Of a DNA stretch of 64,000 bases, positions 1-64,000 are shown one piece after another. The notes below the pieces were generated by a model. It did not search any database. It saw only the letters and a list, made by a program, of their open reading frames with translations, and was not told the DNA's origin. Numbering within the stretch: the stretch's first letter is position 1; the number at the start of each line of letters is the position of its first letter. Source of the stretch: Haloarcula salinisoli (GTDB taxonomy: Archaea; Halobacteriota; Halobacteria; Halobacteriales; Haloarculaceae); NCBI RefSeq assembly GCF_019599405.1, contig NZ_RKLQ01000002.1, positions 758,052 to 822,051 on the forward strand. The letters run 5' to 3'. The position numbers and the translations under genes were made by a program.

Positions 1-102
1 GCTCCCTGCGGTCGCCGGTTCGCTTCGAGACCTCCCGCTGGTCGGTCTCGCTACGCTCCCCGCTCGCTCTTTCCGAGGAATCTCCCTACGGTCGATTCCT
101 CG
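1..102. repeat. Array of stem-loops with 11-nt loops at the window edge
   Basis: Consecutive inverted repeats lie here. CGAGACC (26-32) pairs with 44-50 around an 11-nt loop. CGAGGAATC (74-82) pairs perfectly with 94-102 around the 11-nt loop TCCCTACGGTC. A similar 11-mer lies at 3-13 and another at 48-58 (TCGCTACGCTC). The last hairpin contains the stop codon of the KDPG aldolase gene in its loop, so it probably also shapes the 3' end of that transcript. Related 11-mers recur near 18.7, 22.2, 29.3 and 30.5 kb. The structure is read directly; a terminator role is inferred. Confidence 0.55.
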
Positions 103-742
103 CCTGCTCCACGGCCTCGACAAATTCGGCCGCGCTCTCGCGGACGCCCTCCATATCTTTGTTCCTGATGGCCTCGTAGTCGACCAGCGCCGAGCCGGCA
201 CCGACGGCGACGGCGCCCGCCTCGAAGTAGTCCGCTACGTTCTCGGCGTCGACGCCGCCGGTCGGCATGATGGGGACGTCGCCGAGGGGTCCCTGAATCG
301 CGCTGATGTGGCCCGGGCCCACGGTCGAGGCCGGGAACATCTTCAGCATATCCGCGCCAGCGGCCATCGCGTCGGCGGCCTCCGTGGGTGTCATGACACC
401 CGGGATGCAGAGCACACCCTCGCGGTTGCACACCTCGACGACGTCTTCGTCGAAGTGGGGCCCGAGGATGAACTCCGCGCCGGCCTCGATGGCGTTGCGC
501 GCGGCGGCGGGGTCCATCACCGTCCCGACGCCGACGATGGCGTCGGTGTCCTCCAGGGCCCGGTCGACGGCGGCGACCTGGTCGGAACACCGCTTGGCGT
601 CGGCGGTCAGTTCCAGCGCGCGCACCCCGCCGTCGTGGACGGCGCGGGCCACGTCGACCATCTGGTCTTCCGGAATGTTACGCAGGACGGCCGTGACGCC
701 GCTGTCGAGAAGTGCCGATTTGACTTCCTGCTTGCGTGTCAT
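86..742 (-). CDS. KDPG/KHG aldolase (2-dehydro-3-deoxy-phosphogluconate aldolase)
   Basis: A 218-residue class I aldolase of the Eda (KDPG/KHG) family. It should cleave 2-keto-3-deoxy-6-phosphogluconate to pyruvate and glyceraldehyde-3-phosphate in the semi-phosphorylative Entner-Doudoroff route used by haloarchaea, in the cytoplasm. The Schiff-base lysine is K134 in MLKMFPAS and the catalytic glutamate is E44 in LELT, matching the spacing in the bacterial enzyme. The glycine-rich phosphate site appears as PTGGV. Length is normal for the family. The ATG start is the first in frame. It lies downstream of a cupin gene on the same strand, with a 122-bp gap holding a large inverted repeat. KDPG and KHG specificity cannot be told apart from sequence alone. 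Confidence 0.93.
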   Translation of the reverse strand: MTRKQEVKSALLDSGVTAVLRNIPEDQMVDVARAVHDGGVRALELTADAKRCSDQVAAVDRALEDTDAIVGVGTVMDPAAARNAIEAGAEFILGPHFDEDVVEVCNREGVLCIPGVMTPTEAADAMAAGADMLKMFPASTVGPGHISAIQGPLGDVPIMPTGGVDAENVADYFEAGAVAVGAGSALVDYEAIRNKDMEGVRESAAEFVEAVEQARNRP

Positions 743-784
743 GGAAGTCCCTCAACGGGCCGACGGGAAAAGCGTAGCCCAACC

Positions 785-866
785 GATACGGAGTGTTGTA
801 GTCTCTTGGCGGTACCGCCAGCCGAAGGTCGGAAATCAGCGGCAAACAGCTCCAACAATCCGTATC
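785..866. promoter_or_regulatory. Large inverted repeat with inner palindrome upstream of the aldolase gene
   Basis: GATACGGAGTGTTG (785-798) is complementary at 13 of 14 positions to 853-866. The 54-nt interior contains the perfect 14-bp palindrome TGGCGGTACCGCCA (807-820), 65-78 bp before the aldolase ATG. It could be a 3' structure of the cupin mRNA, whose stop lies at its edge, or an operator for the sugar-acid aldolase gene. Confidence 0.5.
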
Positions 867-1239
867 ACTCGTCTGGCTCGTAGGGCAACCCTGGGTCCGA
901 TTTCGGCGCGCCGACGCCGAGCACGCGGGCCGACTGGTCGGCGTCCTCGGGCACGAAGGCACGGTGGGGGCTCTCGGGCTCGGCGACGAACACCTCGCCG
1001 GTCTCGACGGCGAACTCCCCCTCGGGCGTCTCGACGTGGACCGGCCCCGAGACGACGTAGAACAGCTCCTCCCGTTGCTTGTGGTAGTGATACGAGCGCG
1101 GGAGCTGTTCGCCCGGCGCCATCTCGTAGGTGGCCGCGTGCAGCGCCAGCAGCTCCGCCGCGTCCGAGATTCCCCGCCGGTCACACGGGTAGTCCTCGGT
1201 TTCCGGCAGCTCCGCGGGGTCGATGTGGTGGTAGGCCAT
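865..1239 (-). CDS. Cupin-domain protein
   Basis: A 124-residue single-domain cupin. The first cupin motif is visible as HYHKQREE (HxH plus Glu) followed by a GEFAVETGE turn. The second motif is PESPHRAF, giving the usual three-His/one-Glu metal site of a small beta-barrel. Such proteins range from sugar isomerases and dioxygenases to non-enzymatic binding proteins, so the substrate is unknown. The gene is upstream of and codirectional with the KDPG aldolase, so a role in sugar-acid metabolism is possible but unproven. Start ATG at 1239; the upstream gap holds a TIR element. Confidence 0.85.
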   Translation of the reverse strand: MAYHHIDPAELPETEDYPCDRRGISDAAELLALHAATYEMAPGEQLPRSYHYHKQREELFYVVSGPVHVETPEGEFAVETGEVFVAEPESPHRAFVPEDADQSARVLGVGAPKSDPGLPYEPDE

Positions 1240-1318
1240 ACTCGAACGAGCGACAGCAGTGTGTAAAAGCTTGAGGTGGTGTCCTGTGCTGCTATCTCGT
1301 TTAATAGGAACAGCTCGA

Positions 1319-1490
1319 ACAGCCAGAAAGCCCCCGCACCCTCGATTCGCGCGGCTCGCTGTGCTCTTCGCCGCCCTTCGGTCGGCTCCGGTGCTTACTT
1401 CGCCGGGCTTCGTCGAGGGTGCGGCCCCTTTCAGCCCCGCCCATGCCGGCTGGCCAACTGGCTACGGGCGGAATGAAAGGGGCTTTCTGG
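1319..1490. repeat. TIR-hairpin intergenic element, copy 1
   Basis: The element starts ACAGCCAGAAAGCCCC and ends GGGGCTTTCTGG. Inside, a copy-specific stem GCACCCTCGA (1336-1345) pairs perfectly with 1413-1422. A core stem CCCCTTTCA (1425-1433) pairs with TGAAAGGGG (1474-1482) around a conserved 23-nt loop beginning ATGCCGGCTGG. It has no open reading frame of its own and lies between the AEC transporter 3' end and the cupin gene. The last bases of the right terminal repeat (CTGT) are not conserved. This accounts for most of the 320-bp gene-free stretch. Confidence 0.8.
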
Positions 1491-1559
1491 TCGTTTGCAG
1501 TCGCTGCGAGTCAGATTGTAGCTCTCGGTGTACATCTCCCGAAGAATACAGTCGCTCGT

Positions 1560-2468
1560 TCAGCCGAACAGCCAGACGAGCACCGAGAGCGTCCCCAGCG
1601 AGGCCACGGTCGTCACGACGACGTTCATCGAGGCGAAGGCGGCGTCGCCGCCGAGTTCGCTGGTGTAGACGTACGTGGAGACGGCGGTGGGGACACCGAG
1701 CATGATGACGGCCGCCGACAGCGCTGTCGAGCCGACGCCCAGCGCCGAGAACACGGCCCACGCGAGGACGGGCATCCAGACGACCTTCAGCAGGACCACG
1801 CCGGTCGTCGGCCGGAGCGTCGACAGGGACAGCTCCGTGTCGAGTTTCGCACCGACACAGACCAGCGCCAGGGGGAGCGCGAGCGTCGCGACGGTGTCGA
1901 GGCCGGTGACCACTGGCGCCGGAACGCCGACGCCGCCGACCGAGGCGGCGATGCCAGCGGCCAGCGAGACGAGGACAGGATTCGTCGCCAGTGCCCGTAG
2001 CTCGCCCGACAGCGACGCGTCGCTATCGTTGATGCGGATGAGCGTCATAACCGTCACGGGGGCCTGGGTCAGCGCGCCCAGCCCGAGGACGACGCTGGCG
2101 ATGGCGGTTGCCTCACCGCCCAGGGTCGCCGCCACCAGCGGGAGCCCCAGAAACCCCATGTTCCCGTGGTAGGACTGCACGATGGCGACGCTCCGGCGGG
2201 CGTCGCTCTCCCGGCGGCGGTGGACGAGCCAGCCGGCGGCGACGGTCACTGCGAGGACGGTCCAGAAGCCGACCAGCAGTGCCGGCGAGATTAGTTCACC
2301 AAGCGGGCGGTCGAACGTAGAGGCAAAGACCAGCGCTGGGAGGGCGACGTAGAAGGCGACGGCCGTCAACGTCTCCGTCCGCGACGCGGTCAGCAGGGAG
2401 ACGCTGCGTGCGGCCGCGCCGACGGCGAGAAAGACCAGCATGAAACCGAGCTGCTCGATGACGGCCAT
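1560..2468 (-). CDS. AEC-family transporter (auxin efflux carrier-like)
   Basis: A 302-residue polytopic membrane protein of the AEC/MdcF-like family, with about ten hydrophobic helices in two halves joined by a short polar linker (SDASLSGEL). Typical family features are the opening MxxxxxxLGFMLVFLAVG helix, a QSYHGNMGFLGLP segment in the first half and a GVPTAVSTYVY segment in the second. Family members move small organic anions, malate or auxin-like acids out of or into cells. The haloarchaeal substrate is not known. It is codirectional with the cupin and aldolase but separated by a 320-bp repeat element, so it is probably transcribed separately. Confidence 0.88.
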   Translation of the reverse strand: MAVIEQLGFMLVFLAVGAAARSVSLLTASRTETLTAVAFYVALPALVFASTFDRPLGELISPALLVGFWTVLAVTVAAGWLVHRRRESDARRSVAIVQSYHGNMGFLGLPLVAATLGGEATAIASVVLGLGALTQAPVTVMTLIRINDSDASLSGELRALATNPVLVSLAAGIAASVGGVGVPAPVVTGLDTVATLALPLALVCVGAKLDTELSLSTLRPTTGVVLLKVVWMPVLAWAVFSALGVGSTALSAAVIMLGVPTAVSTYVYTSELGGDAAFASMNVVVTTVASLGTLSVLVWLFG

Positions 2469-2553
2469 ACCGGACCCAACGAGGGGGTGCTTTAGTCGCT
2501 TTCGTCACTAGGGCGCCGTGGCACTGGCAGTCAGGGACACGGCTGGCGCTCGC

Positions 2554-3798
2554 TCAGTTCGCCCGCACGACGACGCTGGTGGTGCCTGTGTCGGCCGTGA
2601 CGGTCACGGTGTAGACCCCGCGCGGTTCGACGGTCCAGAGCTCGCCGTCGGTCCCGGTGGTCCCCACGGGCTGGCCGTCTATCGTGACGGTCCCGTCGAC
2701 GGTCGCGCCGGTCTCGTTGTTCGAGGCGGTGACGAGTAGCGGCCCCGTCGCGCTGGACTGACGGACCGTCACCGCGAGGGTGCCGTTGACGTTGCGCGCG
2801 ATCGCCGTCGTTTGGACGTCCGAGAGGTCGCGGACCTGCTCCTCGTAGAAGACGTCGGTCGTCCCGCCGTCGAGATACGCCCGCAGGTCGCCGTTTGGAT
2901 GGTCGGCCGTCAGCTCGTAGATGCCCGAGTCGCCGTAGAACGTGAAGCTCGGGCGCTGTCGTTCGTAGAGCCACGGGTAGAGCTCGGCCGCCCGCTCGTC
3001 CGCGACGTCCAGCCGGTCCGTCTCGGGGTCGCCGTCGTTGACCGCCGTGCCGAGGAACTCGTCCGGCGCACTGGCGTCCCGTGCGTCGTCGAGGCGGGTC
3101 TCCCTGAGGTACTCGTCGTCGGTCACCGTCGCGAGCATATAGCTGGCATCGGCGACCTCGATGTACAGTGTGCGGTCGGCCGAATCACCCGACTGGAGCT
3201 GGTCTCCGATAGGGCCGGTGAGCGTCCGGAGTTCGCCCTCGGTCGAGCGCAGTCGGGCGATGATGGAGTCGTTCAGTGAGTACTCGGGCGCGTTGTCGGG
3301 GGCAGCCGAGACCTGCTCGAGGGTCTCCAGTAGCTCGCTCGCCTCGGCGTTGACGACGAGGCGCGTCCTGAGGAACGCCGCTGCAGAGATCTCATCGCGG
3401 GCGTAGCGGGCGATAGCGGCGTCCTGGCGCTGGTCGAGGGCCTGCTCCTGGGCTTCGATAGCTGCCAGGCGGTCGGTGACGAGTCGTGCCCGCGCCTCGC
3501 GTCCGTCGGCCCGTTGGAAGCGTTCCTCGAACGAGAGGGCGTCGTGTCGGTGCTGGAGCTGTGTCGACCAGGCCTCGGTGGCGGTGCCGACGTCGACGCC
3601 GGTCTCGTTGTAGCTGGTCCGTTGGACCTCACCGCCGGGGATGGTGAGTTGATTCGTCGTGTTCTGAACGGTGTCGATACTCTGGGCGGGAACCGTCGTC
3701 GTGAAGGTCCGCTCCGGGGTCGCGTATGCGCCAGCGACCGGAAACGCCGCCGCGGTGACGAACAGCAGCGCGACGAGGAGGGCAGGAAGCGGTCGCAT
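2554..3798 (-). CDS. Secreted haloarchaeal protein of unknown function
   Basis: A 414-residue protein that I do not recognise. A cleavable signal peptide is clear (MRPLPALLVALLFVTAAAF then an Ala-rich site). Residues ~30-300 are acidic and helical with coiled-coil character. The last ~70 residues look like an Ig-like or carboxypeptidase-regulatory beta domain (GTVTIDGQPVGTTGTDGE followed by YTVTVTAD). There is no C-terminal anchor, so it should be secreted or cell-wall associated. I chose ATG 3798 because the TTG two codons upstream would add nothing. It is divergent from the membrane-anchored winged-helix protein at 3954 with only 155 bp between them, which suggests a shared regulatory region. 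Confidence 0.7.
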   Translation of the reverse strand: MRPLPALLVALLFVTAAAFPVAGAYATPERTFTTTVPAQSIDTVQNTTNQLTIPGGEVQRTSYNETGVDVGTATEAWSTQLQHRHDALSFEERFQRADGREARARLVTDRLAAIEAQEQALDQRQDAAIARYARDEISAAAFLRTRLVVNAEASELLETLEQVSAAPDNAPEYSLNDSIIARLRSTEGELRTLTGPIGDQLQSGDSADRTLYIEVADASYMLATVTDDEYLRETRLDDARDASAPDEFLGTAVNDGDPETDRLDVADERAAELYPWLYERQRPSFTFYGDSGIYELTADHPNGDLRAYLDGGTTDVFYEEQVRDLSDVQTTAIARNVNGTLAVTVRQSSATGPLLVTASNNETGATVDGTVTIDGQPVGTTGTDGELWTVEPRGVYTVTVTADTGTTSVVVRAN

Positions 3799-3953
3799 TG
3801 TCAACTCGTATACCGGCGGCGTACAAAAATCTCTCCCATTACACCACCCATAACTGTCGCGTGAGAAGCGCCGAGACGTTTCACCGCCACCGCTGACGTT
3901 TTATTCTTCGATAGAAAGGGTTTTGCCGACAGCCTGTACACTCTTTGTGTGAT

Positions 3954-5075
3954 ATGGCCCCGCGGGTATCCGCCGTCCTCCTTGCCCTCCTCTTTGTTGC
4001 GTTCCCAGCGGCCTCGGCAGCCACACCGGTTGCCGCCGCCCCCAGCGAGCCGGCCGCGCAGCCGACTGCGGCCCAGGAACTGGCGTCCGAGAACACGACG
4101 TTTCAGGTACAGTTGCACCCGGACGGCGACGCGCGCTGGCGGGTCGTCGAGCGGTTCGATCTGACGGACGAGAACGACACCCGCGCGTTCGAACGGCTGG
4201 GTGAGACGTTCGTTGCCGGGAACACCGAGGAGAACGCACTGGTAGAGTTCCAGACGGCGAGTGATGGGGCGGCCAGCGCGACCGGGCGGGACATGGAACT
4301 GCGAGACATCAACCGTGAGTACGTCGTGGACGACGGACAGGGGCGGCTAGTTCTCTCGTTCAACTGGACGAACTTCGCGGCCGTCAGCGGCAGTCAGCTC
4401 CGGCTCGAAGACGCGTTCTACACGCAGAGCGGGACGTGGCTCACTAACCTCGCGGCGGGCCAGTCGCTCGTCATCTCCCCGCCCCAGGGGTACGTGCTGA
4501 CGAACTCACCGCAGAACTCCTATATCGACAACGGCGACCTCCGTATCGATGGAAGCCCGACGACGAGGTTCGAGCGTGGTGACCTGGACATCGTCTACGA
4601 TGGCGGCCGGAACCCGAACAGCACGGGCACGGGCACGGGGACCGACCAGGGCCCCATCCAGGATGGCGGGTTTCCGCTGTGGGGCGGTCTGGGCATCCTG
4701 CTTGTCCTTGGGGTCGTGGCCGCGTTGCTCTACATGAACGAGTCCGACGAGTTCCCGGCCGTGGGCGGAAGCACGACCGACAGCGACGATGGGGACACAC
4801 CGTCGGCGCCCGCGTCGACCACTGCCGGCGGTGAGTCGGCCGACGAGATCGACGTCGAGTTGCTCTCCGACGAGGAACGCGTCGAACGGCTGCTCACCCA
4901 GAACGGCGGTCGGATGAAGCAGGCTCGAATCGTCAAGGAGACCGGCTGGTCGAACGCCAAGGTGTCCCAGCTGCTCTCGTCGATGGACGAGGACGACCGC
5001 ATCGACAAGCTCCGCATCGGGCGGGAGAACCTCATCTCCTTCCCCGACGAGGACGTCACCGAAATCGAGGACTGA
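3954..5075 (+). CDS. Membrane-anchored winged-helix protein with extracytoplasmic domain
   Basis: A 373-residue protein with four parts: a signal peptide (1-~30), an extracytoplasmic domain (~40-215), and a Gly/Thr linker followed by one transmembrane helix (about 238-260, GGLGILLVLGVVAALLYM). The fourth part is a cytoplasmic acidic stretch ending in a winged helix (about 300-365, QARIVKETGWSNAKVSQLLS, then a wing with LRIGRENLISFP). This topology places a DNA-binding domain inside and a probable sensor outside, as in haloarchaeal membrane-bound wHTH proteins. The start is ATG 3954; an upstream TTG adds three residues. A hairpin follows the stop. The likely target is its own divergent promoter with the secreted gene at 2554-3798, but this is inference. 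Confidence 0.8.
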   Translation: MAPRVSAVLLALLFVAFPAASAATPVAAAPSEPAAQPTAAQELASENTTFQVQLHPDGDARWRVVERFDLTDENDTRAFERLGETFVAGNTEENALVEFQTASDGAASATGRDMELRDINREYVVDDGQGRLVLSFNWTNFAAVSGSQLRLEDAFYTQSGTWLTNLAAGQSLVISPPQGYVLTNSPQNSYIDNGDLRIDGSPTTRFERGDLDIVYDGGRNPNSTGTGTGTDQGPIQDGGFPLWGGLGILLVLGVVAALLYMNESDEFPAVGGSTTDSDDGDTPSAPASTTAGGESADEIDVELLSDEERVERLLTQNGGRMKQARIVKETGWSNAKVSQLLSSMDEDDRIDKLRIGRENLISFPDEDVTEIED

Positions 5076-5153
5076 TACTGGCGGCTGTCCCAAACTGACG
5101 TCCTTCGCCACCCCGGGGTGGCGAACATCGTTGGGAACGTACAGCCACCAGTA
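5076..5153. terminator. Nested long hairpin after the membrane-wHTH gene
   Basis: Beginning one base after the stop codon, TACTGGCGGCTGT (5076-5088) pairs with 5141-5153 at 12 of 13 positions. TCCCAA (5088-5093) pairs with TTGGGA (5131-5136), and the centre is a perfect 22-bp palindrome (5104-5125) starting TTCGCCACCCC. The whole 78-bp block can fold as one cruciform. It is a plausible transcription-ending structure between the wHTH gene and etfB, or a small mobile hairpin element. Confidence 0.55.
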
Positions 5154-5201
5154 TGAGCGGCCCGGCGGTAGCGTTTTCTCGCTGCCCGCCCACCGTTCGG
5201 T

Positions 5202-5957
5202 GTGCAAATCCTTGTCACAGTGGCACCGGTGTCCCGGGCCGACGGCGACTCCGACACCGAGTACCGCCTCGGTGCGTGGGACGCTCACGCGCTCGAAGCG
5301 GCCGTCAGGTTGCGGGAGACCCACGGGGACGTGACAATCGTCACGGCGACCGTCGGGCCGCCGGCGGCCGACCCGGTCGTCCGGGCCGCCCTGGCGAAGG
5401 GGGGCGACCGCGGGATACGTGTCTGGGACGACTCGCTCGCGGCGGCGGCCCTGTTCGACCCACGACTGAAAGCGCGGTTGCTGGCCGAGGTGGTCGACGA
5501 CGTGGACCCCGACATCGTACTGGCGGGGGCTCGGTCGGGTCCGGACGGGTTCGGTGCGACCGGGGTGACCCTGGCCTCGTCCCTGTCGTACGGCTGGGCT
5601 ACGGTCGTCACCGATATCGCGCTCGACCGCGACGCCGGCGTCGTCTCGGTCCGCTCGGACCGCGACGGTCCACACGTCGACCTGGTCGACGTCGACCTGC
5701 CGGCCGTCCTGACCGTCGGGACCGGCTGCAACGAGCCCCGGCCGGCGAGCCTCGGGGCGGTCAGGGCCACACACCGGGCCGACCTCGCGGTGCGCTCACT
5801 CGACGACCTGGGACTCGAACCGTCCGATATCGAGCGGTCGCTGACCCGGGTCGGTACCGCCGACCGGGACCGCGGCGTAACGCTGTTCGAGGGGCCGCCC
5901 GAGGAGGCGGTGGCCGACCTCGCCCAGGTCCTCCGCGCACACGGGGTGGAACCGTGA
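5202..5957 (+). CDS. etfB: Electron transfer flavoprotein, beta subunit
   Basis: A 251-residue EtfB/FixA-type protein that forms a heterodimer with the alpha subunit encoded next door. The pair carries electrons from acyl-CoA or related dehydrogenases towards the quinone pool. The N-terminus MQILVTVAPV and the Rossmann-like core (WDAHALEAAVRL, then VLAGARSGPDGFGATG) are typical. The start is a GTG at 5202, fixed by homology to the usual MKILV-type start. The stop overlaps the GTG of etfA by 4 bp (GTGA), indicating translational coupling. The nucleotide-binding segment is less conserved than in the core fatty-acid EtfB, so the partner dehydrogenase is uncertain. Confidence 0.88.
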   Translation: MQILVTVAPVSRADGDSDTEYRLGAWDAHALEAAVRLRETHGDVTIVTATVGPPAADPVVRAALAKGGDRGIRVWDDSLAAAALFDPRLKARLLAEVVDDVDPDIVLAGARSGPDGFGATGVTLASSLSYGWATVVTDIALDRDAGVVSVRSDRDGPHVDLVDVDLPAVLTVGTGCNEPRPASLGAVRATHRADLAVRSLDDLGLEPSDIERSLTRVGTADRDRGVTLFEGPPEEAVADLAQVLRAHGVEP

Positions 5958-6895
5958 CCGTTCTCACCGTCGCCGAGCACCGCGGTGGCCGGCTGCGCGA
6001 GGTGAGCCGCGCGGCACAGACGGCCGGACTGGAACTGGCCGAGGCGACCGACGACCCCGTCCACACCGCCGCCGTCGGCGGCGACGCCGAGCGGTTCGCA
6101 GAACAGCTCGCCCGTGACGGCGTCGACGTGGTCCACACGGTCGCCGAGGGCGAGGCGTTCACCCACGATATCGCCACACGGGCACTGACACAACTGGTCG
6201 GCGCTCTCGACGCGCGGGTCGTCCTCGCGCCGAACTCGGCGACCGGGCTGGCGTACGCCCCGGCGCTCGCCGCCCGACTCGACTGGCCGATTGTGACTGA
6301 CGCGGTCGAACTGGACGCCGCGGACGGCCTGACCGTCGCCCGCGAGGGTGACGGGACAGTGACGAGGTTCGCTGTCGACAGTGGCCGGGCCGTCGTGACG
6401 CTCCGACCCGGCGAGTGGCGCCCCGCCGAGGCGACCGGTGACGCCGAAATCCGGTCGTTCGCGGCCGACATCGACGACGGGGCGGTCCGGTCGAGGGTGA
6501 CCGGTTCCGAGACGCTCGGTGACCGCGACCTCACCGAGGCCGACGTGGTCGTGGCGGTCGGACGCGGTATCGGTGCCGAGGCGAACCTCGACGTGGTCTT
6601 CGACCTCGCCGAGGCCATCGACGCGACGGTCGCGGCCGCCAGCCCACCGGTGAAACTGGGGTGGCTGCCCGCCGAGCGGCAGGTCGGACAGTCCGGCGTG
6701 ACCGTCGCGCCCGACGTCTACCTCGCCATCGGTATCTCCGGCGCTACCCAGCATCTCGCCGGGATGCGCGAGAGCGACACCACCGTCGCCATCAACAGCG
6801 ACCCGACCGCGCCGATATTCGACGTGGCGGACTACGGCATCGTCGCCGACTTCGCCGATGTCGTCCCAGCGCTGGTGGCTGCGTTCGATTCCTGA
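5954..6895 (+). CDS. etfA: Electron transfer flavoprotein, alpha subunit
   Basis: A 313-residue EtfA/FixB. The C-terminal FAD-binding domain is clear: [13 protein letters not shown], then [20 protein letters not shown], then [12 protein letters not shown] and [19 protein letters not shown]. The N-terminal half is the divergent alpha-domain. It starts with GTG at 5954, overlapping the etfB stop by 4 bp. With EtfB it shuttles electrons from flavin dehydrogenases to a membrane quinone oxidoreductase. No EtfQO/FixC-like or dehydrogenase gene is adjacent, so its partner lies elsewhere. Confidence 0.9.
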
Positions 6896-7133
6896 GTCGG
6901 CCGGAATTTTTACCTATATGTAATCCCTGATTGACCGGGTCGTATCACTGGCTAAATTTGGCGTTTTCTGGCGTGTAAAAGACTGTTAGTAGGCTCTTCT
7001 TTACTGTCAGAACCCCCATTTCCGGTAAACTTATGATGGGTGATTAATGATGTACGTGTCAGCAAGAGGGGCGAGTATGGGTCGGTCGCTCCGGCGACCG
7101 GCGTGGGACCTCTCGGCGCATACATAGATCACA

Positions 7134-8708
7134 ATGACAGACCGGATTACTGACCGCATATCACGACGGAGCGCACTCAAAACACTGGCAGTCTCGGGGA
7201 CGGTAGGACTCGCCGGGTGTGGTGGAATTTTCTCGGACTCGGAGACCGAATACGGCCCGACGGACGTCCCGCCGAAACAGCGGGGCATCGATGAGTGGGG
7301 GAAGAAGCTCAACGAACACGCGAAGAAGGCAGACATCGACTGGAAACAGTTCGAGGGCGAGGGCATCGAACTCACGTTCGGGAACGCACTGCACCCGTAC
7401 GCGACCACGACCAACCAGGTCAAATCCTACTTCGAGGACCTGACGGGTATCACGGTCACCTACGACACAATCTCAGAGGAGCAGTACTGGCGCGATGCGC
7501 GCGCTGCTCTGCGGAACGACGAGGACTACGACGGCCCAGCGTACGACGGTGTCATGTGCGGGCTGTGGCCCGCCGGTGGGTACCATTACGGTGAAGACGG
7601 GGAGCCATGGGTCCGGGACCTCTGGCAGTACATCGAGAACGACGACCTCACCGACCGGGAGTGGCTCGCGATGGACGACTTCCTCGACCAGACCATCGAG
7701 CTGATGACGTTCCCGAACGAGGACGGTTCCACCGACTTCATCGGTTTCCCGAACGGTATCGAGGCCTACGGCTGTACGGCGATTCACAAGCCGACATTCG
7801 AGACGCTCGATCTCGACGAACCGACGAACTTCGCGGAACTCGAGTACTGTGCCAAGACCATCTCCGAGTCCGACGAGGTCGACCGCGAAGGCATGGTCTC
7901 CCGGACCAGCTCCGGCACGCTGTCGGCGGCCAACTGGGGGACCATGTTCAAGACCTACGGCGCCGACTGGATCGACCGCGAGAACAAGGAGGCGGCGCTC
8001 AACTCCGAGGAGGGTATCGCCTCGCTGGAGCGGTTCGCGAGCATCCTCCACAACTACGGCCCCGAGAACCCCAGCTCCTACGACTGGTACAAGAACAACA
8101 ACGCCTACAGCGAGGGCGACGTCGGGATGATGTACTCGACGCCACAGACCTCCGGTATCGTGGACACGCAGATCATGGAAGAGACGAAGTGGCTCCCGCC
8201 GCTGGAGGGCCCCGACGGGCAGGACCCCGTCGTCGACACGTGGGTCTGGTCGACCGCCATCACGGCGGATACGGACCACCCCGAGGCTGCGTGGCTCTAC
8301 CTCCAGTGGGCCAACTCCCGACAGGCCAACCTCATGCTCTCGACCCGCCAGTGGGAGGGCGACCAGCCGCGTGCGGGCTACGCCCGCCTCGACTGGGTCG
8401 ACCAGCAGGTCAAGGACGGCAACGCCCCGCCGGTGCCCGGCGAGGGGTACATGAACGCGTTCCGTAAGGGAATGGAGAACGTCCCCGGTGGCCGACCGAG
8501 CGAACCGGACGTCTACCCGCCGGTGCCGGTCGACACCAACCAGAACATGAACATCATGTCCGAGGCCGCGTCCGCGATGAGCAACGCCATCGCGAACGGC
8601 CCAGAGACGGCCGCTGAAGAGCTAAACAGTGCAGCACCCGATATCACAGAGTACGCAAAGCAAATCCCTGACCGATATGTGGCTGCGGACAGATTCGATA
8701 ACAAATGA
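7134..8708 (+). CDS. Tat-exported lipoprotein, extracellular solute-binding protein (sugar-type)
   Basis: A 524-residue substrate-binding protein of the bacterial family-1 type. The N-terminus carries a twin-arginine motif (ISRRSALK) and a lipobox (GLAGC), so it should be folded, exported by Tat and lipid-anchored outside the membrane. The body shows typical solute-binding features: GIELTFGNALHP near the start, DGVMCGLWPAGG in the ligand cleft, and a C-terminal half rich in Trp and Tyr (EAAWLYLQWANSRQ). No permease or ATPase gene follows. Instead its stop overlaps the start of a HAMP transducer-like gene (ATGA). That arrangement resembles haloarchaeal binding protein-transducer pairs such as BasB/BasT and CosB/CosT. 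A sugar or polyol ligand is a guess from fold size. Confidence 0.87.
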   Translation: MTDRITDRISRRSALKTLAVSGTVGLAGCGGIFSDSETEYGPTDVPPKQRGIDEWGKKLNEHAKKADIDWKQFEGEGIELTFGNALHPYATTTNQVKSYFEDLTGITVTYDTISEEQYWRDARAALRNDEDYDGPAYDGVMCGLWPAGGYHYGEDGEPWVRDLWQYIENDDLTDREWLAMDDFLDQTIELMTFPNEDGSTDFIGFPNGIEAYGCTAIHKPTFETLDLDEPTNFAELEYCAKTISESDEVDREGMVSRTSSGTLSAANWGTMFKTYGADWIDRENKEAALNSEEGIASLERFASILHNYGPENPSSYDWYKNNNAYSEGDVGMMYSTPQTSGIVDTQIMEETKWLPPLEGPDGQDPVVDTWVWSTAITADTDHPEAAWLYLQWANSRQANLMLSTRQWEGDQPRAGYARLDWVDQQVKDGNAPPVPGEGYMNAFRKGMENVPGGRPSEPDVYPPVPVDTNQNMNIMSEAASAMSNAIANGPETAAEELNSAAPDITEYAKQIPDRYVAADRFDNK

Positions 8709-10579
8709 GTGCCGAAGACACACCAGACGACGTAAGTGTAGATGACGCCAGTAGCATTCTCCCTGGCTTTCTGGCCAGAAGCTTCCTGGCGAAGTTCGTC
8801 GTGGCGCTGTTGCTGGTCACTGTAGTCATCCTCGGCGTGAGCGCGAACACGTACGCCCAGACCAGCGACCAGCTCACGACGGACACCGAGACTGAGTACA
8901 TCGGTGTCGCCAACTCCAGTTCGACACAGCTCGTCGAGTGGCGCCAGTCACGACGTGACACCACCCGCCGGCTCTCACAGTTCGAGGTGGTCCGGAACGG
9001 CAACCAGAGCGAACGGCAACGGTTCCTCGAAGACGAATACGACCGGCTCCCGGACGACGTCATCAAGATTCAGATCGTGAACCGGTCCACGACCACTGTC
9101 ACCGCAAGCTCTGACACTACGCGTATCGGGGAACCACAGCTCAGCCGTGAGGCCCCGTGGCGCAACGAGAACCTCACCTACGGCGAGGACGGTGTCTACA
9201 TCGCGGAAGCGACGAACGCGCTCCAGACCTCGCTGGTCTCTTTCGTCACCCCGATCGAGACGGAGAGCGGTGAGAACCAGATTCTCGTGATGCAGACGGA
9301 CCTCAACGCGCTCGCGAACAGCCTGCCACAGCCGTCCCAGGGCGTCTACTCGCAGGTCATCGACTCCCAGGGCCGGATTGTCGCCGGGACGCGCGGCCAG
9401 ACCGCTCTGGGCGCGAACGCCGGTTCGCTCCAGGAGTACGACGAGAATACCTCCGGCATCGGGCAGTCGTTCGTCCAGCGCGGCCTGGAGGGCGAGAAGG
9501 GCTTCGTCCAGGCAAGTGACGTCAAACCGTCTCTCGCCGGTGAGTACGTTATCGCGTACCACCCGGTCGCAGACGAGGAGTGGGTCGTCGCGACGCACGT
9601 GCCGGTCTCGACCGCCTACGCGCTCCAGAACACCATTCAGAACAACCTGCTCGTCCTCTCGGGCGCGGCGTTCTTCGGTATCGCGTTCATCGGGCTCGTC
9701 TTCGGTCGCGGGACTGTGAGCACGCTGAACCGGCTGACCGAGAAAGCCGAGCGTCTGGAGGCGGGGAACCTCGACGTCGACCTCGACGTGACCCGACGCG
9801 ACGAGTTCGGTCAGCTGACCGCCTCGTTCGCGAACATGCGCAACGCACTGCGTGACCGTATCCAGGAGGCCGAATCCGCGCGGAAGGAAGCGGAGGTCTC
9901 CCGGCAGGAAGCACTCGCCATGACCGACTACCTCCAGGAGAAAGCGGAGGACTACAGCGAGGTCATGCAGCAGTGTGCGAACGGTGACCTCACCCAGCGC
10001 ATGGAGATCGACAACGAGAACGACGCGATGGACCGCATCGCGACGGAGTTCAACGACATGCTCGGCGAGCTGGAGAAGACGACCGGCCAGCTCAAGACCT
10101 TCAGCGAAGAGGTCGCCGAGTCCAGTGACATCGTGCTGACCAACACGGAGAACGTCCGTCAGTCCGCCGAGCGAGTCACTGCCTCCGTCGAGAACATCAA
10201 CACGGACGCGACCGACCAGGAGGCCCGCCTCGAAGAGCTGGCCGGCGACCTCAACGTGGTCATCGACCGGCTCCACTCGCTGAAGGGCAACCCCCACGTC
10301 GACATCAACGAGGAGCTGGACCAGTTCCAGAACGTCGCGAACGTGCTCGAACAGGCGACCGGACAGAGCCAGTCCATCCGCTCGGAAGCCGAGAGCGCGG
10401 CCGAGACCTCCAAACAGCAGGCCGACGAGCTGGACGAGGTCTCCGAACGTGCCGACCGGCTCAAACGCTACGCGAAGCCGCTCGGGGGTATCCTCGACCG
10501 CTTCGAGACCGCCGCGGAACACGAGTTCGTCTTCTCCGGCGGCCCGAGCCAGCCGGTCCAGAACGACAACGACGACTAA
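8705..10579 (+). CDS. Cache-HAMP transducer-like membrane protein lacking the MCP signalling tip
   Basis: A 624-residue sensor-type protein. TM1 is about residues 29-48; an extracellular Cache-like domain spans ~50-310; TM2 is ~314-335; two HAMP segments lie at ~336-388 and ~417-460 (CANGDLTQRMEIDNEND), followed by ~160 residues of coiled coil. The expected kinase-control tip of chemotaxis transducers, with a QTNLLALNAAIEAARAGE-type core, is absent; the chain ends in SGGPSQPVQNDNDD. It overlaps the upstream binding-protein gene by 4 bp, so the pair is cotranscribed and probably forms one receptor complex. Output to CheA is unlikely by sequence. A T7 tract follows the stop. Confidence 0.88.
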   Translation: MSAEDTPDDVSVDDASSILPGFLARSFLAKFVVALLLVTVVILGVSANTYAQTSDQLTTDTETEYIGVANSSSTQLVEWRQSRRDTTRRLSQFEVVRNGNQSERQRFLEDEYDRLPDDVIKIQIVNRSTTTVTASSDTTRIGEPQLSREAPWRNENLTYGEDGVYIAEATNALQTSLVSFVTPIETESGENQILVMQTDLNALANSLPQPSQGVYSQVIDSQGRIVAGTRGQTALGANAGSLQEYDENTSGIGQSFVQRGLEGEKGFVQASDVKPSLAGEYVIAYHPVADEEWVVATHVPVSTAYALQNTIQNNLLVLSGAAFFGIAFIGLVFGRGTVSTLNRLTEKAERLEAGNLDVDLDVTRRDEFGQLTASFANMRNALRDRIQEAESARKEAEVSRQEALAMTDYLQEKAEDYSEVMQQCANGDLTQRMEIDNENDAMDRIATEFNDMLGELEKTTGQLKTFSEEVAESSDIVLTNTENVRQSAERVTASVENINTDATDQEARLEELAGDLNVVIDRLHSLKGNPHVDINEELDQFQNVANVLEQATGQSQSIRSEAESAAETSKQQADELDEVSERADRLKRYAKPLGGILDRFETAAEHEFVFSGGPSQPVQNDNDD

Positions 10580-10583
10580 CTAC

Positions 10584-10602
10584 GCGGCCGCTGTTTTTTT
10601 GT
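10584..10602 (+). terminator. GC-rich dyad plus T7 tract
   Basis: Four bases after the transducer stop codon, GCGGCCGC is followed by CTG and seven T residues. This is a typical archaeal oligo-T termination signal and ends the binding protein-transducer operon before the polyprenyl synthase gene. Confidence 0.7.
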
Positions 10603-10666
10603 TGTTCGACGCGCCCCGAACACTGGGTCGTCAGGTACTTTTCCCCGTGGTCCCAAGCCGACGGTA

Positions 10667-11509
10667 ATGGAGTATCTCGAGGCGCGTCGTGACCGCGTCG
10701 AGTCGCGGCTACAGGCCGTCATCGACGACGTCGAACCCGACGAACTCGCAGACCAGGTCGGCCACGTCGTGCTCTCGGGCGGGAAACGGGTGCGCCCGAC
10801 GGTGGCGGTCCTGGTGTGTGAGGCGCTGGGTGGGGACCCGGCTGACGCCGTCGATTTCGCTGTCGGCATCGAACTGGTCCACAACGCCTCCCTTGTCATC
10901 GACGACATCATCGACGAGTCCGAGGTCCGCCGCGGGACCCCGGCGGCGTGGGCGGCCTACGGCCACGGGCCGGCCATCATCGCCTCCGACGGCCTGCTCG
11001 GGGAGGCCTTTGCCCTCTTCTCGTCGGACGAGCGGGCGATGCAGACCGTCTCCGAGGCGATGGTCGAACTCGGTGAGGGCGAGGCCATGGAGCTGGTCGC
11101 CCAGCCCACCAACGAGACCGAGTACATGGAACTCGCTCGCCGCAAGACGGGCGCGCTGTTCCGGGCGGCCGCCGAGCTGGGCGCTATCGCCGCCGACGCC
11201 GACGCCTACACCGTCGAGGCGATGGGCGAGTACGCCCAGCGCGTGGGGGTGGCCTTCCAGATGCGCGACGACGTGTTAGACGACGTCGCCGACGAGGAGA
11301 CGCTTGGCAAACCCACCGGCCACGACGCCGAGATGGAACGGCCCTCCTTCGTCGAGGTGACCGACCTCACCACCGAGGAGGCAAACGCCAAGGCCCGCGC
11401 CGAGTCCGACGCCGCCCTGGAGGCGCTGGATACCGTCGATGCGCCCAACTCTCAGTCCGTGGAGTATCTTCGGGAGCTCGCTGAATTCGTTGTCGTGCGT
11501 GAGCGCTAG
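10667..11509 (+). CDS. Polyprenyl diphosphate synthase (IspA/GGPPS family)
   Basis: A 280-residue trans-isoprenyl diphosphate synthase that condenses allylic diphosphate with isopentenyl diphosphate. GGKRVRP (38-44) and the first Asp-rich motif DDIID (79-83) are intact, as is the second Asp-rich region RDDVLDD near residue 200. Residues four and five before the first Asp motif are Ser and Ala. In this family small residues there allow long products, so chain length (C20 for lipids or longer for menaquinone side chains) cannot be fixed. It is shorter than the usual ~350-residue haloarchaeal GGPP synthase, suggesting a paralogue. It is monocistronic, bounded by a T7 terminator upstream. Confidence 0.87.
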   Translation: MEYLEARRDRVESRLQAVIDDVEPDELADQVGHVVLSGGKRVRPTVAVLVCEALGGDPADAVDFAVGIELVHNASLVIDDIIDESEVRRGTPAAWAAYGHGPAIIASDGLLGEAFALFSSDERAMQTVSEAMVELGEGEAMELVAQPTNETEYMELARRKTGALFRAAAELGAIAADADAYTVEAMGEYAQRVGVAFQMRDDVLDDVADEETLGKPTGHDAEMERPSFVEVTDLTTEEANAKARAESDAALEALDTVDAPNSQSVEYLRELAEFVVVRER

Positions 11510-11823
11510 CAGCATTTGGGTTCGGGGACGCAGTTGCTGCTGTGACTAACGCGGTAGACAGTACCGAGCGCCAGCAGTCCCACTCCGCCGTCCGGTTGTT
11601 ACTGTGACACAGAACGGTTCACTGGGCGGCTGAGTGCGGGCCAGCGTGAATGAGCCGCCTGCTCGGTGTGTATGCGTATCGTGCAGGAGACAATCTCTGG
11701 AAAGGGTGATATTGATACAATCAGTAAAGAGTGACGAGTAATCACCTGTTCGTGCTGTCCGTGTGTTTGAGTCGTCCTGTACTGACACAAAACATATACG
11801 AATCCTATCGGGAACGAACGTTC
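11510..11823. other. 314-bp intergenic region with a promoter for the lipoprotein gene
   Basis: I see no coding frame with support here. The useful signal is a TATA-like AACATATACG at 11791-11800, about 25-30 bp before ATG 11824, which would give a leaderless or near-leaderless mRNA for the downstream lipoprotein. The rest is of ordinary base composition and without a clear repeat. Confidence 0.55.
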
Positions 11824-12822
11824 ATGGCCAAGCCCTCCCGACGACAGGTTCTATCGGCCCTCTCTGCAGCTGGAGGCGCGCTGCTCGCCGGCTGTACAGC
11901 TGACCCGGACGAACCGAACACGAAATCGAACACGACGGTGACGACAGTGGGCGGTGGCACCTCTCCAACCGAATCGACCCAATCGGTGCCGGAGTTCCCC
12001 GGTGACACTGCCTCGGACGCATGCCCACCATTCGATGACGCCGCTCAGGTCGTCTGCTACGATGCAGTCGACCCCCAGGCAATGCCAGTCCTCCTCGTTC
12101 CGGAAACCCAGACAGTCCAACTGGATCAACCGACCGATTTCACGCTCCGAAACCAGAGTGAGCAGTGGTTCGAGACGAACTCCCACGGCTGGGAACTGTA
12201 CAAGCGAGTCGATGGCGACTGGTACTACATCATGCCTCGGGCTACGCCACTACCAGCGTACCGATTGGCTGCCGGCGAGGCCCACACGTGGACTTTGACC
12301 GTTACGACTGGGAGCGTCAGCGATGGCGCTGCCATCGACTTAGTCCAAGGGACGGAATCACTCTCAGCCGATGGGCTCGGCGGCGGGCACTACGCATTCG
12401 CAACCGATGGGTGGTTCGAAGGAGTCTCCTACAAAGAGCCGACCGTGCTCGCGACAAGCTTCGAACTGCAGGCCAGCCCGCTGGAATTGACCCCCAGAGC
12501 GGCCATCGCCGAGGTGGAGTGGGACGGCAAGACACTGGTCGCACGGTCGACCCGAGGCGAGGCCGGCGATGATGACGGACGCGACGCGTACATTCTTGAA
12601 CGAATCGACGACCCCGAGCCCGATGCAGAGGAGGTCATCATCGAGCAGGTCGTCCGCGACAATCAGCTACGTGACGCTATCGCACTGAGCCTGGAATACG
12701 AGGCCACCCGGGTCCGGCTGGAGGAGTTCGATAGGGATTTCCCGCTATTGAGAGTCGATCGCACCTACGAGTTCCGGGGCGACCACTATCGGGTGACGAC
12801 ACAGGCGGGCGAATCGTCGTAG
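11824..12822 (+). CDS. Tat lipoprotein with Ig-like domain, function unknown
   Basis: A 332-residue protein with a twin-arginine signal (PSRRQVLSALS) and lipobox (LLAGC), so it is anchored outside the membrane. After a Thr/Ser-rich linker, a beta-rich domain at ~70-190 (FTLRNQSEQWFETNSHGWELY, then HTWTLTV) resembles small Ig-like or proteinase-inhibitor domains. The C-terminal 100 residues are acidic. I do not recognise a catalytic motif. ATG 11824 is chosen because it directly precedes the Tat motif and sits about 30 bp after a TATA box; an upstream in-frame start would spoil the signal peptide. No operon partner is apparent. Confidence 0.75.
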   Translation: MAKPSRRQVLSALSAAGGALLAGCTADPDEPNTKSNTTVTTVGGGTSPTESTQSVPEFPGDTASDACPPFDDAAQVVCYDAVDPQAMPVLLVPETQTVQLDQPTDFTLRNQSEQWFETNSHGWELYKRVDGDWYYIMPRATPLPAYRLAAGEAHTWTLTVTTGSVSDGAAIDLVQGTESLSADGLGGGHYAFATDGWFEGVSYKEPTVLATSFELQASPLELTPRAAIAEVEWDGKTLVARSTRGEAGDDDGRDAYILERIDDPEPDAEEVIIEQVVRDNQLRDAIALSLEYEATRVRLEEFDRDFPLLRVDRTYEFRGDHYRVTTQAGESS

Positions 12823-13064
12823 TGTTGGTCCGACTGGTCCGTCGGTTCAAAGCAACCTAGGGGCCATATGGCCGGTGCAGTGACTGTGTGTATCTGCCGA
12901 TCAACCACGGGGAGCAAGACGGCTCATCGGCACGAGTGGGGCGATGCGACTGGGACGTCCGGCCGTAGAGTGAAAACCCGCGTACGTCCGACCACACGAT
13001 AGCCCCCGAACACCGCCTCGTAGAACAACAGCGCTTTTAGACGGTGATAGCCAACGAACGGCCA

Positions 13065-13625
13065 ATGACAGTCATCGGTGTCGTCGGACTCCCCGGCAGC
13101 GGCAAGAGCGAGGCGGCCGAGGTCGCACGCGAGATGGGCGTCCCGGTCGTGACGATGGGCGACGTGATTCGCGCGGAGTGTCGCGAGCGGGGGCTGGACC
13201 CGGCGACCGACCACGGGACCGTGGCGAAAGCGCTGCGCGAGGAGAACGGGCCGGGGGCCATCGCCGAGCGCTCGCTGCCGATTATCGAGGACGAGCGGGC
13301 CGGCCACGACACCGTCCTCGTCGACGGTATCCGCTCGGACGTAGAGGTCGGGGCCTTCCGGGACGCCTTCGGCGACGCGTTCGTGCTCGTCGAGATATCG
13401 GCCCCCTTCGACGTTCGCGCCGAGCGGCTGGACCTGCGGGGGCGGGACGCGAGCGTCGAGGAGGGCGGCGAGTCCCTCGAGGACCGCGACGAGCGGGAAC
13501 TTGGCTTCGGGATGGGCGAGGCGATGGAGATGGCCGACGTGACCATCGAAAACACCGACTCGCTGGCGGCGTTCCAGCGGCGTATCCAGACGCTGCTGGA
13601 AGAGGGCGTGGAGGCCCAGTCGTGA
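13065..13625 (+). CDS. UPF0200-family P-loop kinase-like protein
   Basis: A 186-residue P-loop NTPase of the archaeal UPF0200 group (related to nucleotide and dephospho-CoA kinases). The Walker A is GLPGSGKS at residues 8-15. The family segments VTMGDVIR and LVDGIRSDVE follow, then a lid-like RLDLRGRDAS and a C-terminal TIENTDSLAAFQRRI. The reaction is not established. ATG 13065 is chosen over an in-frame GTG 21 bp upstream because MTVIGVVGLPGSGKS is the usual N-terminus and TATA-like CGCTTTTAGA lies about 30 bp before it. It overlaps the next gene by 4 bp (GTGA), in a three-gene operon. Confidence 0.85.
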   Translation: MTVIGVVGLPGSGKSEAAEVAREMGVPVVTMGDVIRAECRERGLDPATDHGTVAKALREENGPGAIAERSLPIIEDERAGHDTVLVDGIRSDVEVGAFRDAFGDAFVLVEISAPFDVRAERLDLRGRDASVEEGGESLEDRDERELGFGMGEAMEMADVTIENTDSLAAFQRRIQTLLEEGVEAQS

Positions 13626-14038
13626 GCAGCGTCTACAGCGTCGACGTCGAGATACGGGCGCCGGTCAACGACACGGAGGTCACCGCACGGGTCGCGGACG
13701 CCATCCGGAACCTCTTCCCGGAGGCCGACCCCGACCACCGCGAGGGGGAACTCGTCGCCGAGGTCCATACGATGGAGGGCTTCTCGGAGGAACTCCACCG
13801 CGCGGAGATTCTGGACACGGCTCGCTCGGTCTTCTTCGACAACCTGGCCGGCGACAGCTTCGCCTTCGACCTGAAGAAGCAGGCGGCCTTCGAGAGCCGC
13901 GTGAACTTCGCCGTCGGCGAGCCCGCGGAACTCGGTGATATCCACGTCGGGGTCACGGTGCGAGCGCCCGACGCCGAGAGCTACATCGACTCCGTGGCGC
14001 CCCCGACCGAGGACGGGAAGCCGATAGACACCGAATGA
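13622..14038 (+). CDS. COG1325 RNA-binding protein (exosome-associated family)
   Basis: A 138-residue protein of the archaeal COG1325/PF01877 RNA-binding family. Features include an N-terminal beta strand YSVDVEIRAPVNDTE, a charged helix, and a core VHTMEGFSEELHRAEILDTA. The start is GTG 13622, overlapping the UPF0200 stop; its own stop overlaps the next ATG. It is translationally coupled on both sides. Family members are thought to bind RNA, and some genomes place them beside exosome genes. No exosome gene is present here, so the assignment is to family only. Confidence 0.83.
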   Translation: MSSVYSVDVEIRAPVNDTEVTARVADAIRNLFPEADPDHREGELVAEVHTMEGFSEELHRAEILDTARSVFFDNLAGDSFAFDLKKQAAFESRVNFAVGEPAELGDIHVGVTVRAPDAESYIDSVAPPTEDGKPIDTE

Positions 14039-14652
14039 CCGAGGCGCTCTGTTTCGCACTCGACGGTGTGCTGGTCCACCGGACCCGCTCTGACGCCGAT
14101 ATCCTGCGGGACGTCTTCGATGCTCACGGCGTCGAGCCATCCGACGAGGTCCTGACGACGGCGCGGGACGCCTTCCGCGACGCCTTCGAGAATCTGGAGC
14201 CGGACCCTTACCGCCAGTCGATGGCGGCAGTCCGTTCGGTGGCCGACACCGCGGACTCGGACGCCGACCCGGACGAGATGGTCGCGACGCTACGCGAGCG
14301 GACGTACGCGGGAACGACGGTCCCCGACGCGGCCCGGGAGAGCCTCGCCGGACTGGCCGAGGACAGCGCCCTCGCGGTCATCACGAACGGCCCCCGCGAG
14401 TGGCAGGTCGGCAAACTCGACCACCACGGCCTCACCGACCAGTTCGACGCCGTCGTCGCCTCCTACGAGGCGGGCGCCCACAAACCCGACACGGCCCCGT
14501 TTGAACTGCTCCGCGAGCGGCTCCCCGCCGACGAGTACGTGATGGTCGGGGACAGCGAGGACGTCGAGGGAGCGCGAGCCGCTGGGTTCGTTCCCATCGA
14601 GTACCGGACTGACGGCCCGGACCTCTGGGCGACCATCGACGCCTTGCTCTGA
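14035..14652 (+). CDS. HAD-superfamily protein lacking the nucleophile aspartate
   Basis: A 205-residue HAD-fold protein with a helical cap (residues ~15-85). Motif II (VITNG), the motif III lysine (AHKPDTAPF) and motif IV (GDSEDVEGARAAG) are intact. Motif I, normally DxDGT, reads A8-L-D10-G-V, so the catalytic nucleophile Asp is Ala (codon GCA). Phosphatase activity by the usual aspartyl-phosphate route is therefore unlikely. It may be a binding or regulatory relative, or use different chemistry. It overlaps the RNA-binding gene by 4 bp, the last gene of the UPF0200-COG1325-HAD operon. Confidence 0.85.
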   Translation: MTEALCFALDGVLVHRTRSDADILRDVFDAHGVEPSDEVLTTARDAFRDAFENLEPDPYRQSMAAVRSVADTADSDADPDEMVATLRERTYAGTTVPDAARESLAGLAEDSALAVITNGPREWQVGKLDHHGLTDQFDAVVASYEAGAHKPDTAPFELLRERLPADEYVMVGDSEDVEGARAAGFVPIEYRTDGPDLWATIDALL

Positions 14653-14653
14653 C

Positions 14654-15205
14654 TCACTCCGTGAGATAGACGCCCGCTTTCGGGTGCTGGTCGGCGTCCT
14701 CGACGATGCGGTCGTCGTCGCGGGCGGCTTCGATGGCGGTCCTGGCCGAGTCACGCGACAGCCCGCCGACGACCGTCATGACGTCGATGAGCTGGTCCTC
14801 GTCGGCGCGCTGGCGACCGCCAGGCGCGGTGCCGAGGACCGAGGGGGCCTCCGCTTCGAAGAAGCGCAGATAGGCGGCGGGGTCGCGTTCGCCGGCCAGC
14901 CGGTCGTGCCACGTGGCCGGGTACTGGCTGATGCGGTCCCCTTCGAGTTCGTAGAAGCGGTCGCCGTCGTCGACCCAGCTGTCCGAGTCGGTGAGCAGCT
15001 CGTCGACGACGTTCCAGAAGGCCTCGGTGTCGAAGCTGCTGTCCTCGCGGTCGTGCAGTTCGCGGGCGTAGGCGTCGATGGCCGCCCGGGGGACGCCGGG
15101 GCGGTCGTCGTGGTGCCGTTCGAGGATATGGATAATCTTTCGCGTTCCGAGGGCGTCTCCCTGGTGGACGATTTCCTCGACCGCTCGCTGGTCGGTGTCG
15201 ACCAT
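14654..15205 (-). CDS. Conserved haloarchaeal protein of unknown function
   Basis: A 183-residue acidic, soluble protein that I do not assign to a family. The N-terminal ~100 residues look like a helical winged-helix-like fold (VEEIVHQGDALGTRKIIHILER, read as separate helices). The C-terminal part (IDVMTVVGGLSRDSARTAIEAA, then DDRIVED) resembles a small helical recognition domain. It lies 39 bp downstream of the molybdopterin oxidoreductase gene on the same strand and may be cotranscribed. Its stop is one base from the convergent HAD gene. DNA-binding is possible from the helices but not shown. Confidence 0.7.
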   Translation of the reverse strand: MVDTDQRAVEEIVHQGDALGTRKIIHILERHHDDRPGVPRAAIDAYARELHDREDSSFDTEAFWNVVDELLTDSDSWVDDGDRFYELEGDRISQYPATWHDRLAGERDPAAYLRFFEAEAPSVLGTAPGGRQRADEDQLIDVMTVVGGLSRDSARTAIEAARDDDRIVEDADQHPKAGVYLTE

Positions 15206-15244
15206 GCCGTCTCTACCGTCGGATTGGTGATAGGCAGTCGGCTT

Positions 15245-16300
15245 TCAGATGCCACTGACGAAGATGGCGAGCCACTCACCGACCTCGCGGCGCTCGGTCA
15301 CCCGCACTTCCTCGACCCACTTCACCCACTGGAACCCTCGGCGACCGGGCGCCACGAGTCGAAGCGGGTAACCGTGGCCGTGTGCGAGGCGCTCGCCGTC
15401 GACACGCGTCGCGAGCATGGCATCCCGGGCCTCCTCGATGGGGAGGCTCCAGCGGTAGCCCGTCACCGAGCGGAACTGCACCCAGGCCGCCGCGTCGTCG
15501 GGGTCGGCAGCGTCGAGCAGGTCGGCCACGCGCACCCCTTGCCAGTCGTGCTCGGAGTACCAGCCGCTCGTGCAGTCGAGCAGGGCCCGGTCGCTGGCAC
15601 CCGTCGGCAGTTCCGCGGCGTCGTACGACGCCGCGCTGGCGACGCGGCCGCCGACGCGTAGGGACCACTCGCTCCTGTCGATTGGCTCGGGGTCGTCGGC
15701 GACCCAGCTCGTCACCGGGAAGCGGTTCCCGGCGTCGCTGCCCTCCTCTCGGGAGCCGGTGAAGCGGCGGTCGGCGCCGGCCGTCTCCAGTGCGTCGTTG
15801 ACCGGCCCCTGGAGTCGCCAGACGACGGCGCCGGTCGTGACGAGGCCGGCGTAGCGGATGGCGTCGCGGCGGCCGTGCCGAACTGCCGTCTCGGGCGAGT
15901 GATAGCGGTAGCGCAGATGGACCAAGAGCAGGGGCGCGACGAGCAGCCCAAGCGCGGTGTGGAGGTGGAAGAGCCCCCACAGCCCCAGGTCGAGCGAGCC
16001 GCCGAAAATCCACCAGACGCCGGTGACGAGTGCGCCCGTCGCGTCGACGGCGAGCGCGATGGAGACGACTCGTGCCCCCGTCAGCCGCTCGGGTGCGACT
16101 CGGTGGCGGACCCGCCAGAGCTTGACCGGCAGCAGACAGACCAGCACGATTCCCGAGACCGCGTGCAGGTCGATGACCCACGCCGCGACGGCGGTGCCGG
16201 CGAAGATGGTTCCGACGCCGGTCGCAAACAGCGTCGCGACGGCGACGAACAGCCCCCAGTCGACGGCGCGTGGCGAGGGGGTGTACCGGCGCCAGTCCAT
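15245..16300 (-). CDS. Membrane-fused molybdopterin-dependent oxidoreductase (sulfite oxidase/YedY-like)
   Basis: A 351-residue fusion. The N-terminal ~160 residues form four or five membrane helices with internal histidines (VIDLHAVSGIVLV, LFHLHTALGLLV), like a cytochrome b-type anchor. The C-terminal ~170 residues are a sulfite-oxidase-type molybdopterin domain, with the Mo-ligand cysteine in RALLDCTSGWYSEHDW and VRVADLLDAADP after it. It has no separate signal peptide; the membrane module should place the Mo domain outside. YedY/MsrP proteins reduce oxidised methionine in exported proteins using a separate YedZ haem subunit; here both parts are one chain. Substrate is uncertain. Fusion of this type is less usual than two-gene YedYZ. 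Confidence 0.85.
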   Translation of the reverse strand: MDWRRYTPSPRAVDWGLFVAVATLFATGVGTIFAGTAVAAWVIDLHAVSGIVLVCLLPVKLWRVRHRVAPERLTGARVVSIALAVDATGALVTGVWWIFGGSLDLGLWGLFHLHTALGLLVAPLLLVHLRYRYHSPETAVRHGRRDAIRYAGLVTTGAVVWRLQGPVNDALETAGADRRFTGSREEGSDAGNRFPVTSWVADDPEPIDRSEWSLRVGGRVASAASYDAAELPTGASDRALLDCTSGWYSEHDWQGVRVADLLDAADPDDAAAWVQFRSVTGYRWSLPIEEARDAMLATRVDGERLAHGHGYPLRLVAPGRRGFQWVKWVEEVRVTERREVGEWLAIFVSGI

Positions 16301-16379
16301 ACCCGGCTTACGGTGGCGAGAGGCTTAGTACGCCCGCTGGGGACTTGAGGAAGTGTTTAGAAAGAGAAGTAGCATACAG

Positions 16380-16636
16380 ACAGCCAGAAAGCCCCCGGTT
16401 TCTCAGCTCCCGCGACTCGCTGTCGTCCGAAAGGCGCTGCGCGCCTTTCGTGAGTGAGCGAATCGAAGATTCGCGATCTGTGCAAGACCTCCGGTCTTGC
16501 AGCATCACGAGAGAGCTCTGCTCTCTCGAACGACGCTCCAGTGGGTGCTTACGTCGTCGGGGTTCGCTGAGAAACCGGCCCCTTTCAGCCCGCCCATGCC
16601 GGCTGACCAACCGGCTACGGGCGGGGCTTTCTGGCT
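16380..16636. repeat. TIR-hairpin intergenic element, copy 2
   Basis: Ends are ACAGCCAGAAAGCCCC and GGGGCTTTCTGGCT. A copy-specific 12-bp stem CGGTTTCTCAGC (16396-16407) pairs perfectly with 16566-16577. The centre holds four perfect hairpins, each with a 3-nt loop: 16428-16450 (10-bp arms), 16458-16474 (7), 16481-16501 (9) and 16508-16528 (9). The conserved 23-nt loop (ATGCCGGCTGACC...) follows between CCCGCCC and GGGCGGG. It lies between the oxidoreductase 5' end and the nuclease 3' end and fills the 376-bp gap. No coding potential. Confidence 0.85.
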
Positions 16637-16676
16637 ATGAGCACTCTATCTCTCTTACCTGAATACGACCGCCCCG

Positions 16677-17624
16677 TCAGTACGCCCGCTGCAGGGCCAC
16701 GTCGCCCGCGCTCGTCCGGACGGTGACCGTGTCGCCGCCGTTGTTCCAGACCGCGCCGCCGGCGCCCCAGTAGCGCGCCGTCTCGGTGTCGGTCCCGCTG
16801 CCGGTGTAGAGGGTGGTCCGTTCCCCTGGCCCGAGCGAGTAGGTCCCGAAGGTGTAGCTGTGGTCAGCGGCGTCGGTGACGGTCCAGCCGTCGAGTGAGA
16901 TGGGGTCGTCACCGCGGTTCGCGAAGACGAGATACTCGTCGTTCAGGTTCTCGTTGTCGTTGCCGGCGGCGTCCTCGTGGATGTCGACCAGGGCGAGTCC
17001 CGAGGGGCTCGTCGTCGCCGTGTCAGTCGCCCAGTCGGCCGTCTCGGGGTCCGCGCAGCGCCAGAGGCCCCGGCGGTCGTCGCGGGCGCCCGTCTCGGCG
17101 GTCGTGAACGACCCCTGGCGGCTGAAGTCGCTGTCGTAGACGCGGGCGCGCCCGGTCGCGACGAGCTGGTAGTTGAACAGGCGGTCGTCGACGACCACGT
17201 AGGCCAGCAGGCGGTCGTAGTACCCGCGACGGTCAAGGTTCGGGTCCGTGACGATGCCGACGGTGCGGCCCAGGAGTCGGTCCTTCGCGAAGTTCGAGGC
17301 GTTCGTCCCGGCCTCGCGGAGACAGGTCGCGCCGGCCGCAGTGTCGGGGACGCCCTCGAACTCCGCGGGGTCGTTCTCCGCGTTGACCTCCGGCGTGTCG
17401 ACGCCGACCAGCCGAACGGTGTCGCGCGTGCCGTTTTCGTATTCGATGCGGATGGTGTCGCCGTCGACGACGGCCGTGACACTGACCTGTGTGGTGTCGG
17501 CCGGGAGGCTTGCCGCCGTCCCCGGTGCCGCCGGGGCGGACCCGCCGTCGTCCGCGGGCACGAGTCCGCCACAGCCCGCGAGCAGGACCAGCACGACCAC
17601 CACACCGACTCGGCGACCTTTCAT
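16677..17624 (-). CDS. Thermonuclease-family lipoprotein with lamin-tail domain
   Basis: A 315-residue protein. Lipoprotein signal MKGRRVGVVVVLVLLAGC; Staphylococcal nuclease domain ~45-200; lamin-tail (LTD) beta domain ~210-315 (NDEYLVFANRGDDPISLDGW). The nuclease residues are present: VVDGDTI, RLVGVDTPEV (Arg, Asp, Glu) and the second Arg in DRRGYYDRLLAY. It should be a calcium-dependent extracellular DNA/RNA nuclease tethered to the cell surface. LTD domains often accompany secreted nucleases and may bind DNA or the wall. ATG 17624 is used because it starts the lipobox signal. It is divergent from the CBS-MaoC gene with 75 bp between. Confidence 0.88.
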   Translation of the reverse strand: MKGRRVGVVVVLVLLAGCGGLVPADDGGSAPAAPGTAASLPADTTQVSVTAVVDGDTIRIEYENGTRDTVRLVGVDTPEVNAENDPAEFEGVPDTAAGATCLREAGTNASNFAKDRLLGRTVGIVTDPNLDRRGYYDRLLAYVVVDDRLFNYQLVATGRARVYDSDFSRQGSFTTAETGARDDRRGLWRCADPETADWATDTATTSPSGLALVDIHEDAAGNDNENLNDEYLVFANRGDDPISLDGWTVTDAADHSYTFGTYSLGPGERTTLYTGSGTDTETARYWGAGGAVWNNGGDTVTVRTSAGDVALQRAY

Positions 17625-17699
17625 CGTCGGACCGAGGGCACCCACCTACACAACCTTTCGGGCGGGGAGTTATGACACTGGCCTGAGAGAAGCCAGTCG

Positions 17700-18590
17700 A
17701 TGCTCGCCCTGCACGTCAGAGAGGTCATGCAGACGCCCGCAAGCACTATCACGCCCGGGAGTCCCATCGTCGAGGCCGCGACGCGACTCCGCGACGAGGG
17801 CATCGGCTCGCTCGTCGTCGAGCGCAACGGGGAGTCGGTCGGCATCATCACCGAGAGCGACATCGTCGCCGTCACCGCCGAGGAGGGCGACACGCGAAAG
17901 CTGACCGTCGCGGACGTGATGGCGACGGCGCTGGTGACCATCTCGCCCGACGCCAACCTGGAAGTCGCCGTCGACCGACTGCGCACCCACGGCATCAAGA
18001 AGCTCCCGGTCGTCGAGGACGGCGAACTCGTGGGTATCGTGACGACGACGGATATCTCCCGATACGTCCCCCATATCACCCGTCCGGAACTCTCCCGCGA
18101 GCCCCACCCCGAGCGCCGCCGCTTTACCCGCCCCGACACGCTCTACGAGGACGACGACTGGGAGTTCGACAGCTACGGTGTCGCCGACGGCATCGACGTG
18201 GGCGACCACGTCCGCTTCTCGAAGACGCTCTCGGAGAACGACATCGAGCGCTTCGCCGAGGTAAGCGGCGACACGAACCGGCTCCACCTGGACGCGGAGT
18301 TCGCCGAGGGGAGTCGCTTCGGCCGCCGCATCGCCCACGGGACGCTGGTCTCGGGCATCATCAGCGCCGCCCTGGCCCGGCTCCCGGGGCTGACCATCTA
18401 CCTCTCGCAGGAACTCTCCTACCGCGGGCCCGTGGACATCGGCGACCGCGTCACCGCCCACTGTGAGGTCGTCGAACAGCTCAAGGAGAACCGCTTCCGG
18501 CTGGCGACCGCTGTCGACGACGGCGACGGCAACTGTGTCGTCGAGGGCGACGCGGTGGTCATCTCCGACCCGATTCCGGACTCTGCATGA
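17700..18590 (+). CDS. CBS-domain pair fused to a MaoC-like hydratase domain
   Basis: A 296-residue fusion. Two CBS domains occupy ~1-60 (VREVMQTPASTITPG) and ~66-125 (VADVMATALVTISPD), forming a Bateman module that binds adenine nucleotides or related ligands. After a linker, ~150-296 is a MaoC/hotdog domain with the hydratase-2 Asp/His motif (SGDTNRLHLDAEFAEG, then RRIAHGTLVSG). This predicts an (R)-specific enoyl-CoA hydratase whose activity is tuned by nucleotide or energy state. In polymer-making haloarchaea MaoC proteins feed PHA synthesis, but no PHA gene is here. ATG 17700 follows directly on a short divergent promoter region. Fusion is rare elsewhere though plausible in this group. 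Confidence 0.87.
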   Translation: MLALHVREVMQTPASTITPGSPIVEAATRLRDEGIGSLVVERNGESVGIITESDIVAVTAEEGDTRKLTVADVMATALVTISPDANLEVAVDRLRTHGIKKLPVVEDGELVGIVTTTDISRYVPHITRPELSREPHPERRRFTRPDTLYEDDDWEFDSYGVADGIDVGDHVRFSKTLSENDIERFAEVSGDTNRLHLDAEFAEGSRFGRRIAHGTLVSGIISAALARLPGLTIYLSQELSYRGPVDIGDRVTAHCEVVEQLKENRFRLATAVDDGDGNCVVEGDAVVISDPIPDSA

Positions 18591-18636
18591 GTGGTGGATT
18601 TGGCCAGTACTGCTTGTTTTGGCGCTAACGTAGAGT

Positions 18637-18919
18637 ACAGCCAGAAAGCCCCCGCGCTATCGGCTCCCACGACTCGCTGCGCTCGCGTTGCGTGCTTGCG
18701 TCGCCGGGGTTCGCCGATAGCGCGGCCCCTTTCAGTCCCACCCATGTTGGCTGGCCAACCGGCTACGGGCGGACTGAAAAGGGCGGCTGGCTCCGGGAAA
18801 GTGGACGATGTAAGCACCGTAACGAACGAAGTGAGTGAGGAGCGTGGTTCAAGAGCGCAGTGCGCTCTTTCGAACGACATCGAGTCTCCCGACCGGAACC
18901 GGCCGGGGCTTTCTGGCTG
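18637..18919. repeat. TIR-hairpin intergenic element, copy 3
   Basis: Ends are ACAGCCAGAAAGCCCC and GGGGCTTTCTGGCTG. The copy-specific 12-bp stem CGCGCTATCGGC (18653-18664) pairs perfectly with 18713-18724. The core CCCCTTTCAGTCCCACCC with a 23-nt loop (ATGTTGGCTGGCC...) follows at 18726-18780. A perfect hairpin with 8-bp arms and a 3-nt loop lies at 18851-18869. The 11-mer TCGCTGCGCTC is at 18674-18684 and its complement class GAACGAAGTGA at 18824-18834. The element sits between the 3' ends of convergent genes and covers most of the 385-bp gap. Confidence 0.85.
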
Positions 18920-18975
18920 GTTGTCGTCGGGCTACTAATCTTCTCCTAATGGTCGTGCAGTAGAAGACGCTTGTG

Positions 18976-19374
18976 TCAGAATCTCAGAGAAATAATCGAT
19001 TCCAAAGAATCTACGCTAATCAACTCCGATTCTTCTGTACGTTGCTTGTCTTCCCGTTTCGTGGCAACTTCAGTGATATTATCTATACAGCGCTCAAGGG
19101 TGTCAAAAGCACACTTCTGTTGTTCTTGCGTTAGGGGAGAAAGCGACTCATCGATATCCCCGTGCGCAAGTGCCCTCCAAGGGCCTTTGAGCCCATCTCT
19201 TCTGGGGAATCCACTAATGATTTCTTCATATCTGTCTACTGCCAATCTCGCTTTTCCTTCTAAAGCCTTAATCGGCAACCCCTCAAGCCTTTCAGGCTGA
19301 TACTGATGCTCAAGATTTGTAAGTTCTAATTGGAGTTTTTCCCCCGTGTTTGTTTCGGAAAGGGACTTAGCCAT
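18976..19374 (-). CDS. AT-rich orphan gene, unknown function
   Basis: A 132-residue soluble, helical, mildly acidic protein with no family I recognise; residues 1-30 and 85-125 look like amphipathic helices. Its codon use and base composition are clearly more AT-rich than every neighbour, and the flanking ~200 bp up to 19560 share this. It contains relatively many Lys, Ile and Asn codons of AT-rich type, unlike typical core haloarchaeal genes. It sits next to TIR element copy 3. These traits suggest recent transfer or a remnant of a mobile region. No partner gene is adjacent. Whether it is expressed is not known. Confidence 0.6.
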   Translation of the reverse strand: MAKSLSETNTGEKLQLELTNLEHQYQPERLEGLPIKALEGKARLAVDRYEEIISGFPRRDGLKGPWRALAHGDIDESLSPLTQEQQKCAFDTLERCIDNITEVATKREDKQRTEESELISVDSLESIISLRF

Positions 19375-19568
19375 ACTCTGTAATCGCTCTGTTCCTGATT
19401 AATGGTGTGTCTACGGGTGAAAGTGAAATTATCATAAATGAATTGAATAATTGGTTCTAACGCCTAAAATAGCAACCAGGTATAACTACCAGGGACTAAT
19501 CGGACATACTTCCACTATCTCCGCTTGAAACTGAAACAATAGTGGTTTAAATCTCTATTAGCCAGCCC

Positions 19569-20654
19569 TCAGACCAACAGAACCACGAGCGCCAGGGCAA
19601 TCCAGCCGATTTTCAGCCCCGTGTTGACGGCGATGACCTTCGACCCGAACTCCCGGCCCCAGATGCCGTACTGGAACGGGATGGAGCGTTTGAACGTCGA
19701 GACGGCGAAGGAGACGATGCCGCCGACGAGCATCGTCGCGACCGCCGTCCGGGCGGTGAAGGTACCGTTCTCGATGAGTGGCGCGATGACGACTGCGCCG
19801 GAGGTGGTATCCAGCGCGAAGGCGGCGACGACCGGGACCGCTGCGCCGGGCAGCCCGAGCAGGCCGGTCAGGCCGTCGGCGGCCGCCGTCAGCGCCTGCC
19901 CGGAGCCGCCGAGATAGGCCATGATTTCCTCGGAGTACGCGACCAGCAGGGCGACGACGACGTAGATACCGGCCAGCCGCGGGAGAATCTCGCGGAGTTT
20001 CTCGCCGGTCTCGAAGAGCGCTTCGAGAACTCGCTCCAGATTTGTCTCGGGTTCGTCCTCGCCCGGCTCGTCGCTGGCCGTACTGGCGTCCGTATGCGGT
20101 TCGGCGCCGCCATCCGGCGTCGCGGCCACCGCCCTCCGGTCGACGTTCGAGCTATCGAGCAGGACCGCACCGGCGACGATGCCGGTCAGCGTGATGGCGA
20201 GCGCGACCAGGCCCCGAGTCGTGACGTAGAGGACGCCGACGCGGGCCCCGAGGATGGGAATCAGAATCGGGACGTAGAAGGTGACGATGTGCTGGGCGAA
20301 GCCGAAGAACGTGTTGATGGTCACCGCGACCAGCGTCGCGCGGTCGTCGAGCACGCCCGACTCGCGGAAGTCCGCGAGCATCCCGTAGCCCGCCGTCGGC
20401 GAGGCCGTCGTCGTCAGGATGGCGGTGCCGACCTCGTCGGGGAGGTTCGCCGGGCCGGTGAGATACTGCGAGACGACGGCTATCTTCTCGACGAGACCGA
20501 ACGACACCGCGAGGTTCGCGAGGAAGACGCCTATCGAGAGGAAGATAGCGATTCGCAGGACCCGCAGGAACACCTCGGCGAGCAGGCCGACGACCGGATG
20601 TGACAGGGCGGCGACGGCTGACTGCACGGTCGATGGTCGGGCCACGACAAGCAA
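19569..20654 (-). CDS. GATE/nucleoside-recognition domain membrane protein
   Basis: A 361-residue polytopic membrane protein of the nucleoside-recognition/GATE family (COG3366-like). Two related membrane halves (TASPTAGYGMLADF and AFALDTTSGAVVIAP) flank a polar acidic loop around residues 175-210. Such proteins are thought to gate or move nucleosides or ions, but transport has rarely been tested. The start is uncertain: a TTG opens the frame at 20654, and a GTG three codons later (VARPSTVQ) is equally possible. It is 17 bp downstream of the MgtE half-gene pair on the same strand, so a three-gene membrane operon is likely. Confidence 0.8.
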   Translation of the reverse strand: MLVVARPSTVQSAVAALSHPVVGLLAEVFLRVLRIAIFLSIGVFLANLAVSFGLVEKIAVVSQYLTGPANLPDEVGTAILTTTASPTAGYGMLADFRESGVLDDRATLVAVTINTFFGFAQHIVTFYVPILIPILGARVGVLYVTTRGLVALAITLTGIVAGAVLLDSSNVDRRAVAATPDGGAEPHTDASTASDEPGEDEPETNLERVLEALFETGEKLREILPRLAGIYVVVALLVAYSEEIMAYLGGSGQALTAAADGLTGLLGLPGAAVPVVAAFALDTTSGAVVIAPLIENGTFTARTAVATMLVGGIVSFAVSTFKRSIPFQYGIWGREFGSKVIAVNTGLKIGWIALALVVLLV

Positions 20655-20671
20655 AGGCTCGTCGGTCGGCG

Positions 20672-21244
20672 TCAGCCCACCACCAGCCGCACCGCGCCAA
20701 ACAGCACCAGCACGCCCAGCACGTCACAGACGTTGGTGACGACGGGGATGACCACGTCGTCGGGGTCCAGTTCGAACCGGTAGGCGGCGTAGGTCGTTAT
20801 GATGGTGACGGCGATAGCCAGGGCCGCCAGCACGACGCCGCTGAGGAGCGCGACCGCGACGACCGTCGGCAGCGAGAGCCGGGTCCCGCCGAGCAGGGAC
20901 TGCAACAGCCACGCGCCGGCGCCCACGAGCGGGAAGACGGTGACCGCCAGCGCGATGGTGGCGACGGCGTTGCCCACGAGTCGGTCGTCGTCGGGGCTAA
21001 AGGAGAGCAGGCCCAGATGCAGGGCCGTCGAGAACCGCGCCGCGAGGATACTCCCCAGATTGCCGGCCATCCCGATGGTGACCGGCACGAGCACGAGCAG
21101 TGTCGGGTAGCGCAGCAGCGTCGATTCGAACGTATCGAGGACGATGCCACTGCCCAGTTCGATCGCGGTGAGGACGACGAGGACTGGCAGCATCCGGCGG
21201 ACGATACCCCGGACCGTCCACGCCGACGCCGCCACACTACCCAC
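20672..21244 (-). CDS. MgtE-type membrane half-protein (second of pair)
   Basis: A 190-residue, five-helix membrane protein matching one MgtE/SLC41 transmembrane domain. The signature VPVTIGMAGNLGSILAARFSTA is present, with acidic positions near the pore and a C-terminal PVVTNVCDVLG segment. The N-terminal cytoplasmic N and CBS domains of full MgtE are missing. It starts with GTG at 21244, overlapping the upstream paralogue by 8 bp, so the two halves are made together. Eukaryotic SLC41 proteins carry two such domains in one chain; here they are split over two genes. Role: probable Mg2+ or divalent cation transport across the cell membrane. Confidence 0.85.
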   Translation of the reverse strand: MGSVAASAWTVRGIVRRMLPVLVVLTAIELGSGIVLDTFESTLLRYPTLLVLVPVTIGMAGNLGSILAARFSTALHLGLLSFSPDDDRLVGNAVATIALAVTVFPLVGAGAWLLQSLLGGTRLSLPTVVAVALLSGVVLAALAIAVTIITTYAAYRFELDPDDVVIPVVTNVCDVLGVLVLFGAVRLVVG

Positions 21245-21815
21245 CTCCCAGCGCGAGGACGATACGGGTCGCCACGAGCAGCGTCGCGATGCCGACGACG
21301 TCGCCGGTCGTCGTCACCACCGGGCCCGCCAGCGTGTCGGGGTTCAGGCCGCGACGGTAGCCGACGAAGACGACCGAGACGACCGCGATGGTCAGCAAAA
21401 TTCCGGAGATGAGCCCCGCGAGCAGGGCGATGGCGACCAGCGTCGACAGCGACGCCGACGGCCGCCCAAGCGCCCCCAGCAACGCGACCGCCAGGAACGC
21501 CGCGATGACGCTAACCATGACGCCGTTGGCCAGTGCCGCCGCCACCGCCGCGTTCACCCGTTCGTCGTCCGTCGAAAAGGTCGGGTCGACCAGCCCCTGA
21601 TGTAACGCCGACCCCAGCCGCGCCCCCAGCGAGCCGTAGACGTTCCCTCGGGTCGCCAGCAGCGCCGGCACCAGCACGAGCAGCCCCGCCACCTGCTCCA
21701 GTTCGGCGTCCATCCCACCCAGAACGACGCCAGCGAAGAGGCCGCCGACCGCACTGAGTGCCAACACGGGCAGTGACTCCCGGTAGGCCTGCTGGGCCAC
21801 CTCGCGGACGGTCAT
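21237..21815 (-). CDS. MgtE-type membrane half-protein (first of pair)
   Basis: A 192-residue paralogue of the next gene. Visible features are VPALLATRGNVYGSLGARLGSA (signature region), the acidic FAGVVLGGMDAELEQ, and the closing GPVVTTTGDVVGIAT. It has five predicted helices and no cytoplasmic CBS or N domain. It is first in the operon with the second half-gene (8-bp overlap) and the GATE protein. The tandem pair probably assembles as a heterodimer equal to a two-domain SLC41-like channel. Without the CBS gate, control by cytosolic Mg2+ would differ from bacterial MgtE. ATG 21815 is preceded by a 567-bp region holding a TIR element. Confidence 0.85.
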   Translation of the reverse strand: MTVREVAQQAYRESLPVLALSAVGGLFAGVVLGGMDAELEQVAGLLVLVPALLATRGNVYGSLGARLGSALHQGLVDPTFSTDDERVNAAVAAALANGVMVSVIAAFLAVALLGALGRPSASLSTLVAIALLAGLISGILLTIAVVSVVFVGYRRGLNPDTLAGPVVTTTGDVVGIATLLVATRIVLALGGG

Positions 21816-21970
21816 TAGGACACTCCAGCGTGTCCAGTCGCAAAAAGCACCCGTCTTTGGCGCTGCAATCTGTGTGACTGATTTTCTTTTCTTCGTGAGT
21901 GCTACTGCGACCGAGCGTCAGAAAGCCCCGCTAGCGACTGTGACGTTGGCGACGCCTACCGGCAGTGTGA

Positions 21971-22289
21971 ACAGCCAGAAAGCCCCGACTCGTTCGGCTC
22001 GGGGGGCTCGTTGCGGTCCTCGCTCACGGTGTTCGCTGTGGTCCTTACGTCGCCCGCCTTCGCCGAACGAGTCGCCCCTTTCAGTCCCACCCGGCGCTGT
22101 TTGACCAGCCGGCATGGGTGGGACTGAAAGGGGCGGCTGCGTGGCGGCTACGCCGCCACGCTTAACGAGGTCGGCAGAGCCGACCCCGCTTGCTACACGA
22201 ACCCCGACGACGCAAGGACCACAGCGAACGTAGTGAGCGAGGACCATAGCGAGTCGCGGGAGTGTAACTGGCCGGGGCTTTCTGGCTGT
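21971..22289. repeat. TIR-hairpin intergenic element, copy 4 (inverted core loop)
   Basis: Ends are ACAGCCAGAAAGCCCC and GGGGCTTTCTGGCTGT, a perfect 16-bp terminal repeat. The copy-specific 13-bp stem CGACTCGTTCGGC (21986-21998) pairs with 22062-22074. The core stem CCCCTTTCAGTCCCACCC (22075-22092) pairs over all 18 bp with 22116-22133. Its 23-nt loop is the reverse complement of that in copies 1-3. Perfect 3-nt-loop hairpins lie at 22139-22161 (10-bp arms) and 22169-22185 (7). A partial left end (CAGAAAGCCCCGC) occurs at about 21919. The element lies between divergent genes. Confidence 0.88.
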
Positions 22290-22382
22290 ATACGCCGGCA
22301 GTGACTCCGCTGTTCACATCAGTAACCACTCTGGTTGCTAGGGACCGAAGTGTTCACACGGGCTGACCCCCACATACCCCTA

Positions 22383-23249
22383 ATGACGGAGCCACGGGTG
22401 CTACTGACGAACGACGACGGCATCGACGCGCCGGGGTTGGCGAGCTGTTACGAGGAACTTCGGGCGGTCGCGGACGTGACGGTGGTCGCGCCCATGGAGA
22501 ACCAGAGCGGTGTCGGGCGGACCCGCAGCCACCGCACCGCTCGCGAGAGCCACCCGTGGGGGTACGCCCTGGACGGGACGCCCGCCGACTGCGCGGCGTA
22601 CGGACTCCGGGGGCTCGACGAGTCGTTCGACCTCGTGGTCTCGGGCTGCAACCACGGGCCAAACGCCGGCAACTACGTCGTCGGTCGCTCGGGCACGGTC
22701 GGGGCCTGCGTCGAAGCGGGCTTTCTGGGCACGCCAGCCGTCGCGGTGTCGGCGTACCACTGTGAGGATTTCTTCGTCCACCCCGCAGACGACTACGACT
22801 TCGACCGCCCGGCCCGGGTCATGACCGAGGTCGTCACCCGGGCGCTGTCGGGTGACATCTTCGACACGGCGGACTTCCTGAACCTGAACGTCCCCGTCGA
22901 CGTGGCCGACCCCGAGATACGGCTGACCGAGCCATACCACGACTACGACCTGCAGGTCGAACACGACACGGAGACCGACGTCGACGACCAGGCGACCCAG
23001 GGGACCGTCGGCGACATCGCGCTGCGTGACGTCGTCTGGCCGGACACCGCGGGGTGGGAGAACCCCTTCGACGGCGAGGCCGACCTGGCAGAGCGCTACC
23101 CCGAAGGGAGCGACCGCCGGGCCATCGTCGACGGCGCGGTGAGTCTCTCGCCGCTGACGGCGCCCGCCGTGGGCGTCGAGTCAGACGCACTCGAAGGGAT
23201 GGTCGGTGCGTTCAACGAGAGCGAGGCGGCCCGCAAACGCAACCGGTAG
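22383..23249 (+). CDS. surE: 5'/3'-nucleotidase SurE
   Basis: A 288-residue SurE-family metal-dependent phosphatase acting on nucleoside monophosphates, and often on polyphosphate, in the cytoplasm. The metal motif TNDDGIDAPG opens the protein, followed by PMENQSGVGR, DGTPADCA and the Asn-bearing VVSGCNHGPNAG. The length fits family norms with an acidic C-terminal extension typical of halophiles. ATG 22383 is chosen because MTEPRVLLTNDDG is the standard N-terminus; a start 48 bp upstream would add an unrelated leader. It ends five bases before the convergent hemerythrin-synthetase gene. Confidence 0.93.
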   Translation: MTEPRVLLTNDDGIDAPGLASCYEELRAVADVTVVAPMENQSGVGRTRSHRTARESHPWGYALDGTPADCAAYGLRGLDESFDLVVSGCNHGPNAGNYVVGRSGTVGACVEAGFLGTPAVAVSAYHCEDFFVHPADDYDFDRPARVMTEVVTRALSGDIFDTADFLNLNVPVDVADPEIRLTEPYHDYDLQVEHDTETDVDDQATQGTVGDIALRDVVWPDTAGWENPFDGEADLAERYPEGSDRRAIVDGAVSLSPLTAPAVGVESDALEGMVGAFNESEAARKRNR

Positions 23250-23254
23250 CCCGA

Positions 23255-25093
23255 CTACTTCGTCGCCTCGACGGGGTCGCGCCGTCGGAGCCGACTCTCG
23301 TCGTCGAACCGTCCGGCCTTGCCGGTCACGTACCACTCGCCGGTCGTCGCCGCCGTCGCGACGTCGCTCGTCTCCCAGTAGCGCTCGACGACGTGGTCGC
23401 CACGGAAGGCGACGGCACCGTCGTCGGTGACAGCGACCTCGGTCCCGGGGAGCGGTTCGCCCAGTGCCGTCAGCTGCTCGGCGCCGTACTCGTTGACACA
23501 GCCGACGCCCGTGAGCTCCGTCGTCCCGAAGACCTGACTGACCGGGACACCGACGCCCCAGAGGAACTTTGCCGTCTCCGGGTCGAGCGGATCGGTCCCC
23601 GACAGCGCGTGGTCGAGGTTCCCGAGCCCGAACGACTCTCTGAGCGGCCCGAACACGACACGTGCCGCCGCGGAATCCGTCAGCGAACCCGTGTTCCCGT
23701 TCTGGACGGCCTCTCCCCTGTCGATCGCAGCGCCGTCGGCCAGCCGCCGTTTCAGCCCGCCCAGCTCCGCTATCGACGCCTCCAGCTCCGACCGGAGGTG
23801 GTCGTACAGTTCCGGGGACCCGATAAGGACGTCCGGTTCCACGGCTTCGAGCCCGCCGACGATGTCGTCCGCCGGGATGTACGCCGCCGCTGCCCCTCGG
23901 TTCCAGAGGTAGTACGTCGTTGCCCGATGGAAGATACGCGACTGCGGCAGTACGGCAGTCCCGGTCGACCCGCGCGTGGCCGGGAACTGTTCGGAAAGCA
24001 TCGCGGCCGCGGCCAGCAGGTTCCGGTGTGTGACCGCACATTCGACCGTCCCCATCTCCGCCCCGGGCGGGGAGACGATGGTCGCCACGTCGTCGGGGTC
24101 CGCGTCGAATCCCGGGAGGTTGTCGCGGTTGCCGGCGGGCAAGTCGCTGATGTCGAACACCCGCTGTGGGCCTGCCCTGACGGCCTCGCTCGCGGTGCCG
24201 TCGACGACGACCGTCTCGATGTCCGTGGTGGCCTCGACCGTGACCGTTCGTTCGTCTGTCTGGCCCGCGTGGATGGGGACGGAGACGACGCCCGCGAGGT
24301 GGCAGGCGATATCGACGATCGACCAGCGGTACGAGGGGCGAGCACAGATACCGAGCGTCGTCCCGGGCTCGACGCCGGCGTCCAGCAGGCCGGCGGCGAC
24401 CCGCCACGCCTGCCTGTACAGCTCACGGAACGTCTGTGGTTCGTATCCGTCGCCCGTCGGGACGTACGCGGCCGGCCGGTCGCCGTGGCGGTCGACCTGC
24501 CGTGCGAACCAGTCCGCGACCGTCCCTTTCGGTATGGATACCGTCCCGCCGACGTAGACGTCGCTCTCGAGTTCCACCTCCGTGTCCTCGGCCGCGTAGG
24601 TCCGCTCGCCCTCTCGGCTCTCGTTTAGCTTGCCGGGCTGGTACTCGTAATCGTCGGGCACCTCCTCCTGGTAGTACTGGCTGTACTTCTGGTCGATGTC
24701 GGGACCGGCGATGTGGGCGTCCAGCCACTCCTTCGTGAACTCCAGTACGTCCGTCGTTATCGGCTCGCCGTTCTCGTGGCGCTCGCGGAACTCCCCGACT
24801 GTCTCGACGAACTCCTCGTGGAAGTCCTTGTGGTCGTAAAAGCAGTTCGCACAGTCCATCGCGTACCCGCAGTCCTGCATGAACTCCTCCTCGTCGCCGA
24901 AATGGTACTCGGTGTACCGCTCCAGCTCCTCCAAGATATCCCCCACTACTGCCTCGGAGTGGCCCGCCTCGATGGCCACGTGCAGGTCGTTCAGGAGCCC
25001 GAACAGGTGTTTGTGCTGCTCGTCGAAGCGGTCGATCTGTGTACTGTACCGCTCGTCGCTCCACTCGATGAACTCACCGTCCGACTCGGCCAT
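23255..25093 (-). CDS. Hemerythrin domain fused to a degenerate AMP-binding (acyl-CoA synthetase-like) domain
   Basis: A 612-residue fusion. Residues ~8-140 are a bacteriohemerythrin domain with all seven diiron ligands: H27, H64, E68, H88, H92, H127 and D132. From ~180 onward is the large domain of an ANL-superfamily adenylating enzyme (ADWFARQVDRHGDRPAAYVP, GVVSVPIHAG, FGTTELTG, YVTGKAGRFDDES). The nucleotide P-loop (normally TSGTTGxPK) reads VSPPGAEMGTVECAV. The chain ends just after the hinge, so the C-terminal lid with its catalytic lysine is missing. It therefore probably binds O2 or NO but is unlikely to make acyl-CoA. Cytoplasmic; monocistronic; ATG 25093. Confidence 0.85.
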   Translation of the reverse strand: MAESDGEFIEWSDERYSTQIDRFDEQHKHLFGLLNDLHVAIEAGHSEAVVGDILEELERYTEYHFGDEEEFMQDCGYAMDCANCFYDHKDFHEEFVETVGEFRERHENGEPITTDVLEFTKEWLDAHIAGPDIDQKYSQYYQEEVPDDYEYQPGKLNESREGERTYAAEDTEVELESDVYVGGTVSIPKGTVADWFARQVDRHGDRPAAYVPTGDGYEPQTFRELYRQAWRVAAGLLDAGVEPGTTLGICARPSYRWSIVDIACHLAGVVSVPIHAGQTDERTVTVEATTDIETVVVDGTASEAVRAGPQRVFDISDLPAGNRDNLPGFDADPDDVATIVSPPGAEMGTVECAVTHRNLLAAAAMLSEQFPATRGSTGTAVLPQSRIFHRATTYYLWNRGAAAAYIPADDIVGGLEAVEPDVLIGSPELYDHLRSELEASIAELGGLKRRLADGAAIDRGEAVQNGNTGSLTDSAAARVVFGPLRESFGLGNLDHALSGTDPLDPETAKFLWGVGVPVSQVFGTTELTGVGCVNEYGAEQLTALGEPLPGTEVAVTDDGAVAFRGDHVVERYWETSDVATAATTGEWYVTGKAGRFDDESRLRRRDPVEATK

Positions 25094-25236
25094 AGAATAT
25101 GCTTGGCAATTTCACCTGATAAATACGGCCGGGTATTCCCAGCGACTGAAAAGTCGGCCCGCTCTACGCGCCCCGCGTTCGCTGGCCCAGCGAACGCTCG
25201 TGGACGTTTTTTGTACCAGCCTGTCAACGATGCGGC

Positions 25237-25587
25237 GTGGCCGACGACTGTGACCCCGCTGACGTGTTCGCCCTCCTCGACGACGAGTACGCACGCTCGC
25301 TACTCGCGGCCACCAGCCACGAACCAATGACCGCACCAGCTCTCAGCGACCAGTGTGAGATGTCGCTCTCGACCGTATACCGCAGACTCGAACAGCTCGA
25401 AGGCTGTGGCCTCGTCGACGCCGAGGTCGTCCCCGACCCCGACGGCGACCACCGCAAACGATACGAGGCCCAGCTAGACGAACTGCTCGTCTCGCTGGAC
25501 GATGGCCAGTTCGAAGTGAGCCTCCGAACGGACAGTTCGACAGCCGAGTACGCCGACGCCTTTACCGACCTCTGGGAGGGGCTCTGA
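25237..25587 (+). CDS. Winged-helix regulator of a HTH/membrane-protein cassette (copy A)
   Basis: A 116-residue single-domain winged-helix protein of the ArsR-like haloarchaeal type: FALLDDEYARSLLAATSHEPM (first helix pair), CEMSLSTVYRRLEQLEGCGL (recognition helix), and a charged wing PDPDGDHRKRYEAQL. It has no metal-binding cysteine pair. One base separates its stop from the ATG of a small membrane protein, a fixed pairing that recurs in inverted orientation at 26055-26743. It probably autoregulates the cassette, but target and signal are unknown. The tail EVSLRTDSSTAEYADAF may contact its partner. Preceded by a TATA-poor gap. Confidence 0.85.
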   Translation: MADDCDPADVFALLDDEYARSLLAATSHEPMTAPALSDQCEMSLSTVYRRLEQLEGCGLVDAEVVPDPDGDHRKRYEAQLDELLVSLDDGQFEVSLRTDSSTAEYADAFTDLWEGL

Positions 25588-25588
25588 G

Positions 25589-25876
25589 ATGGTGGAGCCT
25601 CAGGCAATCGCCGAGGTCGTTAGCGTCCTGGAACTCCTCGTCGGTCTCGCCATCACCGGACTCGCTTTCCAGGGGTACCGACGGAACCGGAGTCGAGCGA
25701 TGCTGTTTCTGGGCGGTGGTATCGCGACGATGACCGTCGTTAGTTTGGTCGTCATTGTGGTAGTGGCTTTTTTCTCCAGCGCCAGCGCCCGGATGGTCGG
25801 CCTCGCCAGCTCGTTGACGAACCTCGTCGGGATGTGTCTGATACTGTACGCCATCGTCCTCGCCCGGAGAGAGTAA
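25589..25876 (+). CDS. Small three-helix membrane protein (cassette copy A)
   Basis: A 95-residue membrane protein with three hydrophobic helices (LELLVGLAITGLAFQGY, FLGGGIATMTVVSLVVIVVV, SLTNLVGMCLILYAIVLA) joined by short basic loops (RRNRSRAM). It has no known catalytic motif. It begins one base after its HTH partner. The paralogue in copy B shares the loop pattern YRxNxSRxMLF. A role as membrane sensor or anchor for the HTH is possible. It is followed after 16 bp by a fragment that repeats the end of the SRP54 gene. Confidence 0.8.
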   Translation: MVEPQAIAEVVSVLELLVGLAITGLAFQGYRRNRSRAMLFLGGGIATMTVVSLVVIVVVAFFSSASARMVGLASSLTNLVGMCLILYAIVLARRE

Positions 25877-25892
25877 ACGAACGCTCGCCGCC

Positions 25893-25931
25893 TCAGAACG
25901 GCCCCATGCCGCCGCCTTCGCCCTGTTGCAT
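25893..25931 (-). pseudogene. Fragment duplicating the 3' end of srp54
   Basis: On the minus strand this 39-bp stretch reads [12 protein letters not shown] followed by TGA. It matches the last codons of the SRP54 gene at 27769, less a short glycine-methionine repeat. Beyond the Met codon the similarity stops. It has no start of its own. It lies 1.87 kb from the true 3' end in the same orientation, with the second HTH/membrane cassette and the CPBP gene between. It probably marks an old duplication or an integration at the gene end. Confidence 0.75.
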
Positions 25932-26054
25932 TCGGTTCCGCCTCTCATCTCACGCCCGACAACGCTGTCTCCCGCTACCACGCGTTCGGACGTGTGCGGT
26001 GACTGGTGCACGCGGTCGGTTCGGGGTCCGGACACGTATACAAACCGGGCACCC

Positions 26055-26396
26055 TCAGACGTCCATCCGCAGTGCGTAGATGATACTGAGCAGGCCAGCG
26101 ATCTCGAACGTCTGGATGAGCAACTGGACGGCTACCTCGGACATCGATGGGACCACGAGTATCAGGCCGAACAGCAGGACAGGGGGACCGAGCATGATGC
26201 CGAACCCAAGGGCGATGAACAACATCGGTCGGCTATCGTTTCGCCGGTACCCCCGGTACGCCTGATAGGCGATAAACAGGCCCAGCACAGCGCCGACCAT
26301 CTCGTAGAGATTGCGCAACAGCAACGTCGTACTCTCGAAGGGACCGATGGTCATCGGGTGTCCGGGCGACCAGACGAGCATCAGTGTTTCCTGCAT
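26055..26396 (-). CDS. Small membrane protein (cassette copy B)
   Basis: A 113-residue membrane protein paralogous to 25589-25876, on the opposite strand. It has three hydrophobic helices (EMVGAVLGLFIAYQAYRGY, MLFIALGFGIMLGPPVLLFG, LLIQTFEIAGLLSIIYAL) and the basic loop RRNDSRPMLF. The N-terminus (MQETLMLVWSPGHPM) is longer than in copy A. Its start codon lies two bases after the stop of the HTH partner. No enzymatic motif is present. Confidence 0.8.
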   Translation of the reverse strand: MQETLMLVWSPGHPMTIGPFESTTLLLRNLYEMVGAVLGLFIAYQAYRGYRRNDSRPMLFIALGFGIMLGPPVLLFGLILVVPSMSEVAVQLLIQTFEIAGLLSIIYALRMDV

Positions 26397-26398
26397 CG

Positions 26399-26743
26399 CT
26401 ATATCCCCTCGATGAGTCTCGTGAACCGGTCTGCCATGTCCGCATGCCGGTCGATGGTGAGTTCGAACTGTCCGTCCACCAGGTCGACCGTCACCCGCTC
26501 GAGGTTCGCGGCATACAGTTTCCGGTGGTGGCCGCCGTCGGGGTCCGGCCGCGTCTGTTCGACCACGAGATCACACGCCTGCAGGCGTTCGAGACGGCGA
26601 TAGATAGTCGGGCCCGACACGTCACATCGCTGTTCGAGTGTGCTAGCAGACATTGGTTGGTCGCTTGTCTCAGTGAGGATGACCCGCACGGTCTCGTCTT
26701 CGAGGAGCCCAGCGAGCGTCTCGATATCAGGGTCAGCACTCAC
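26399..26743 (-). CDS. Winged-helix regulator of HTH/membrane-protein cassette (copy B)
   Basis: A 114-residue paralogue of 25237-25587: LEDETVRVILTETSDQPM, CDVSGPTIYRRLERLQACDL (recognition helix) and PDPDGGHHRKLYAANL (wing). The long frame continues upstream, but the sequence there is unrelated and overlaps the divergent CPBP gene. The GTG at 26743 gives a length matching copy A and is the best start. A second function is not evident. It is paired with the small membrane protein two bases downstream. Confidence 0.8.
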   Translation of the reverse strand: MSADPDIETLAGLLEDETVRVILTETSDQPMSASTLEQRCDVSGPTIYRRLERLQACDLVVEQTRPDPDGGHHRKLYAANLERVTVDLVDGQFELTIDRHADMADRFTRLIEGI

Positions 26744-26846
26744 TGTAGCGGGGTAGACGGAGAAACATGATAAATGGCTGTCGGCTACTTCAGCGACTGA
26801 AGCGCTGCCTGGCACCGCATTTACCAGGCCTCCATCTGTTCCGGTG

Positions 26847-27746
26847 ATGCCATCCAGCGATACCGACTCCTCACGGCTCGCACTGTTTGCAGAGCGCCGT
26901 CCGGTTGCACTGTTTTTCACTCTCGCCATCGCGACCTCCTGGACCGTCTGGATACCGACACTCTCGGTGCTCCCCCACGGCAACGTCCGGCTGCTCGCGA
27001 TCGTCCCCGGAGCGTTCGGCCCGCTGGTCGCAGCAGCCACAGTGACGATGCTCCGCGGTGAGTCCGCCAGACAGTGGCTGGTCGGCGCACTCGCCTGGCG
27101 GCGCTCGGCCCGGTGGTACGCCGTCGCCGTCGCTGTCCCACTCATCGTCAGCGTGGTGCTTCTCGGGACCCTCGTCGGACTCACCGGTTCGCTCGATCTC
27201 ACAGCGGGTCCGGAAGTGGCTGCGCTCCTCGGATTCAATCTGGTCTTTGCCAGCCTTCTGGGGGGCGGCCAGGAGGAGTTCGGCTGGCGAGGCTTTGCGC
27301 TCCCCCATCTCCAAGCACGCTACGATGCACTGACGGCCAGCCTCCTCATCGGCGTCGTCTGGGCAATATGGCACGCGCCGATGTTCGTCTTCGGCGTCTA
27401 CAGCGAGAATCCGGTGCTGTACGTGCTGGGTATCCTGGCGTTCGCTGTCGTCTTGACGTGGTACTACAACAGTTCTCGGGGACAGCTTCTGGGTGCTGTC
27501 GTCATGCACGGCACGCACAACGCCGCAGTGAACGTCCCACCGATGCTGGTCGAGGGAGCGAACACCGTTGCAGTCCCCTACGAAGGGCTGCTCGCCGCCG
27601 TGTACTGGGTGGTCGCGCTCGTTCTGCTCGGTCGTTACGGCCGAACGACACTCTCCAGCGAGGCCCCGGTAGAGCCGACGTGGGCGAACCAGCGCGGCGA
27701 CGAGCCGACAGCCCAACCGTCGTCGACGTTCGGGAGCGACGACTGA
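26847..27746 (+). CDS. CPBP-family intramembrane metalloprotease
   Basis: A 299-residue polytopic membrane protein of the CPBP/Abi family. The glutamate motif EEFGWRGFALPHL (EExxxR), the second motif VWAIWHAPMF (FxxxH class) and the third HGTHNAAVNV are all intact, so protease activity is plausible. The family includes CAAX-processing enzymes and bacteriocin-immunity proteins; archaeal substrates are unknown. It has about eight helices and an acidic C-terminal tail. ATG 26847 is chosen over the GTG one codon before. It is divergent from HTH copy B with ~100 bp between, and lies between the srp54 gene and the srp54 tail fragment. Confidence 0.87.
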   Translation: MPSSDTDSSRLALFAERRPVALFFTLAIATSWTVWIPTLSVLPHGNVRLLAIVPGAFGPLVAAATVTMLRGESARQWLVGALAWRRSARWYAVAVAVPLIVSVVLLGTLVGLTGSLDLTAGPEVAALLGFNLVFASLLGGGQEEFGWRGFALPHLQARYDALTASLLIGVVWAIWHAPMFVFGVYSENPVLYVLGILAFAVVLTWYYNSSRGQLLGAVVMHGTHNAAVNVPPMLVEGANTVAVPYEGLLAAVYWVVALVLLGRYGRTTLSSEAPVEPTWANQRGDEPTAQPSSTFGSDD

Positions 27747-27768
27747 AACCTGTCTCGAGAGACCGCTC

Positions 27769-29160
27769 TCAGAACGGCCCCATACCGCCCATGCCGCCCA
27801 TCCCGCCGCCGCCCTCGCCCTGCTGCATCTGTTTCATCATCCGCTCCATGTCGCCGTCGCCCATCCCCTGGAACTGCTTCAACATCTGGGACATCTGCTT
27901 GTGCTGTTCGAGTAGTTCGCGCACGCGTTCTTCGGGTTTCCCGGAGCCGGCACAGATGCGCTCGGTGCGGGACTGGCCGATGATGCGGGGATTCTCCAGT
28001 TCCTCCTCGGTCATCGAATCCATGATGACGTCGAAATCGCGCATCCGCTCCTGGGTGACGTCCATCGCGTCGTCGGGCAGCTGGTCCATCAGCCCGCCGC
28101 CCATCCCCGGAATCATGTCCATCACCTGGTCGAGCGGCCCCATGTTGTTCATCGTCTCCATCTGCTTGCGCATGTCCTTCAGGGTGAACGACCCCTCCAG
28201 CATCTGCTCGGGGTCCCAGTCCTCTTCCTCGTCGCCCGTCTCCTGCATCGCCCGCTCGACGCGCTCGGTGAGCTGTTTCAGGTCACCCATCCCGAGCAGC
28301 CGAGAGATAAAGCCCGACGGCTCGAAGCGCTCGATGTCCTTGACCGTCTCACCAGAGCCGAGGAAGGCGATGGTCGAGTCGGTCTCGTCGACGGCGGCGA
28401 GTGCGCCCCCACCTTTCGCCGTCCCGTCCAGTTTGGTGATGACGACGCCGTCGATGCCGATGGCCTCCTGGAAGTCCGCCGCCTGACTCTTGGCGCTCTG
28501 GCCCATCGCGGCGTCGAGCACCAGCAGGTTGCGGTCCGGTTTGACTTCCGCTTCGATGCGTTCGATCTGCTCGATGAGCTCCTCGTTCAGGCCGTCTCGA
28601 CCCGCCGTGTCCACGATGCGGACGTCGGCCTCCTCGGTCGCTTCGAGCCCGTCGCGGGCAATCTTCACGGGGTCGTCCTCGTCCGGGTCACCGTAGAAGT
28701 CGACCTCGGCCCGGTCGGCCATCTCCTTCGACTGGTCGTAGGCGCCGGGGCGGTCGGTGTCGGTCTGGATGATGGCCGGCCGCAGCCCCTTCGTCGAGAA
28801 CCACCACGCCATCTTGGCGGCGGTGGTCGTCTTCCCCGACCCGTACAGGCCCGCGAGCATGATGGTCTGCTCTTCGAGGGGGAGGTCGGTGGATTCCCCG
28901 ACCATATCGACCAGCTCCTCGTAGACGATTCGCAGCACCCAGTCACGGGGTGTCGTGCCCGCTGGCGGTTCCTCCTCCAGGGCGCGGGTCTCGATGTTGT
29001 CAGACAGCTCCTGGACCAGCGCCACGTCGACGTCGGCCTGCAACAGCGACCGCTGAATCTCCTTGACGATGTCCTCGATGTCCTCCTCGGAGATGCGGGA
29101 CTTCCCCCTGAGGTTGTCCAGCGTTCCCCGGAGAGAACTTCCGAGATTGTCGAGTACCAT
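27769..29160 (-). CDS. srp54: Signal recognition particle 54 kDa protein (SRP54/Ffh)
   Basis: A 463-residue SRP GTPase that binds 7S RNA and signal sequences and docks with FtsY to target membrane proteins. N domain ~1-85; G domain with Walker [15 protein letters not shown] (~105), DTAGRD and [11 protein letters not shown] domain from ~300 with [12 protein letters not shown] and a Gly/Met-rich end ([18 protein letters not shown]). ATG 29160 gives the usual N-terminus [14 protein letters not shown]. It is downstream of the Mn catalase gene, separated by a terminator-like hairpin module. Its 3' end is duplicated as a fragment at 25893-25931. Confidence 0.97.
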
Positions 29161-29198
29161 TGTTGGCCCCACCTACAGCACCGCGCGGGTAAAGCACT

Positions 29199-29306
29199 GC
29201 GGTCCCACCTTTTTCTTCGTCGGGTTCGAGGCGCGCCGCCGGCGCGCTCGAACCGCTCCTCGAAAAACGTGGGCGAAAAAAGCGGGACCTCGCTCCGCTC
29301 GGTCCC
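29199..29306 (-). terminator. Bidirectional hairpin/T-tract terminator cassette, copy 1
   Basis: Read on the minus strand after the Mn catalase gene: a hairpin with arms GGGACC (plus 29284-29289 and 29301-29306) and 11-nt loop, then GCTTTTTTCGCCCACGTTTTT, then a second hairpin with a 3-nt loop (29225-29252). CCACCTTTTT near 29204 is nearly complementary to AAAAACGTGG at 29263. The 23-bp block at 29263-29285 recurs exactly at 30442-30464. T-runs after a hairpin fit archaeal termination. Confidence 0.65.
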
Positions 29307-29436
29307 GTGAAACGGCTCGCTTCGCTCCCCGTATGCTCGCTCAGGACAGCCTGCCCTCCCCCGTCAGCGCGGCCCGGAGGCCGCGCTCGGCCACCGCAAC
29401 CGTTGTGTTCGGATTGCTATCCCGCTACAGCGCCGC

Positions 29437-30249
29437 TCAGTTCACTTCGTTGTACATCTCGTCTATCATCTCGTCTAAGTCCGGGGTGCCGCCGCCGGGT
29501 TGCTGTGGCGTGTAGCTGAACTCCCCCTTGCCGTCCGGGGCGTCACCCTGGGACCAGGGCTGGTCGGGCTCCTCGCGCTCCTCCCGGGCGGTGGACATGA
29601 ACGTGTAGTTGTACTCCTGGTTCTCTTTTTCCTGGTCGAAGCTGTTCGGGACCGGGCGGTGTTCACCCAGCATCTCCAGGGCCGCGTGCCACTGGTTCTG
29701 GTGCATGGTATCGCGGGCGATGAGGTACTCCAGCATATCCTTCATCCCGGGGTCGTCGGTGAACTCGTAGAGCCGCGTCGCCAGCAGTCGACCGGTCGAT
29801 TCGGCCATGACGTTGGCGTACATGTCGGCGGCGAGATTGCCGGAGGCGACGACGTAGTTGCCGGTGAAGGGGTTGCCGTTGCTGTCGACGGGCATCGCGT
29901 GCAGTCCGGCCGAGAGCGCCTGGCGTGGCTGGCCAGAGCGCATCATCTCGTCGATGACGGCGTCCTCGCGGGCGGCCTCCCGGGCCTCGTCGGAGGCCCC
30001 TTCGAGGTTCTTCGAGACCGCGGTCGCGAGCATCTCGATGTGGCCCAGCTCCTCGGTGGCGGTTTCCATCAGGAACTGCCGAATCTCTCTCTTCTCGGCG
30101 GGGACGGCGAAGGCCTGGAACATGTACTGCAGCGCGACGCGCATCTCGCCCTCGGCGCCGCCGATTGCCTGCTGGAGCAGCTTCGCGAACTGCGGGTCGG
30201 GCTCTTCCACTTCGACCTCGAACTGAAGTTCGTCGTCGTGGTAGAACAC
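29437..30249 (-). CDS. Manganese (dimanganese) catalase
   Basis: A 270-residue ferritin-like dimanganese catalase that would decompose hydrogen peroxide in the cytoplasm. The N-terminus VFYHDDELQFEVEVEEPDP is the family start. Metal ligands lie in GGAEGEMRVALQYMFQ (Glu), EELGHIEMLA (Glu, His) and STGRLLATRLYEF plus RDTMHQNQW (Glu/His). The C-terminal ~65 residues are acidic and variable. The start is GTG 30249, since it gives the usual (M)FYHDDEL opening; the longer frame begins with an unrelated hydrophobic leader. It lies between the methyltransferase tail duplication and terminator cassette copy 1. Confidence 0.92.
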   Translation of the reverse strand: MFYHDDELQFEVEVEEPDPQFAKLLQQAIGGAEGEMRVALQYMFQAFAVPAEKREIRQFLMETATEELGHIEMLATAVSKNLEGASDEAREAAREDAVIDEMMRSGQPRQALSAGLHAMPVDSNGNPFTGNYVVASGNLAADMYANVMAESTGRLLATRLYEFTDDPGMKDMLEYLIARDTMHQNQWHAALEMLGEHRPVPNSFDQEKENQEYNYTFMSTAREEREEPDQPWSQGDAPDGKGEFSYTPQQPGGGTPDLDEMIDEMYNEVN

Positions 30250-30335
30250 GACGTGTAGACAGGGAGAGCTGCTGAAAAAGCAATCTGCCTGCATTTACCG
30301 GCAGTCGTGGGCCTTCGTGGCCTTTTGGCGTGGAG

Positions 30336-30392
30336 CTACTCCGGCACTTCTGCAATCGTCGTAATCGCCCGCGGACTGCCCGGCATCGACTG
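30336..30392 (-). pseudogene. Fragment duplicating the 3' end of the downstream methyltransferase
   Basis: The 57 bp encode QSMPGSPRAITTIAEVPE and a stop, identical in protein to the last 18 codons of the methyltransferase gene at 30491, with silent changes in the last two codons before the stop. Beyond this, similarity ends. The fragment is in the same orientation and lies past terminator cassette copy 2. It has no start and is not expected to be translated. Confidence 0.85.
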
Positions 30393-30398
30393 CCAGAC

Positions 30399-30488
30399 CA
30401 CCTTTTTCCGGTTCGGGTGACCTCCGGTCACCACTCACCGCAAAAACGTGGGCGAAAAAAGCGGCCCCTCACTTCGTTCGTGGCCGAC
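30399..30488 (-). terminator. Hairpin/T-tract terminator cassette, copy 2
   Basis: After the methyltransferase stop, the minus strand shows a GC-rich stem (GGCC arms around the 11-mer at plus 30469-30479), then CCGCTTTTTTCGCCCACGTTTTT. A perfect hairpin GGTGACC with a 3-nt loop follows (30416-30432), then GGAAAAAGGTGG. The block 30442-30464 is identical to 29263-29285. Order and parts match copy 1, so this is a repeated unit used as a terminator by two consecutive genes. Confidence 0.65.
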
Positions 30489-30490
30489 CG

Positions 30491-31111
30491 CTATTCGGGC
30501 ACTTCTGCAATCGTCGTAATCGCCCGCGGACTGCCCGGCATCGACTGCTGGATGTGGTGTTCGAACTCCTCGAAGCCGGCCTCCCGGAACATCCGGTCGG
30601 CCTCCTCCTCGTCGTAGAACAGCATGATGGCGTCGGCCACCTTCTGGAAGATAGAGGAGTTGGGGTAGTCGGGGCCGACGATGAGCACCTTGCCGCCGGG
30701 TTTCGTGATACGACGGGCCTCTTCGAGGGCGTCGACGGGGTTGGGCCAGTACTCGATGGAGCCCGACGACCAGACGGCGTCGAAGCTGTCGTCCTTGAAC
30801 GGCAGCCGCTCGGCGTCGCCCATGTGGTAGCGGACCCGGCCTAACTTGCCGAACTTCTCAAAGGCCCTCGAGAGCTGGTGGGGGCTCTGGTCGAGCCCGT
30901 AGATAGTGTCGACGTGTTCGAGCAGCCCTTCGGTGGCGAAGCCGGTCCCACAGCCCACGTCCAGAACGCGGTCGTCCGCGTCGAGGTCCAGCATCTCGAT
31001 AGCCTCGTCGCGCATCTCTTCGTTCCAGACGAGCGGATTGATCTCGTCGTACACCTTCGAGAGGTACTTGTAGAACGTCCGCGCCCGGGCTTTGTTCTCG
31101 AGGACTCCCAT
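30491..31111 (-). CDS. Class I SAM-dependent methyltransferase (quinone-type)
   Basis: A 206-residue soluble methyltransferase. Motif I is VLDVGCGTGFATEGLL; further motifs are YGLDQSPHQLSRA, GDAERLPFKDDSFDAVWSSGS and ITKPGGKVLIVGPD. It resembles MPBQ/quinone-ring methyltransferases, so a role in menaquinone methylation is possible; the substrate is not fixed. Start MGVLENKARARTFYKYLSKV (ATG 31111) is preferred; an ATG 27 bp upstream (31138) is an alternative. It is divergent from the ATP synthase operon and followed by terminator cassette copy 2 and a duplicate of its own last 18 codons. Confidence 0.85.
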   Translation of the reverse strand: MGVLENKARARTFYKYLSKVYDEINPLVWNEEMRDEAIEMLDLDADDRVLDVGCGTGFATEGLLEHVDTIYGLDQSPHQLSRAFEKFGKLGRVRYHMGDAERLPFKDDSFDAVWSSGSIEYWPNPVDALEEARRITKPGGKVLIVGPDYPNSSIFQKVADAIMLFYDEEEADRMFREAGFEEFEHHIQQSMPGSPRAITTIAEVPE

Positions 31112-31236
31112 TAGTGGTTCTTGGGCCTTACTGGACATAATTCCCCGGTTTTCCTCCCCGTCGACATGGCTTTCGATACCGCGAAAACTTCGCAACTACC
31201 AAATAGCCGCTGGGGTAAGGTTCGGACGATTAGAGA

Positions 31237-31569
31237 ATGCCACGGCCAGAAGTTCTAGACCGGATAAAGGAGGCCGAGCAGGAGGCCGACGATATCGTCG
31301 CCGAGGCCGAGGAAGAGCGCGAGGAGACCATCGCCCAGGCCCGGGAGGAGGCCGACGAGATTCGCGAACAGGCCCGCGAGGACGCCGAAGCCGAGGCTCA
31401 GGAGCGCCTCGAGGACGCTCGTGAGGAGATCGAGGCCGAGCGCGAGGACCTCATCGAAGAGGGTGAGAACGCCCGCGAGGACCTCGAACAGCAGGCCGAA
31501 GGGCGCGAAACCGAGGTGGTCGACTACGTGACAGACCTCTTCGAGGAGGCGGTACATGCTCAGACCTGA
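31237..31569 (+). CDS. atpH: A-type ATP synthase subunit H (peripheral stalk)
   Basis: A 110-residue, almost wholly coiled-coil, Glu/Ala/Arg-rich protein. It is the H subunit that pairs with subunit E to form the peripheral stalk linking the catalytic head to subunit I. Heptads run through residues 5-100 (RIKEAEQEADDIVAEAEEER). It is the first gene of the cluster and overlaps atpI by 14 bp. Its low complexity makes sequence identity weak; position and coil character support the call. Confidence 0.9.
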   Translation: MPRPEVLDRIKEAEQEADDIVAEAEEEREETIAQAREEADEIREQAREDAEAEAQERLEDAREEIEAEREDLIEEGENAREDLEQQAEGRETEVVDYVTDLFEEAVHAQT

Positions 31570-33817
31570 GAAGATGTGTCGCGTCTCGGTGACGGGGTCG
31601 AAACGCGTAATGGAGTCCGTCGTCGAGTCGGTCCACGACCTCGACATGCTCCACGTCACCGAGTACGACGGGGCCTGGGACGGCTTCGAGCCGGGCGACC
31701 CGGTCGAGGGCGCCGACGAGGCCTCCGACCAGCTCGTCACCGTGCGCGCACTGGAGTCTATCCTCGGCGTCGAGGCCGAGGACGCGGGCCCGACGCGACT
31801 CGTCACCGACGAGGCCCTCGAGGAGGACCTCGAAGAGGTCCGAACGAAGGTCACCGAACTCGACGACCGGCGCGACGACCTGCGTGACGACCTCCGGAAC
31901 GTCGAAGACCAAATTTCGACCATGGAGCCGTTCGTCCGGCTCGGTATCGACCTGGACCTGCTCCGTGGCTACGACACGCTCGCCGTGTCGGTCGGCGAGG
32001 GTGACGCGGACGAAGTCGACGCGACCCTCGCGGACAGCGACGTCGACACCTACGAACTGTTCAGTGAGGATGGCGTCGTCGCCGTCTTCGCGCGCGCCGA
32101 CGCAGACGAACTCCAGGACGCGCTGGTCGGGGCGACGTTCTCCGCGCTCGAGGTACCGGAGGGCGACGGCGACCCGACCGAGTACCTAGAGGAGCTGAAC
32201 CACCGCAAACAGCAGCTCGAATCGAAGCTCGACACGGTCGAGAACGAGCTCGACGAGCTTCGCCTCGACTACGCCGGCTTCCTGCTGGCCGCCGAGGAGA
32301 AACTCTCCATCGAGGTCCAGAAGGCCGAAGCACCGCTGACCTTCGCGACGACGGAGAACGCCTTCATCGCCGAAGGGTGGATTCCCGACGAGGAGTACGA
32401 GCTGTTCGAACAGCAGGTCTCCGCGGACGTCGGCGAGGCCATCGACATCGAGAAGCTCGAGGTCGCCGCCTACGACAGCGACGGACACGTCCACTCCCAG
32501 GAGGAGGTCGAGGGCGAGGGTGGCCACGACGAGGCGGCCGCCGAAGACGAGACGCCGTCGGCCGACGACACGGACGACCAGCCCGAGAAAGCCGTCGCGG
32601 ACGGGGGCCACGCCACGACAGGCAGTGGCCTCGTCACGATGGGCGATTCCAGCCCGCCGGTCATCCAGGACAACCCCGGCGCGGCCCGTCCCTTCGAGGC
32701 GCTCGTCGAGGTCGTCAACCGCCCGAAATACGGCGAGTTCGACCCGACGGTGTTCTTCTTCCTCACGTTCCCGGCGTTCTACGGGTTCATGATCGGTGAC
32801 CTCGGCTACGGTATCGTCTACACGCTGCTCGGGTACGGGCTGTACTCCAGAGCCAGCGGTGACGTCATGAAGAGCCTCGGCGGCGTCGCGATGTGGGCCG
32901 GTGGCTTTACCATGCTGTTCGGTATCCTGTACGGCGAGATATTCGGGCTGCACACCATCTCGAACGTCGTCTGGCCGGCGCTCGGGTTCGAAGGTGCGCC
33001 GTTCCACAAGGGGCTCCAGCCCGCGTACGGTGACTACGCGCTGGGCTGGCTCATCATCAGCGTGCTGGCCGGGATGGCCCATCTCGCCATCGGGTGGACG
33101 CTGGGCTTCGTCAAGAACCTCCAGCACGGGCTCTGGGACGCTATCACCGAGAGCGGCTCCTGGCTCCTGATGCTCTTTGGCTTCTGGGGCTGGGTCTTCA
33201 GTGACTTCCCCGCCGGCAGCAAGCCGTACTTCCTCATCGGAAGCGAGGCCGTGTTCAACGGGAACCCGTTCCACCTCGGCTTCGCCGGCTTCCCGGCAGA
33301 GGTCGGTATCGCCGGCCTGGTGATGTTTGCCATCGGTCTCGCACTCATCGCGACGGCCGACTTCGCCGAGTTCGTCGAGGCCGTCTTCCTGCAGGTGTTC
33401 GTCAACGGGCTCTCTTACACCCGGCTGGCGGCGGTCCTGCTCGCGAAGGCCGGGATGGCGTTCGTGGTCAACCTCCTGTTCTTCGGCGTCTACATCGTCG
33501 AGACCAGCAGCGGACCGGAGTGGCACTTCGGTATCAACCACTCGCCGGCCTACATGCTAGAGCAGGGGACCTACCACGGCCACGAGGTCACCAGCGTCAT
33601 GTTCCCCGGCCTGATGCACTCGGGTATCGCCGGTGTCGTCGGCGGCCTGCTGGTGCTCGTGCTGGGCCACGCACTGGTGCTCATCCTCGGTGTCACGAGC
33701 GCGGGTCTGCAGGCCGTGCGTCTCGAGTACGTGGAGTTCTTCGGGAAGTTCTTCGAGGGCGGCGGCAAGCGGTACAGTCCGTTCGGCTACGAGCGGACCT
33801 ACACGACCGACGACTGA
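31556..33817 (+). CDS. atpI: A-type ATP synthase subunit I (a)
   Basis: A 753-residue subunit I: an N-terminal cytoplasmic dumbbell (~1-370, coiled coil, with an acidic His-containing loop) and a C-terminal domain of eight helices (~395-740). The proton half-channel arginine is in YTRLAAVLLAKAGMA-type helix. TFPAFYGFMIGDLGYG and IPxFGILYGEIFGLH-like segments are typical. It forms the stator channel against the K ring. Start ATG 31556 gives MLRPEKMCRVSVTG; a shorter start at M7 is possible. It lies in the H-I-K-E-C-F-A-B order. Confidence 0.95.
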   Translation: MLRPEKMCRVSVTGSKRVMESVVESVHDLDMLHVTEYDGAWDGFEPGDPVEGADEASDQLVTVRALESILGVEAEDAGPTRLVTDEALEEDLEEVRTKVTELDDRRDDLRDDLRNVEDQISTMEPFVRLGIDLDLLRGYDTLAVSVGEGDADEVDATLADSDVDTYELFSEDGVVAVFARADADELQDALVGATFSALEVPEGDGDPTEYLEELNHRKQQLESKLDTVENELDELRLDYAGFLLAAEEKLSIEVQKAEAPLTFATTENAFIAEGWIPDEEYELFEQQVSADVGEAIDIEKLEVAAYDSDGHVHSQEEVEGEGGHDEAAAEDETPSADDTDDQPEKAVADGGHATTGSGLVTMGDSSPPVIQDNPGAARPFEALVEVVNRPKYGEFDPTVFFFLTFPAFYGFMIGDLGYGIVYTLLGYGLYSRASGDVMKSLGGVAMWAGGFTMLFGILYGEIFGLHTISNVVWPALGFEGAPFHKGLQPAYGDYALGWLIISVLAGMAHLAIGWTLGFVKNLQHGLWDAITESGSWLLMLFGFWGWVFSDFPAGSKPYFLIGSEAVFNGNPFHLGFAGFPAEVGIAGLVMFAIGLALIATADFAEFVEAVFLQVFVNGLSYTRLAAVLLAKAGMAFVVNLLFFGVYIVETSSGPEWHFGINHSPAYMLEQGTYHGHEVTSVMFPGLMHSGIAGVVGGLLVLVLGHALVLILGVTSAGLQAVRLEYVEFFGKFFEGGGKRYSPFGYERTYTTDD

Positions 33818-34015
33818 CGACGGATACATTCCACTAACGCACACGAGAAATTTTCCCCGAGGGAGACGACTGGTACCGGCTCACTGACAGACGGCCAGCC
33901 CCGCCTAAACCGCCAGAAAGGGGTTCTGACGAAGTGTTTTGGGAACCTTTATGAACTCCGTGGCGTCACATACGCCTGTTCGGACACGAGCAACTTCACA
34001 GAGGACTTCAACACA
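33818..34015 (+). promoter_or_regulatory. Internal promoter region before the c-ring gene
   Basis: The 198-bp gap between atpI and atpK is the only large one in the H-to-B block. CTTTATGA at 33947-33954 is a TATA-like box about 65 bp before the atpK ATG. A separate start here would raise proteolipid mRNA, which is needed in many copies per complex. No repeat element or small gene is evident. Confidence 0.5.
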
Positions 34016-34285
34016 ATGATCAACGAACTCGCATTCCTTACTCAAGCCGTACTGCAGGAAGGTACCGCCGCTGCCGCACCAGCGATTCCAAACAAGGCTG
34101 CTGCCGCACTCGCCGTCGGGCTCGCTGCGCTCGGGTCGGGCTACGCGGAGCGAGGTATCGGTGCCGCCGCAGTCGGTGCCGTCGCGGAGGACGACAGCAT
34201 GTTCGGCCGTGGACTCATCCTGACAGTCCTGCCGGAGACGCTCGTCATTCTCGCGCTGGTCGTCGTCTTCGTCGTTCCTAACTAA
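34016..34285 (+). CDS. atpK: A-type ATP synthase subunit K (proteolipid c)
   Basis: An 89-residue two-helix proteolipid that forms the rotor ring. Helix 1 is AAAALAVGLAALGSGYAERGIG; helix 2 carries the ion-binding glutamate in ILTVLPETLVILALVVVFV. There is only one carboxylate per hairpin and no Na+-site Gln/Ser cluster evident, consistent with proton coupling. The N-terminal ~25 residues may be trimmed or form an extra helix, as in other haloarchaeal K subunits. Confidence 0.95.
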   Translation: MINELAFLTQAVLQEGTAAAAPAIPNKAAAALAVGLAALGSGYAERGIGAAAVGAVAEDDSMFGRGLILTVLPETLVILALVVVFVVPN

Positions 34286-34306
34286 CGTATCCCCTCCTTT
34301 TCAACA

Positions 34307-34891
34307 ATGAGCCTTGAAACAGTCGTAGAGGACATCCGAGACGAGGCCCGCGCGCGTGCAGAGGAGATAGGGGCCGAGGCCGACGAGCGCGCCGACGAGA
34401 TTATCGCCGACGCCGAGGCCGACGCGGAGGAAATCCGCGAGGAGCGCGAGGCCGAGGTCGAGCGCGAAATTTCCCAGGAGCGCGAGCAGCGCCTCTCCTC
34501 GGCGAAGCTCGAGGCCAAGCAGGCCCGACTGGGCGCCCGCCGTGACGTGCTCGAAGACGTCCACGCGGACGTCGAGCAGGCAATCGCCGACCTCGAGGGC
34601 GACCGCCGCGAGGAGCTGACCCGCGAACTGCTTGCCGCCGCCGCCGACGAGTTCGACGACGGCGCCACGCTCCGGGTCTACGGTCGCGCCGAGGACCAGT
34701 CGCTCATCGAGGATATCCTCACTGAGTACGACGACGCAACGTTCGCCGGTGAGCAGGAGTGTCTCGGCGGCGTGGTAGTCGAGAGCGAGGCCTCCCGCGT
34801 CCGTGTGAACAACACGTTCGACTCCGTGCTGGAGTCGGTCTGGGAGAACAACCTGAAAGCAATCAGCGACCGCCTCTTCGACGACCAATGA
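34307..34891 (+). CDS. atpE: A-type ATP synthase subunit E (peripheral stalk)
   Basis: A 194-residue protein with an N-terminal coiled coil (1-110, DEADERADEIIADAEADAEE-like heptads) and a C-terminal globular head that contacts subunits A and B (LGGVVVESEASRVRVNNTFDSVLE). It pairs with H. Its stop overlaps the ATG of atpC (ATGA). Confidence 0.94.
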   Translation: MSLETVVEDIRDEARARAEEIGAEADERADEIIADAEADAEEIREEREAEVEREISQEREQRLSSAKLEAKQARLGARRDVLEDVHADVEQAIADLEGDRREELTRELLAAAADEFDDGATLRVYGRAEDQSLIEDILTEYDDATFAGEQECLGGVVVESEASRVRVNNTFDSVLESVWENNLKAISDRLFDDQ

Positions 34892-35964
34892 GCAGCTACA
34901 GAGCGGCATCCGGCGGCCGGAGCAGCAACTACGAGTACGTCATCGCTCGGGTCCGCTCCCGTCGCGCGTCGCTGTTCGACGACGACGACTACCGCAAGCT
35001 GGTCCGGATGGGGACGAGCGAGATCGCTCGCTTCATGGAAGAGACCGAGTACGAGACCGAGATGAACGCACTCGGGGCCCGCTATAGCGGCTCCGACCTC
35101 GTCGAGTACGCGCTGAACCGCAACCTCGCGAAACACTTCGACGACCTGCTGGAGTGGTCCGAGGGGGCGCTGTACAACTACATCGCGCGCTACCTGCGGA
35201 AGTTCGACGCGTGGAACGCCAAGACGGTTATCCGCGGGCTCTACTCGGGCGCCGACGAAAGCGAGATCGAGGACGACCTCATCCGCGCTGGGGAGTTCGG
35301 CGACAAGCGCATCGACCAACTGCTGTCGGCGGGCTCCATCGAGGAGGTCGTCGACTTGCTCGAGGACACCATCTTCGGTGCGTCGCTGGGCGATGCCTAC
35401 GAGGTGTACGAGGAGCAGGACGTCCTCGTGCCCCTGGAGAACGCTATCGACCGCGCCTTCTACGAGACGCTGCTCGATGGGTTGCCGAGCAACCCGGAGC
35501 CCGACAGCGCGACCGGGCTGTACGTCCAGTTCCTGCGGGCCGAGGTGGACTTCCGGAACCTCCGGAACGCACTACGGCTGGCCCGCAGCGGCGCCGAGAC
35601 GGACCCGGCCGAGTACTACATCGAGGGCGGCAAACTCTTCGACCAGCAGTCCCTGACCCAGTTGACGGGCAACATGGACAACCTGGTCGCCGCGGTGCGT
35701 GACAGCACGTACGGCGACGACCTCGATTCGGCCCTGTCCGCACTGGAGGACGCCGGGAGCCTGGTCGAGTTCGAGCGCGCACTCGACGCGGCGCTGCTCG
35801 AGTACGCCGACAAGCTGTCGACCCGGTACCCGCTGTCGGTCTGTCCGGTGCTGTCGTACATCCTCGCCAAGGAGCGCGAGGTCGACAACATCCGGGCCAT
35901 CGCCCGCGGTCGCGAGGCGGGGCTTTCCCCCGACGAGATCGAACAGGAGCTGGTGATACTATGA
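34888..35964 (+). CDS. atpC: A-type ATP synthase subunit C (central stalk)
   Basis: A 358-residue, mainly helical subunit C (d-type), which sits on the K ring and connects to the D/F shaft. Typical segments: SNYEYVIARVRSRRASLF, YNYIARYLRKFDAWN, FLRAEVDFRNLRNALRLA, LAKEREVDNIRAIARGR. ATG 34888 overlaps the E stop; a longer upstream frame is antisense-like noise. Its own stop overlaps the F start (ATGA). Confidence 0.94.
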   Translation: MSSYRAASGGRSSNYEYVIARVRSRRASLFDDDDYRKLVRMGTSEIARFMEETEYETEMNALGARYSGSDLVEYALNRNLAKHFDDLLEWSEGALYNYIARYLRKFDAWNAKTVIRGLYSGADESEIEDDLIRAGEFGDKRIDQLLSAGSIEEVVDLLEDTIFGASLGDAYEVYEEQDVLVPLENAIDRAFYETLLDGLPSNPEPDSATGLYVQFLRAEVDFRNLRNALRLARSGAETDPAEYYIEGGKLFDQQSLTQLTGNMDNLVAAVRDSTYGDDLDSALSALEDAGSLVEFERALDAALLEYADKLSTRYPLSVCPVLSYILAKEREVDNIRAIARGREAGLSPDEIEQELVIL

Positions 35965-36287
35965 GCCAGGAGATAGCAGTTATCGGGAGTCCGGAGTTCA
36001 CGACGGGCTTTCGACTGGCGGGGGTTCGCAAGTTCGCGGACATCCCCCCGGAAGCAAAGGACGAGCAGCTGGACGACGCCGTCTCGGAGATGCTCTCCGA
36101 CGACGACGTCGGCATCGTCGTGATGCACGACGACGACATGGACCACCTCTCGCGTGGCGTTCGCAAGAGCGCCGAGACGAGCGTCGAACCGGTGCTGGTC
36201 ACCCTCGGCGGCGAGGGCGCTGGCAGCGGCGGGCTGCGTGAACAGATCAAACGAGCCATCGGTATCGACCTGATGGACGAGGACTAA
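35961..36287 (+). CDS. atpF: A-type ATP synthase subunit F (central stalk)
   Basis: A 108-residue subunit F with a CheY-like fold. Key segments are [20 protein letters not shown] and [20 protein letters not shown], and a helical C-terminus that winds on D ([13 protein letters not shown]). It overlaps atpC by 4 bp and is two bases before atpA. Confidence 0.94.
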
Positions 36288-36289
36288 CA

Positions 36290-38049
<1,760 letters not shown>

Positions 38050-38050
<1 letters not shown>

Positions 38051-39465
38051 TGAAAGAGTATCAGACAATCACTGAGATCAGCGGCCCGCTGGTGTTCGTC
38101 GAGACCGACGAGCCGGTCGGCTACGACGAGATCGTCGAGATCGAGATCGGCGACGGCGAGACGCGCCGTGGCCAGGTGCTCGAATCGGCAAGCGACCACG
38201 TCGCCATCCAGGTGTTCGAGGGGACGGAGGGTATCGACCGCGACGCCTCCGTTCGCTTCCTGGGCGAGACGATGAAGATGCCCGTCACCGAGGACCTGCT
38301 GGGACGGGTCATGGACGGGACCGGCCAGCCCATCGACGGCGGCCCGGAAATCGTCCCAGACGACCGACAGGACATCGTCGGCGCAGCTATCAACCCCTTC
38401 TCGCGGGAGTACCCCGAGGAGTTCATCCAGACGGGCGTGTCGGCTATCGACGGCATGAACACGCTCGTCCGTGGCCAGAAGCTGCCCATCTTCTCGGCGT
38501 CGGGCCTGCCCCACAACGACCTGGCGCTCCAGATTGCGCGACAGGCATCTGTGCCGGAAGAAGAGGAAGGCGACGACGACGAGGGCTCGGAGTTCGCAGT
38601 CATCTTCGGCGCGATGGGTATCACGGCCGAGGAGGCAAACGAGTTCATGGACGACTTCGAGCGCACCGGCGCGCTGGAACGCTCCGTCGTCTTCATGAAC
38701 CTCGCGGACGACCCCGCCGTCGAGCGGACGATTACGCCGCGACTCGCGCTCACCACGGCCGAGTACCTGGCCTTCGAGAAGGACTACCACGTCCTGGTCA
38801 TCCTGACGGACATGACCAACTACTGTGAGGCACTCCGAGAGATCGGTGCCGCACGTGAGGAGGTCCCGGGCCGACGTGGCTACCCCGGATACATGTACAC
38901 GGACCTGGCCCAGCTCTACGAGCGGGCCGGCCGTATCGAGGGTCGTGACGGCTCTGTCACCCAGATTCCCATCCTCACGATGCCGGGCGACGACGACACC
39001 CACCCGATTCCGGACCTGACCGGCTACATCACCGAGGGCCAGATCTACATCGATAGGGACCTCAACAGCCAGGGTGTCCAGCCGCCGATCAACGTCCTGC
39101 CCAGCCTGTCGCGGCTGATGGACGACGGTATCGGCGAGGGCCTGACCCGTGCAGACCACGCCGACGTGAAAGACCAGATATTCGCCGCTTACGCGGAGGG
39201 TGAGGACCTGCGCGACCTCGTGAACATCGTCGGTCGCGAGGCGCTGTCGGACCTGGACAACAAGTATCTGGACTTCGCGGACCGCTTCGAGGAGGAGTTC
39301 GTCGACCAGGGGTACGACACCGACCGCGACATCGACGAGACGCTCGAACTCGGCTGGGACCTGCTCTCGATGCTCCCGAAGGACGCGCTGAACCGCATCG
39401 ACGAGGAGCTCATCGAAGAGCACTACCGCGAAGAAGAGACGGCCGAAGAAGTCGCCGCGGACTGA
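38050..39465 (+). CDS. atpB: A-type ATP synthase subunit B (non-catalytic)
   Basis: A 471-residue B subunit alternating with A in the head. As expected for B, the P-loop is degenerate ([18 protein letters not shown]) while [24 protein letters not shown] and [19 protein letters not shown] are typical. ATG 38050 gives [14 protein letters not shown]; the longer frame upstream runs through atpA in another phase. It is followed by a T7 tract that probably separates it from the next block. Confidence 0.97.
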
Positions 39466-39482
39466 GGCGGCTGTTTTTTTGT
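39466..39482 (+). terminator. Oligo-T terminator after atpB
   Basis: GGCGGCTG is followed by seven Ts at 39474-39480, starting a few bases after the atpB stop. This probably ends the main ATP synthase transcript, so subunit D downstream needs its own promoter or read-through. Confidence 0.65.
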
Positions 39483-39558
39483 TCGTTTCCGGTTCGTGAC
39501 TGCCCGTCGCCCGGAGAGACGTCGAATAGTTCGTCCGTCCTGCACGCGAGCGACGCGG

Positions 39559-41499
39559 TCAGGACCGCCGGGTGAGAAGCAACGTGACTCCGGCCAGCGC
39601 AAGCAGCGCGGCGGTGGCGCCGAAGCCGGGACCGGAGCTACCGGTCGCCGTCCCCGTGGCGGTGGTGTTGTTCGCCGGGAGGTCGGCCCCGAGGAAGGAG
39701 GCTGCACGCTCCGTGTCCATCGACGGGAACTCGCGGTCCCACTCGCCGGGCATATACACCGCTGTCTCCTCGTCGACGTAGGCGAGCGACCGGACGTCGC
39801 TCTCGGTGGCGTCCGCCGCCACGGCGTCCTCGACTGTCACGTACGTCGTCCCCTCGCGGCCGACGACGCTCGTGACCCCCGCCGGAACGGAGCCGTCCTC
39901 GGCGAGCGCGTTACGGAGCACGGTGATGTTTCTGAACTGCGCACCGACCTCCATCGTGATGCGCTCGCCCTCCGCCGAGACGTTCACCTTCCCGCGTTCG
40001 GGGTCTGCCTGCAGGAGCGACGTGAGGAACGATTGCTCGGTTCCGTCCGCCGCCGAGGTGTCCACCAGCTGGCTGGTGAGCTCGGTGAACACGTCGTTGT
40101 CGACTGTCAGTGAGCCGGCCACGTCGACACGGTCGTCCTCCGTCGTGGCGGCGCTGGCGGTGGCGCTCACGTTATACATATCGATGCCACGACTGTCGAG
40201 TTCGGCCACGTAGTCGTCCCAGTTCTCGGTCGTGTAGTCGGCAGACGCGGTGACAGTCGCCTCTCCCGGGGACGATTCACTGATCTCCGCGCTCCAGGAG
40301 ATATGCCGGCGCAGCTCCGCCGCCTGTCCGGCCTGGAGCCGCGTCTGAACGCCGTCGAGCGCTGACTGCGTCTCGGGGTCGAGCTCCTCGCTGTCGGTCG
40401 CGTTCGCGATTTCGGCCGCCGGCACCACGATGTCGTCGTAGTTTCGGACGTCGACCGCGACGTCGGCCGACACCGATTCGGTGTCGGCGTCGTAGCTCGC
40501 CGCAATCCGCTCTATCGAGAGCTCCCGCATCCGGTTCGTGAGTTCCTCGGCGCGTGGGCGGTCCATCTCGACGGACTCACTCTCGACGAGCTCCTCGGCC
40601 AGGGTTTCCGTCAGCTCTGTCTCGACACCGGTGTACTCGACAGTGTAGGCGATGTCGAGTTCGGCACTCTCGTTGTCGGCCTCCGAGAACTCGTAGCGGT
40701 CGATGGTGACGTCGGCGCTCCCGTTGAACGACGACGCGACGCCCCCGAACTCCGACTCGACGGTCTCGCGGGCCCGTTCGCGGGTCGAATACTCGTCGCG
40801 TTCGTACGCCGACAGCGTGGTGTTGCGCTCGACCGCCACGGTGTAATCGCCGTCGTCCTCCGTCAGTACGATTGACGCGTCGCCGGGCTCGATGCCCATC
40901 GCCAACGGTGCGATCTGTGCGTCGAACGTGCTGTCGGCGGTGAACCGCGACCCGGTGACCGTGACGTTGCCACTCGTCGACACGGACTCCAGCTCGTCGC
41001 CGCTCGCTCTCGCTTCGTCGTCGAGGGTCATCTCGAGGCTGAGGTTCGACGCGGCGTTCTCGGTGGTCCGCTGGCCTGCCGCCTCGAAGGAGAGACTCGA
41101 CAGGGAGTCCGGCCTGTCGAAGTAGAACTGGCCGTCGCCGCTGATGTTCGCCTCCGTCAGCAACACCGAGGCCTGTCCGGTCACGTCCGTCTCCCCTTCG
41201 ACCGGCTCGCTCGCGAGGAAGTAAAACAGGTTGGTGCTGATATCGGCGCCGTACTCGACGTCGGTGTCCGGCTCAGAGGCGCCGGTGGTGTCCCCGTCCG
41301 TCCCGTAGACCAGCACGGCGCTCCCGTTCTCACGGACGTATATCTCGTCCGACGGCTCGGGACTATCCGCCTGCACGTCGGTGGACGCAACTGATTGCTG
41401 TGGGCTGTTCACCGCCGGTCCCCCGCTCGCGAGGGGGACCACACTCAGGACCACGAACCCCACCAGCAGGAGGCTGACGAGTTCGTCCTTGAATATCAT
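39559..41499 (-). CDS. Large surface protein with PGF-CTERM anchor
   Basis: A 646-residue secreted protein. The N-terminal signal peptide is MIFKDELVSLLLVGFVVLSV followed by a small-residue cleavage site. The long beta-rich, Asp/Glu/Ser/Thr-rich ectodomain has repeated charged beta segments. The tail is a Thr/Gly-rich spacer, the tripartite PGF motif (GSSGPGFGATAALLALAG) and TRRS. The tail is a substrate for archaeosortase A, which swaps it for a lipid anchor. I do not recognise the ectodomain. It lies antisense between atpB and bop, so it is not part of the ATP synthase transcript. Its promoter shares the 327-bp gap with bop. Confidence 0.82.
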   Translation of the reverse strand: MIFKDELVSLLLVGFVVLSVVPLASGGPAVNSPQQSVASTDVQADSPEPSDEIYVRENGSAVLVYGTDGDTTGASEPDTDVEYGADISTNLFYFLASEPVEGETDVTGQASVLLTEANISGDGQFYFDRPDSLSSLSFEAAGQRTTENAASNLSLEMTLDDEARASGDELESVSTSGNVTVTGSRFTADSTFDAQIAPLAMGIEPGDASIVLTEDDGDYTVAVERNTTLSAYERDEYSTRERARETVESEFGGVASSFNGSADVTIDRYEFSEADNESAELDIAYTVEYTGVETELTETLAEELVESESVEMDRPRAEELTNRMRELSIERIAASYDADTESVSADVAVDVRNYDDIVVPAAEIANATDSEELDPETQSALDGVQTRLQAGQAAELRRHISWSAEISESSPGEATVTASADYTTENWDDYVAELDSRGIDMYNVSATASAATTEDDRVDVAGSLTVDNDVFTELTSQLVDTSAADGTEQSFLTSLLQADPERGKVNVSAEGERITMEVGAQFRNITVLRNALAEDGSVPAGVTSVVGREGTTYVTVEDAVAADATESDVRSLAYVDEETAVYMPGEWDREFPSMDTERAASFLGADLPANNTTATGTATGSSGPGFGATAALLALAGVTLLLTRRS

Positions 41500-41826
41500 G
41501 GTTCAATCCAGTTTTGCAAGTGTAAAATATTACCGAATCAGGAAGCGCAGTATCTCGACGGGCGGGCAGCTATACAGCAAGTCTGGCCGGCATTCGGTCT
41601 CGATGCTACCATCTACTTTTTCCGGCGGAGACAGAAGCCCATCCGTCGAGTCGAGCTCCGGGCAGGTCAGGGCGTGTCGGGGCCCGACGAGAACGGGGGA
41701 CAGCGACGGACGGATTAGGCTCGGTCTACCGCGGTAACCGCCGACATTCCGCAACCTTCGCCGCTTCGTACCCAACTGATTGGGTGTGCTAAACTTTACC
41801 TTCGGAACCCAAATTCCAGTTGCACT
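41500..41826. other. Divergent promoter region of the surface protein and bacteriorhodopsin
   Basis: No coding frame of note. Next to the surface-protein start is an AT-rich TATA candidate (GTAAAATATTACC near 41521-41533, read on minus). Towards bop are a dyad ACCCAActgaTTGGGT (41770-41785) and a TATA-like CTAAACTTTACC about 30-37 bp before ATG 41827. Confidence 0.5.
41770..41785 (+). promoter_or_regulatory. Dyad ACCCAA-N4-TTGGGT upstream of bop
   Basis: A perfect 6-bp dyad with a 4-base centre lies 42-57 bp before the bop ATG, directly upstream of the TATA-like region. The position suits a regulator binding next to the basal promoter elements, as expected for an oxygen- or light-controlled bop. 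Assignment to a specific regulator is not possible. Confidence 0.45.
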
Positions 41827-42582
41827 ATGCCACAACCAGGAAGCGAACAGATATGGCTATGGCTGGGTACAGCAGGCATGTTCCTCGGCATGCTATACTT
41901 CATCGGCCGAGGCTGGGGCGAGACGGACGACCGTCGCCAGAAGTTCTACATCGCGACGATACTGATAACAGCAATCGCGTTCGTGAACTACCTGGCGATG
42001 GCGCTCGGGTTCGGGCTGACCATCATCGAGTTGCCCAACGACCCGGAGGCGCCCATCTACTGGGCCCGGTACACTGACTGGCTGTTCACCACGCCGTTGC
42101 TGTTGTACGACCTCGCCCTGCTTGCCGGGGCGGACCGCAACACAATCTCCACGCTCGTCAGCCTCGACGTGCTGATGATCGGTACCGGCGTCGTCGCGAC
42201 GCTGTCGGCCGGTAGCGGCGTGCTGGCGGCGGGCGCCGAACGACTCATCTGGTGGGGAATTAGCACCGCGTTCCTGCTGGTGTTGCTGTACTTCCTGTTC
42301 AGCTCGCTGTCGAGCCGGGTGACCGACCTGCCAAGCGACACCCAGGGGACCTTCCGCACGCTGCGGAACCTCGTGGCCGTCGTCTGGCTGGTCTACCCCG
42401 TCTGGTGGCTCATCGGCACCGAGGGGCTCGCCCTGGTCGGCATCTTCACGGAGACGGCCGGCTTCATGGTCATCGACCTGGTCGCGAAGGTCGGCTTCGG
42501 GTTCATCCTCCTGCGCAGTCACAGCGTCCTCGACGGCGCCGCGCAGAGCCAGACGACGGGTGCGTCGCCCGCAGACGACTAG
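41827..42582 (+). CDS. bop: Bacteriorhodopsin (light-driven proton pump, cruxrhodopsin-like)
   Basis: A 251-residue seven-helix retinal protein. Schiff-base lysine is K221; proton-acceptor D84 and donor D95 (both as in BR D85/D96) occur in [19 protein letters not shown], with R81, T88 and P90; the counterion D217 and release-group glutamates E199 and E209 are conserved. This combination is that of an outward proton pump, not a chloride pump or sensory rhodopsin. The N-terminus [14 protein letters not shown] and the tail with DGAAQSQ are Haloarcula-like. It lies between ATP synthase genes B and D. A hairpin and T6 tract follow. Confidence 0.97.
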
Positions 42583-42598
42583 CGCAACTGGCGCCATG

Positions 42599-42640
42599 AC
42601 CCACGGACGGCGTGGGTTCGACTGACGACGCGGATTTTTT
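42599..42640 (+). terminator. Hairpin plus T6 after bop
   Basis: ACCCACG (42599-42605) pairs with CGTGGGT (42611-42617), and a T6 tract follows at 42635-42640. It probably limits bop read-through into atpD. Confidence 0.6.
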
Positions 42641-42704
42641 CGAGCGCGAACCCGTCAGAGACGACTGAAAACGGTTAACTGGCTACGCCCGAAACGGCCC
42701 TGTA

Positions 42705-43397
42705 ATGGCGAAGGACGTCAAACCCACTCGGAAGAACTTGATGCAGATAGAGGACCGCATCGAGCTCTCCGAGCGCGGGCACGATACGCTGGAGAAGAAG
42801 CGTGACGGCCTCATCATGGAGTTCATGGATATCCTCGACCAGGCACAGGACGTCCGTGAGGACCTCGACGACTCCTACGACCGTGCTCAGGACGCGATCA
42901 ACATGGCCAGGGCGATGGATGGGGACGTGGCGGTCCGTGGTGCCGCGGCCGCACTCAAGGAACACCCCGAACTGACGACCCAGTCGAAGAACATCATGGG
43001 CGTCGTCGTCCCCCAGATCGACTCGACGGGCGTCAAGAAGTCACTGGACGAGCGTGGCTACGGCGTGATGGGAACCTCCGCCCGTATCGACGAGGCCGCC
43101 GACGCCTACGAGGAACTCATCGAGAACATCATCCTCGCCGCCGAGGTCGAGACGGCGATGAAGAAGATGCTCGAGGAGATCGAGACGACAAAGCGGCGCG
43201 TCAACGCCCTGGAGTTCAAGCTCCTGCCCGACCTCCACGACAACAAGGAGTACATCGAGCAGAAGCTCGAAGAGCAAGAGCGCGAAGAGATCTTCCGCAT
43301 GAAGAAGATCAAGGCCAAGAAGGAAGAAGAGGAAGACGCGCTTGCGGCCGAGGAAGCCGAGAAAGAGGAAGCGGAACGGCTCACGGCAGACGACTGA
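42705..43397 (+). CDS. atpD: A-type ATP synthase subunit D (central shaft)
   Basis: A 230-residue two-helix shaft subunit. The N-terminal [31 protein letters not shown] helix and C-terminal [30 protein letters not shown] helix form the coiled rotor that turns inside A3B3. The acidic tail [10 protein letters not shown] is halophile-typical. It is set 3.2 kb from atpB, behind a PGF-CTERM gene and bop, though it belongs to the same complex. The promoter is probably in the 122-bp gap after bop. Confidence 0.95.
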
Positions 43398-43403
43398 ATC
43401 TCT

Positions 43404-45380
43404 CTATCCGCTATCCGGCGCCCGCTCGACGCTGTCGGGTGTCACTCGTATCCGCGTCCCGTTCCGACTCGTGAACTCGAAGCACTCGCCAAACTCCGTC
43501 TCCGGGTAGCTCCGCAGGTGGTCCTGCAGGAAGCGTATCGCCACCTGTTCGCCCAGACGGATGCCCCGTTCACCGTCCGAGCGGAAGTGGACGCCGCCGA
43601 ACATCCGGGCGTGGGCGATGTTCGAGGCCAGTTTGTCGAGCTCCGAGCCGACGGTCATCTCGCTGACGGCGTCGTCCGCGTGGTCACCCCGGTCGATAAA
43701 GACGTGTTCGGTCGGGTCGTCCGGGTCGATACCTACCGGGCGCATCCCGGTCGTGGTGATGTCGGCCGTGTCGTCGAACAGCGCCTTCAGCACCGTCACG
43801 CCGGCACCGGCCATCGTGGCGTGGCCGGAGGGGTAGGACGGGTGGGTCGGCGACCCCTCTGGGTACATCTGGCCGAGCAGATACGTCTCGGCCTCGGCGT
43901 CGTCGTCGACGAACCGCTGGTCGCGCTGGCGACCGTTGAACTCGGCGACGACGTCCAGAATCGCGCTGGCGGGGTCGCTCTCGACGAGGTCGTCGACGAC
44001 CTGCTCGTCGAGCGGCGAGGCGTCCTGTCGCTGTTCGAGGTCGACCAGCCCGGCCATCGCCTCCGGGCGGAGCCGCGTGAACGACCGCCACTTCTGGGCC
44101 CAGGCGGCCTTGAACGCCTCGTAGGAGACAGCCCCGACCAGCGAGAACGGGTCGACCGGGCCGAAGGTGACGCCGTCGGCCTCGTTGGGTGAGGTCGGCC
44201 GGCCGTTCTCGTCGGGGGTGTAGGGTGACTGGGTCGTCCGCGGGAAATCCCAGAACAGCAACACCGTGGCGGCCCGGTAGTACTCCTGATAGGGGCCGTC
44301 GGTGTGGACGTGGGTACCCAGGTCCCGGCCGGTGATGGGGTAGCGACCCGTGTCGGACTCGAAGTCCTCCTCGCGGTACGTCTCGGGAATCTCGCCGTTC
44401 TGGAGGGCGACGAACTGGTCGAACGTGACGCCGAACTCCCGGCGGTTGGCTATCGGGACGTGGCGTTCGACGGCGAGTGCGTCGAGGTCCAGTTCGGTGA
44501 CACCGGTGAGCCCGGCGACGTAGGGCGCACACCCCGACGGGAACAGCGGATACAGCTGCTGGAGGACGAACTGCGAGTGGAACTGCCCGGTCAGATCGTC
44601 GGGTCGGTCCGGTGTATCGGGCCGGCTGTAGCCCCGAAACAGCGTCTCGGGGGTGACGCCACCTGTCGCCGCCGTGGGAATCTCTAACTCCTCGGCGACC
44701 GACTGGAGGTTCTCGTCCCGGCGGTCGGCGACGCGCTGGAGGACCGCGTTCAGCTTGTCGGCCGCCCATCGGGTGATGGAGTCGTGACTGTCGATGCTGT
44801 CGAAGGCGGCCGTGTCGTCGGTCCGCTCGCCGGTCCCGTAGTCGTCGAACTCGACGTCCCGGCAGACGGCGAACAGGTACGCCTCCAGCAGTTCCGCCGC
44901 TGCTTCGGGGCTGTCGACAGGGTGGGGTTCGGTCATCTCGACGGCGCCGTACTCCTCGCGGATGCCGTCTTCCTTCGCTGATTCGAGGTCCACCGCCGTT
45001 CGGTCACCGGCGAGTGAGGGATGGACTCCTTTCATAGACCCGGCGTTTGCCGACCGCGGACTGATCCACCGTCGCCCATCGGTCTCGTTCGCGCGAGTCA
45101 CCGCGTCCAGCGCGTCGCCGTCGTTCTCGCGGATTGCCCGTTCGAGCCGTTCGAACTCCTCGACCCCGTCCTCGGTCAACAGCCCCGTGTCGCTGTCGTG
45201 TTCCAGTAGTTTCGTGAACGACCCGACGTACCGGGCCGCGTGGCTGCGCTGGCGCTCGTCCGGGGACGTCCAGTCATCGGGGGAGTCCGTCTGCTGTTCA
45301 GCCGCCCGCTCCCGAATCTGTTCTGTGACGGCGGGCTGGTCGGTCCCATTGCTGTTCGAGCCTGTGGGTGTGTTTCCCAT
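43404..45380 (-). CDS. Vanadium-dependent haloperoxidase (PAP2 superfamily)
   Basis: A 658-residue protein whose C-terminal third carries the PAP2/vanadate site: THPSYPSGHATMAGAG (Pro-Ser-Gly-His), with upstream Lys/Arg-bearing helices and the final RDHLR-type His region around MFGGVHFRSDGERGIRLGEQ. The N-terminal half is helical and specific to this family. There is no signal peptide and no Tat motif, so it is probably cytoplasmic. It would oxidise halide with peroxide or act as a phosphatase; these share the fold. The AT-rich block upstream of ATG 45380 (TTATATGTATAG on minus, 45393-45404) is a promoter. Confidence 0.87.
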   Translation of the reverse strand: MGNTPTGSNSNGTDQPAVTEQIRERAAEQQTDSPDDWTSPDERQRSHAARYVGSFTKLLEHDSDTGLLTEDGVEEFERLERAIRENDGDALDAVTRANETDGRRWISPRSANAGSMKGVHPSLAGDRTAVDLESAKEDGIREEYGAVEMTEPHPVDSPEAAAELLEAYLFAVCRDVEFDDYGTGERTDDTAAFDSIDSHDSITRWAADKLNAVLQRVADRRDENLQSVAEELEIPTAATGGVTPETLFRGYSRPDTPDRPDDLTGQFHSQFVLQQLYPLFPSGCAPYVAGLTGVTELDLDALAVERHVPIANRREFGVTFDQFVALQNGEIPETYREEDFESDTGRYPITGRDLGTHVHTDGPYQEYYRAATVLLFWDFPRTTQSPYTPDENGRPTSPNEADGVTFGPVDPFSLVGAVSYEAFKAAWAQKWRSFTRLRPEAMAGLVDLEQRQDASPLDEQVVDDLVESDPASAILDVVAEFNGRQRDQRFVDDDAEAETYLLGQMYPEGSPTHPSYPSGHATMAGAGVTVLKALFDDTADITTTGMRPVGIDPDDPTEHVFIDRGDHADDAVSEMTVGSELDKLASNIAHARMFGGVHFRSDGERGIRLGEQVAIRFLQDHLRSYPETEFGECFEFTSRNGTRIRVTPDSVERAPDSG

Positions 45381-45502
45381 GGTTGAACACCTCTATACAT
45401 ATAACAATAATGATGATGATAAATTTACTGCCTGCTAGTTGAATGAATGTGCCGCGCGGGTGGCGGCGATAGGGCTTTTCGGCTGGGGCGTGAGCGGAAC
45501 GT

Positions 45503-45895
45503 ATGAGCTGTCAGTCCTGTGGCGGCGAGACTGTCGCCGTGTCGGTGCCCGCGGAGCTACGTGAGTATCTGCCCGGCAATGCCCCGGCTGTAGCGGTCTG
45601 TCGCGCCTGTCTGGCGATGGAGCCGGCCGACGATGTCCCCGGCGAATCCCCGGACCTGACCGTTCTCGACGAGGCCGTCCCCGGGAATTCGGACGCGGCC
45701 GTCCCGCTACTCTTGCTCGTCGGCCTGCTCGACTCGCTGGCGCTGCACCGCGCGGAGATCACGGCGTTGCTCGAACGGGTCGAACAGGCCGGGACGGACC
45801 CATTACTGGCCGTGGACCGCCTCGCGGACAGCTACGGTGACGACGCACACGTCGATCTCGGCCGTCGTCGCCACCAGCTCGAACAGCTGCTCTGA
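45503..45895 (+). CDS. Small haloarchaeal protein with N-terminal zinc-ribbon-like Cys pair
   Basis: A 130-residue protein beginning MSCQSCGGETVAV with another Cys pair in AVCRACLAMEP, giving four cysteines for a zinc ribbon at residues 3-40. The rest is helical and acidic (LLLLVGLLDSLALHRAEITALLERVEQ). It resembles the family annotated DUF6276, but I hold that only loosely. Function unknown; a role in nucleic-acid or protein binding is possible. It stands alone between divergent haloperoxidase and convergent aRF1. Confidence 0.7.
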   Translation: MSCQSCGGETVAVSVPAELREYLPGNAPAVAVCRACLAMEPADDVPGESPDLTVLDEAVPGNSDAAVPLLLLVGLLDSLALHRAEITALLERVEQAGTDPLLAVDRLADSYGDDAHVDLGRRRHQLEQLL

Positions 45896-45924
45896 GTTAA
45901 TCCTAACGAGTAAGGCACCGAAAT

Positions 45925-45933
45925 TTTATATAT
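45925..45933 (+). promoter_or_regulatory. Strong TATA-like box between convergent genes
   Basis: TTTTATATA with flanking A residues stands in the gap between two convergent genes, where no promoter is expected. It could drive a short RNA running into the 3' end of the aRF1 gene, or a 36-codon frame from ATG 45951. I see no stronger sign of a protein. Confidence 0.4.
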
Positions 45934-46001
45934 CCCACCGTATGCACAAAATGCGGCAGACGGAAGCGTGTGTCCGCTTATGGACCGACACTCTGCCCAC
46001 T

Positions 46002-46025
46002 CCCCCATTCCCCACCCCATTCCCC
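46002..46025 (-). other. G-quadruplex motif just after the aRF1 stop codon
   Basis: On the minus strand the tract reads G4-AAT-G4-T-G4-AAT-G5 within 13-36 bases downstream of the prf1 stop. Four G-runs with short loops form a strong intramolecular quadruplex candidate in RNA or DNA. A role in transcription ending or mRNA stability is inferred only. Confidence 0.6.
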
Positions 46026-46037
46026 ATTCTGGATGGA

Positions 46038-47291
46038 TCAGACGCCGGTCGAGTAGCGTAGCAGTCCGGCGACGCCGCCGAAGGCGGTCTGAAGCTGCTC
46101 GCCCTTCTCGAAGTCCGTAGAGATAAAGACCGTCTCGGTCCCGCGCTGGTCGGCCAGCTGCATCAGGTGGTCGATGGCGTCCTCGCGTTCGCCGTCCTCG
46201 GCGTCGACCGAGGCGCCACAGCGGGTACAGTCGTGGTCGGGTGTCGTCTTCGAGCTGTCGACGAGCTCGTACTCGTCGTGGCCGTTCTCGCAGGTGTAGG
46301 CGACGACGTCCTTCCGGAGGTCCTCGGAGATGAGCAGCTCCTCTACGGCGCCCATGTTCAGGTTCTGGCGGGTCTGGTCGAAGCCGTAGGTGGCCTTGTC
46401 CCCGTCGTGGAGCTGCTTGAAGAACTCCTCCATGACCTGCTTGTCCTGGAGCATCTCGTGTTCTTCGAGGACGTCCTCCGCGGCGTCGACGATGTCGTAC
46501 AGCCCGGACTCGTCGGTGTAGGCGATGTCGAACTTCCCCAGCACCATGTCCTGGAGCTCGTGGTGGAGGTAGTCGCCGTCGAGGAACTCGTCTTTGGTCG
46601 GTGAGGGGCCGCCCACGAGGACGCCGTCCATCTCGTGGCGGTCCGGGACCATCAGGTCGTTGGCCATGCCGGCGACCTCCTGGTAGAAGTTGTCGATGGC
46701 CTCCAGGCGCAGGCGGGCGAAACGCTGGGCGGACTGACCACCTTTGCGCTGCTTGCCCGGCACCAGCGAGGAGGCGGACTTGACGGGCTCGACCCGTTTG
46801 CCCTTCAGCCAGCCGACGTTGGCCTCGCGCCGGTCCAGCACGACGAGGCCAAAGAGTCCCTTGTCGGCCAGCATATTCTCCAGTGGCTCGGTGAGAAAGG
46901 CCGAGTCACAGTGGTAGCGGAACGACTCGATGGGGTCGGGCGGCGATTCCAGCACTTTGGTGACCATGTTGGTCCGGCCGCCGCCGCTGTCGATGGCCCC
47001 GGAAAACAGCACCATCCCGTTTTCGGGCGGGTAGTGGTCGTAGTAGCGCAGCCGGTCCTTGAGCGACGTCAGCGCGTCCTGGACCGCAGTCCGGGTGGCC
47101 TTCGATTTGATGTTCGAGGCTTCGGAGTGCTCCTGTGTGACGTGGGCGACGACGTCGCTGAGGAGTTTGTCCTCGGGCACGTAGATAGAGACGAGCTGGG
47201 TGCCTGACCCCTCGTATCCCTTGAGTTCCTCGATGACCTTCTTGAACTCGTACTTCTGTTTGTCAGATTGCTCCTGTTCCTGCTCACTCAT
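46038..47291 (-). CDS. prf1: Peptide chain release factor aRF1
   Basis: A 417-residue class 1 release factor that reads all three stop codons and triggers peptidyl-tRNA hydrolysis. The NIKS motif is in ASNIKSKATR (domain 1). The catalytic GGQ is in GKQRKGGQSAQRFARLR (domain 2). Domain 3 has a zinc-like CxxC pair (CENGH and CTRCG). ATG 47291 gives MSEQEQEQSDKQKYEFKKV; the longer frame has a non-homologous leader. It is divergent from minD. Confidence 0.96.
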   Translation of the reverse strand: MSEQEQEQSDKQKYEFKKVIEELKGYEGSGTQLVSIYVPEDKLLSDVVAHVTQEHSEASNIKSKATRTAVQDALTSLKDRLRYYDHYPPENGMVLFSGAIDSGGGRTNMVTKVLESPPDPIESFRYHCDSAFLTEPLENMLADKGLFGLVVLDRREANVGWLKGKRVEPVKSASSLVPGKQRKGGQSAQRFARLRLEAIDNFYQEVAGMANDLMVPDRHEMDGVLVGGPSPTKDEFLDGDYLHHELQDMVLGKFDIAYTDESGLYDIVDAAEDVLEEHEMLQDKQVMEEFFKQLHDGDKATYGFDQTRQNLNMGAVEELLISEDLRKDVVAYTCENGHDEYELVDSSKTTPDHDCTRCGASVDAEDGEREDAIDHLMQLADQRGTETVFISTDFEKGEQLQTAFGGVAGLLRYSTGV

Positions 47292-47619
47292 TGTGTTGAT
47301 TTCGGTGAGGTTGCGTAAGAACCTGTTGACAGAGTAGTTATCGTACGACACTCGCTCCCACAGACCGACCACGGCGTTCGTGACGACACCGAAATGCTGT
47401 GGTATCGACGGCTACGGCGCTGCCTGGGCCATCCTGCGTGGCGCCACGCAGGCGCCGTGCCACGCCCGCCGCTCTCCATGCTGTTTCAGGCCGATACTGC
47501 GTATGGCCCCGCTGGGATTCCGGCCACGCGAACGAATTCCGGGTATTAGCGGACTGTCATGACGGCTGACGGACAGCCGGGTTTATATGACTGCCCCTAT
47601 AGAACACAGACAACAGATT
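47292..47619. other. Divergent region between prf1 and minD with a 20-bp palindrome
   Basis: Contains the perfect palindrome CCTGCGTGGCGCCACGCAGG (47433-47452) and, further right, TTTATAT at 47582-47588, 32-38 bp before the MinD ATG. No supported gene. The palindrome may be an operator for one or both genes. Confidence 0.5.
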
Positions 47620-48444
47620 ATGGCGGGGTATGTTTGTACCATCGCAGGCGGGAAAGGCGGGGTCGGCAAGACCACGACTGCTGTCAACGTCGGCGCGGGA
47701 CTGCAGGAACTCGGCTACGACGTCGCGGTGGTCGATGCCGACCTCGGGATGGCCAATCTGGGTTCGATGCTGGCGGTCGAACCCGAGAAGAGCGTCCACG
47801 AGATTCTGGCCGGCGACGCGGCCGTCAGCGAGGCGCTGACCGACGCTCCCGGCGGGCTGACCGTCATCGCCGGCGAGCAGTCGCTGGACGCCTTCGCCGA
47901 CGCCGACCCGGCGAAGCTCCGCAAGGTCATCAAGACGCTCCGGGCCGCCTACGACGTCGTCATCATCGACACGGGCGCCGGGCTGAGCCACGAGGTCGCG
48001 GTCCCGCTGGGGCTCGCGGACGGCATCGTCCTCGTCACCACCCCCGACGAGGTCGCCGTCGGCGACACGGTCAAGACCGCCCAGCTCGCCGACCGCATCG
48101 ACGGCAACGTCATCGGCGGGCTCATCACCCGCGTCACCCGTCACACGGACGTCGCCGACATCAACGAGCGCTTCGAGTTCCCGCTGCTTGCGGTCATCCC
48201 CGACGACCCGCAGGCGACCCACGAGGAGCCCCTGGTCCGCAACGAGCCCGACAGCCCCGCCGCGGACGCCTATCTCCGCCTGACCGACGCGCTGGAGGGC
48301 GTGTTCTTCAAGGGCGACACCGCCGCGGCCGACCTCGACACCATCGTCGACGACGCCTGGTTCCTCGACGAGGCGGAGGCGGCAGCCGACGACGAGGACG
48401 CCGACGAGGAGAGCTCCGGCGGCGTCTTCGGGCTGTTCAACTAG
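47620..48444 (+). CDS. minD: MinD/ParA-family P-loop ATPase
   Basis: A 274-residue deviant-Walker ATPase: GGKGGVGKTTTAVNV (residues 9-23, two lysines), VVDADLGMANLG and IDTGAGLSHEV. These dimerise on ATP and position membrane or polar structures; haloarchaeal paralogues place archaella and chemoreceptors. The C-terminal ~45 residues are acidic and lack the basic membrane helix of bacterial MinD (it ends SSGGVFGLFN, a short hydrophobic tip). ATG 47620 is preferred over an in-frame ATG at 47587, because TTTATAT at 47582 fits a leaderless start at 47620. No MinE-like partner is near. Confidence 0.88.
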   Translation: MAGYVCTIAGGKGGVGKTTTAVNVGAGLQELGYDVAVVDADLGMANLGSMLAVEPEKSVHEILAGDAAVSEALTDAPGGLTVIAGEQSLDAFADADPAKLRKVIKTLRAAYDVVIIDTGAGLSHEVAVPLGLADGIVLVTTPDEVAVGDTVKTAQLADRIDGNVIGGLITRVTRHTDVADINERFEFPLLAVIPDDPQATHEEPLVRNEPDSPAADAYLRLTDALEGVFFKGDTAAADLDTIVDDAWFLDEAEAAADDEDADEESSGGVFGLFN

Positions 48445-48514
48445 GTAATCCCGTCGTTTCTTCTGGAGTCTACTCTCGCACCGGCGGTTTGTGTATTACT
48501 ACAGCTGGGCTCAA

Positions 48515-48544
48515 TTACAGCCAGAAAGGGCCGACTGGCTGTAA
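48515..48544. repeat. Miniature TIR element (copy 5)
   Basis: TTACAGCCAG (48515-48524) and CTGGCTGTAA (48535-48544) are perfect inverted repeats around a 10-base centre. This matches the two ends of the larger TIR elements joined directly, without the interior stems. It lies between convergent minD and argS. Confidence 0.75.
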
Positions 48545-48589
48545 GTCACTGCGGTCCGCCGGCGAATACAATCAGTTACTGCTGTGAGC

Positions 48590-50326
48590 TCACATCGAGG
48601 TCGGCGCTTCGACACCGATAGCGTCCAGCGCGTTCGCCACGGTGTGACGGGTGCCGGCGACGAGTGCGAGTCGGGCCGCACGCGTCTCTTCGTCCGCATC
48701 GAGAACGGGGCACTCGCGGTAGAAGGCGTTGAACGTCTCGGCGACGGTGCGCGTGTAGGTTGCGACCGTGTGGGGCTGGAGGTCGTCGGCGGCCTCCTCG
48801 ATAACGGCCGGGAACCGCGCGAGCACGCGCAGGAGATCCAGTTCTTCCGGTTCGCCGAGCTGGTCGAAATCCGGGTCCTCGGGAATCTCGCCGGCGTCTT
48901 CCGTGATACCACAGCACCGGGCATGGACGTACTGGACGTATGGGGCCGATTGGGCCTCGAAGTCGAGTGCGCGCTCCCACTCGAAGGTGATGCCCTTGGT
49001 GGGCTGTTTCGAGACGATGTCGTATCGCACCGCGCCGACGCCGACCTGGTGGGCGATGCGCTCGATGTCCTCGGCGTCCAGGTCCCCACGCGTGCGGTCG
49101 TCCAGTCGGCGCTCGACTTCCTCTCGTGCGCGGGCGATGGCCTCGTCCAGCAGGTCGTCGAGGTCGATACCGGTGCCCTCGCGGGTGCTCATGCCGCCCT
49201 CGGGGAGGTTGACCCAGGAGTAAAAGACCTGCTGGAGCTGGTCTGTATCGTTGCCCAGCAGGTCGAGCGCGGCGGCGAGCTGGTCGGCCTGGAGATGGTG
49301 GTCCTCGCCCAGCACGGTGACCGCGCGGTCGTAGTTGTCGAACTTCCACTCGTGGTGGGCCAGGTCACGCGTCGTGTAGAGGGAGGTGCCGTCCGAGCGC
49401 AGGAAGACGAGGTTCTTCTCGAACTCGGGCAGGTCGAGTTGCCAGGCGTCCTCGTCGTAGACGGCACAGTCCAGTTCTTGGAGCCGGTCGACAAGCGCGT
49501 CGGTGTCCCCATTGTGCATGAACCGGGTCTCCTTGACGAACTCGTCGAACTCGGCGGGGAGGCGTTCGAGTGTGGTCTGCATCCCGCCCAGTACGGTGTC
49601 GACGACCTCGGCCACGCGCTCGTAGGTGTCTTCGTCGCCGTCTTCGAGCCCCTGCAGGATGGCCTGGACCTCCTGTTCGGCCGCTTCGACCTCGCTCTCC
49701 TCGCCGTCTTCGAGGAACGAGTTCCCTCTCCGGTAGTAGCGGACCATCTCGTACTCCGGGGAGTCACGCTCGGGTTCGGGCAGGTCGGACTCGTCGAAGG
49801 TCTCGTAGGCCCAGGTGAACACCGCAATCTGGCGGCCCGCGTCGTTGACGTAGTAGTGGCGGTCGACGTCGTAGCCGGCGTAGTCGAGCACGCGAGCGAC
49901 GGCGTCGCCGATTATCGGATTGCGCGCCCGGCCGACGTGGACGGGCCCGGTCGGGTTCGCCGAGGTGTGTTCGACGACGACGCTGGTGTCGCGGTCGGGC
50001 AGTCGCCCGTAGTTGCCGTCCGTGGCCGCCCCCAGCGTCTGGGCGAAGTACGCGTCACCGGGCAGGAAGTTCACGTAGGGGCCCTGCGTGGTCACCGCGC
50101 TGACGTAGTCGAGGTCGTCGGCGTCGATGGCGTCGGCGATGTCGGCGGCGACCTTCGGCGGCGGCGCACCCATTTCACCGGCCAGCCGGAACGCGGCGCT
50201 CGAAGCGAGCACGGCCTCGACGTCCTCCGGGGGCTCCTCGATACCGAGGTCCTCGGTCGGGAGGTCCAGGGCCGTCAACGCCGAACGGAGCGCGTCTTCG
50301 GCCTCGGAGCGGAGCTGTCTGAACAT
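48590..50326 (-). CDS. argS: Arginyl-tRNA synthetase
   Basis: A 578-residue class I synthetase. HIGH box is [15 protein letters not shown]; the KMSKS-equivalent is [12 protein letters not shown]-terminal ArgRS domain (1-100) and C-terminal anticodon-binding DALR domain ([15 protein letters not shown] end) are present. ATG 50326 gives [13 protein letters not shown]. Ends convergent with minD across a miniature TIR element. Its upstream neighbour is the M50 protease gene on the same strand, 49 bp away. Confidence 0.97.
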
Positions 50327-50375
50327 ACGCCCCTCTCTCACCGCGGGGAGTAAATGGGTAACGAAACGCCGGGCC

Positions 50376-52145
50376 CTATGCGAAGAAACGGGGCCCGAAC
50401 AGCATCACGAACAGGCCGCCTATCATCGACGCCGTCACGGCCAGTGTCACCGCCGTCGTGAGGCTCCGCCGACCGGGCACCGGCAACCGGGAGACGACGG
50501 ATTCGGTCGAGGCCCGGAGGATGTGGCCGCCGTCGAGCGGGAAGGTAGGGATGAGGTTGAACTGGCCGATGACGATGTTTATCCAGCCGGTCCAGAACAG
50601 GACGTTCGCGAGCAGGAAGACGGTCGAGTCCCCGAGGACGGAGAGGGGCCCCTCGACGGTGTAGAAGTCCGCCCAGAAGCCGGTGAAGCCGGGGAAGTTG
50701 TACCCGATGCCACCGCCCGGGGCCTGACCGATGACCGGGAGGATGAACGCGAAGTAAACCTGGCGGAAGAAGCCGGTGTCGGCCGACTCGGCGCCAGTTC
50801 CCGGGTCCCCACCGATAGCGTTCAGGAACGTCCCAGCCGGGTACTGGTCGAGGCCGAAGTCGTTGACCTCGATACCCGAGACCCCCCGTTCGAGGGCGAC
50901 ACCGAGCAGTGCACCGCCGTCGCCGTCGTCGCCGGCGGTGACGTTGTAGGTGCGTCGCTCACCGTCGACGTAGGCGGTGACGGTGAGTGATTCGCCGGCA
51001 GACCGATTGTCAAGCACGTCACTGAGTGCGACCGTGTTCACGGTCCGCTCGCCGTTTATCTCCGTGATGACGATGCCGGTTTCTGGGGGCGCACCGGCCT
51101 CGGCGAGCGGTCCGTCGGCGCTGACCAGCGCGTAGCTCCCGGTCGGAATCTGTACGGTGCGACCGTCTTCGGTTCGAAGCACTGCGACGGGATTTTCTCG
51201 CGCGGCGTCGACGAACTGCTCGCCAGTCGAGACGTTCGTCCCGTTGACGCTGACGATGGTGTCACCGCTTTCCAGGGGTGCACTCTGGATGGCGCTGCTG
51301 ACGACAGCCGACCGCTGGACCGTCACCGGCTCCTTATCTCGGAAGTTCACCGTCACGCGCGTCTCGTTGGTCGCCGCGAGCGCCGACTCCAGGTCCTCCG
51401 GACGCTGGACAGCCTGACCGTTGATACCAGTTATCACGTCACCCGATTCGATGCCGGCCTCGGCCGCCGGCGTCTCCTCGACGGTCCCGCCGACGTGGTA
51501 GCCGTCGACGACGGCGATAGAGCCCGCAATCGGCCCGAACAGCAGGAGGAGCGCGAGAAAAGACAGCGCGAAGTTGTTGGTCACGCCCGCCGCGTACATC
51601 CGCACCTGCGCGCCGCGATTGGACTTCAACAGCTCCGTCTCGTCGGGTTCGACGAAGGCCCCGATGGGGATAACCGACAGTAGCGCCAGCCCCATCGACT
51701 TGATGTCGATGTCCTCGACCCGACAGAACAGCCCGTGGCCCCCCTCGTGGACGACCAGCGCCAGCAGCAGGCCGAAGACGATTTCGGGCGCGACCGACAG
51801 CGGCAGGAAGTCGTTGACGCCCGGAATCGCCAGCGCGTTCCGTGGCTCGTTCAGCGCCGAGGGCTGGGGGTTGACCACCGCCTGATACGCGCTGAAGGCG
51901 ACCAGGAGGAACGAGCCGACCATCACGACGAGGGCGGCACCGACTCCCAGGTTCCCCCACGCGCGCCAGAACCGTTTCGGTCGAGCCAACCACGTCAGTA
52001 TCTGCTTTCCTCGCTGGGTGTGAAGCGTCGCTAGCGGGCCGCTGACGCTGACGTACTCCGGTAATACACCACGGGATTTGAGCGCCATCGCCGCCAGCGT
52101 GTACGCGGCGAGTCCGACCAGGACCCACGTCAGCGTGCCCACCAT
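50376..52145 (-). CDS. Site-2-type (M50) protease with tandem PDZ domains
   Basis: A 589-residue intramembrane metalloprotease. Zinc motif [10 protein letters not shown] (HExxH) sits in a helix near residue ~130, and the third ligand in [11 protein letters not shown] near ~545. Between them are two PDZ domains ([19 protein letters not shown] and [18 protein letters not shown]) and additional membrane helices. Substrates could be membrane-bound regulators such as anti-sigma-like or wHTH proteins; none is linked here. ATG 52145. It overlaps no neighbour. Confidence 0.9.
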
Positions 52146-52228
52146 TCACTCGAAGATTGGGCCAGCAAAGCAAGAGGGTTTGGTTTGAACGTGCCGGCCA
52201 CCTCAATCGCGGCGTTCGAGTGGGCCGG

Positions 52229-53083
52229 TCAGCCCTCTGCTTCGGTTTCAGTCTCTGTTTCCGTCTCCGATTCCGTCTCTATGGGGTCAAACCGCTCCAG
52301 GTCCTCGAGCACGTCCTCGAACGGGACGGTCTCTACCTCCTGAACGTTCTCCGGGTCGAGCGCGGGCGCGCTGAGGACCTCGACCGGCGTCACCCACGGC
52401 CACTCACACTCCTCGTTTTCGTCGCTCAGTGCGTTGAGCTCCTGTTCGAGGAAGGCCTGGCTGAACGGGGCAAACAACGGCGGCTGGTCGTCGGTCGGTT
52501 CGCGGCCCTCGAAGGTGTCGACGTAGTCGGCTTCGACGTCGCCGACGACGAGTCGCATCACCATCCCCAGCACGTGGTGTGGGCCACAGTAGACGTCGTA
52601 GACTCCGGGCTCGTCGAACTCGTAGAGCCACGCCGCACCGGCGCTGAGGACCGGCGAGGAGAACGGCGCCACGTCGTCCGGAACGCGCTGCTGGAACCCC
52701 ATCTCGGGGTGGTAGGCCGTGACCGAGTGGTCGGGCGTGACGGCCGTGAACTGGACGACGTCGCCCGGTTCGACGGCGAGGCCGCTCGGCTCGTAGTGGA
52801 AGTACGGCGGCCGCTCCGGGTCGGCCAGGTCCTCGGGCAGGTCAGCGTGGAGCGTGACCTCGTGGTCGGGTTCGAGGTCGGTCGGAATCGCTTCGGGGTC
52901 CGGAACCGGGTAGCCGTAGTAGCTGTCGATTCCGTCGGTGGTCTCTGTCTCCTGTCCGGCGACGACGGCACCACCACCGAGCGAGAGCGCCACACCGCCG
53001 CCGAGCGCTTTCAGTAGGGGCCGTCGCAGTACGGGACGGTCGAGAATCGGTTCACTGTCCGGGTCGCTGGTCTGTGTTGGCAT
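52229..53083 (-). CDS. Tat-type cupredoxin (plastocyanin/halocyanin-like) protein
   Basis: A 284-residue exported copper protein. The N-terminus carries an RR pair (VLRRPLLKALGGGVALSLGG) and a hydrophobic stretch without a lipobox cysteine, so it may stay membrane-anchored or be cleaved. The type 1 copper ligands are visible: His in PDHSVTAYH, and Cys/His/Met in VYCGPHHVLGMVM. The C-terminal 100 residues are acidic and end in a Glu/Thr repeat (ETETETETE). It probably carries electrons outside the membrane to a terminal oxidase. It is set between an M50 protease and LysRS. Confidence 0.87.
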   Translation of the reverse strand: MPTQTSDPDSEPILDRPVLRRPLLKALGGGVALSLGGGAVVAGQETETTDGIDSYYGYPVPDPEAIPTDLEPDHEVTLHADLPEDLADPERPPYFHYEPSGLAVEPGDVVQFTAVTPDHSVTAYHPEMGFQQRVPDDVAPFSSPVLSAGAAWLYEFDEPGVYDVYCGPHHVLGMVMRLVVGDVEADYVDTFEGREPTDDQPPLFAPFSQAFLEQELNALSDENEECEWPWVTPVEVLSAPALDPENVQEVETVPFEDVLEDLERFDPIETESETETETETEAEG

Positions 53084-53298
53084 CTGCGTGTTCCCCCTCG
53101 TGCACCCCCGAGTGGTACCCCATCACCGACCCGTCTGGCAGAAGGTGCATCTGGTGGTTCGACCTCGCGAGACTTTGTTACTTGTGACCAAGTATCATGA
53201 AACGGTCGACTAGAATTTTCCTAGCGGACTCTCAGGCGGCGAAGACGGCGGTAGGGGCCACCAACGCTGGTGGCCAGTACGGGAGACGGTGGCGGAAG

Positions 53299-54942
53299 TC
53301 AGGCCTCGCGCCGCAGCCGCTTCACGACAAAGTCCCGGTCGAGTTTCCCCATGAAGGTCCCGAGCTGTGGCCCCTCGGTGTCGTCGAACAGCAGCCGGTA
53401 GCCCGCGGCGAAGAAGTCCGACATCTCGATATCGTGGCGTTTCGCGGTCTCGTATATCTCGCTCTGTATCGCCTCGCCGTCGTGTCCCTCGGCGACGTAG
53501 TCGGCCAGCTCGTCAAGGGCCGTTTCTATCTCGGGGGCAAAGTCGACGGCGGGCATCTCGGCGCGCTTGAGTTCGTAGTCGAACTCGTTGCCGGTCCGGC
53601 GGGCCCAGCGCTGGGCGCGTTCGACGCGGGCCAGTGCATCCTCGACGGCCCACTCGGGTGCGTCGTCGGGGACGTGACCTTCTTTCCGGGCAATCTGCTC
53701 GCGGACGTCGGGGTCCTCGGTCATCCCGAGCACGGCGGCGAAGGTGTAGGGGATGCGCACACGCTCCTCGCGCACGTCGTCGACGACCATGGGGTAGGCT
53801 CGCTCGGCGAGTTCGCGCTCGGCCTCGTCGCGGGGCTCGACGTCGCCGAAGTATATCCCCTCGAAGCGGTCGAACTCGTCGACGAGCCGGTCGACGTTCT
53901 CGACGGAGAAATCCCGCTGCTTGCGGGGGTTCTTCACGAAGAAGTACCGCAGCACTTCGGGTTCGAGAATCTCCAGGACCTCGTCGACGGTGACGACGTT
54001 ACCCGACGAGGAGGAGAGGGGCTCGCCCTCCAGCGTGAACCACTCGTACACCATCGGCACCGGGGGCTGGATGTCCAGCACGTTCTCCGCGACGTCTTCG
54101 CCGGAGGGCCAGGAGCCCTCGGCGTGGTCCTTGCCAAAGGGCTCGAAGTCGACGCCGAGAAGCTCCCACTGCCCGGGCCACTCGAAGCGCCAGGGGAGCT
54201 TGCCCTCGCGAAGCGTGGCGACACCCTCGTGGCCACACCCCTCGATGGTCTGGTCGCCGGCCTCGACGTCTTCACAGACGTAGTGGACCTCGCCCGAATC
54301 GAGGTCGACCTCCGTGACGCCCTCGGTGAGTTTCCCACAGTCGGCACACTGGGGGAGGAAGGGGACGTAGTCGTCGTCGACCTTGTTCTGGTACTGTGCG
54401 AGCACCTCGCGGGCGCGGTCGGCCCGCTCCAGCACTCGCCGGGTGACGGCCTCGAACTCCCCGTCGGCGTAGAGCTCGGTGTTCGAGACAAAGTCGACGT
54501 CGACACCCACCAGCTCGGCGCTCTTTTTCAGCAGGTTCGTGAAGTGAGCCCCGTAGGAGCCACAGTCGCAGTCGAAGGGGTCCGGAATGTCGGTGTAGGG
54601 TTTCCCGAGGTTGCGGCCGAGCGCGCCGGCGTTTACCTCGCCCAGCCCCACGATGTTCCACTCCAGGTCGGCGAGCTGTCGCGGGACCGCCCGCAGTCGG
54701 TCCCTGTCGTCGGCCGTGAACACCTGGCGGACCTCGTGACCACGGTCGCGCAGCGCCTCCGCGACGTAGTAGCCCCGCATTATCTCGTTGAAGTGGCCGA
54801 TGTGTGGCACACCGGAGGGCGAGACGCCGCCCTTGATGACGATCGGTTCGTCGGGGTTCCGGGCCTCGATGGCGTCGGCGACCGACTCGGCCCAGAACGC
54901 CCGGTCGCTGCCGCGGCCGACCTCGTAGGGGTCCTCGGCCAT
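53299..54942 (-). CDS. lysS: Lysyl-tRNA synthetase, class I
   Basis: A 547-residue class I LysRS of the archaeal/spirochaete type. HIGH box is SPSGVPHIGHFNE; the KMSKS loop is PLSSSSGN, a typical variant; the insertion bears zinc cysteines (CDCGSYG, CADCGKLTE). The alpha-helix-cage domain closes the C-terminus. It follows the UMP kinase gene with no spacing and is cotranscribed with it. Confidence 0.96.
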   Translation of the reverse strand: MAEDPYEVGRGSDRAFWAESVADAIEARNPDEPIVIKGGVSPSGVPHIGHFNEIMRGYYVAEALRDRGHEVRQVFTADDRDRLRAVPRQLADLEWNIVGLGEVNAGALGRNLGKPYTDIPDPFDCDCGSYGAHFTNLLKKSAELVGVDVDFVSNTELYADGEFEAVTRRVLERADRAREVLAQYQNKVDDDYVPFLPQCADCGKLTEGVTEVDLDSGEVHYVCEDVEAGDQTIEGCGHEGVATLREGKLPWRFEWPGQWELLGVDFEPFGKDHAEGSWPSGEDVAENVLDIQPPVPMVYEWFTLEGEPLSSSSGNVVTVDEVLEILEPEVLRYFFVKNPRKQRDFSVENVDRLVDEFDRFEGIYFGDVEPRDEAERELAERAYPMVVDDVREERVRIPYTFAAVLGMTEDPDVREQIARKEGHVPDDAPEWAVEDALARVERAQRWARRTGNEFDYELKRAEMPAVDFAPEIETALDELADYVAEGHDGEAIQSEIYETAKRHDIEMSDFFAAGYRLLFDDTEGPQLGTFMGKLDRDFVVKRLRREA

Positions 54943-55629
54943 CTATGCCTCCGGGAGGATTTCCGTGCCCGCGAAGTCGTCCTCGGTGACCGCGTCGACG
55001 ACGCGCTGGGGGTCGGTGCCGTCCAGCACGATGGTCCGAATCCCCGAGCGCTGTATCACCTTGGCTGCCAGCAGGTCCACCGGCGCCGAACTGCCGGCGT
55101 TCATCTCCATGTCGGCGATGACGTCGACCAGTTCGCCGGCGGTCAGCTCGTCGAACCGGGTCGCCTCGCCGTCGCTGTTGGGGTCGGTGTCGTAGACGCC
55201 GTCGACGGAGGTCGCGTACACGAGCAGGTCGGCGTCGATGTACTCGGCGAAGGCGGCGGCGACGGCGTCGGTGGTCTGTGCGGCGACGATACCACCCAGG
55301 ACGGGGATATCCCCGCGACGGATGGCTTCGCGGCCACTCTCGTAGCTCTCCGCGGGCGTCGGCGCGGCGCGGTCGTCGAGAGCGGCGATGAGCAGGCGAC
55401 CGTTCAGCCGGGTGACGGCGATACCCAGCTGGTCGAGCTCTATCTCGTTTGCGCCCAGTTCCCGGGCGGTGGTGATGTAATCGCGGGCCGTGGGGCCGCC
55501 ACCGACGACCGCCCCCAGAGTGTGACCCGCCGTGTCGAGCGACTGGATGGCGGCCGCGTAGTCGGCTACCCGGTCCGGTTCGAGGTCGGGGGCGAGAACG
55601 CTCCCACCGACGTTGACGACGACTTTCAT
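54943..55629 (-). CDS. pyrH: UMP kinase (archaeal PyrH)
   Basis: A 228-residue amino-acid-kinase fold enzyme phosphorylating UMP to UDP. VVNVGGSVLAPD (phosphate loop), VVGGGPTARDYI, and VYATSVDGVYDTDPN are typical of archaeal PyrH. It is cotranscribed with lysS, directly abutting it. Confidence 0.93.
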   Translation of the reverse strand: MKVVVNVGGSVLAPDLEPDRVADYAAAIQSLDTAGHTLGAVVGGGPTARDYITTARELGANEIELDQLGIAVTRLNGRLLIAALDDRAAPTPAESYESGREAIRRGDIPVLGGIVAAQTTDAVAAAFAEYIDADLLVYATSVDGVYDTDPNSDGEATRFDELTAGELVDVIADMEMNAGSSAPVDLLAAKVIQRSGIRTIVLDGTDPQRVVDAVTEDDFAGTEILPEA

Positions 55630-55954
55630 TGGCCCGGCGTAACCGCGAAAGGCGCTTAAGCGTTGTTAACCCTGGACGCCCGAACGGCTGCCGGGCGTCT
55701 GACGCCCATGAGGCAATATTAGCTGCTAAATGGCCGGGAAACCGGCACCTATCACCGTTTTACACCCCCGAAAGCGCGACTGCCTGAAACACCAAACGAC
55801 GGCTTTAAAGAGTCGTATAAAACGTCTCGTGGGTCTAGAAACAGTCGTAAAAAGTACTATTTAGGCTGATTTGACCTGAAAGTCCCCGAAGCGACGCGAA
55901 CCTTCCTTCCTTTATATACTCTTGCCGAACCACGAGAGAAACGAGGTGACACAG
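55630..55954. other. AT-rich 325-bp region with inverted repeats and promoter
   Basis: It holds the palindrome CGCTTAAGCG (55653-55662), an inverted repeat GACGCCCG (55675-55682) with 55692-55699, two AGTCGTA-type A-rich boxes near 55820-55855, and TTTATATACT (55911-55920), which lies 35-44 bp before ATG 55955. No gene is evident. It separates divergent pyrH and the small wHTH-like gene. Confidence 0.55.
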
Positions 55955-56203
55955 ATGAGCGCTACTACGCAGCCCTCCGGTGAGGAAGAACCCTCGAAAG
56001 AACAGCGACTCAAGTCGTTCCTGGCAGAGAAGGCGGCCGACGGTGAGATGTACTTCAAGAGCAAGTTCATCGCCGACGAAGTCGGACTCTCCCCCAAAGA
56101 GATCGGTGCGCTGATGGTCAAACTCAAAGATAGCGCGACGGAGATCAACGTCGAGAAATGGTCGTACACGAGCGCGACCACCTGGCGTATCGAGCCCGCG
56201 TAG
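55955..56203 (+). CDS. Small haloarchaeal winged-helix-like protein (DUF7123-type)
   Basis: An 82-residue protein: an acidic N-terminal tail, then a compact helix-turn-helix-like domain (RLKSFLAEKAADGEMYFKSK, EVGLSPKEIGALMVKL) and a closing beta hairpin (VEKWSYTSATTWRI). This matches the abundant haloarchaeal DUF7123 group of unknown function. ATG 55955 is favoured by GAGGTGA seven bases upstream, a rare Shine-Dalgarno, and by the TATA at 55911-55920. Expected to be strongly expressed. Confidence 0.75.
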   Translation: MSATTQPSGEEEPSKEQRLKSFLAEKAADGEMYFKSKFIADEVGLSPKEIGALMVKLKDSATEINVEKWSYTSATTWRIEPA

Positions 56204-56290
56204 CGACGTTCACACCACCCTGGTCCCCCTCTACCGCTCCGTTCAGTCGGAGCACCGAGTATTAATGTCCTCGCTGTCTATCCGTAGCCG

Positions 56291-57499
56291 ATGAGTGGTC
56301 ACGGCGACGAGGCGCCGTCCCCCGACGAACTCGCAGGTGTGTTCCACGTGGCAGCCGTCGACCGGAGTGACGGCACCGTCCGGTACTTCGGCGAGCCGCT
56401 GGTCCGACCCGACGCCGTCGTCGAGACGCTCCGGCCGCAGTTTGCCCAGTCGGGCTACTCGCTGTCGCTGGAACGACAGCCGGCCCCGCAGTCGCCCGTC
56501 CAGCCGGGTTCTGAACCACCCGTTCAGCCGGTCGGCGACGGGTTCGGAACCCCGGCGACCGAGCAGTACGCACTGGTGGCCGAACCCCAGGCCAGCAGCG
56601 GGATACCGTGGCTCAACGTCGTCTTGCTGCTCGCGACTATCGCGTCGACGCTGTTTGTCGGCGCGAGTAGCTGGTATTACATCCCGGTCACGGAGCAACC
56701 ACTGCGCCTGCTCCAGGCCTGGCCCTTCGTCGTCGCGATGCTGGGCGTGCTGGGTATCCACGAGCTGGGCCACTACGCCGCCGCCCGCTACCACGGCGTC
56801 GACGTGACGCTGCCCTACTTCATCCCCTTCCCCTCGCTGCTGGGGACGATGGGTGCCGTCATCAACATCCGCGGGCGCATCCCCTCGCGCAGGGCCCTCT
56901 TCGACATCGGCGTCGCGGGACCGCTCGCCGGTCTGGTCGCGACAGTCGTCGTCACTGTCGTCGGCTTCACGCTCGACCCGATAACGGTCCCCGAGCGCGT
57001 CCGGTCGGGCGGGGCCGAGTACGCCATCAACTTCCACGACCCGCTACTGATGCAGGCAATCGAGGCGTTCGTCAGGACTCTCGGTGTCGGGACCACGGTG
57101 GGGCCGACGGAGGCGGTCCATCCCGTCGTCTTCGCCGGCTGGGCGGGGATGTTCTTTACCTTCCTGAACCTCCTGCCGGTCGGGCAGCTAGACGGGGGCC
57201 ACATCGTCCGCGCCATCGTCGGCCAGCGTCAGGAGACCGTCGCCGCGGCGGTCCCCGGCGGCCTGTTCGCGCTGGCGGGCTTCCTCTATCTCACACAGGA
57301 CGCCCCGCCCATCGGCTACGGCGTCTGGACGCTGTGGGTCTTCTGGGGGCTACTCGCGGCGGGGATGGCCTACGCCGGTCCCGCACGACCGACCGTCGAT
57401 GACCCCCTCGACAGCCGGCGGGCGGTGCTGGGCGTCCTGACCTTCGGACTCGGCCTGGCCTGTTTCACCCCGATTCCCTTCGAGATAGTCGCCGCCTGA
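56291..57499 (+). CDS. Site-2-type (M50) protease with N-terminal soluble domain
   Basis: A 402-residue membrane protein. Residues 1-105 form a soluble, Pro/Gln-rich domain. HExxH is in GIHELGHYAAARYHGVD near residue ~160, and the last ligand is in GQLDGGHIVRAIVG. It lacks PDZ domains, unlike the M50 protein at 50376. The region RGRIPSRRALFDIGVAGPLAGL and the Pro-rich lumenal loop PSLLGTMGAV are typical of archaeal S2P. ATG 56291. Unlinked to the other protease. Confidence 0.9.
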   Translation: MSGHGDEAPSPDELAGVFHVAAVDRSDGTVRYFGEPLVRPDAVVETLRPQFAQSGYSLSLERQPAPQSPVQPGSEPPVQPVGDGFGTPATEQYALVAEPQASSGIPWLNVVLLLATIASTLFVGASSWYYIPVTEQPLRLLQAWPFVVAMLGVLGIHELGHYAAARYHGVDVTLPYFIPFPSLLGTMGAVINIRGRIPSRRALFDIGVAGPLAGLVATVVVTVVGFTLDPITVPERVRSGGAEYAINFHDPLLMQAIEAFVRTLGVGTTVGPTEAVHPVVFAGWAGMFFTFLNLLPVGQLDGGHIVRAIVGQRQETVAAAVPGGLFALAGFLYLTQDAPPIGYGVWTLWVFWGLLAAGMAYAGPARPTVDDPLDSRRAVLGVLTFGLGLACFTPIPFEIVAA

Positions 57500-57655
57500 C
57501 TCGCAACTGTCCAAATCGACGGTGTAAGCTGGTTTTACTCAACGGTCGATAATCGGAGTTCGCGCCCGCAGCGGCTGAAATCGCACGAATCGTGTAAATC
57601 GAGCCGAACTATCGTCCGTTTATACGTGGCCGTGTGTCCTCTGTCCTGACAGTAT

Positions 57656-57775
57656 ATGCCCTCCGAACCAGGTCGGTCGGCCGAGAACTCGCTTGCGGGG
57701 CTGACCCACGAGGAACGCGAACGTGCCGCAGATAGGGCCGTCGAACTGGTGGCGCTTGCGCTCGTCGACGGGTGA
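57656..57775 (+). CDS. Small 39-residue protein, probable haloarchaeal microprotein
   Basis: A 39-codon frame: MPSEPGRSAENSLAGLTHEE, then ERERAADRAVELVALALVDG and TGA. It has a helical, amphipathic second half. TTTATAC at 57619-57625 lies 31-37 bp before its ATG, the spacing of a leaderless haloarchaeal gene. It is convergent to thiL. The call rests on promoter spacing and a clean frame, not on a known family. Confidence 0.5.
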   Translation: MPSEPGRSAENSLAGLTHEERERAADRAVELVALALVDG

Positions 57776-57781
57776 ACACCG

Positions 57782-58648
57782 TCAGTGCGAGTAGCCGCGG
57801 TCGGGCAACGGGTCGCCGTCGTGGGTGACGCCCGACTCGGTGACTGTCCCGACCCGGTGGAGCCGACAGTGCGTCACGTCCCGGGCCGGCCCCAGTTCTG
57901 CCTCGGGGATTGCACAGACCAGCTCGAAATCCTCGCCGAAGAAGACGCCCAGTTCCCGCCGGTCCGCATCGTCCTCGGCCACCTCGTCGACCCGCTCGTC
58001 GATGGGCAGTGGCCCGGTCAGGGCCGCGCCGCAGTCGCTGGCACCGACGAGCTGGTGGACCGACCGGGCCAGCCCGTCACTGGAGTCGAGCATCGCCGAG
58101 GCGTAGGGGGAAAGCGCCCGGCCCGCGGCCACCCGTGGCGTGAACCGGAACAGCTCGTTGGCCGCCTCGATATCGCCCCGGTCGAACAGGCGAATCGCCG
58201 CCGCCGTCCGACCCAGCGAGCCGGTCACACAGAGCGCGTCACCTGGTTCAGCACCCGAGCGCCGGACCGGGTCGTCGGTCTCGCCCAGCGCGGTCGTCGC
58301 GACGGTGAACTCGTCGTGGCCGTCGAGGTCCCCACCGACGTACTCCGCCCCGACCGCGTCACAGACTGCCGTCGCGCCGTCGAGGAAGGCCCCCAGCTCG
58401 GTCCCGTCGAACTCGGGGGCCGCGTACACTGCGACCGCCGCCGTGGCTGTGGCCCCCATCGCCGCTACGTCCGACAGCGACGCGCCGACGGCCCGCCAGC
58501 CGGCGGTGTACCGGGTCGTCCCCGCCGGGAAGTCCGTCCGCTCGTGGAGCATATCCGTCGTGATGACCTGCCCGTCGACGACCGCACAGTCGTCACCGGC
58601 GGCCGCCAGCCGGTCGCCGATGAGCCCCAGGGCGGTCTGTTCGTCCAT
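57782..58648 (-). CDS. thiL: Thiamine-monophosphate kinase
   Basis: A 288-residue ThiL, phosphorylating thiamine phosphate to thiamine diphosphate. It has GDDCAVVDGQVITTDMLHE (Mg/ATP site), AMGATATAAVAVYA, VTGSLGRTAAAIRLF, DSSDGLARSVHQLV and FFGEDFELVCAI. It uses ATG 58648, where MDEQTALGLIGDRLAA is the normal start; an upstream extension runs into TIR element copy 6. No other thiamine gene is adjacent. Confidence 0.94.
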   Translation of the reverse strand: MDEQTALGLIGDRLAAAGDDCAVVDGQVITTDMLHERTDFPAGTTRYTAGWRAVGASLSDVAAMGATATAAVAVYAAPEFDGTELGAFLDGATAVCDAVGAEYVGGDLDGHDEFTVATTALGETDDPVRRSGAEPGDALCVTGSLGRTAAAIRLFDRGDIEAANELFRFTPRVAAGRALSPYASAMLDSSDGLARSVHQLVGASDCGAALTGPLPIDERVDEVAEDDADRRELGVFFGEDFELVCAIPEAELGPARDVTHCRLHRVGTVTESGVTHDGDPLPDRGYSH

Positions 58649-58720
58649 GGGTCGTGGTCGTACCGATGGGTAAAACGAGCGTTGGTTTGGTGTTGCCCGC
58701 ACCCGTCCTATCAACCGTTC

Positions 58721-59019
58721 TTGAGAGCCAGAAAGCCCCGGACCGTTCGACTCGGGGGACTCGCTGTGCGCCTTGGCCTTCGGCCTGCGGTGTCTGCTCA
58801 CGGGCCTACGGCCCGTTCGCAAGCACTGGAACGAGCGAAGTCGTTCGAAAGGCGCGAAGCGCCTTTCGTGATGACGAGAGAGCTTTGCTCTCTCGAACCA
58901 CGAGTGAAGGGCGCAGCGAGTTCTCCGAAAATCTTCGATTTTCGGGATGACGAGAGACGCCATCGGCGTCTCTCGAACCACCCCCGAGTTCAGCCCGCCG
59001 GGGCTTTCTGGCTGTTCAA
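58721..59019. repeat. TIR-hairpin intergenic element, copy 6
   Basis: Ends are TTGAGAGCCAGAAAGCCCCG and CGGGGCTTTCTGGCTGTTCAA, a TIR longer than in the other copies. The shared core stem is mostly lost, but GACTCGGGGG near 58749 pairs with CCCCCGAGTT at 58981. Perfect hairpins with 3-nt loops occur at 58800-58816 (7-bp arms), 58846-58868 (10), 58875-58895 (9), 58926-58944 (8) and 58951-58975 (11). The hairpins at 58875 and 58951 are both preceded by GATGACGAGAG. It fills most of the 454-bp gap between divergent thiL and the flippase-like gene. Confidence 0.85.
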
Positions 59020-59102
59020 ACTGCCCGCTCCTGCAGTCGCCACCACACAGTTTCCATTTTCTGGTCGGTACGTTCAAACCCCAGACGGCCCACCGATGTG
59101 GT

Positions 59103-60140
59103 ATGGACGGCAATCGCGCGGCGACAGTCGCCGGGTTCGTCGGCGCGCTCGCCGTCCTCGCGGTGCTGGTGTGGGTCGTCGGGGTCGACCGGACCGTCTC
59201 GGCGCTGCTGACGGCGGACCCGGTCGCGCTCGTCCTCGTCGGCGCGCTCGCTGTCCTGTGGCTCACAACGTGGGGGCTGGCGCTGTGGTCGGTGCTGCGG
59301 GCCCTCGGGAGTCCGATACGGGCCCACATGGCGGTACTCGTCTACGCTGGGGCCGTCTTCTCGAACAACGTCACTCCCTTCGGGCAGGCCGGCGGCGAGC
59401 CGCTCTCGGCGCTGCTCATCTCCTCGGCGGCCGACACGGAGTACGAGACTGGGCTGGCCGCCATCGCCAGCGTCGACACGGCCCACTTTGTCCCCTCGGT
59501 CGCGTTCGCTATCGCCGGGTTCACGTTCGTGACGGTGGGTGCCGTCCAGCTCGGGCGAAACCTCGCCTTCGCCGCGGTCGCCGTCGCGGCGCTGGCGGTG
59601 GGGCTCCCGGTCGCCGGCTTTCTGGGCTGGCGCTACCGGTACGAACTGGAGCACACCGTCGTCCGGCTTCTGACCCCCGTCATCCGCTGGCTCGGGCACA
59701 CCGTCCCGAAGTGGTCGCCGCCGACGACCGCGACCATCGCGGCCCGCATCGAGAGTTTCTTCGCCGCCATCGACCGCATCGCCACGGACCGGCGGACGCT
59801 GTTGCAGACGCTTGGCTTTTCGGGGCTGGGATGGGCCTGTCTGGCCGGCTCGCTGTGGCTCTCACTGTACGCGGTGGGACATGCCGTCCCCGTCTCGACG
59901 ACGCTGCTGGTGGTCCCGGTCGGGAGCATCGCGAGCCTGACCCCGCTGCCGGGCGGCTCCGGCGCTATCGAGACGGTGCTGGTGACGCTGCTGGTCTCGA
60001 CGACTGCCGTCCCGGCGGCCGTAGCGGCCTCGGCGGTGCTCATCCATCGCGGGGCGACGTATCTGTTCCCGCTGTTGCTCGGCGCCGGCGTCGCCAGCGC
60101 TCTCGGTGCCGACCACGCCGCGGCGAACGCCAGAGAGTGA
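59103..60140 (+). CDS. Flippase-like (UPF0104/LPG-synthase TM) membrane protein
   Basis: A 345-residue polytopic protein with about eight helices. Typical segments are FSNNVTPFGQAGGEPLSALL and LVVPVGSIASLTPLPGGSGAIE, both shared with bacterial lysylphosphatidylglycerol synthase/flippase TM domains. The family may flip or transport lipid-linked substrates, and is often beside glycosyltransferases; here none is near. ATG 59103 is preferred, as 52 upstream codons lie inside TIR copy 6. Confidence 0.82.
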   Translation: MDGNRAATVAGFVGALAVLAVLVWVVGVDRTVSALLTADPVALVLVGALAVLWLTTWGLALWSVLRALGSPIRAHMAVLVYAGAVFSNNVTPFGQAGGEPLSALLISSAADTEYETGLAAIASVDTAHFVPSVAFAIAGFTFVTVGAVQLGRNLAFAAVAVAALAVGLPVAGFLGWRYRYELEHTVVRLLTPVIRWLGHTVPKWSPPTTATIAARIESFFAAIDRIATDRRTLLQTLGFSGLGWACLAGSLWLSLYAVGHAVPVSTTLLVVPVGSIASLTPLPGGSGAIETVLVTLLVSTTAVPAAVAASAVLIHRGATYLFPLLLGAGVASALGADHAAANARE

Positions 60141-60230
60141 GCCCGCTGGGGCGGCTCCGGCGTGGTGACCGTTCACGCCCCGGGCCGGACAACGATGCGC
60201 TTAAATGACGCCAACGGGAAGCAAGGGCCA

Positions 60231-60692
60231 ATGACGACACTCTACGACGTGCCCGCAGAGGACCTCATCGAGGCCCTCACCGAGACGTTCAACGACGAAG
60301 ACGCCGTTGAGGCCCCCGAGTGGACCGCCGTCGCCAAGACCGGCGTCGACCGCGAGCTCCCGCCCGAACAGCCGGACTTCTGGGAGCGACGCGCCGCCAG
60401 CCTGCTCCGGAAGGTCGCCGTCGACGGCCCGATGGGCGTCAACGCTCTCAAGACCGAGTACGGGACCTCGAAACAGGGTACCACCCGCTACCGCGTCCGT
60501 CCCAAACAGAAGGCCGAGGGGTCGGGCTCCATCATCCGCACCGCGCTCCAGCAGCTAGAAGAGGCCGGCTACGTCGAGACCAGCGAGGCCGACGGCCGAC
60601 GCGTCACCGGCGAGGGTCGGAGCCTGCTCGACGACACCGCCGGCGAGGTTCTCGAGGACCTCGACCGTCCCGAACTCGAACGCTACGCCTAA
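60231..60692 (+). CDS. rps19e: 30S ribosomal protein S19e
   Basis: A 153-residue S19e with YDVPAEDLIEALTETF, WTAVAKTGVDRELPPEQPDFW and YGTSKQGTTRYRVRPKQKAEGSGSI typical of archaeal forms. ATG 60231 gives MTTLYDVPAEDL. A potential promoter TTAAATGACG lies ~30 bp before. It is followed 50 bp later by the PDCD5 gene and the PP-loop gene, a common archaeal order. Confidence 0.96.
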   Translation: MTTLYDVPAEDLIEALTETFNDEDAVEAPEWTAVAKTGVDRELPPEQPDFWERRAASLLRKVAVDGPMGVNALKTEYGTSKQGTTRYRVRPKQKAEGSGSIIRTALQQLEEAGYVETSEADGRRVTGEGRSLLDDTAGEVLEDLDRPELERYA

Positions 60693-60742
60693 TTGGGGCT
60701 CCGAAATCGTTTTCCCGCCGAACCCGGTAGCTATTGACATCT

Positions 60743-61090
60743 ATGAGTGGTGACCCCAGCGAGGAGGAACTCGAAGAGCTCCGCAAGCAGAAGATGGAAC
60801 AGCTCAAAGAGCAACAGGGCGAGGGCGACGCCGAGGCCCAGCAGGCCGCCCAGCAACAGGCCGAGGCCCAGAAGAAGGCCATCCTCCGCCAGCACCTGAC
60901 CGACGGCGCCCGCAAGCGGCTCAACACGGTCAAGATGTCCAAACCCGACGTGGGCGAACAGGTCGAACAGCAGATCGTCGCGCTGGCCCGCAGCGGCCGC
61001 GTCGGCGATACCATCGACGAGGAGCAGATGAAACAGCTCCTCTCGGAGCTGACGCCCGACTCGAAGAGCTTCGACATCAAGCGCCGGTAG
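60743..61090 (+). CDS. PDCD5-family DNA-binding protein
   Basis: A 115-residue helical protein of the PDCD5/TFAR19 family: [20 protein letters not shown]-terminal coil, [36 protein letters not shown] core. Archaeal members bind DNA and are linked to S19e. ATG 60743 gives [10 protein letters not shown]; a TTG nine bases upstream is less likely. The stop abuts the ATG of the next gene. Confidence 0.92.
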
Positions 61091-61690
61091 ATGCGAGCGG
61101 CCCTGCTGTTTAGCGCGGGCAAGGACTCCACACTGGCGGGGCTCCTGCTCGAGGACTTCTACGACGTGACGCTCGTGACCGCGAGCTTCGGCGTCGTCGG
61201 CCCCGAACCCGCCCGGGAAGCCGCCGAGGCCCTTGGATTCCCCCACGAGACGGTCGCCCTGGACCCCGACGTGGCCCGCGAGGCGGTCGAGCGGATGCAC
61301 GACGACGGCTACCCCCGCAACGGCATCCAGCAGGTCCACGAGCACGCCGTCGAGCGGGTCGCTGAAGGGGAGTGGACCGACGGGCTGGACGCCGTCGCCG
61401 ACGGCACCCGCCGGGACGACCGCGTCCCGACTATCGAGCGCCCGTTCGCCCAGAGCGTCGAGGACCGCTTCGACGTCGACTACCTCGCGCCGCTCGCGGG
61501 CATCGGTCGGGGCGCCATCGACGATATGGCCGCCGACGAACTCGTGGTCGAGACGGGGCCGAGCGCCGAGATTCCGAAGGCCGACTACGAGGTGGAGTTG
61601 CGGGCGCTGCTCGTCGACGAATACGGCGACGGGGCCGTCGCCGAGGTCTTTCCCGACCACACCCAGTCACGGGTGCGCGGCCGTCGGTAG
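61091..61690 (+). CDS. PP-loop ATPase (COG2117-like, tRNA-modification type)
   Basis: A 199-residue N-type ATP pyrophosphatase. The PP-loop is LLFSAGKDSTLAGLL at the N-terminus. The rest (ASFGVVGPEPAREAAEALGF, DYLAPLAGIGRGAID) matches the archaeal COG2117 group, related to tRNA thiouridylation and diphthine-type ligases. Substrate is not fixed. Immediately follows PDCD5 with no gap. Confidence 0.85.
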   Translation: MRAALLFSAGKDSTLAGLLLEDFYDVTLVTASFGVVGPEPAREAAEALGFPHETVALDPDVAREAVERMHDDGYPRNGIQQVHEHAVERVAEGEWTDGLDAVADGTRRDDRVPTIERPFAQSVEDRFDVDYLAPLAGIGRGAIDDMAADELVVETGPSAEIPKADYEVELRALLVDEYGDGAVAEVFPDHTQSRVRGRR

Positions 61691-61726
61691 CGCCCTCGTC
61701 ATCGTCTGGGACGGCTGCCGGCGATG

Positions 61727-61942
61727 CTAGAGCCCGGCCGTCGGGTCGTCGACGGCTCTGTAGGACTGGACCGCCAGGGCGAGCCCGAGGGCGAAGATGG
61801 CGGCGAAAGACCAGACGTCGTTTACCGCCGCGTAGACGCTCAGGCCCACCGCGACGAGACAGAGTGCTGCCGAGGCCAGCTTCTGGACGCTGGCGACGGG
61901 TCGGTTCACGTTCACGAGTTCGCTGTCGTCAGTCGACGTCAC
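61727..61942 (-). CDS. Small two-helix membrane protein
   Basis: A 71-residue protein with two hydrophobic helices (ASAALCLVAVGLSVYAAV and FAAIFALGLALAVQSY) and no recognised motif. GTG start at 61942 (MTSTDDSELVN). It is a short orphan between the PP-loop operon and HisRS; expression is uncertain. Confidence 0.6.
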   Translation of the reverse strand: MTSTDDSELVNVNRPVASVQKLASAALCLVAVGLSVYAAVNDVWSFAAIFALGLALAVQSYRAVDDPTAGL

Positions 61943-62110
61943 TGTCCGGAGTCCTGCGGTATGCTCGTGTAACTCTTTTCATGCCGGCGGCGGCCGATAC
62001 TATCTATTCAGTGACAGGAGCACCCATCCGATTACAGGAACCGGTGGCCCTGCCGCTGCCGCGAGACGCGAACGAACAGTTTCAAGCGCGCCCTCGCTGT
62101 AGCGCCAATC

Positions 62111-63412
62111 ATGTACGACTCTGTCAAGGGATTTCGTGACTTCTACCCCGAGGAGATGGGTTCGCGGCGCTGGGCGATGGACACTATCGAGGACACCGCC
62201 CAGCGCTACGGCTTCCGGGAGATAGGGACGCCGGCTCTGGAGCCGACCGAGATGTACACCGACAAGAGTGGCGAGGAGATCGTCGAGGAACTGTACAGCT
62301 TCGAGGACAAGGGCGGCCGCGAGGTGGCGCTGACCCCAGAACTCACGCCGACGGTCGCGCGCATGATGGTCGCCAAGCAACAGGAGCTCCAGAAGCCCAT
62401 CAAGTGGGTGTCGACGCGGCCGTTCTGGCGCTACGAGCAGGTCCAGCAGGGCCGGTTCCGGGAGTTCTACCAGACAAACGTCGACATCTTCGGCTCCAGC
62501 GAGCCCGACGCCGACGCCGAGATTCTGGCCGTCGCCGTCGATATGCTCGACGACCTCGGGCTCGACAACGACGATTTCGAGATTCGGGTCTCCCACCGGG
62601 ACATTCTCTCGGGCCTGCTCGAATCGTTCGACGCCGACGTCGACACTCGCGAGGCCATCCGCGCCGTCGACAAGCGCGCGAAGGTCGACCGCGACGAGTA
62701 TCTCGACGCGCTGTACGAGGCCGGGCTCAGCTACGACGACGCCGAGGCGTTCGACGACCTGCTGGAAACCGGCGAGGACGACCTCGACACGCTCGCCGAC
62801 CGGTCCGAGACCGTGGCCGACGCCACCGAGAACCTCCGTGCGGTGCTCGCGGCTGCCGACGACTTCGGCGTCCGGGACCAGCTCACACTCTCGCTGTCGA
62901 CCGCGCGCGGACTGGACTACTACACCGGCGTCGTCTTCGAGTGCTTCGACGCGACGGGCGAGGTCTCTCGCTCCGTCTTCGGCGGCGGTCGCTACGACGA
63001 CCTCATCGAGGGCTTCGGCGGCCAGCCGACGCCCGCCGTAGGCTTCGCCCCGGGTCACGCCACCCTGCAGCTGCTGTGTGAACGGGCCGGCGTCTGGCCC
63101 GAGGAAGCGCTCGAAACAGATTACTACGTCCTGCAGGTGGGCGACACGCGGTCCACGGCCGCCCGCATCGCCCGTGACCTGCGCGAGCAGGGCCACGTCG
63201 TCGAGACCGATATCGCCGACCGCTCCTTTGGCGCACAGATGGGCTATGCCGACAACGTCAACGCCGAGACGGTCGTCATCGTCGGCGAGCGCGACCTCGA
63301 GGACGACGAGATAACCCTGAAGGAGATGGACGACGGCGAGCAGGTTGCCGTTCCCGTCGACGAGTTCCCGGGCGACCGCGACCGGCCGACGTTCGAGGAC
63401 TTCGCCGAGTGA
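62111..63412 (+). CDS. hisS: Histidyl-tRNA synthetase
   Basis: A 433-residue class II synthetase: VKGFRDFYPEEM, motif 2 TRPFWRYEQVQQGRFREFYQ, the HisA box RGLDYYTGVVFE, motif 3 GGGRYDDLIEGFGG, and a C-terminal anticodon domain. ATG 62111 is the standard start. A T5 tract follows the stop. Confidence 0.97.
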   Translation: MYDSVKGFRDFYPEEMGSRRWAMDTIEDTAQRYGFREIGTPALEPTEMYTDKSGEEIVEELYSFEDKGGREVALTPELTPTVARMMVAKQQELQKPIKWVSTRPFWRYEQVQQGRFREFYQTNVDIFGSSEPDADAEILAVAVDMLDDLGLDNDDFEIRVSHRDILSGLLESFDADVDTREAIRAVDKRAKVDRDEYLDALYEAGLSYDDAEAFDDLLETGEDDLDTLADRSETVADATENLRAVLAAADDFGVRDQLTLSLSTARGLDYYTGVVFECFDATGEVSRSVFGGGRYDDLIEGFGGQPTPAVGFAPGHATLQLLCERAGVWPEEALETDYYVLQVGDTRSTAARIARDLREQGHVVETDIADRSFGAQMGYADNVNAETVVIVGERDLEDDEITLKEMDDGEQVAVPVDEFPGDRDRPTFEDFAE

Positions 63413-63451
63413 CGGCCTAGCTTTTTCAGCCTAACGTCGCTCTATTGACAT

Positions 63452-63841
63452 ATGTTCCCGTCCCTCGGGACGTGGCGGCTCGCCGCCGCCGTCACGGTCC
63501 TCTCGTATGGACTCACTGTCCTGCTCGGGCTCTTCGGACTCCCACGGCTCGCTGGGGCGCTGTTCGTCGTCGGCTTCCTGATCGGCACGCCGCTCGTCCT
63601 GATACTCGGGACGGCGTCTTCAGCGGACGAATCGTCCGAGATGGAGTCCGCCCCGCTCGAAACAGCGGACGAGAGGGCGGCGACCACGGCCGACACGCCG
63701 ATAGCTGCCCTCCGCCGACGATACGCCCGGGGAGAACTGACCGACGAGGAGTTCGAACGACGGCTCGAACGGCTGGTCGAGACCGAACGGCTGGTCGAGA
63801 CCGAACGGCTGGCCGACCGCGAACCCGAACTGGAGTCCTAG
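63452..63841 (+). CDS. Small membrane protein with SHOCT domain
   Basis: A 129-residue protein: two transmembrane helices (VTVLSYGLTVLLGLFGL and GALFVVGFLIGTPLVLILG), an acidic linker, and a C-terminal SHOCT helix pair (ALRRRYARGELTDEEFERRL). The SHOCT end carries a small tandem repeat, LVETER twice then LADRE, visible as a perfect 18-bp duplication in DNA. SHOCT domains promote oligomerisation. Its stop overlaps that of the convergent GNAT tail. Confidence 0.8.
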   Translation: MFPSLGTWRLAAAVTVLSYGLTVLLGLFGLPRLAGALFVVGFLIGTPLVLILGTASSADESSEMESAPLETADERAATTADTPIAALRRRYARGELTDEEFERRLERLVETERLVETERLADREPELES

Positions 63842-63963
63842 AGGCCCCGCTGCATCTCGATTTCGACGTGTTCGCGCAGGCGGGTCTCGAAGCCCACCGA
63901 GCGGTAGACGCCCATTGCGACGTGGTTGTGCTGGGAGACGCTCGGATATGGCCGCCTGGCCAC
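63838..63963 (-). pseudogene. 3' fragment of a GNAT acetyltransferase
   Basis: The minus strand encodes SQHNHVAMGVYRSVGFETRL and a short tail ending MQRGL, the acetyl-CoA-motif end of a GNAT enzyme. An in-frame stop lies upstream at 63991-63993, and the sequence between looks intergenic (TTTTATTAC). The N-terminal two-thirds are missing from this frame, though the window ends soon after. It is either a truncated gene or one broken by frameshift. Confidence 0.6.
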
Positions 63964-64000
63964 GGGCGGTGTGGGAACTTTTATTACGGTTCACGGGAGG

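Follow-up and report, generated by a model that had tools for sequence, protein, structure and literature searches.

A haloarchaeal bacteriohemerythrin fused to a lidless, apparently inactive acyl-CoA synthetase core: a candidate gas-responsive protein of a respiration and heme regulon

The fusion gene studied here lies on the (−) strand of a Haloarcula salinisoli DNA window (the whole stretch that was analysed, 64,000 nucleotides), where it occupies positions 23255–25093, begins with ATG and encodes 612 amino acids; surE follows on the opposite strand, its end 6 bp from the fusion-gene stop. The predicted protein consists of a bacteriohemerythrin domain (24674–25072 (−), residues 8–140; delimited by the NF033749 profile, ligand invariance and a structural model), a linker (24533–24673 (−), residues 141–187) that is variable in alignment, and a lidless ‘pseudo-ANL’ domain corresponding to the N-terminal core of an acyl-CoA synthetase (23279–24532 (−), residues 188–605; delimited by PF00501, the model and the tree). 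Our model of the whole protein reached a pLDDT of 83.8 and a pTM of 0.70, with residues 156–169 of the linker below pLDDT 50, such that the mutual placement of the two domains is uncertain. Upstream of the gene lie a TATA-like element read directly from the sequence (TATTTATC, 25118–25125 (−), at −32 to −25) and an operator-like site (TTTTCAGTCGCTGGGAA, 25136–25152 (−)) located 59 bp before the start codon, a position conserved in relatives. The closest relative in our genome scan is from Haloarcula rara (93% identity), and because 16 loci in other genomes share 42–93% identity with the window protein over its full length, conservation of the fusion is, by this comparison, far above chance expectation. 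We class the protein among the hemerythrin fusions, with an unusual output domain.

The hemerythrin half exceeds the cut-offs of two family profiles (NF033749, residues 8–140, 110.7 bits against 84; TIGR02481, 92.8 bits against 51.75), and a separate model of this domain (pLDDT 89.6) superposes on a Methylococcus hemerythrin (4xpy; Z 18.4, 1.5 Å over 130 residues). As the original prediction had stated, all seven diiron ligands are in place: H27, H64, E68, H88, H92, H127 and D134 do not vary among the 40 hemerythrins that we aligned, which include fused and standalone haloarchaeal forms as well as standalone forms from other families of the phylum. The usual ligand spacing would pick D132 as the seventh ligand, but haloarchaeal hemerythrins carry a two-residue insert after H127 which places the aspartate two residues further from the histidine than in others, methanogen proteins included, and in the alignment D134 pairs with the ligand aspartate of the Methylococcus protein. 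Several relatives have N or E at the D132 position, whereas D134 never varies, and D134 is therefore likely the true ligand. Together, profiles, alignment and predicted structure show this N-terminal domain to be a bacteriohemerythrin whose diiron site is complete, and it is the sole hemerythrin-family protein that a search of the same genome returned. A five-residue insert bringing C81 and C84 is common to haloarchaeal hemerythrins, whether fused or standalone. These two cysteines and C75 are invariant in all of them, and a further cysteine in the synthetase half, C264, is specific to the fusions; a thiol switch or metal site is possible at these residues.

The synthetase half retains the fold of its family and has lost much of the machinery. 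Residues 196–573 match PF00501 along the entire profile (positions 1–384 of 384) at 130.7 bits against a cut-off of 29.9, the best ANL equivalog being NF038343 (FadD11) at 109.5 bits, which is below its cut-off of 950. In the whole-protein model, residues 189–606 superpose on the N-terminal core of ANL enzymes (Z 41.4, 2.1 Å over 362 residues against the FACL13 N-terminal domain, 3t5c), and confidence is maintained through most of this core. The A3 P-loop (24020–24073 (−), residues 341–358), however, reads SPPGAEMGTVECAVTHRN where an intact sister enzyme reads YTSGTTGFPKGCELTHRN; the motif [YT]SGTTGxPKG is intact in none of the 37 fusion sequences aligned, window included, and its positions drift freely, without a common replacement. 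The C-terminal lid with its A10 lysine is likewise missing from all 37, every one of which stops at or near the A8 hinge. Both losses had been predicted from the window sequence and prove to be family-wide. We considered a frameshift or a hidden downstream lid and ruled this out, given the proximity of surE and the common end point of the relatives at the same hinge. The A7 motif, WYVTGKAGR (23309–23335 (−), residues 587–595), is eroded, its ribose-binding aspartate (TGD) being Lys592, and the C-terminus then replaces the start of the lid; this aspartate is mixed across the family and gone in many other members. The A5 glutamate (YGxTE) is present in the window protein as FGTTE and missing in many relatives, while A4 (LPxxHxYQR) is mostly kept in the family, with its histidine changed to arginine in the window copy. 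Nor did we find a lid that might act in trans: in the six genomes searched there is no standalone PF23562 or PF13193 frame shorter than 500 aa, and since all such lids sit in frames longer than 500 aa, no separate lid appears to be on hand.

These observations bear on what the synthetase half might bind. The suggestion that it is a dead adenylating domain is supported across the family, as none of the 37 fusion sequences has an intact P-loop or a lid. The ligands that had been put forward, fatty acid, acyl-AMP and CoA, find less support. In the ANL superfamily the lid takes part in CoA binding, and CoA is therefore unlikely here; acyl-AMP also seems unlikely because the nucleotide site is eroded, A7 Asp being Lys in the window protein and A5 Glu lost from many members. 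A fatty acid is possible, the A4 motif being mostly retained in the family (with its histidine lost in the window copy as noted), which leaves two candidates, a fatty acid and a partner protein. Several positions, C264, S271, L396, G425 and G529 among them, are conserved specifically in the fusions, and these argue for a new role of the dead half that would be shared across the family.

In a maximum-likelihood tree of 50 ANL sequences, the fusions form a single clade (support 100/100) whose sister is a group of three standalone intact synthetases from Haloarculaceae (L062–L064; group 99/95, join 100/99) of 611, 610 and 609 aa, all with a P-loop and, confirmed for L062, a PF23562 lid; both clades are nested among intact long-chain synthetases. 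As the fusions are one clade with an intact standalone sister, this tree places a single loss of both lid and P-loop on the stem leading to the fusions. The hemerythrin half clusters with standalone hemerythrins of haloarchaea. The original prediction had proposed looking for the architecture in other haloarchaea, and among 391 sampled Halobacteria we found a hemerythrin of this type in 29, comprising 26 with the full fusion and five with a standalone form (some have both); the full fusion is confined to Haloarculaceae, where the full-length ANL core persists in at least five genera and the ANL half is kept in all 26 genomes. Outside the family, all matches in the 35 genomes with one in our phylum-wide sample are short standalone frames. 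Within Haloarcula, 18 of 24 sampled genomes carry the full fusion, one carries a wrecked copy and five have none. Two broken copies were seen: one (L061) is frameshifted near residue 490, lies near a contig end in the same genome (G295) as a second, full copy (L050), and is possibly an assembly artefact; the other, in genome G332 (L016/L059), has lost its start and most of the ANL half.

Selection on the synthetase half was gauged by pairwise Nei–Gojobori dN/dS, which is 0.10–0.15 among those Haloarcula copies that keep a divergent partner gene (the main clade; 0.01–0.05 in the hemerythrin half of the same copies), 0.13–0.39 for pairs from other genera and 0.29–0.41 in the window's own branch. 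Judged by these ratios, the ANL fold is under purifying selection in most lineages tested, the main clade being constrained (0.10–0.15) and the window branch relaxed (0.29–0.41). The window copy is thus a poorer object of study than those of Halorientalis, Halovenus or the main Haloarcula clade, which keep the partner gene and, in the case of the main Haloarcula clade, are more constrained. Synonymous divergence between the window gene and its relative L001 differs between the halves (pS 0.275 for residues 8–140, 0.108 for residues 188–605), which may reflect recombination within the gene.

The site upstream of the fusion gene is a near-palindrome, TTYYCA-N6-GGGAA, of which a relaxed form (TTYYCA-N6-[G/T][G/A]GAA) was found 57 to 60 bp ahead of the start codon at 24 of the 28 loci, including those of two standalone hemerythrin genes; the strict form is present in 17 loci against 0.006 expected from shuffles. 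The copy in the window, at −59, is the single match there (0.08 expected) and lies 10 bp upstream of the TATA-like element, and in most relatives a T-rich element follows the operator after 10–12 bp. Genome-wide, 12 sites were found against one for a reversed control pattern, and an excess over the reversed pattern is also seen in most of 20 other genomes. The ORF starts that follow 72 other sites cluster between +55 and +74, where successive 5-bp bins hold 17, 7, 6 and 5 starts and the background mean is 0.76. The genes so placed include heme functions (a fused siroheme decarboxylase AhbAB, an AhbD-like radical SAM protein and the heme A synthase COX15/CtaA) and also DoxX, universal stress proteins (Usp), another PF12900 protein and, named by inspection of its sequence, an MCP; some sites adjoin what inspection of the sequence suggests is a terminal-oxidase operon, and in three relatives the gene of a DmsR_N-HTH_10 regulator carries a site of its own. 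The operator stands mostly 58–73 bp before such targets (loci L128, L130, L133, L136, L168, L169, L178–L181, L185, L193, L201, L203, L207, L211, L212, L214, L217 and L222–L224).

We found no published description of a haloarchaeal regulon with the operator TTYYCA-N6-GGGAA. Regulators of the Bat/NarO/DmsR class act in the low-oxygen metabolism of haloarchaea (PMC11218638), and the operator differs from the motif of that study, CGAAYATDKTYG. A homology search for the regulator gave 37 HTH_10-like matches in the genome. We infer that a regulator of the Bat/DmsR class would drive the fusion gene when oxygen is low and, because the gene sits behind a DNA switch common to heme-making and respiratory genes, the fusion probably helps cells to respond to low oxygen.

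In most genera the fusion gene stands head-to-head with a PF12900 gene of 141–145 aa with a flavin-type split-barrel fold, the closest solved structures being putative FAD-binding and NimA-related proteins and Rv1155. Where the intergenic region spans 101–102 bp it holds one operator, at −57/−58 relative to the fusion gene and at −60 to −62 relative to its split-barrel neighbour; the window branch has lost this adjacent partner. Standalone sister hemerythrins, in turn, are encoded immediately upstream of MCP genes whose products have a protoglobin domain (Pfam), that is of HemAT type, in four of five cases (L055, L056, L058 and L060, the L058 case resting on an arrangement near-identical to that of L060), and hemerythrin and MCP together form an apparent diiron-plus-heme oxygen-sensing pair. 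The gas-responsive part of the original prediction thus receives indirect backing from the shared respiration and heme operator and from these sisters beside HemAT, and we take it as suggestive.

Other neighbours were set aside. Those in the window (surE, ffh and others) are common to the window's branch alone and are therefore uninformative on function. RuBisCO large-chain and sugar-kinase-like genes adjoin the fusion at four loci (L007, L010, L014 and L017) in Halovenus and Salinibaculum; being confined to these two genera, this arrangement is probably inherited synteny and was not taken as a functional link. The window also holds repeated small modules in which an HTH_20-type regulator precedes one or two DUF7521-like membrane proteins (25237–25876 (+) and 26055–27238 (−)), which recur at L172, L182 and L183, and similar modules are found near operator sites in other genomes.

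We propose, and consider about evenly poised between right and wrong, that the fusion is a cytosolic two-domain protein of Haloarculaceae belonging to a respiration and heme regulon for micro-oxic or respiratory adaptation, a gas-responsive effector whose pseudo-synthetase serves as a non-catalytic binding module. Judging from its family, the diiron domain would bind O2 reversibly, and possibly NO. The ANL half, derived from an intact long-chain acyl-CoA synthetase which lost lid and P-loop once and has since kept its fold, would act as a binding or interaction module for an acyl group or a partner protein and not as an enzyme. At low oxygen, a Bat/DmsR-class regulator would induce the fusion through the operator, together with the split-barrel partner in most genera. 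In the weakest step of the scheme, the oxy or deoxy state of the diiron site might alter what the pseudo-synthetase half binds. Counting against a gas-responsive reading are the uncertain mutual placement of the two domains in the model, the relaxation of the window branch, its loss of the A4 histidine and of an adjacent partner, and a gene that is wrecked or absent in six of 24 Haloarcula genomes. A more specific version, possible though doubtful, can be put forward: a gas-gated pseudo-acyl-CoA synthetase in which O2 or NO at the diiron site would switch the ligand or partner of the dead ANL domain, so coupling oxygen tension to acyl metabolism or to the control of heme and respiration by way of the thiol-bearing (C75/C81/C84) hemerythrin and the co-expressed flavin-type partner.

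An alternative that we hold to be possible though doubtful is that the hemerythrin does all the work as an oxygen store, carrier or scavenger, feeding a terminal oxidase with O2 or shielding enzymes, while the ANL half is a scaffold for oligomerization or localization. This would agree with a hemerythrin half far more conserved than the ANL half, with the existence of standalone sisters bearing the same signature, and with an operator that also serves respiration-related genes. Yet the standalone sisters adjoin HemAT sensors, so that sensing fits better than storage. Also against this alternative, all 26 full-fusion genomes keep the ANL half, on which purifying selection acts in most of the lineages tested.

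The synthetase half could instead be a decaying relict, baggage in the course of being lost after fusion to a hemerythrin that alone matters. The free drift of the P-loop positions, the elevated ANL dN/dS of the window branch and the frameshifted and internally deleted copies in two Haloarcula genomes are what such decay would leave, but we judge it improbable in view of the low ratios in the main clade, the fusion-specific conserved positions, the persistence of a full-length core across at least five genera and a model that is confident through most of that core. Last, traces of activity can persist in ANL cores that have no lid, and a cryptic enzyme that still carries out some reaction (slow adenylation, hydrolysis or transfer), switched by O2 binding, might be read from the largely kept A4 motif and from an A5 glutamate kept in part of the family, window included, but this is very unlikely where P-loop and A10-bearing lid are missing throughout, the A7 aspartate is lost in the window and many other members, and six genomes offer no separate lid protein.

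Hemerythrin fusions usually feed MCP, GGDEF or kinase outputs, and no ANL pseudoenzyme acting as a gas-responsive receptor has, to our knowledge, been described. If the link between the gas-responsive effector proposed here and O2 holds, the fusion would represent a new kind of sensory output domain, a synthetase fold that died once and was then kept. The operator, for its part, marks out a regulon of modest size in haloarchaea, with siroheme decarboxylase, heme A synthase, Usp, respiration-related genes and a DmsR/Bat-type regulator as members and with an exact promoter geometry, and low-oxygen control in these archaea is therefore directly testable.

Among known systems, the bacteriohemerythrin of Methylococcus capsulatus (4xpx; Z 18.3, 1.5 Å over 129 residues) and the hemerythrin domain of DcrH (2avk) share the four-helix diiron fold and all seven ligands with the haloarchaeal form, which differs from both in its five-residue insert (C81 and C84, plus C75), in the two residues inserted before the Asp ligand and in its fusion to a pseudo-ANL domain. 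The domain pair itself has precedent, since an O2-binding hemerythrin accompanied by an AMP-binding domain is stated to occur in some Methanococci (PMC4919030), the Pfam pair being the same according to the text of that paper; beyond this, our search of the literature on hemerythrin with acyl-CoA synthetase, or in haloarchaea, returned nothing relevant. Intact long-chain acyl-CoA synthetases, namely L062–L064 from Haloarculaceae and L019 from the same genome as the window, have the N-terminal core in common with the fusion but, unlike it, retain both P-loop and lid (PF00501 plus PF23562) and are not joined to a hemerythrin. The FACL13 (FadD13) N-terminal domain of Mycobacterium tuberculosis (3t5c) offers the same ANL core; it is, however, a truncated structure of an intact enzyme, whereas the fusion protein is naturally without a lid. 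Finally, the HemAT-type protoglobin–MCP aerotaxis transducers, as neighbours of the standalone sister hemerythrins, point to O2 as the same signal, but have an MCP signalling domain where the fusion has none.
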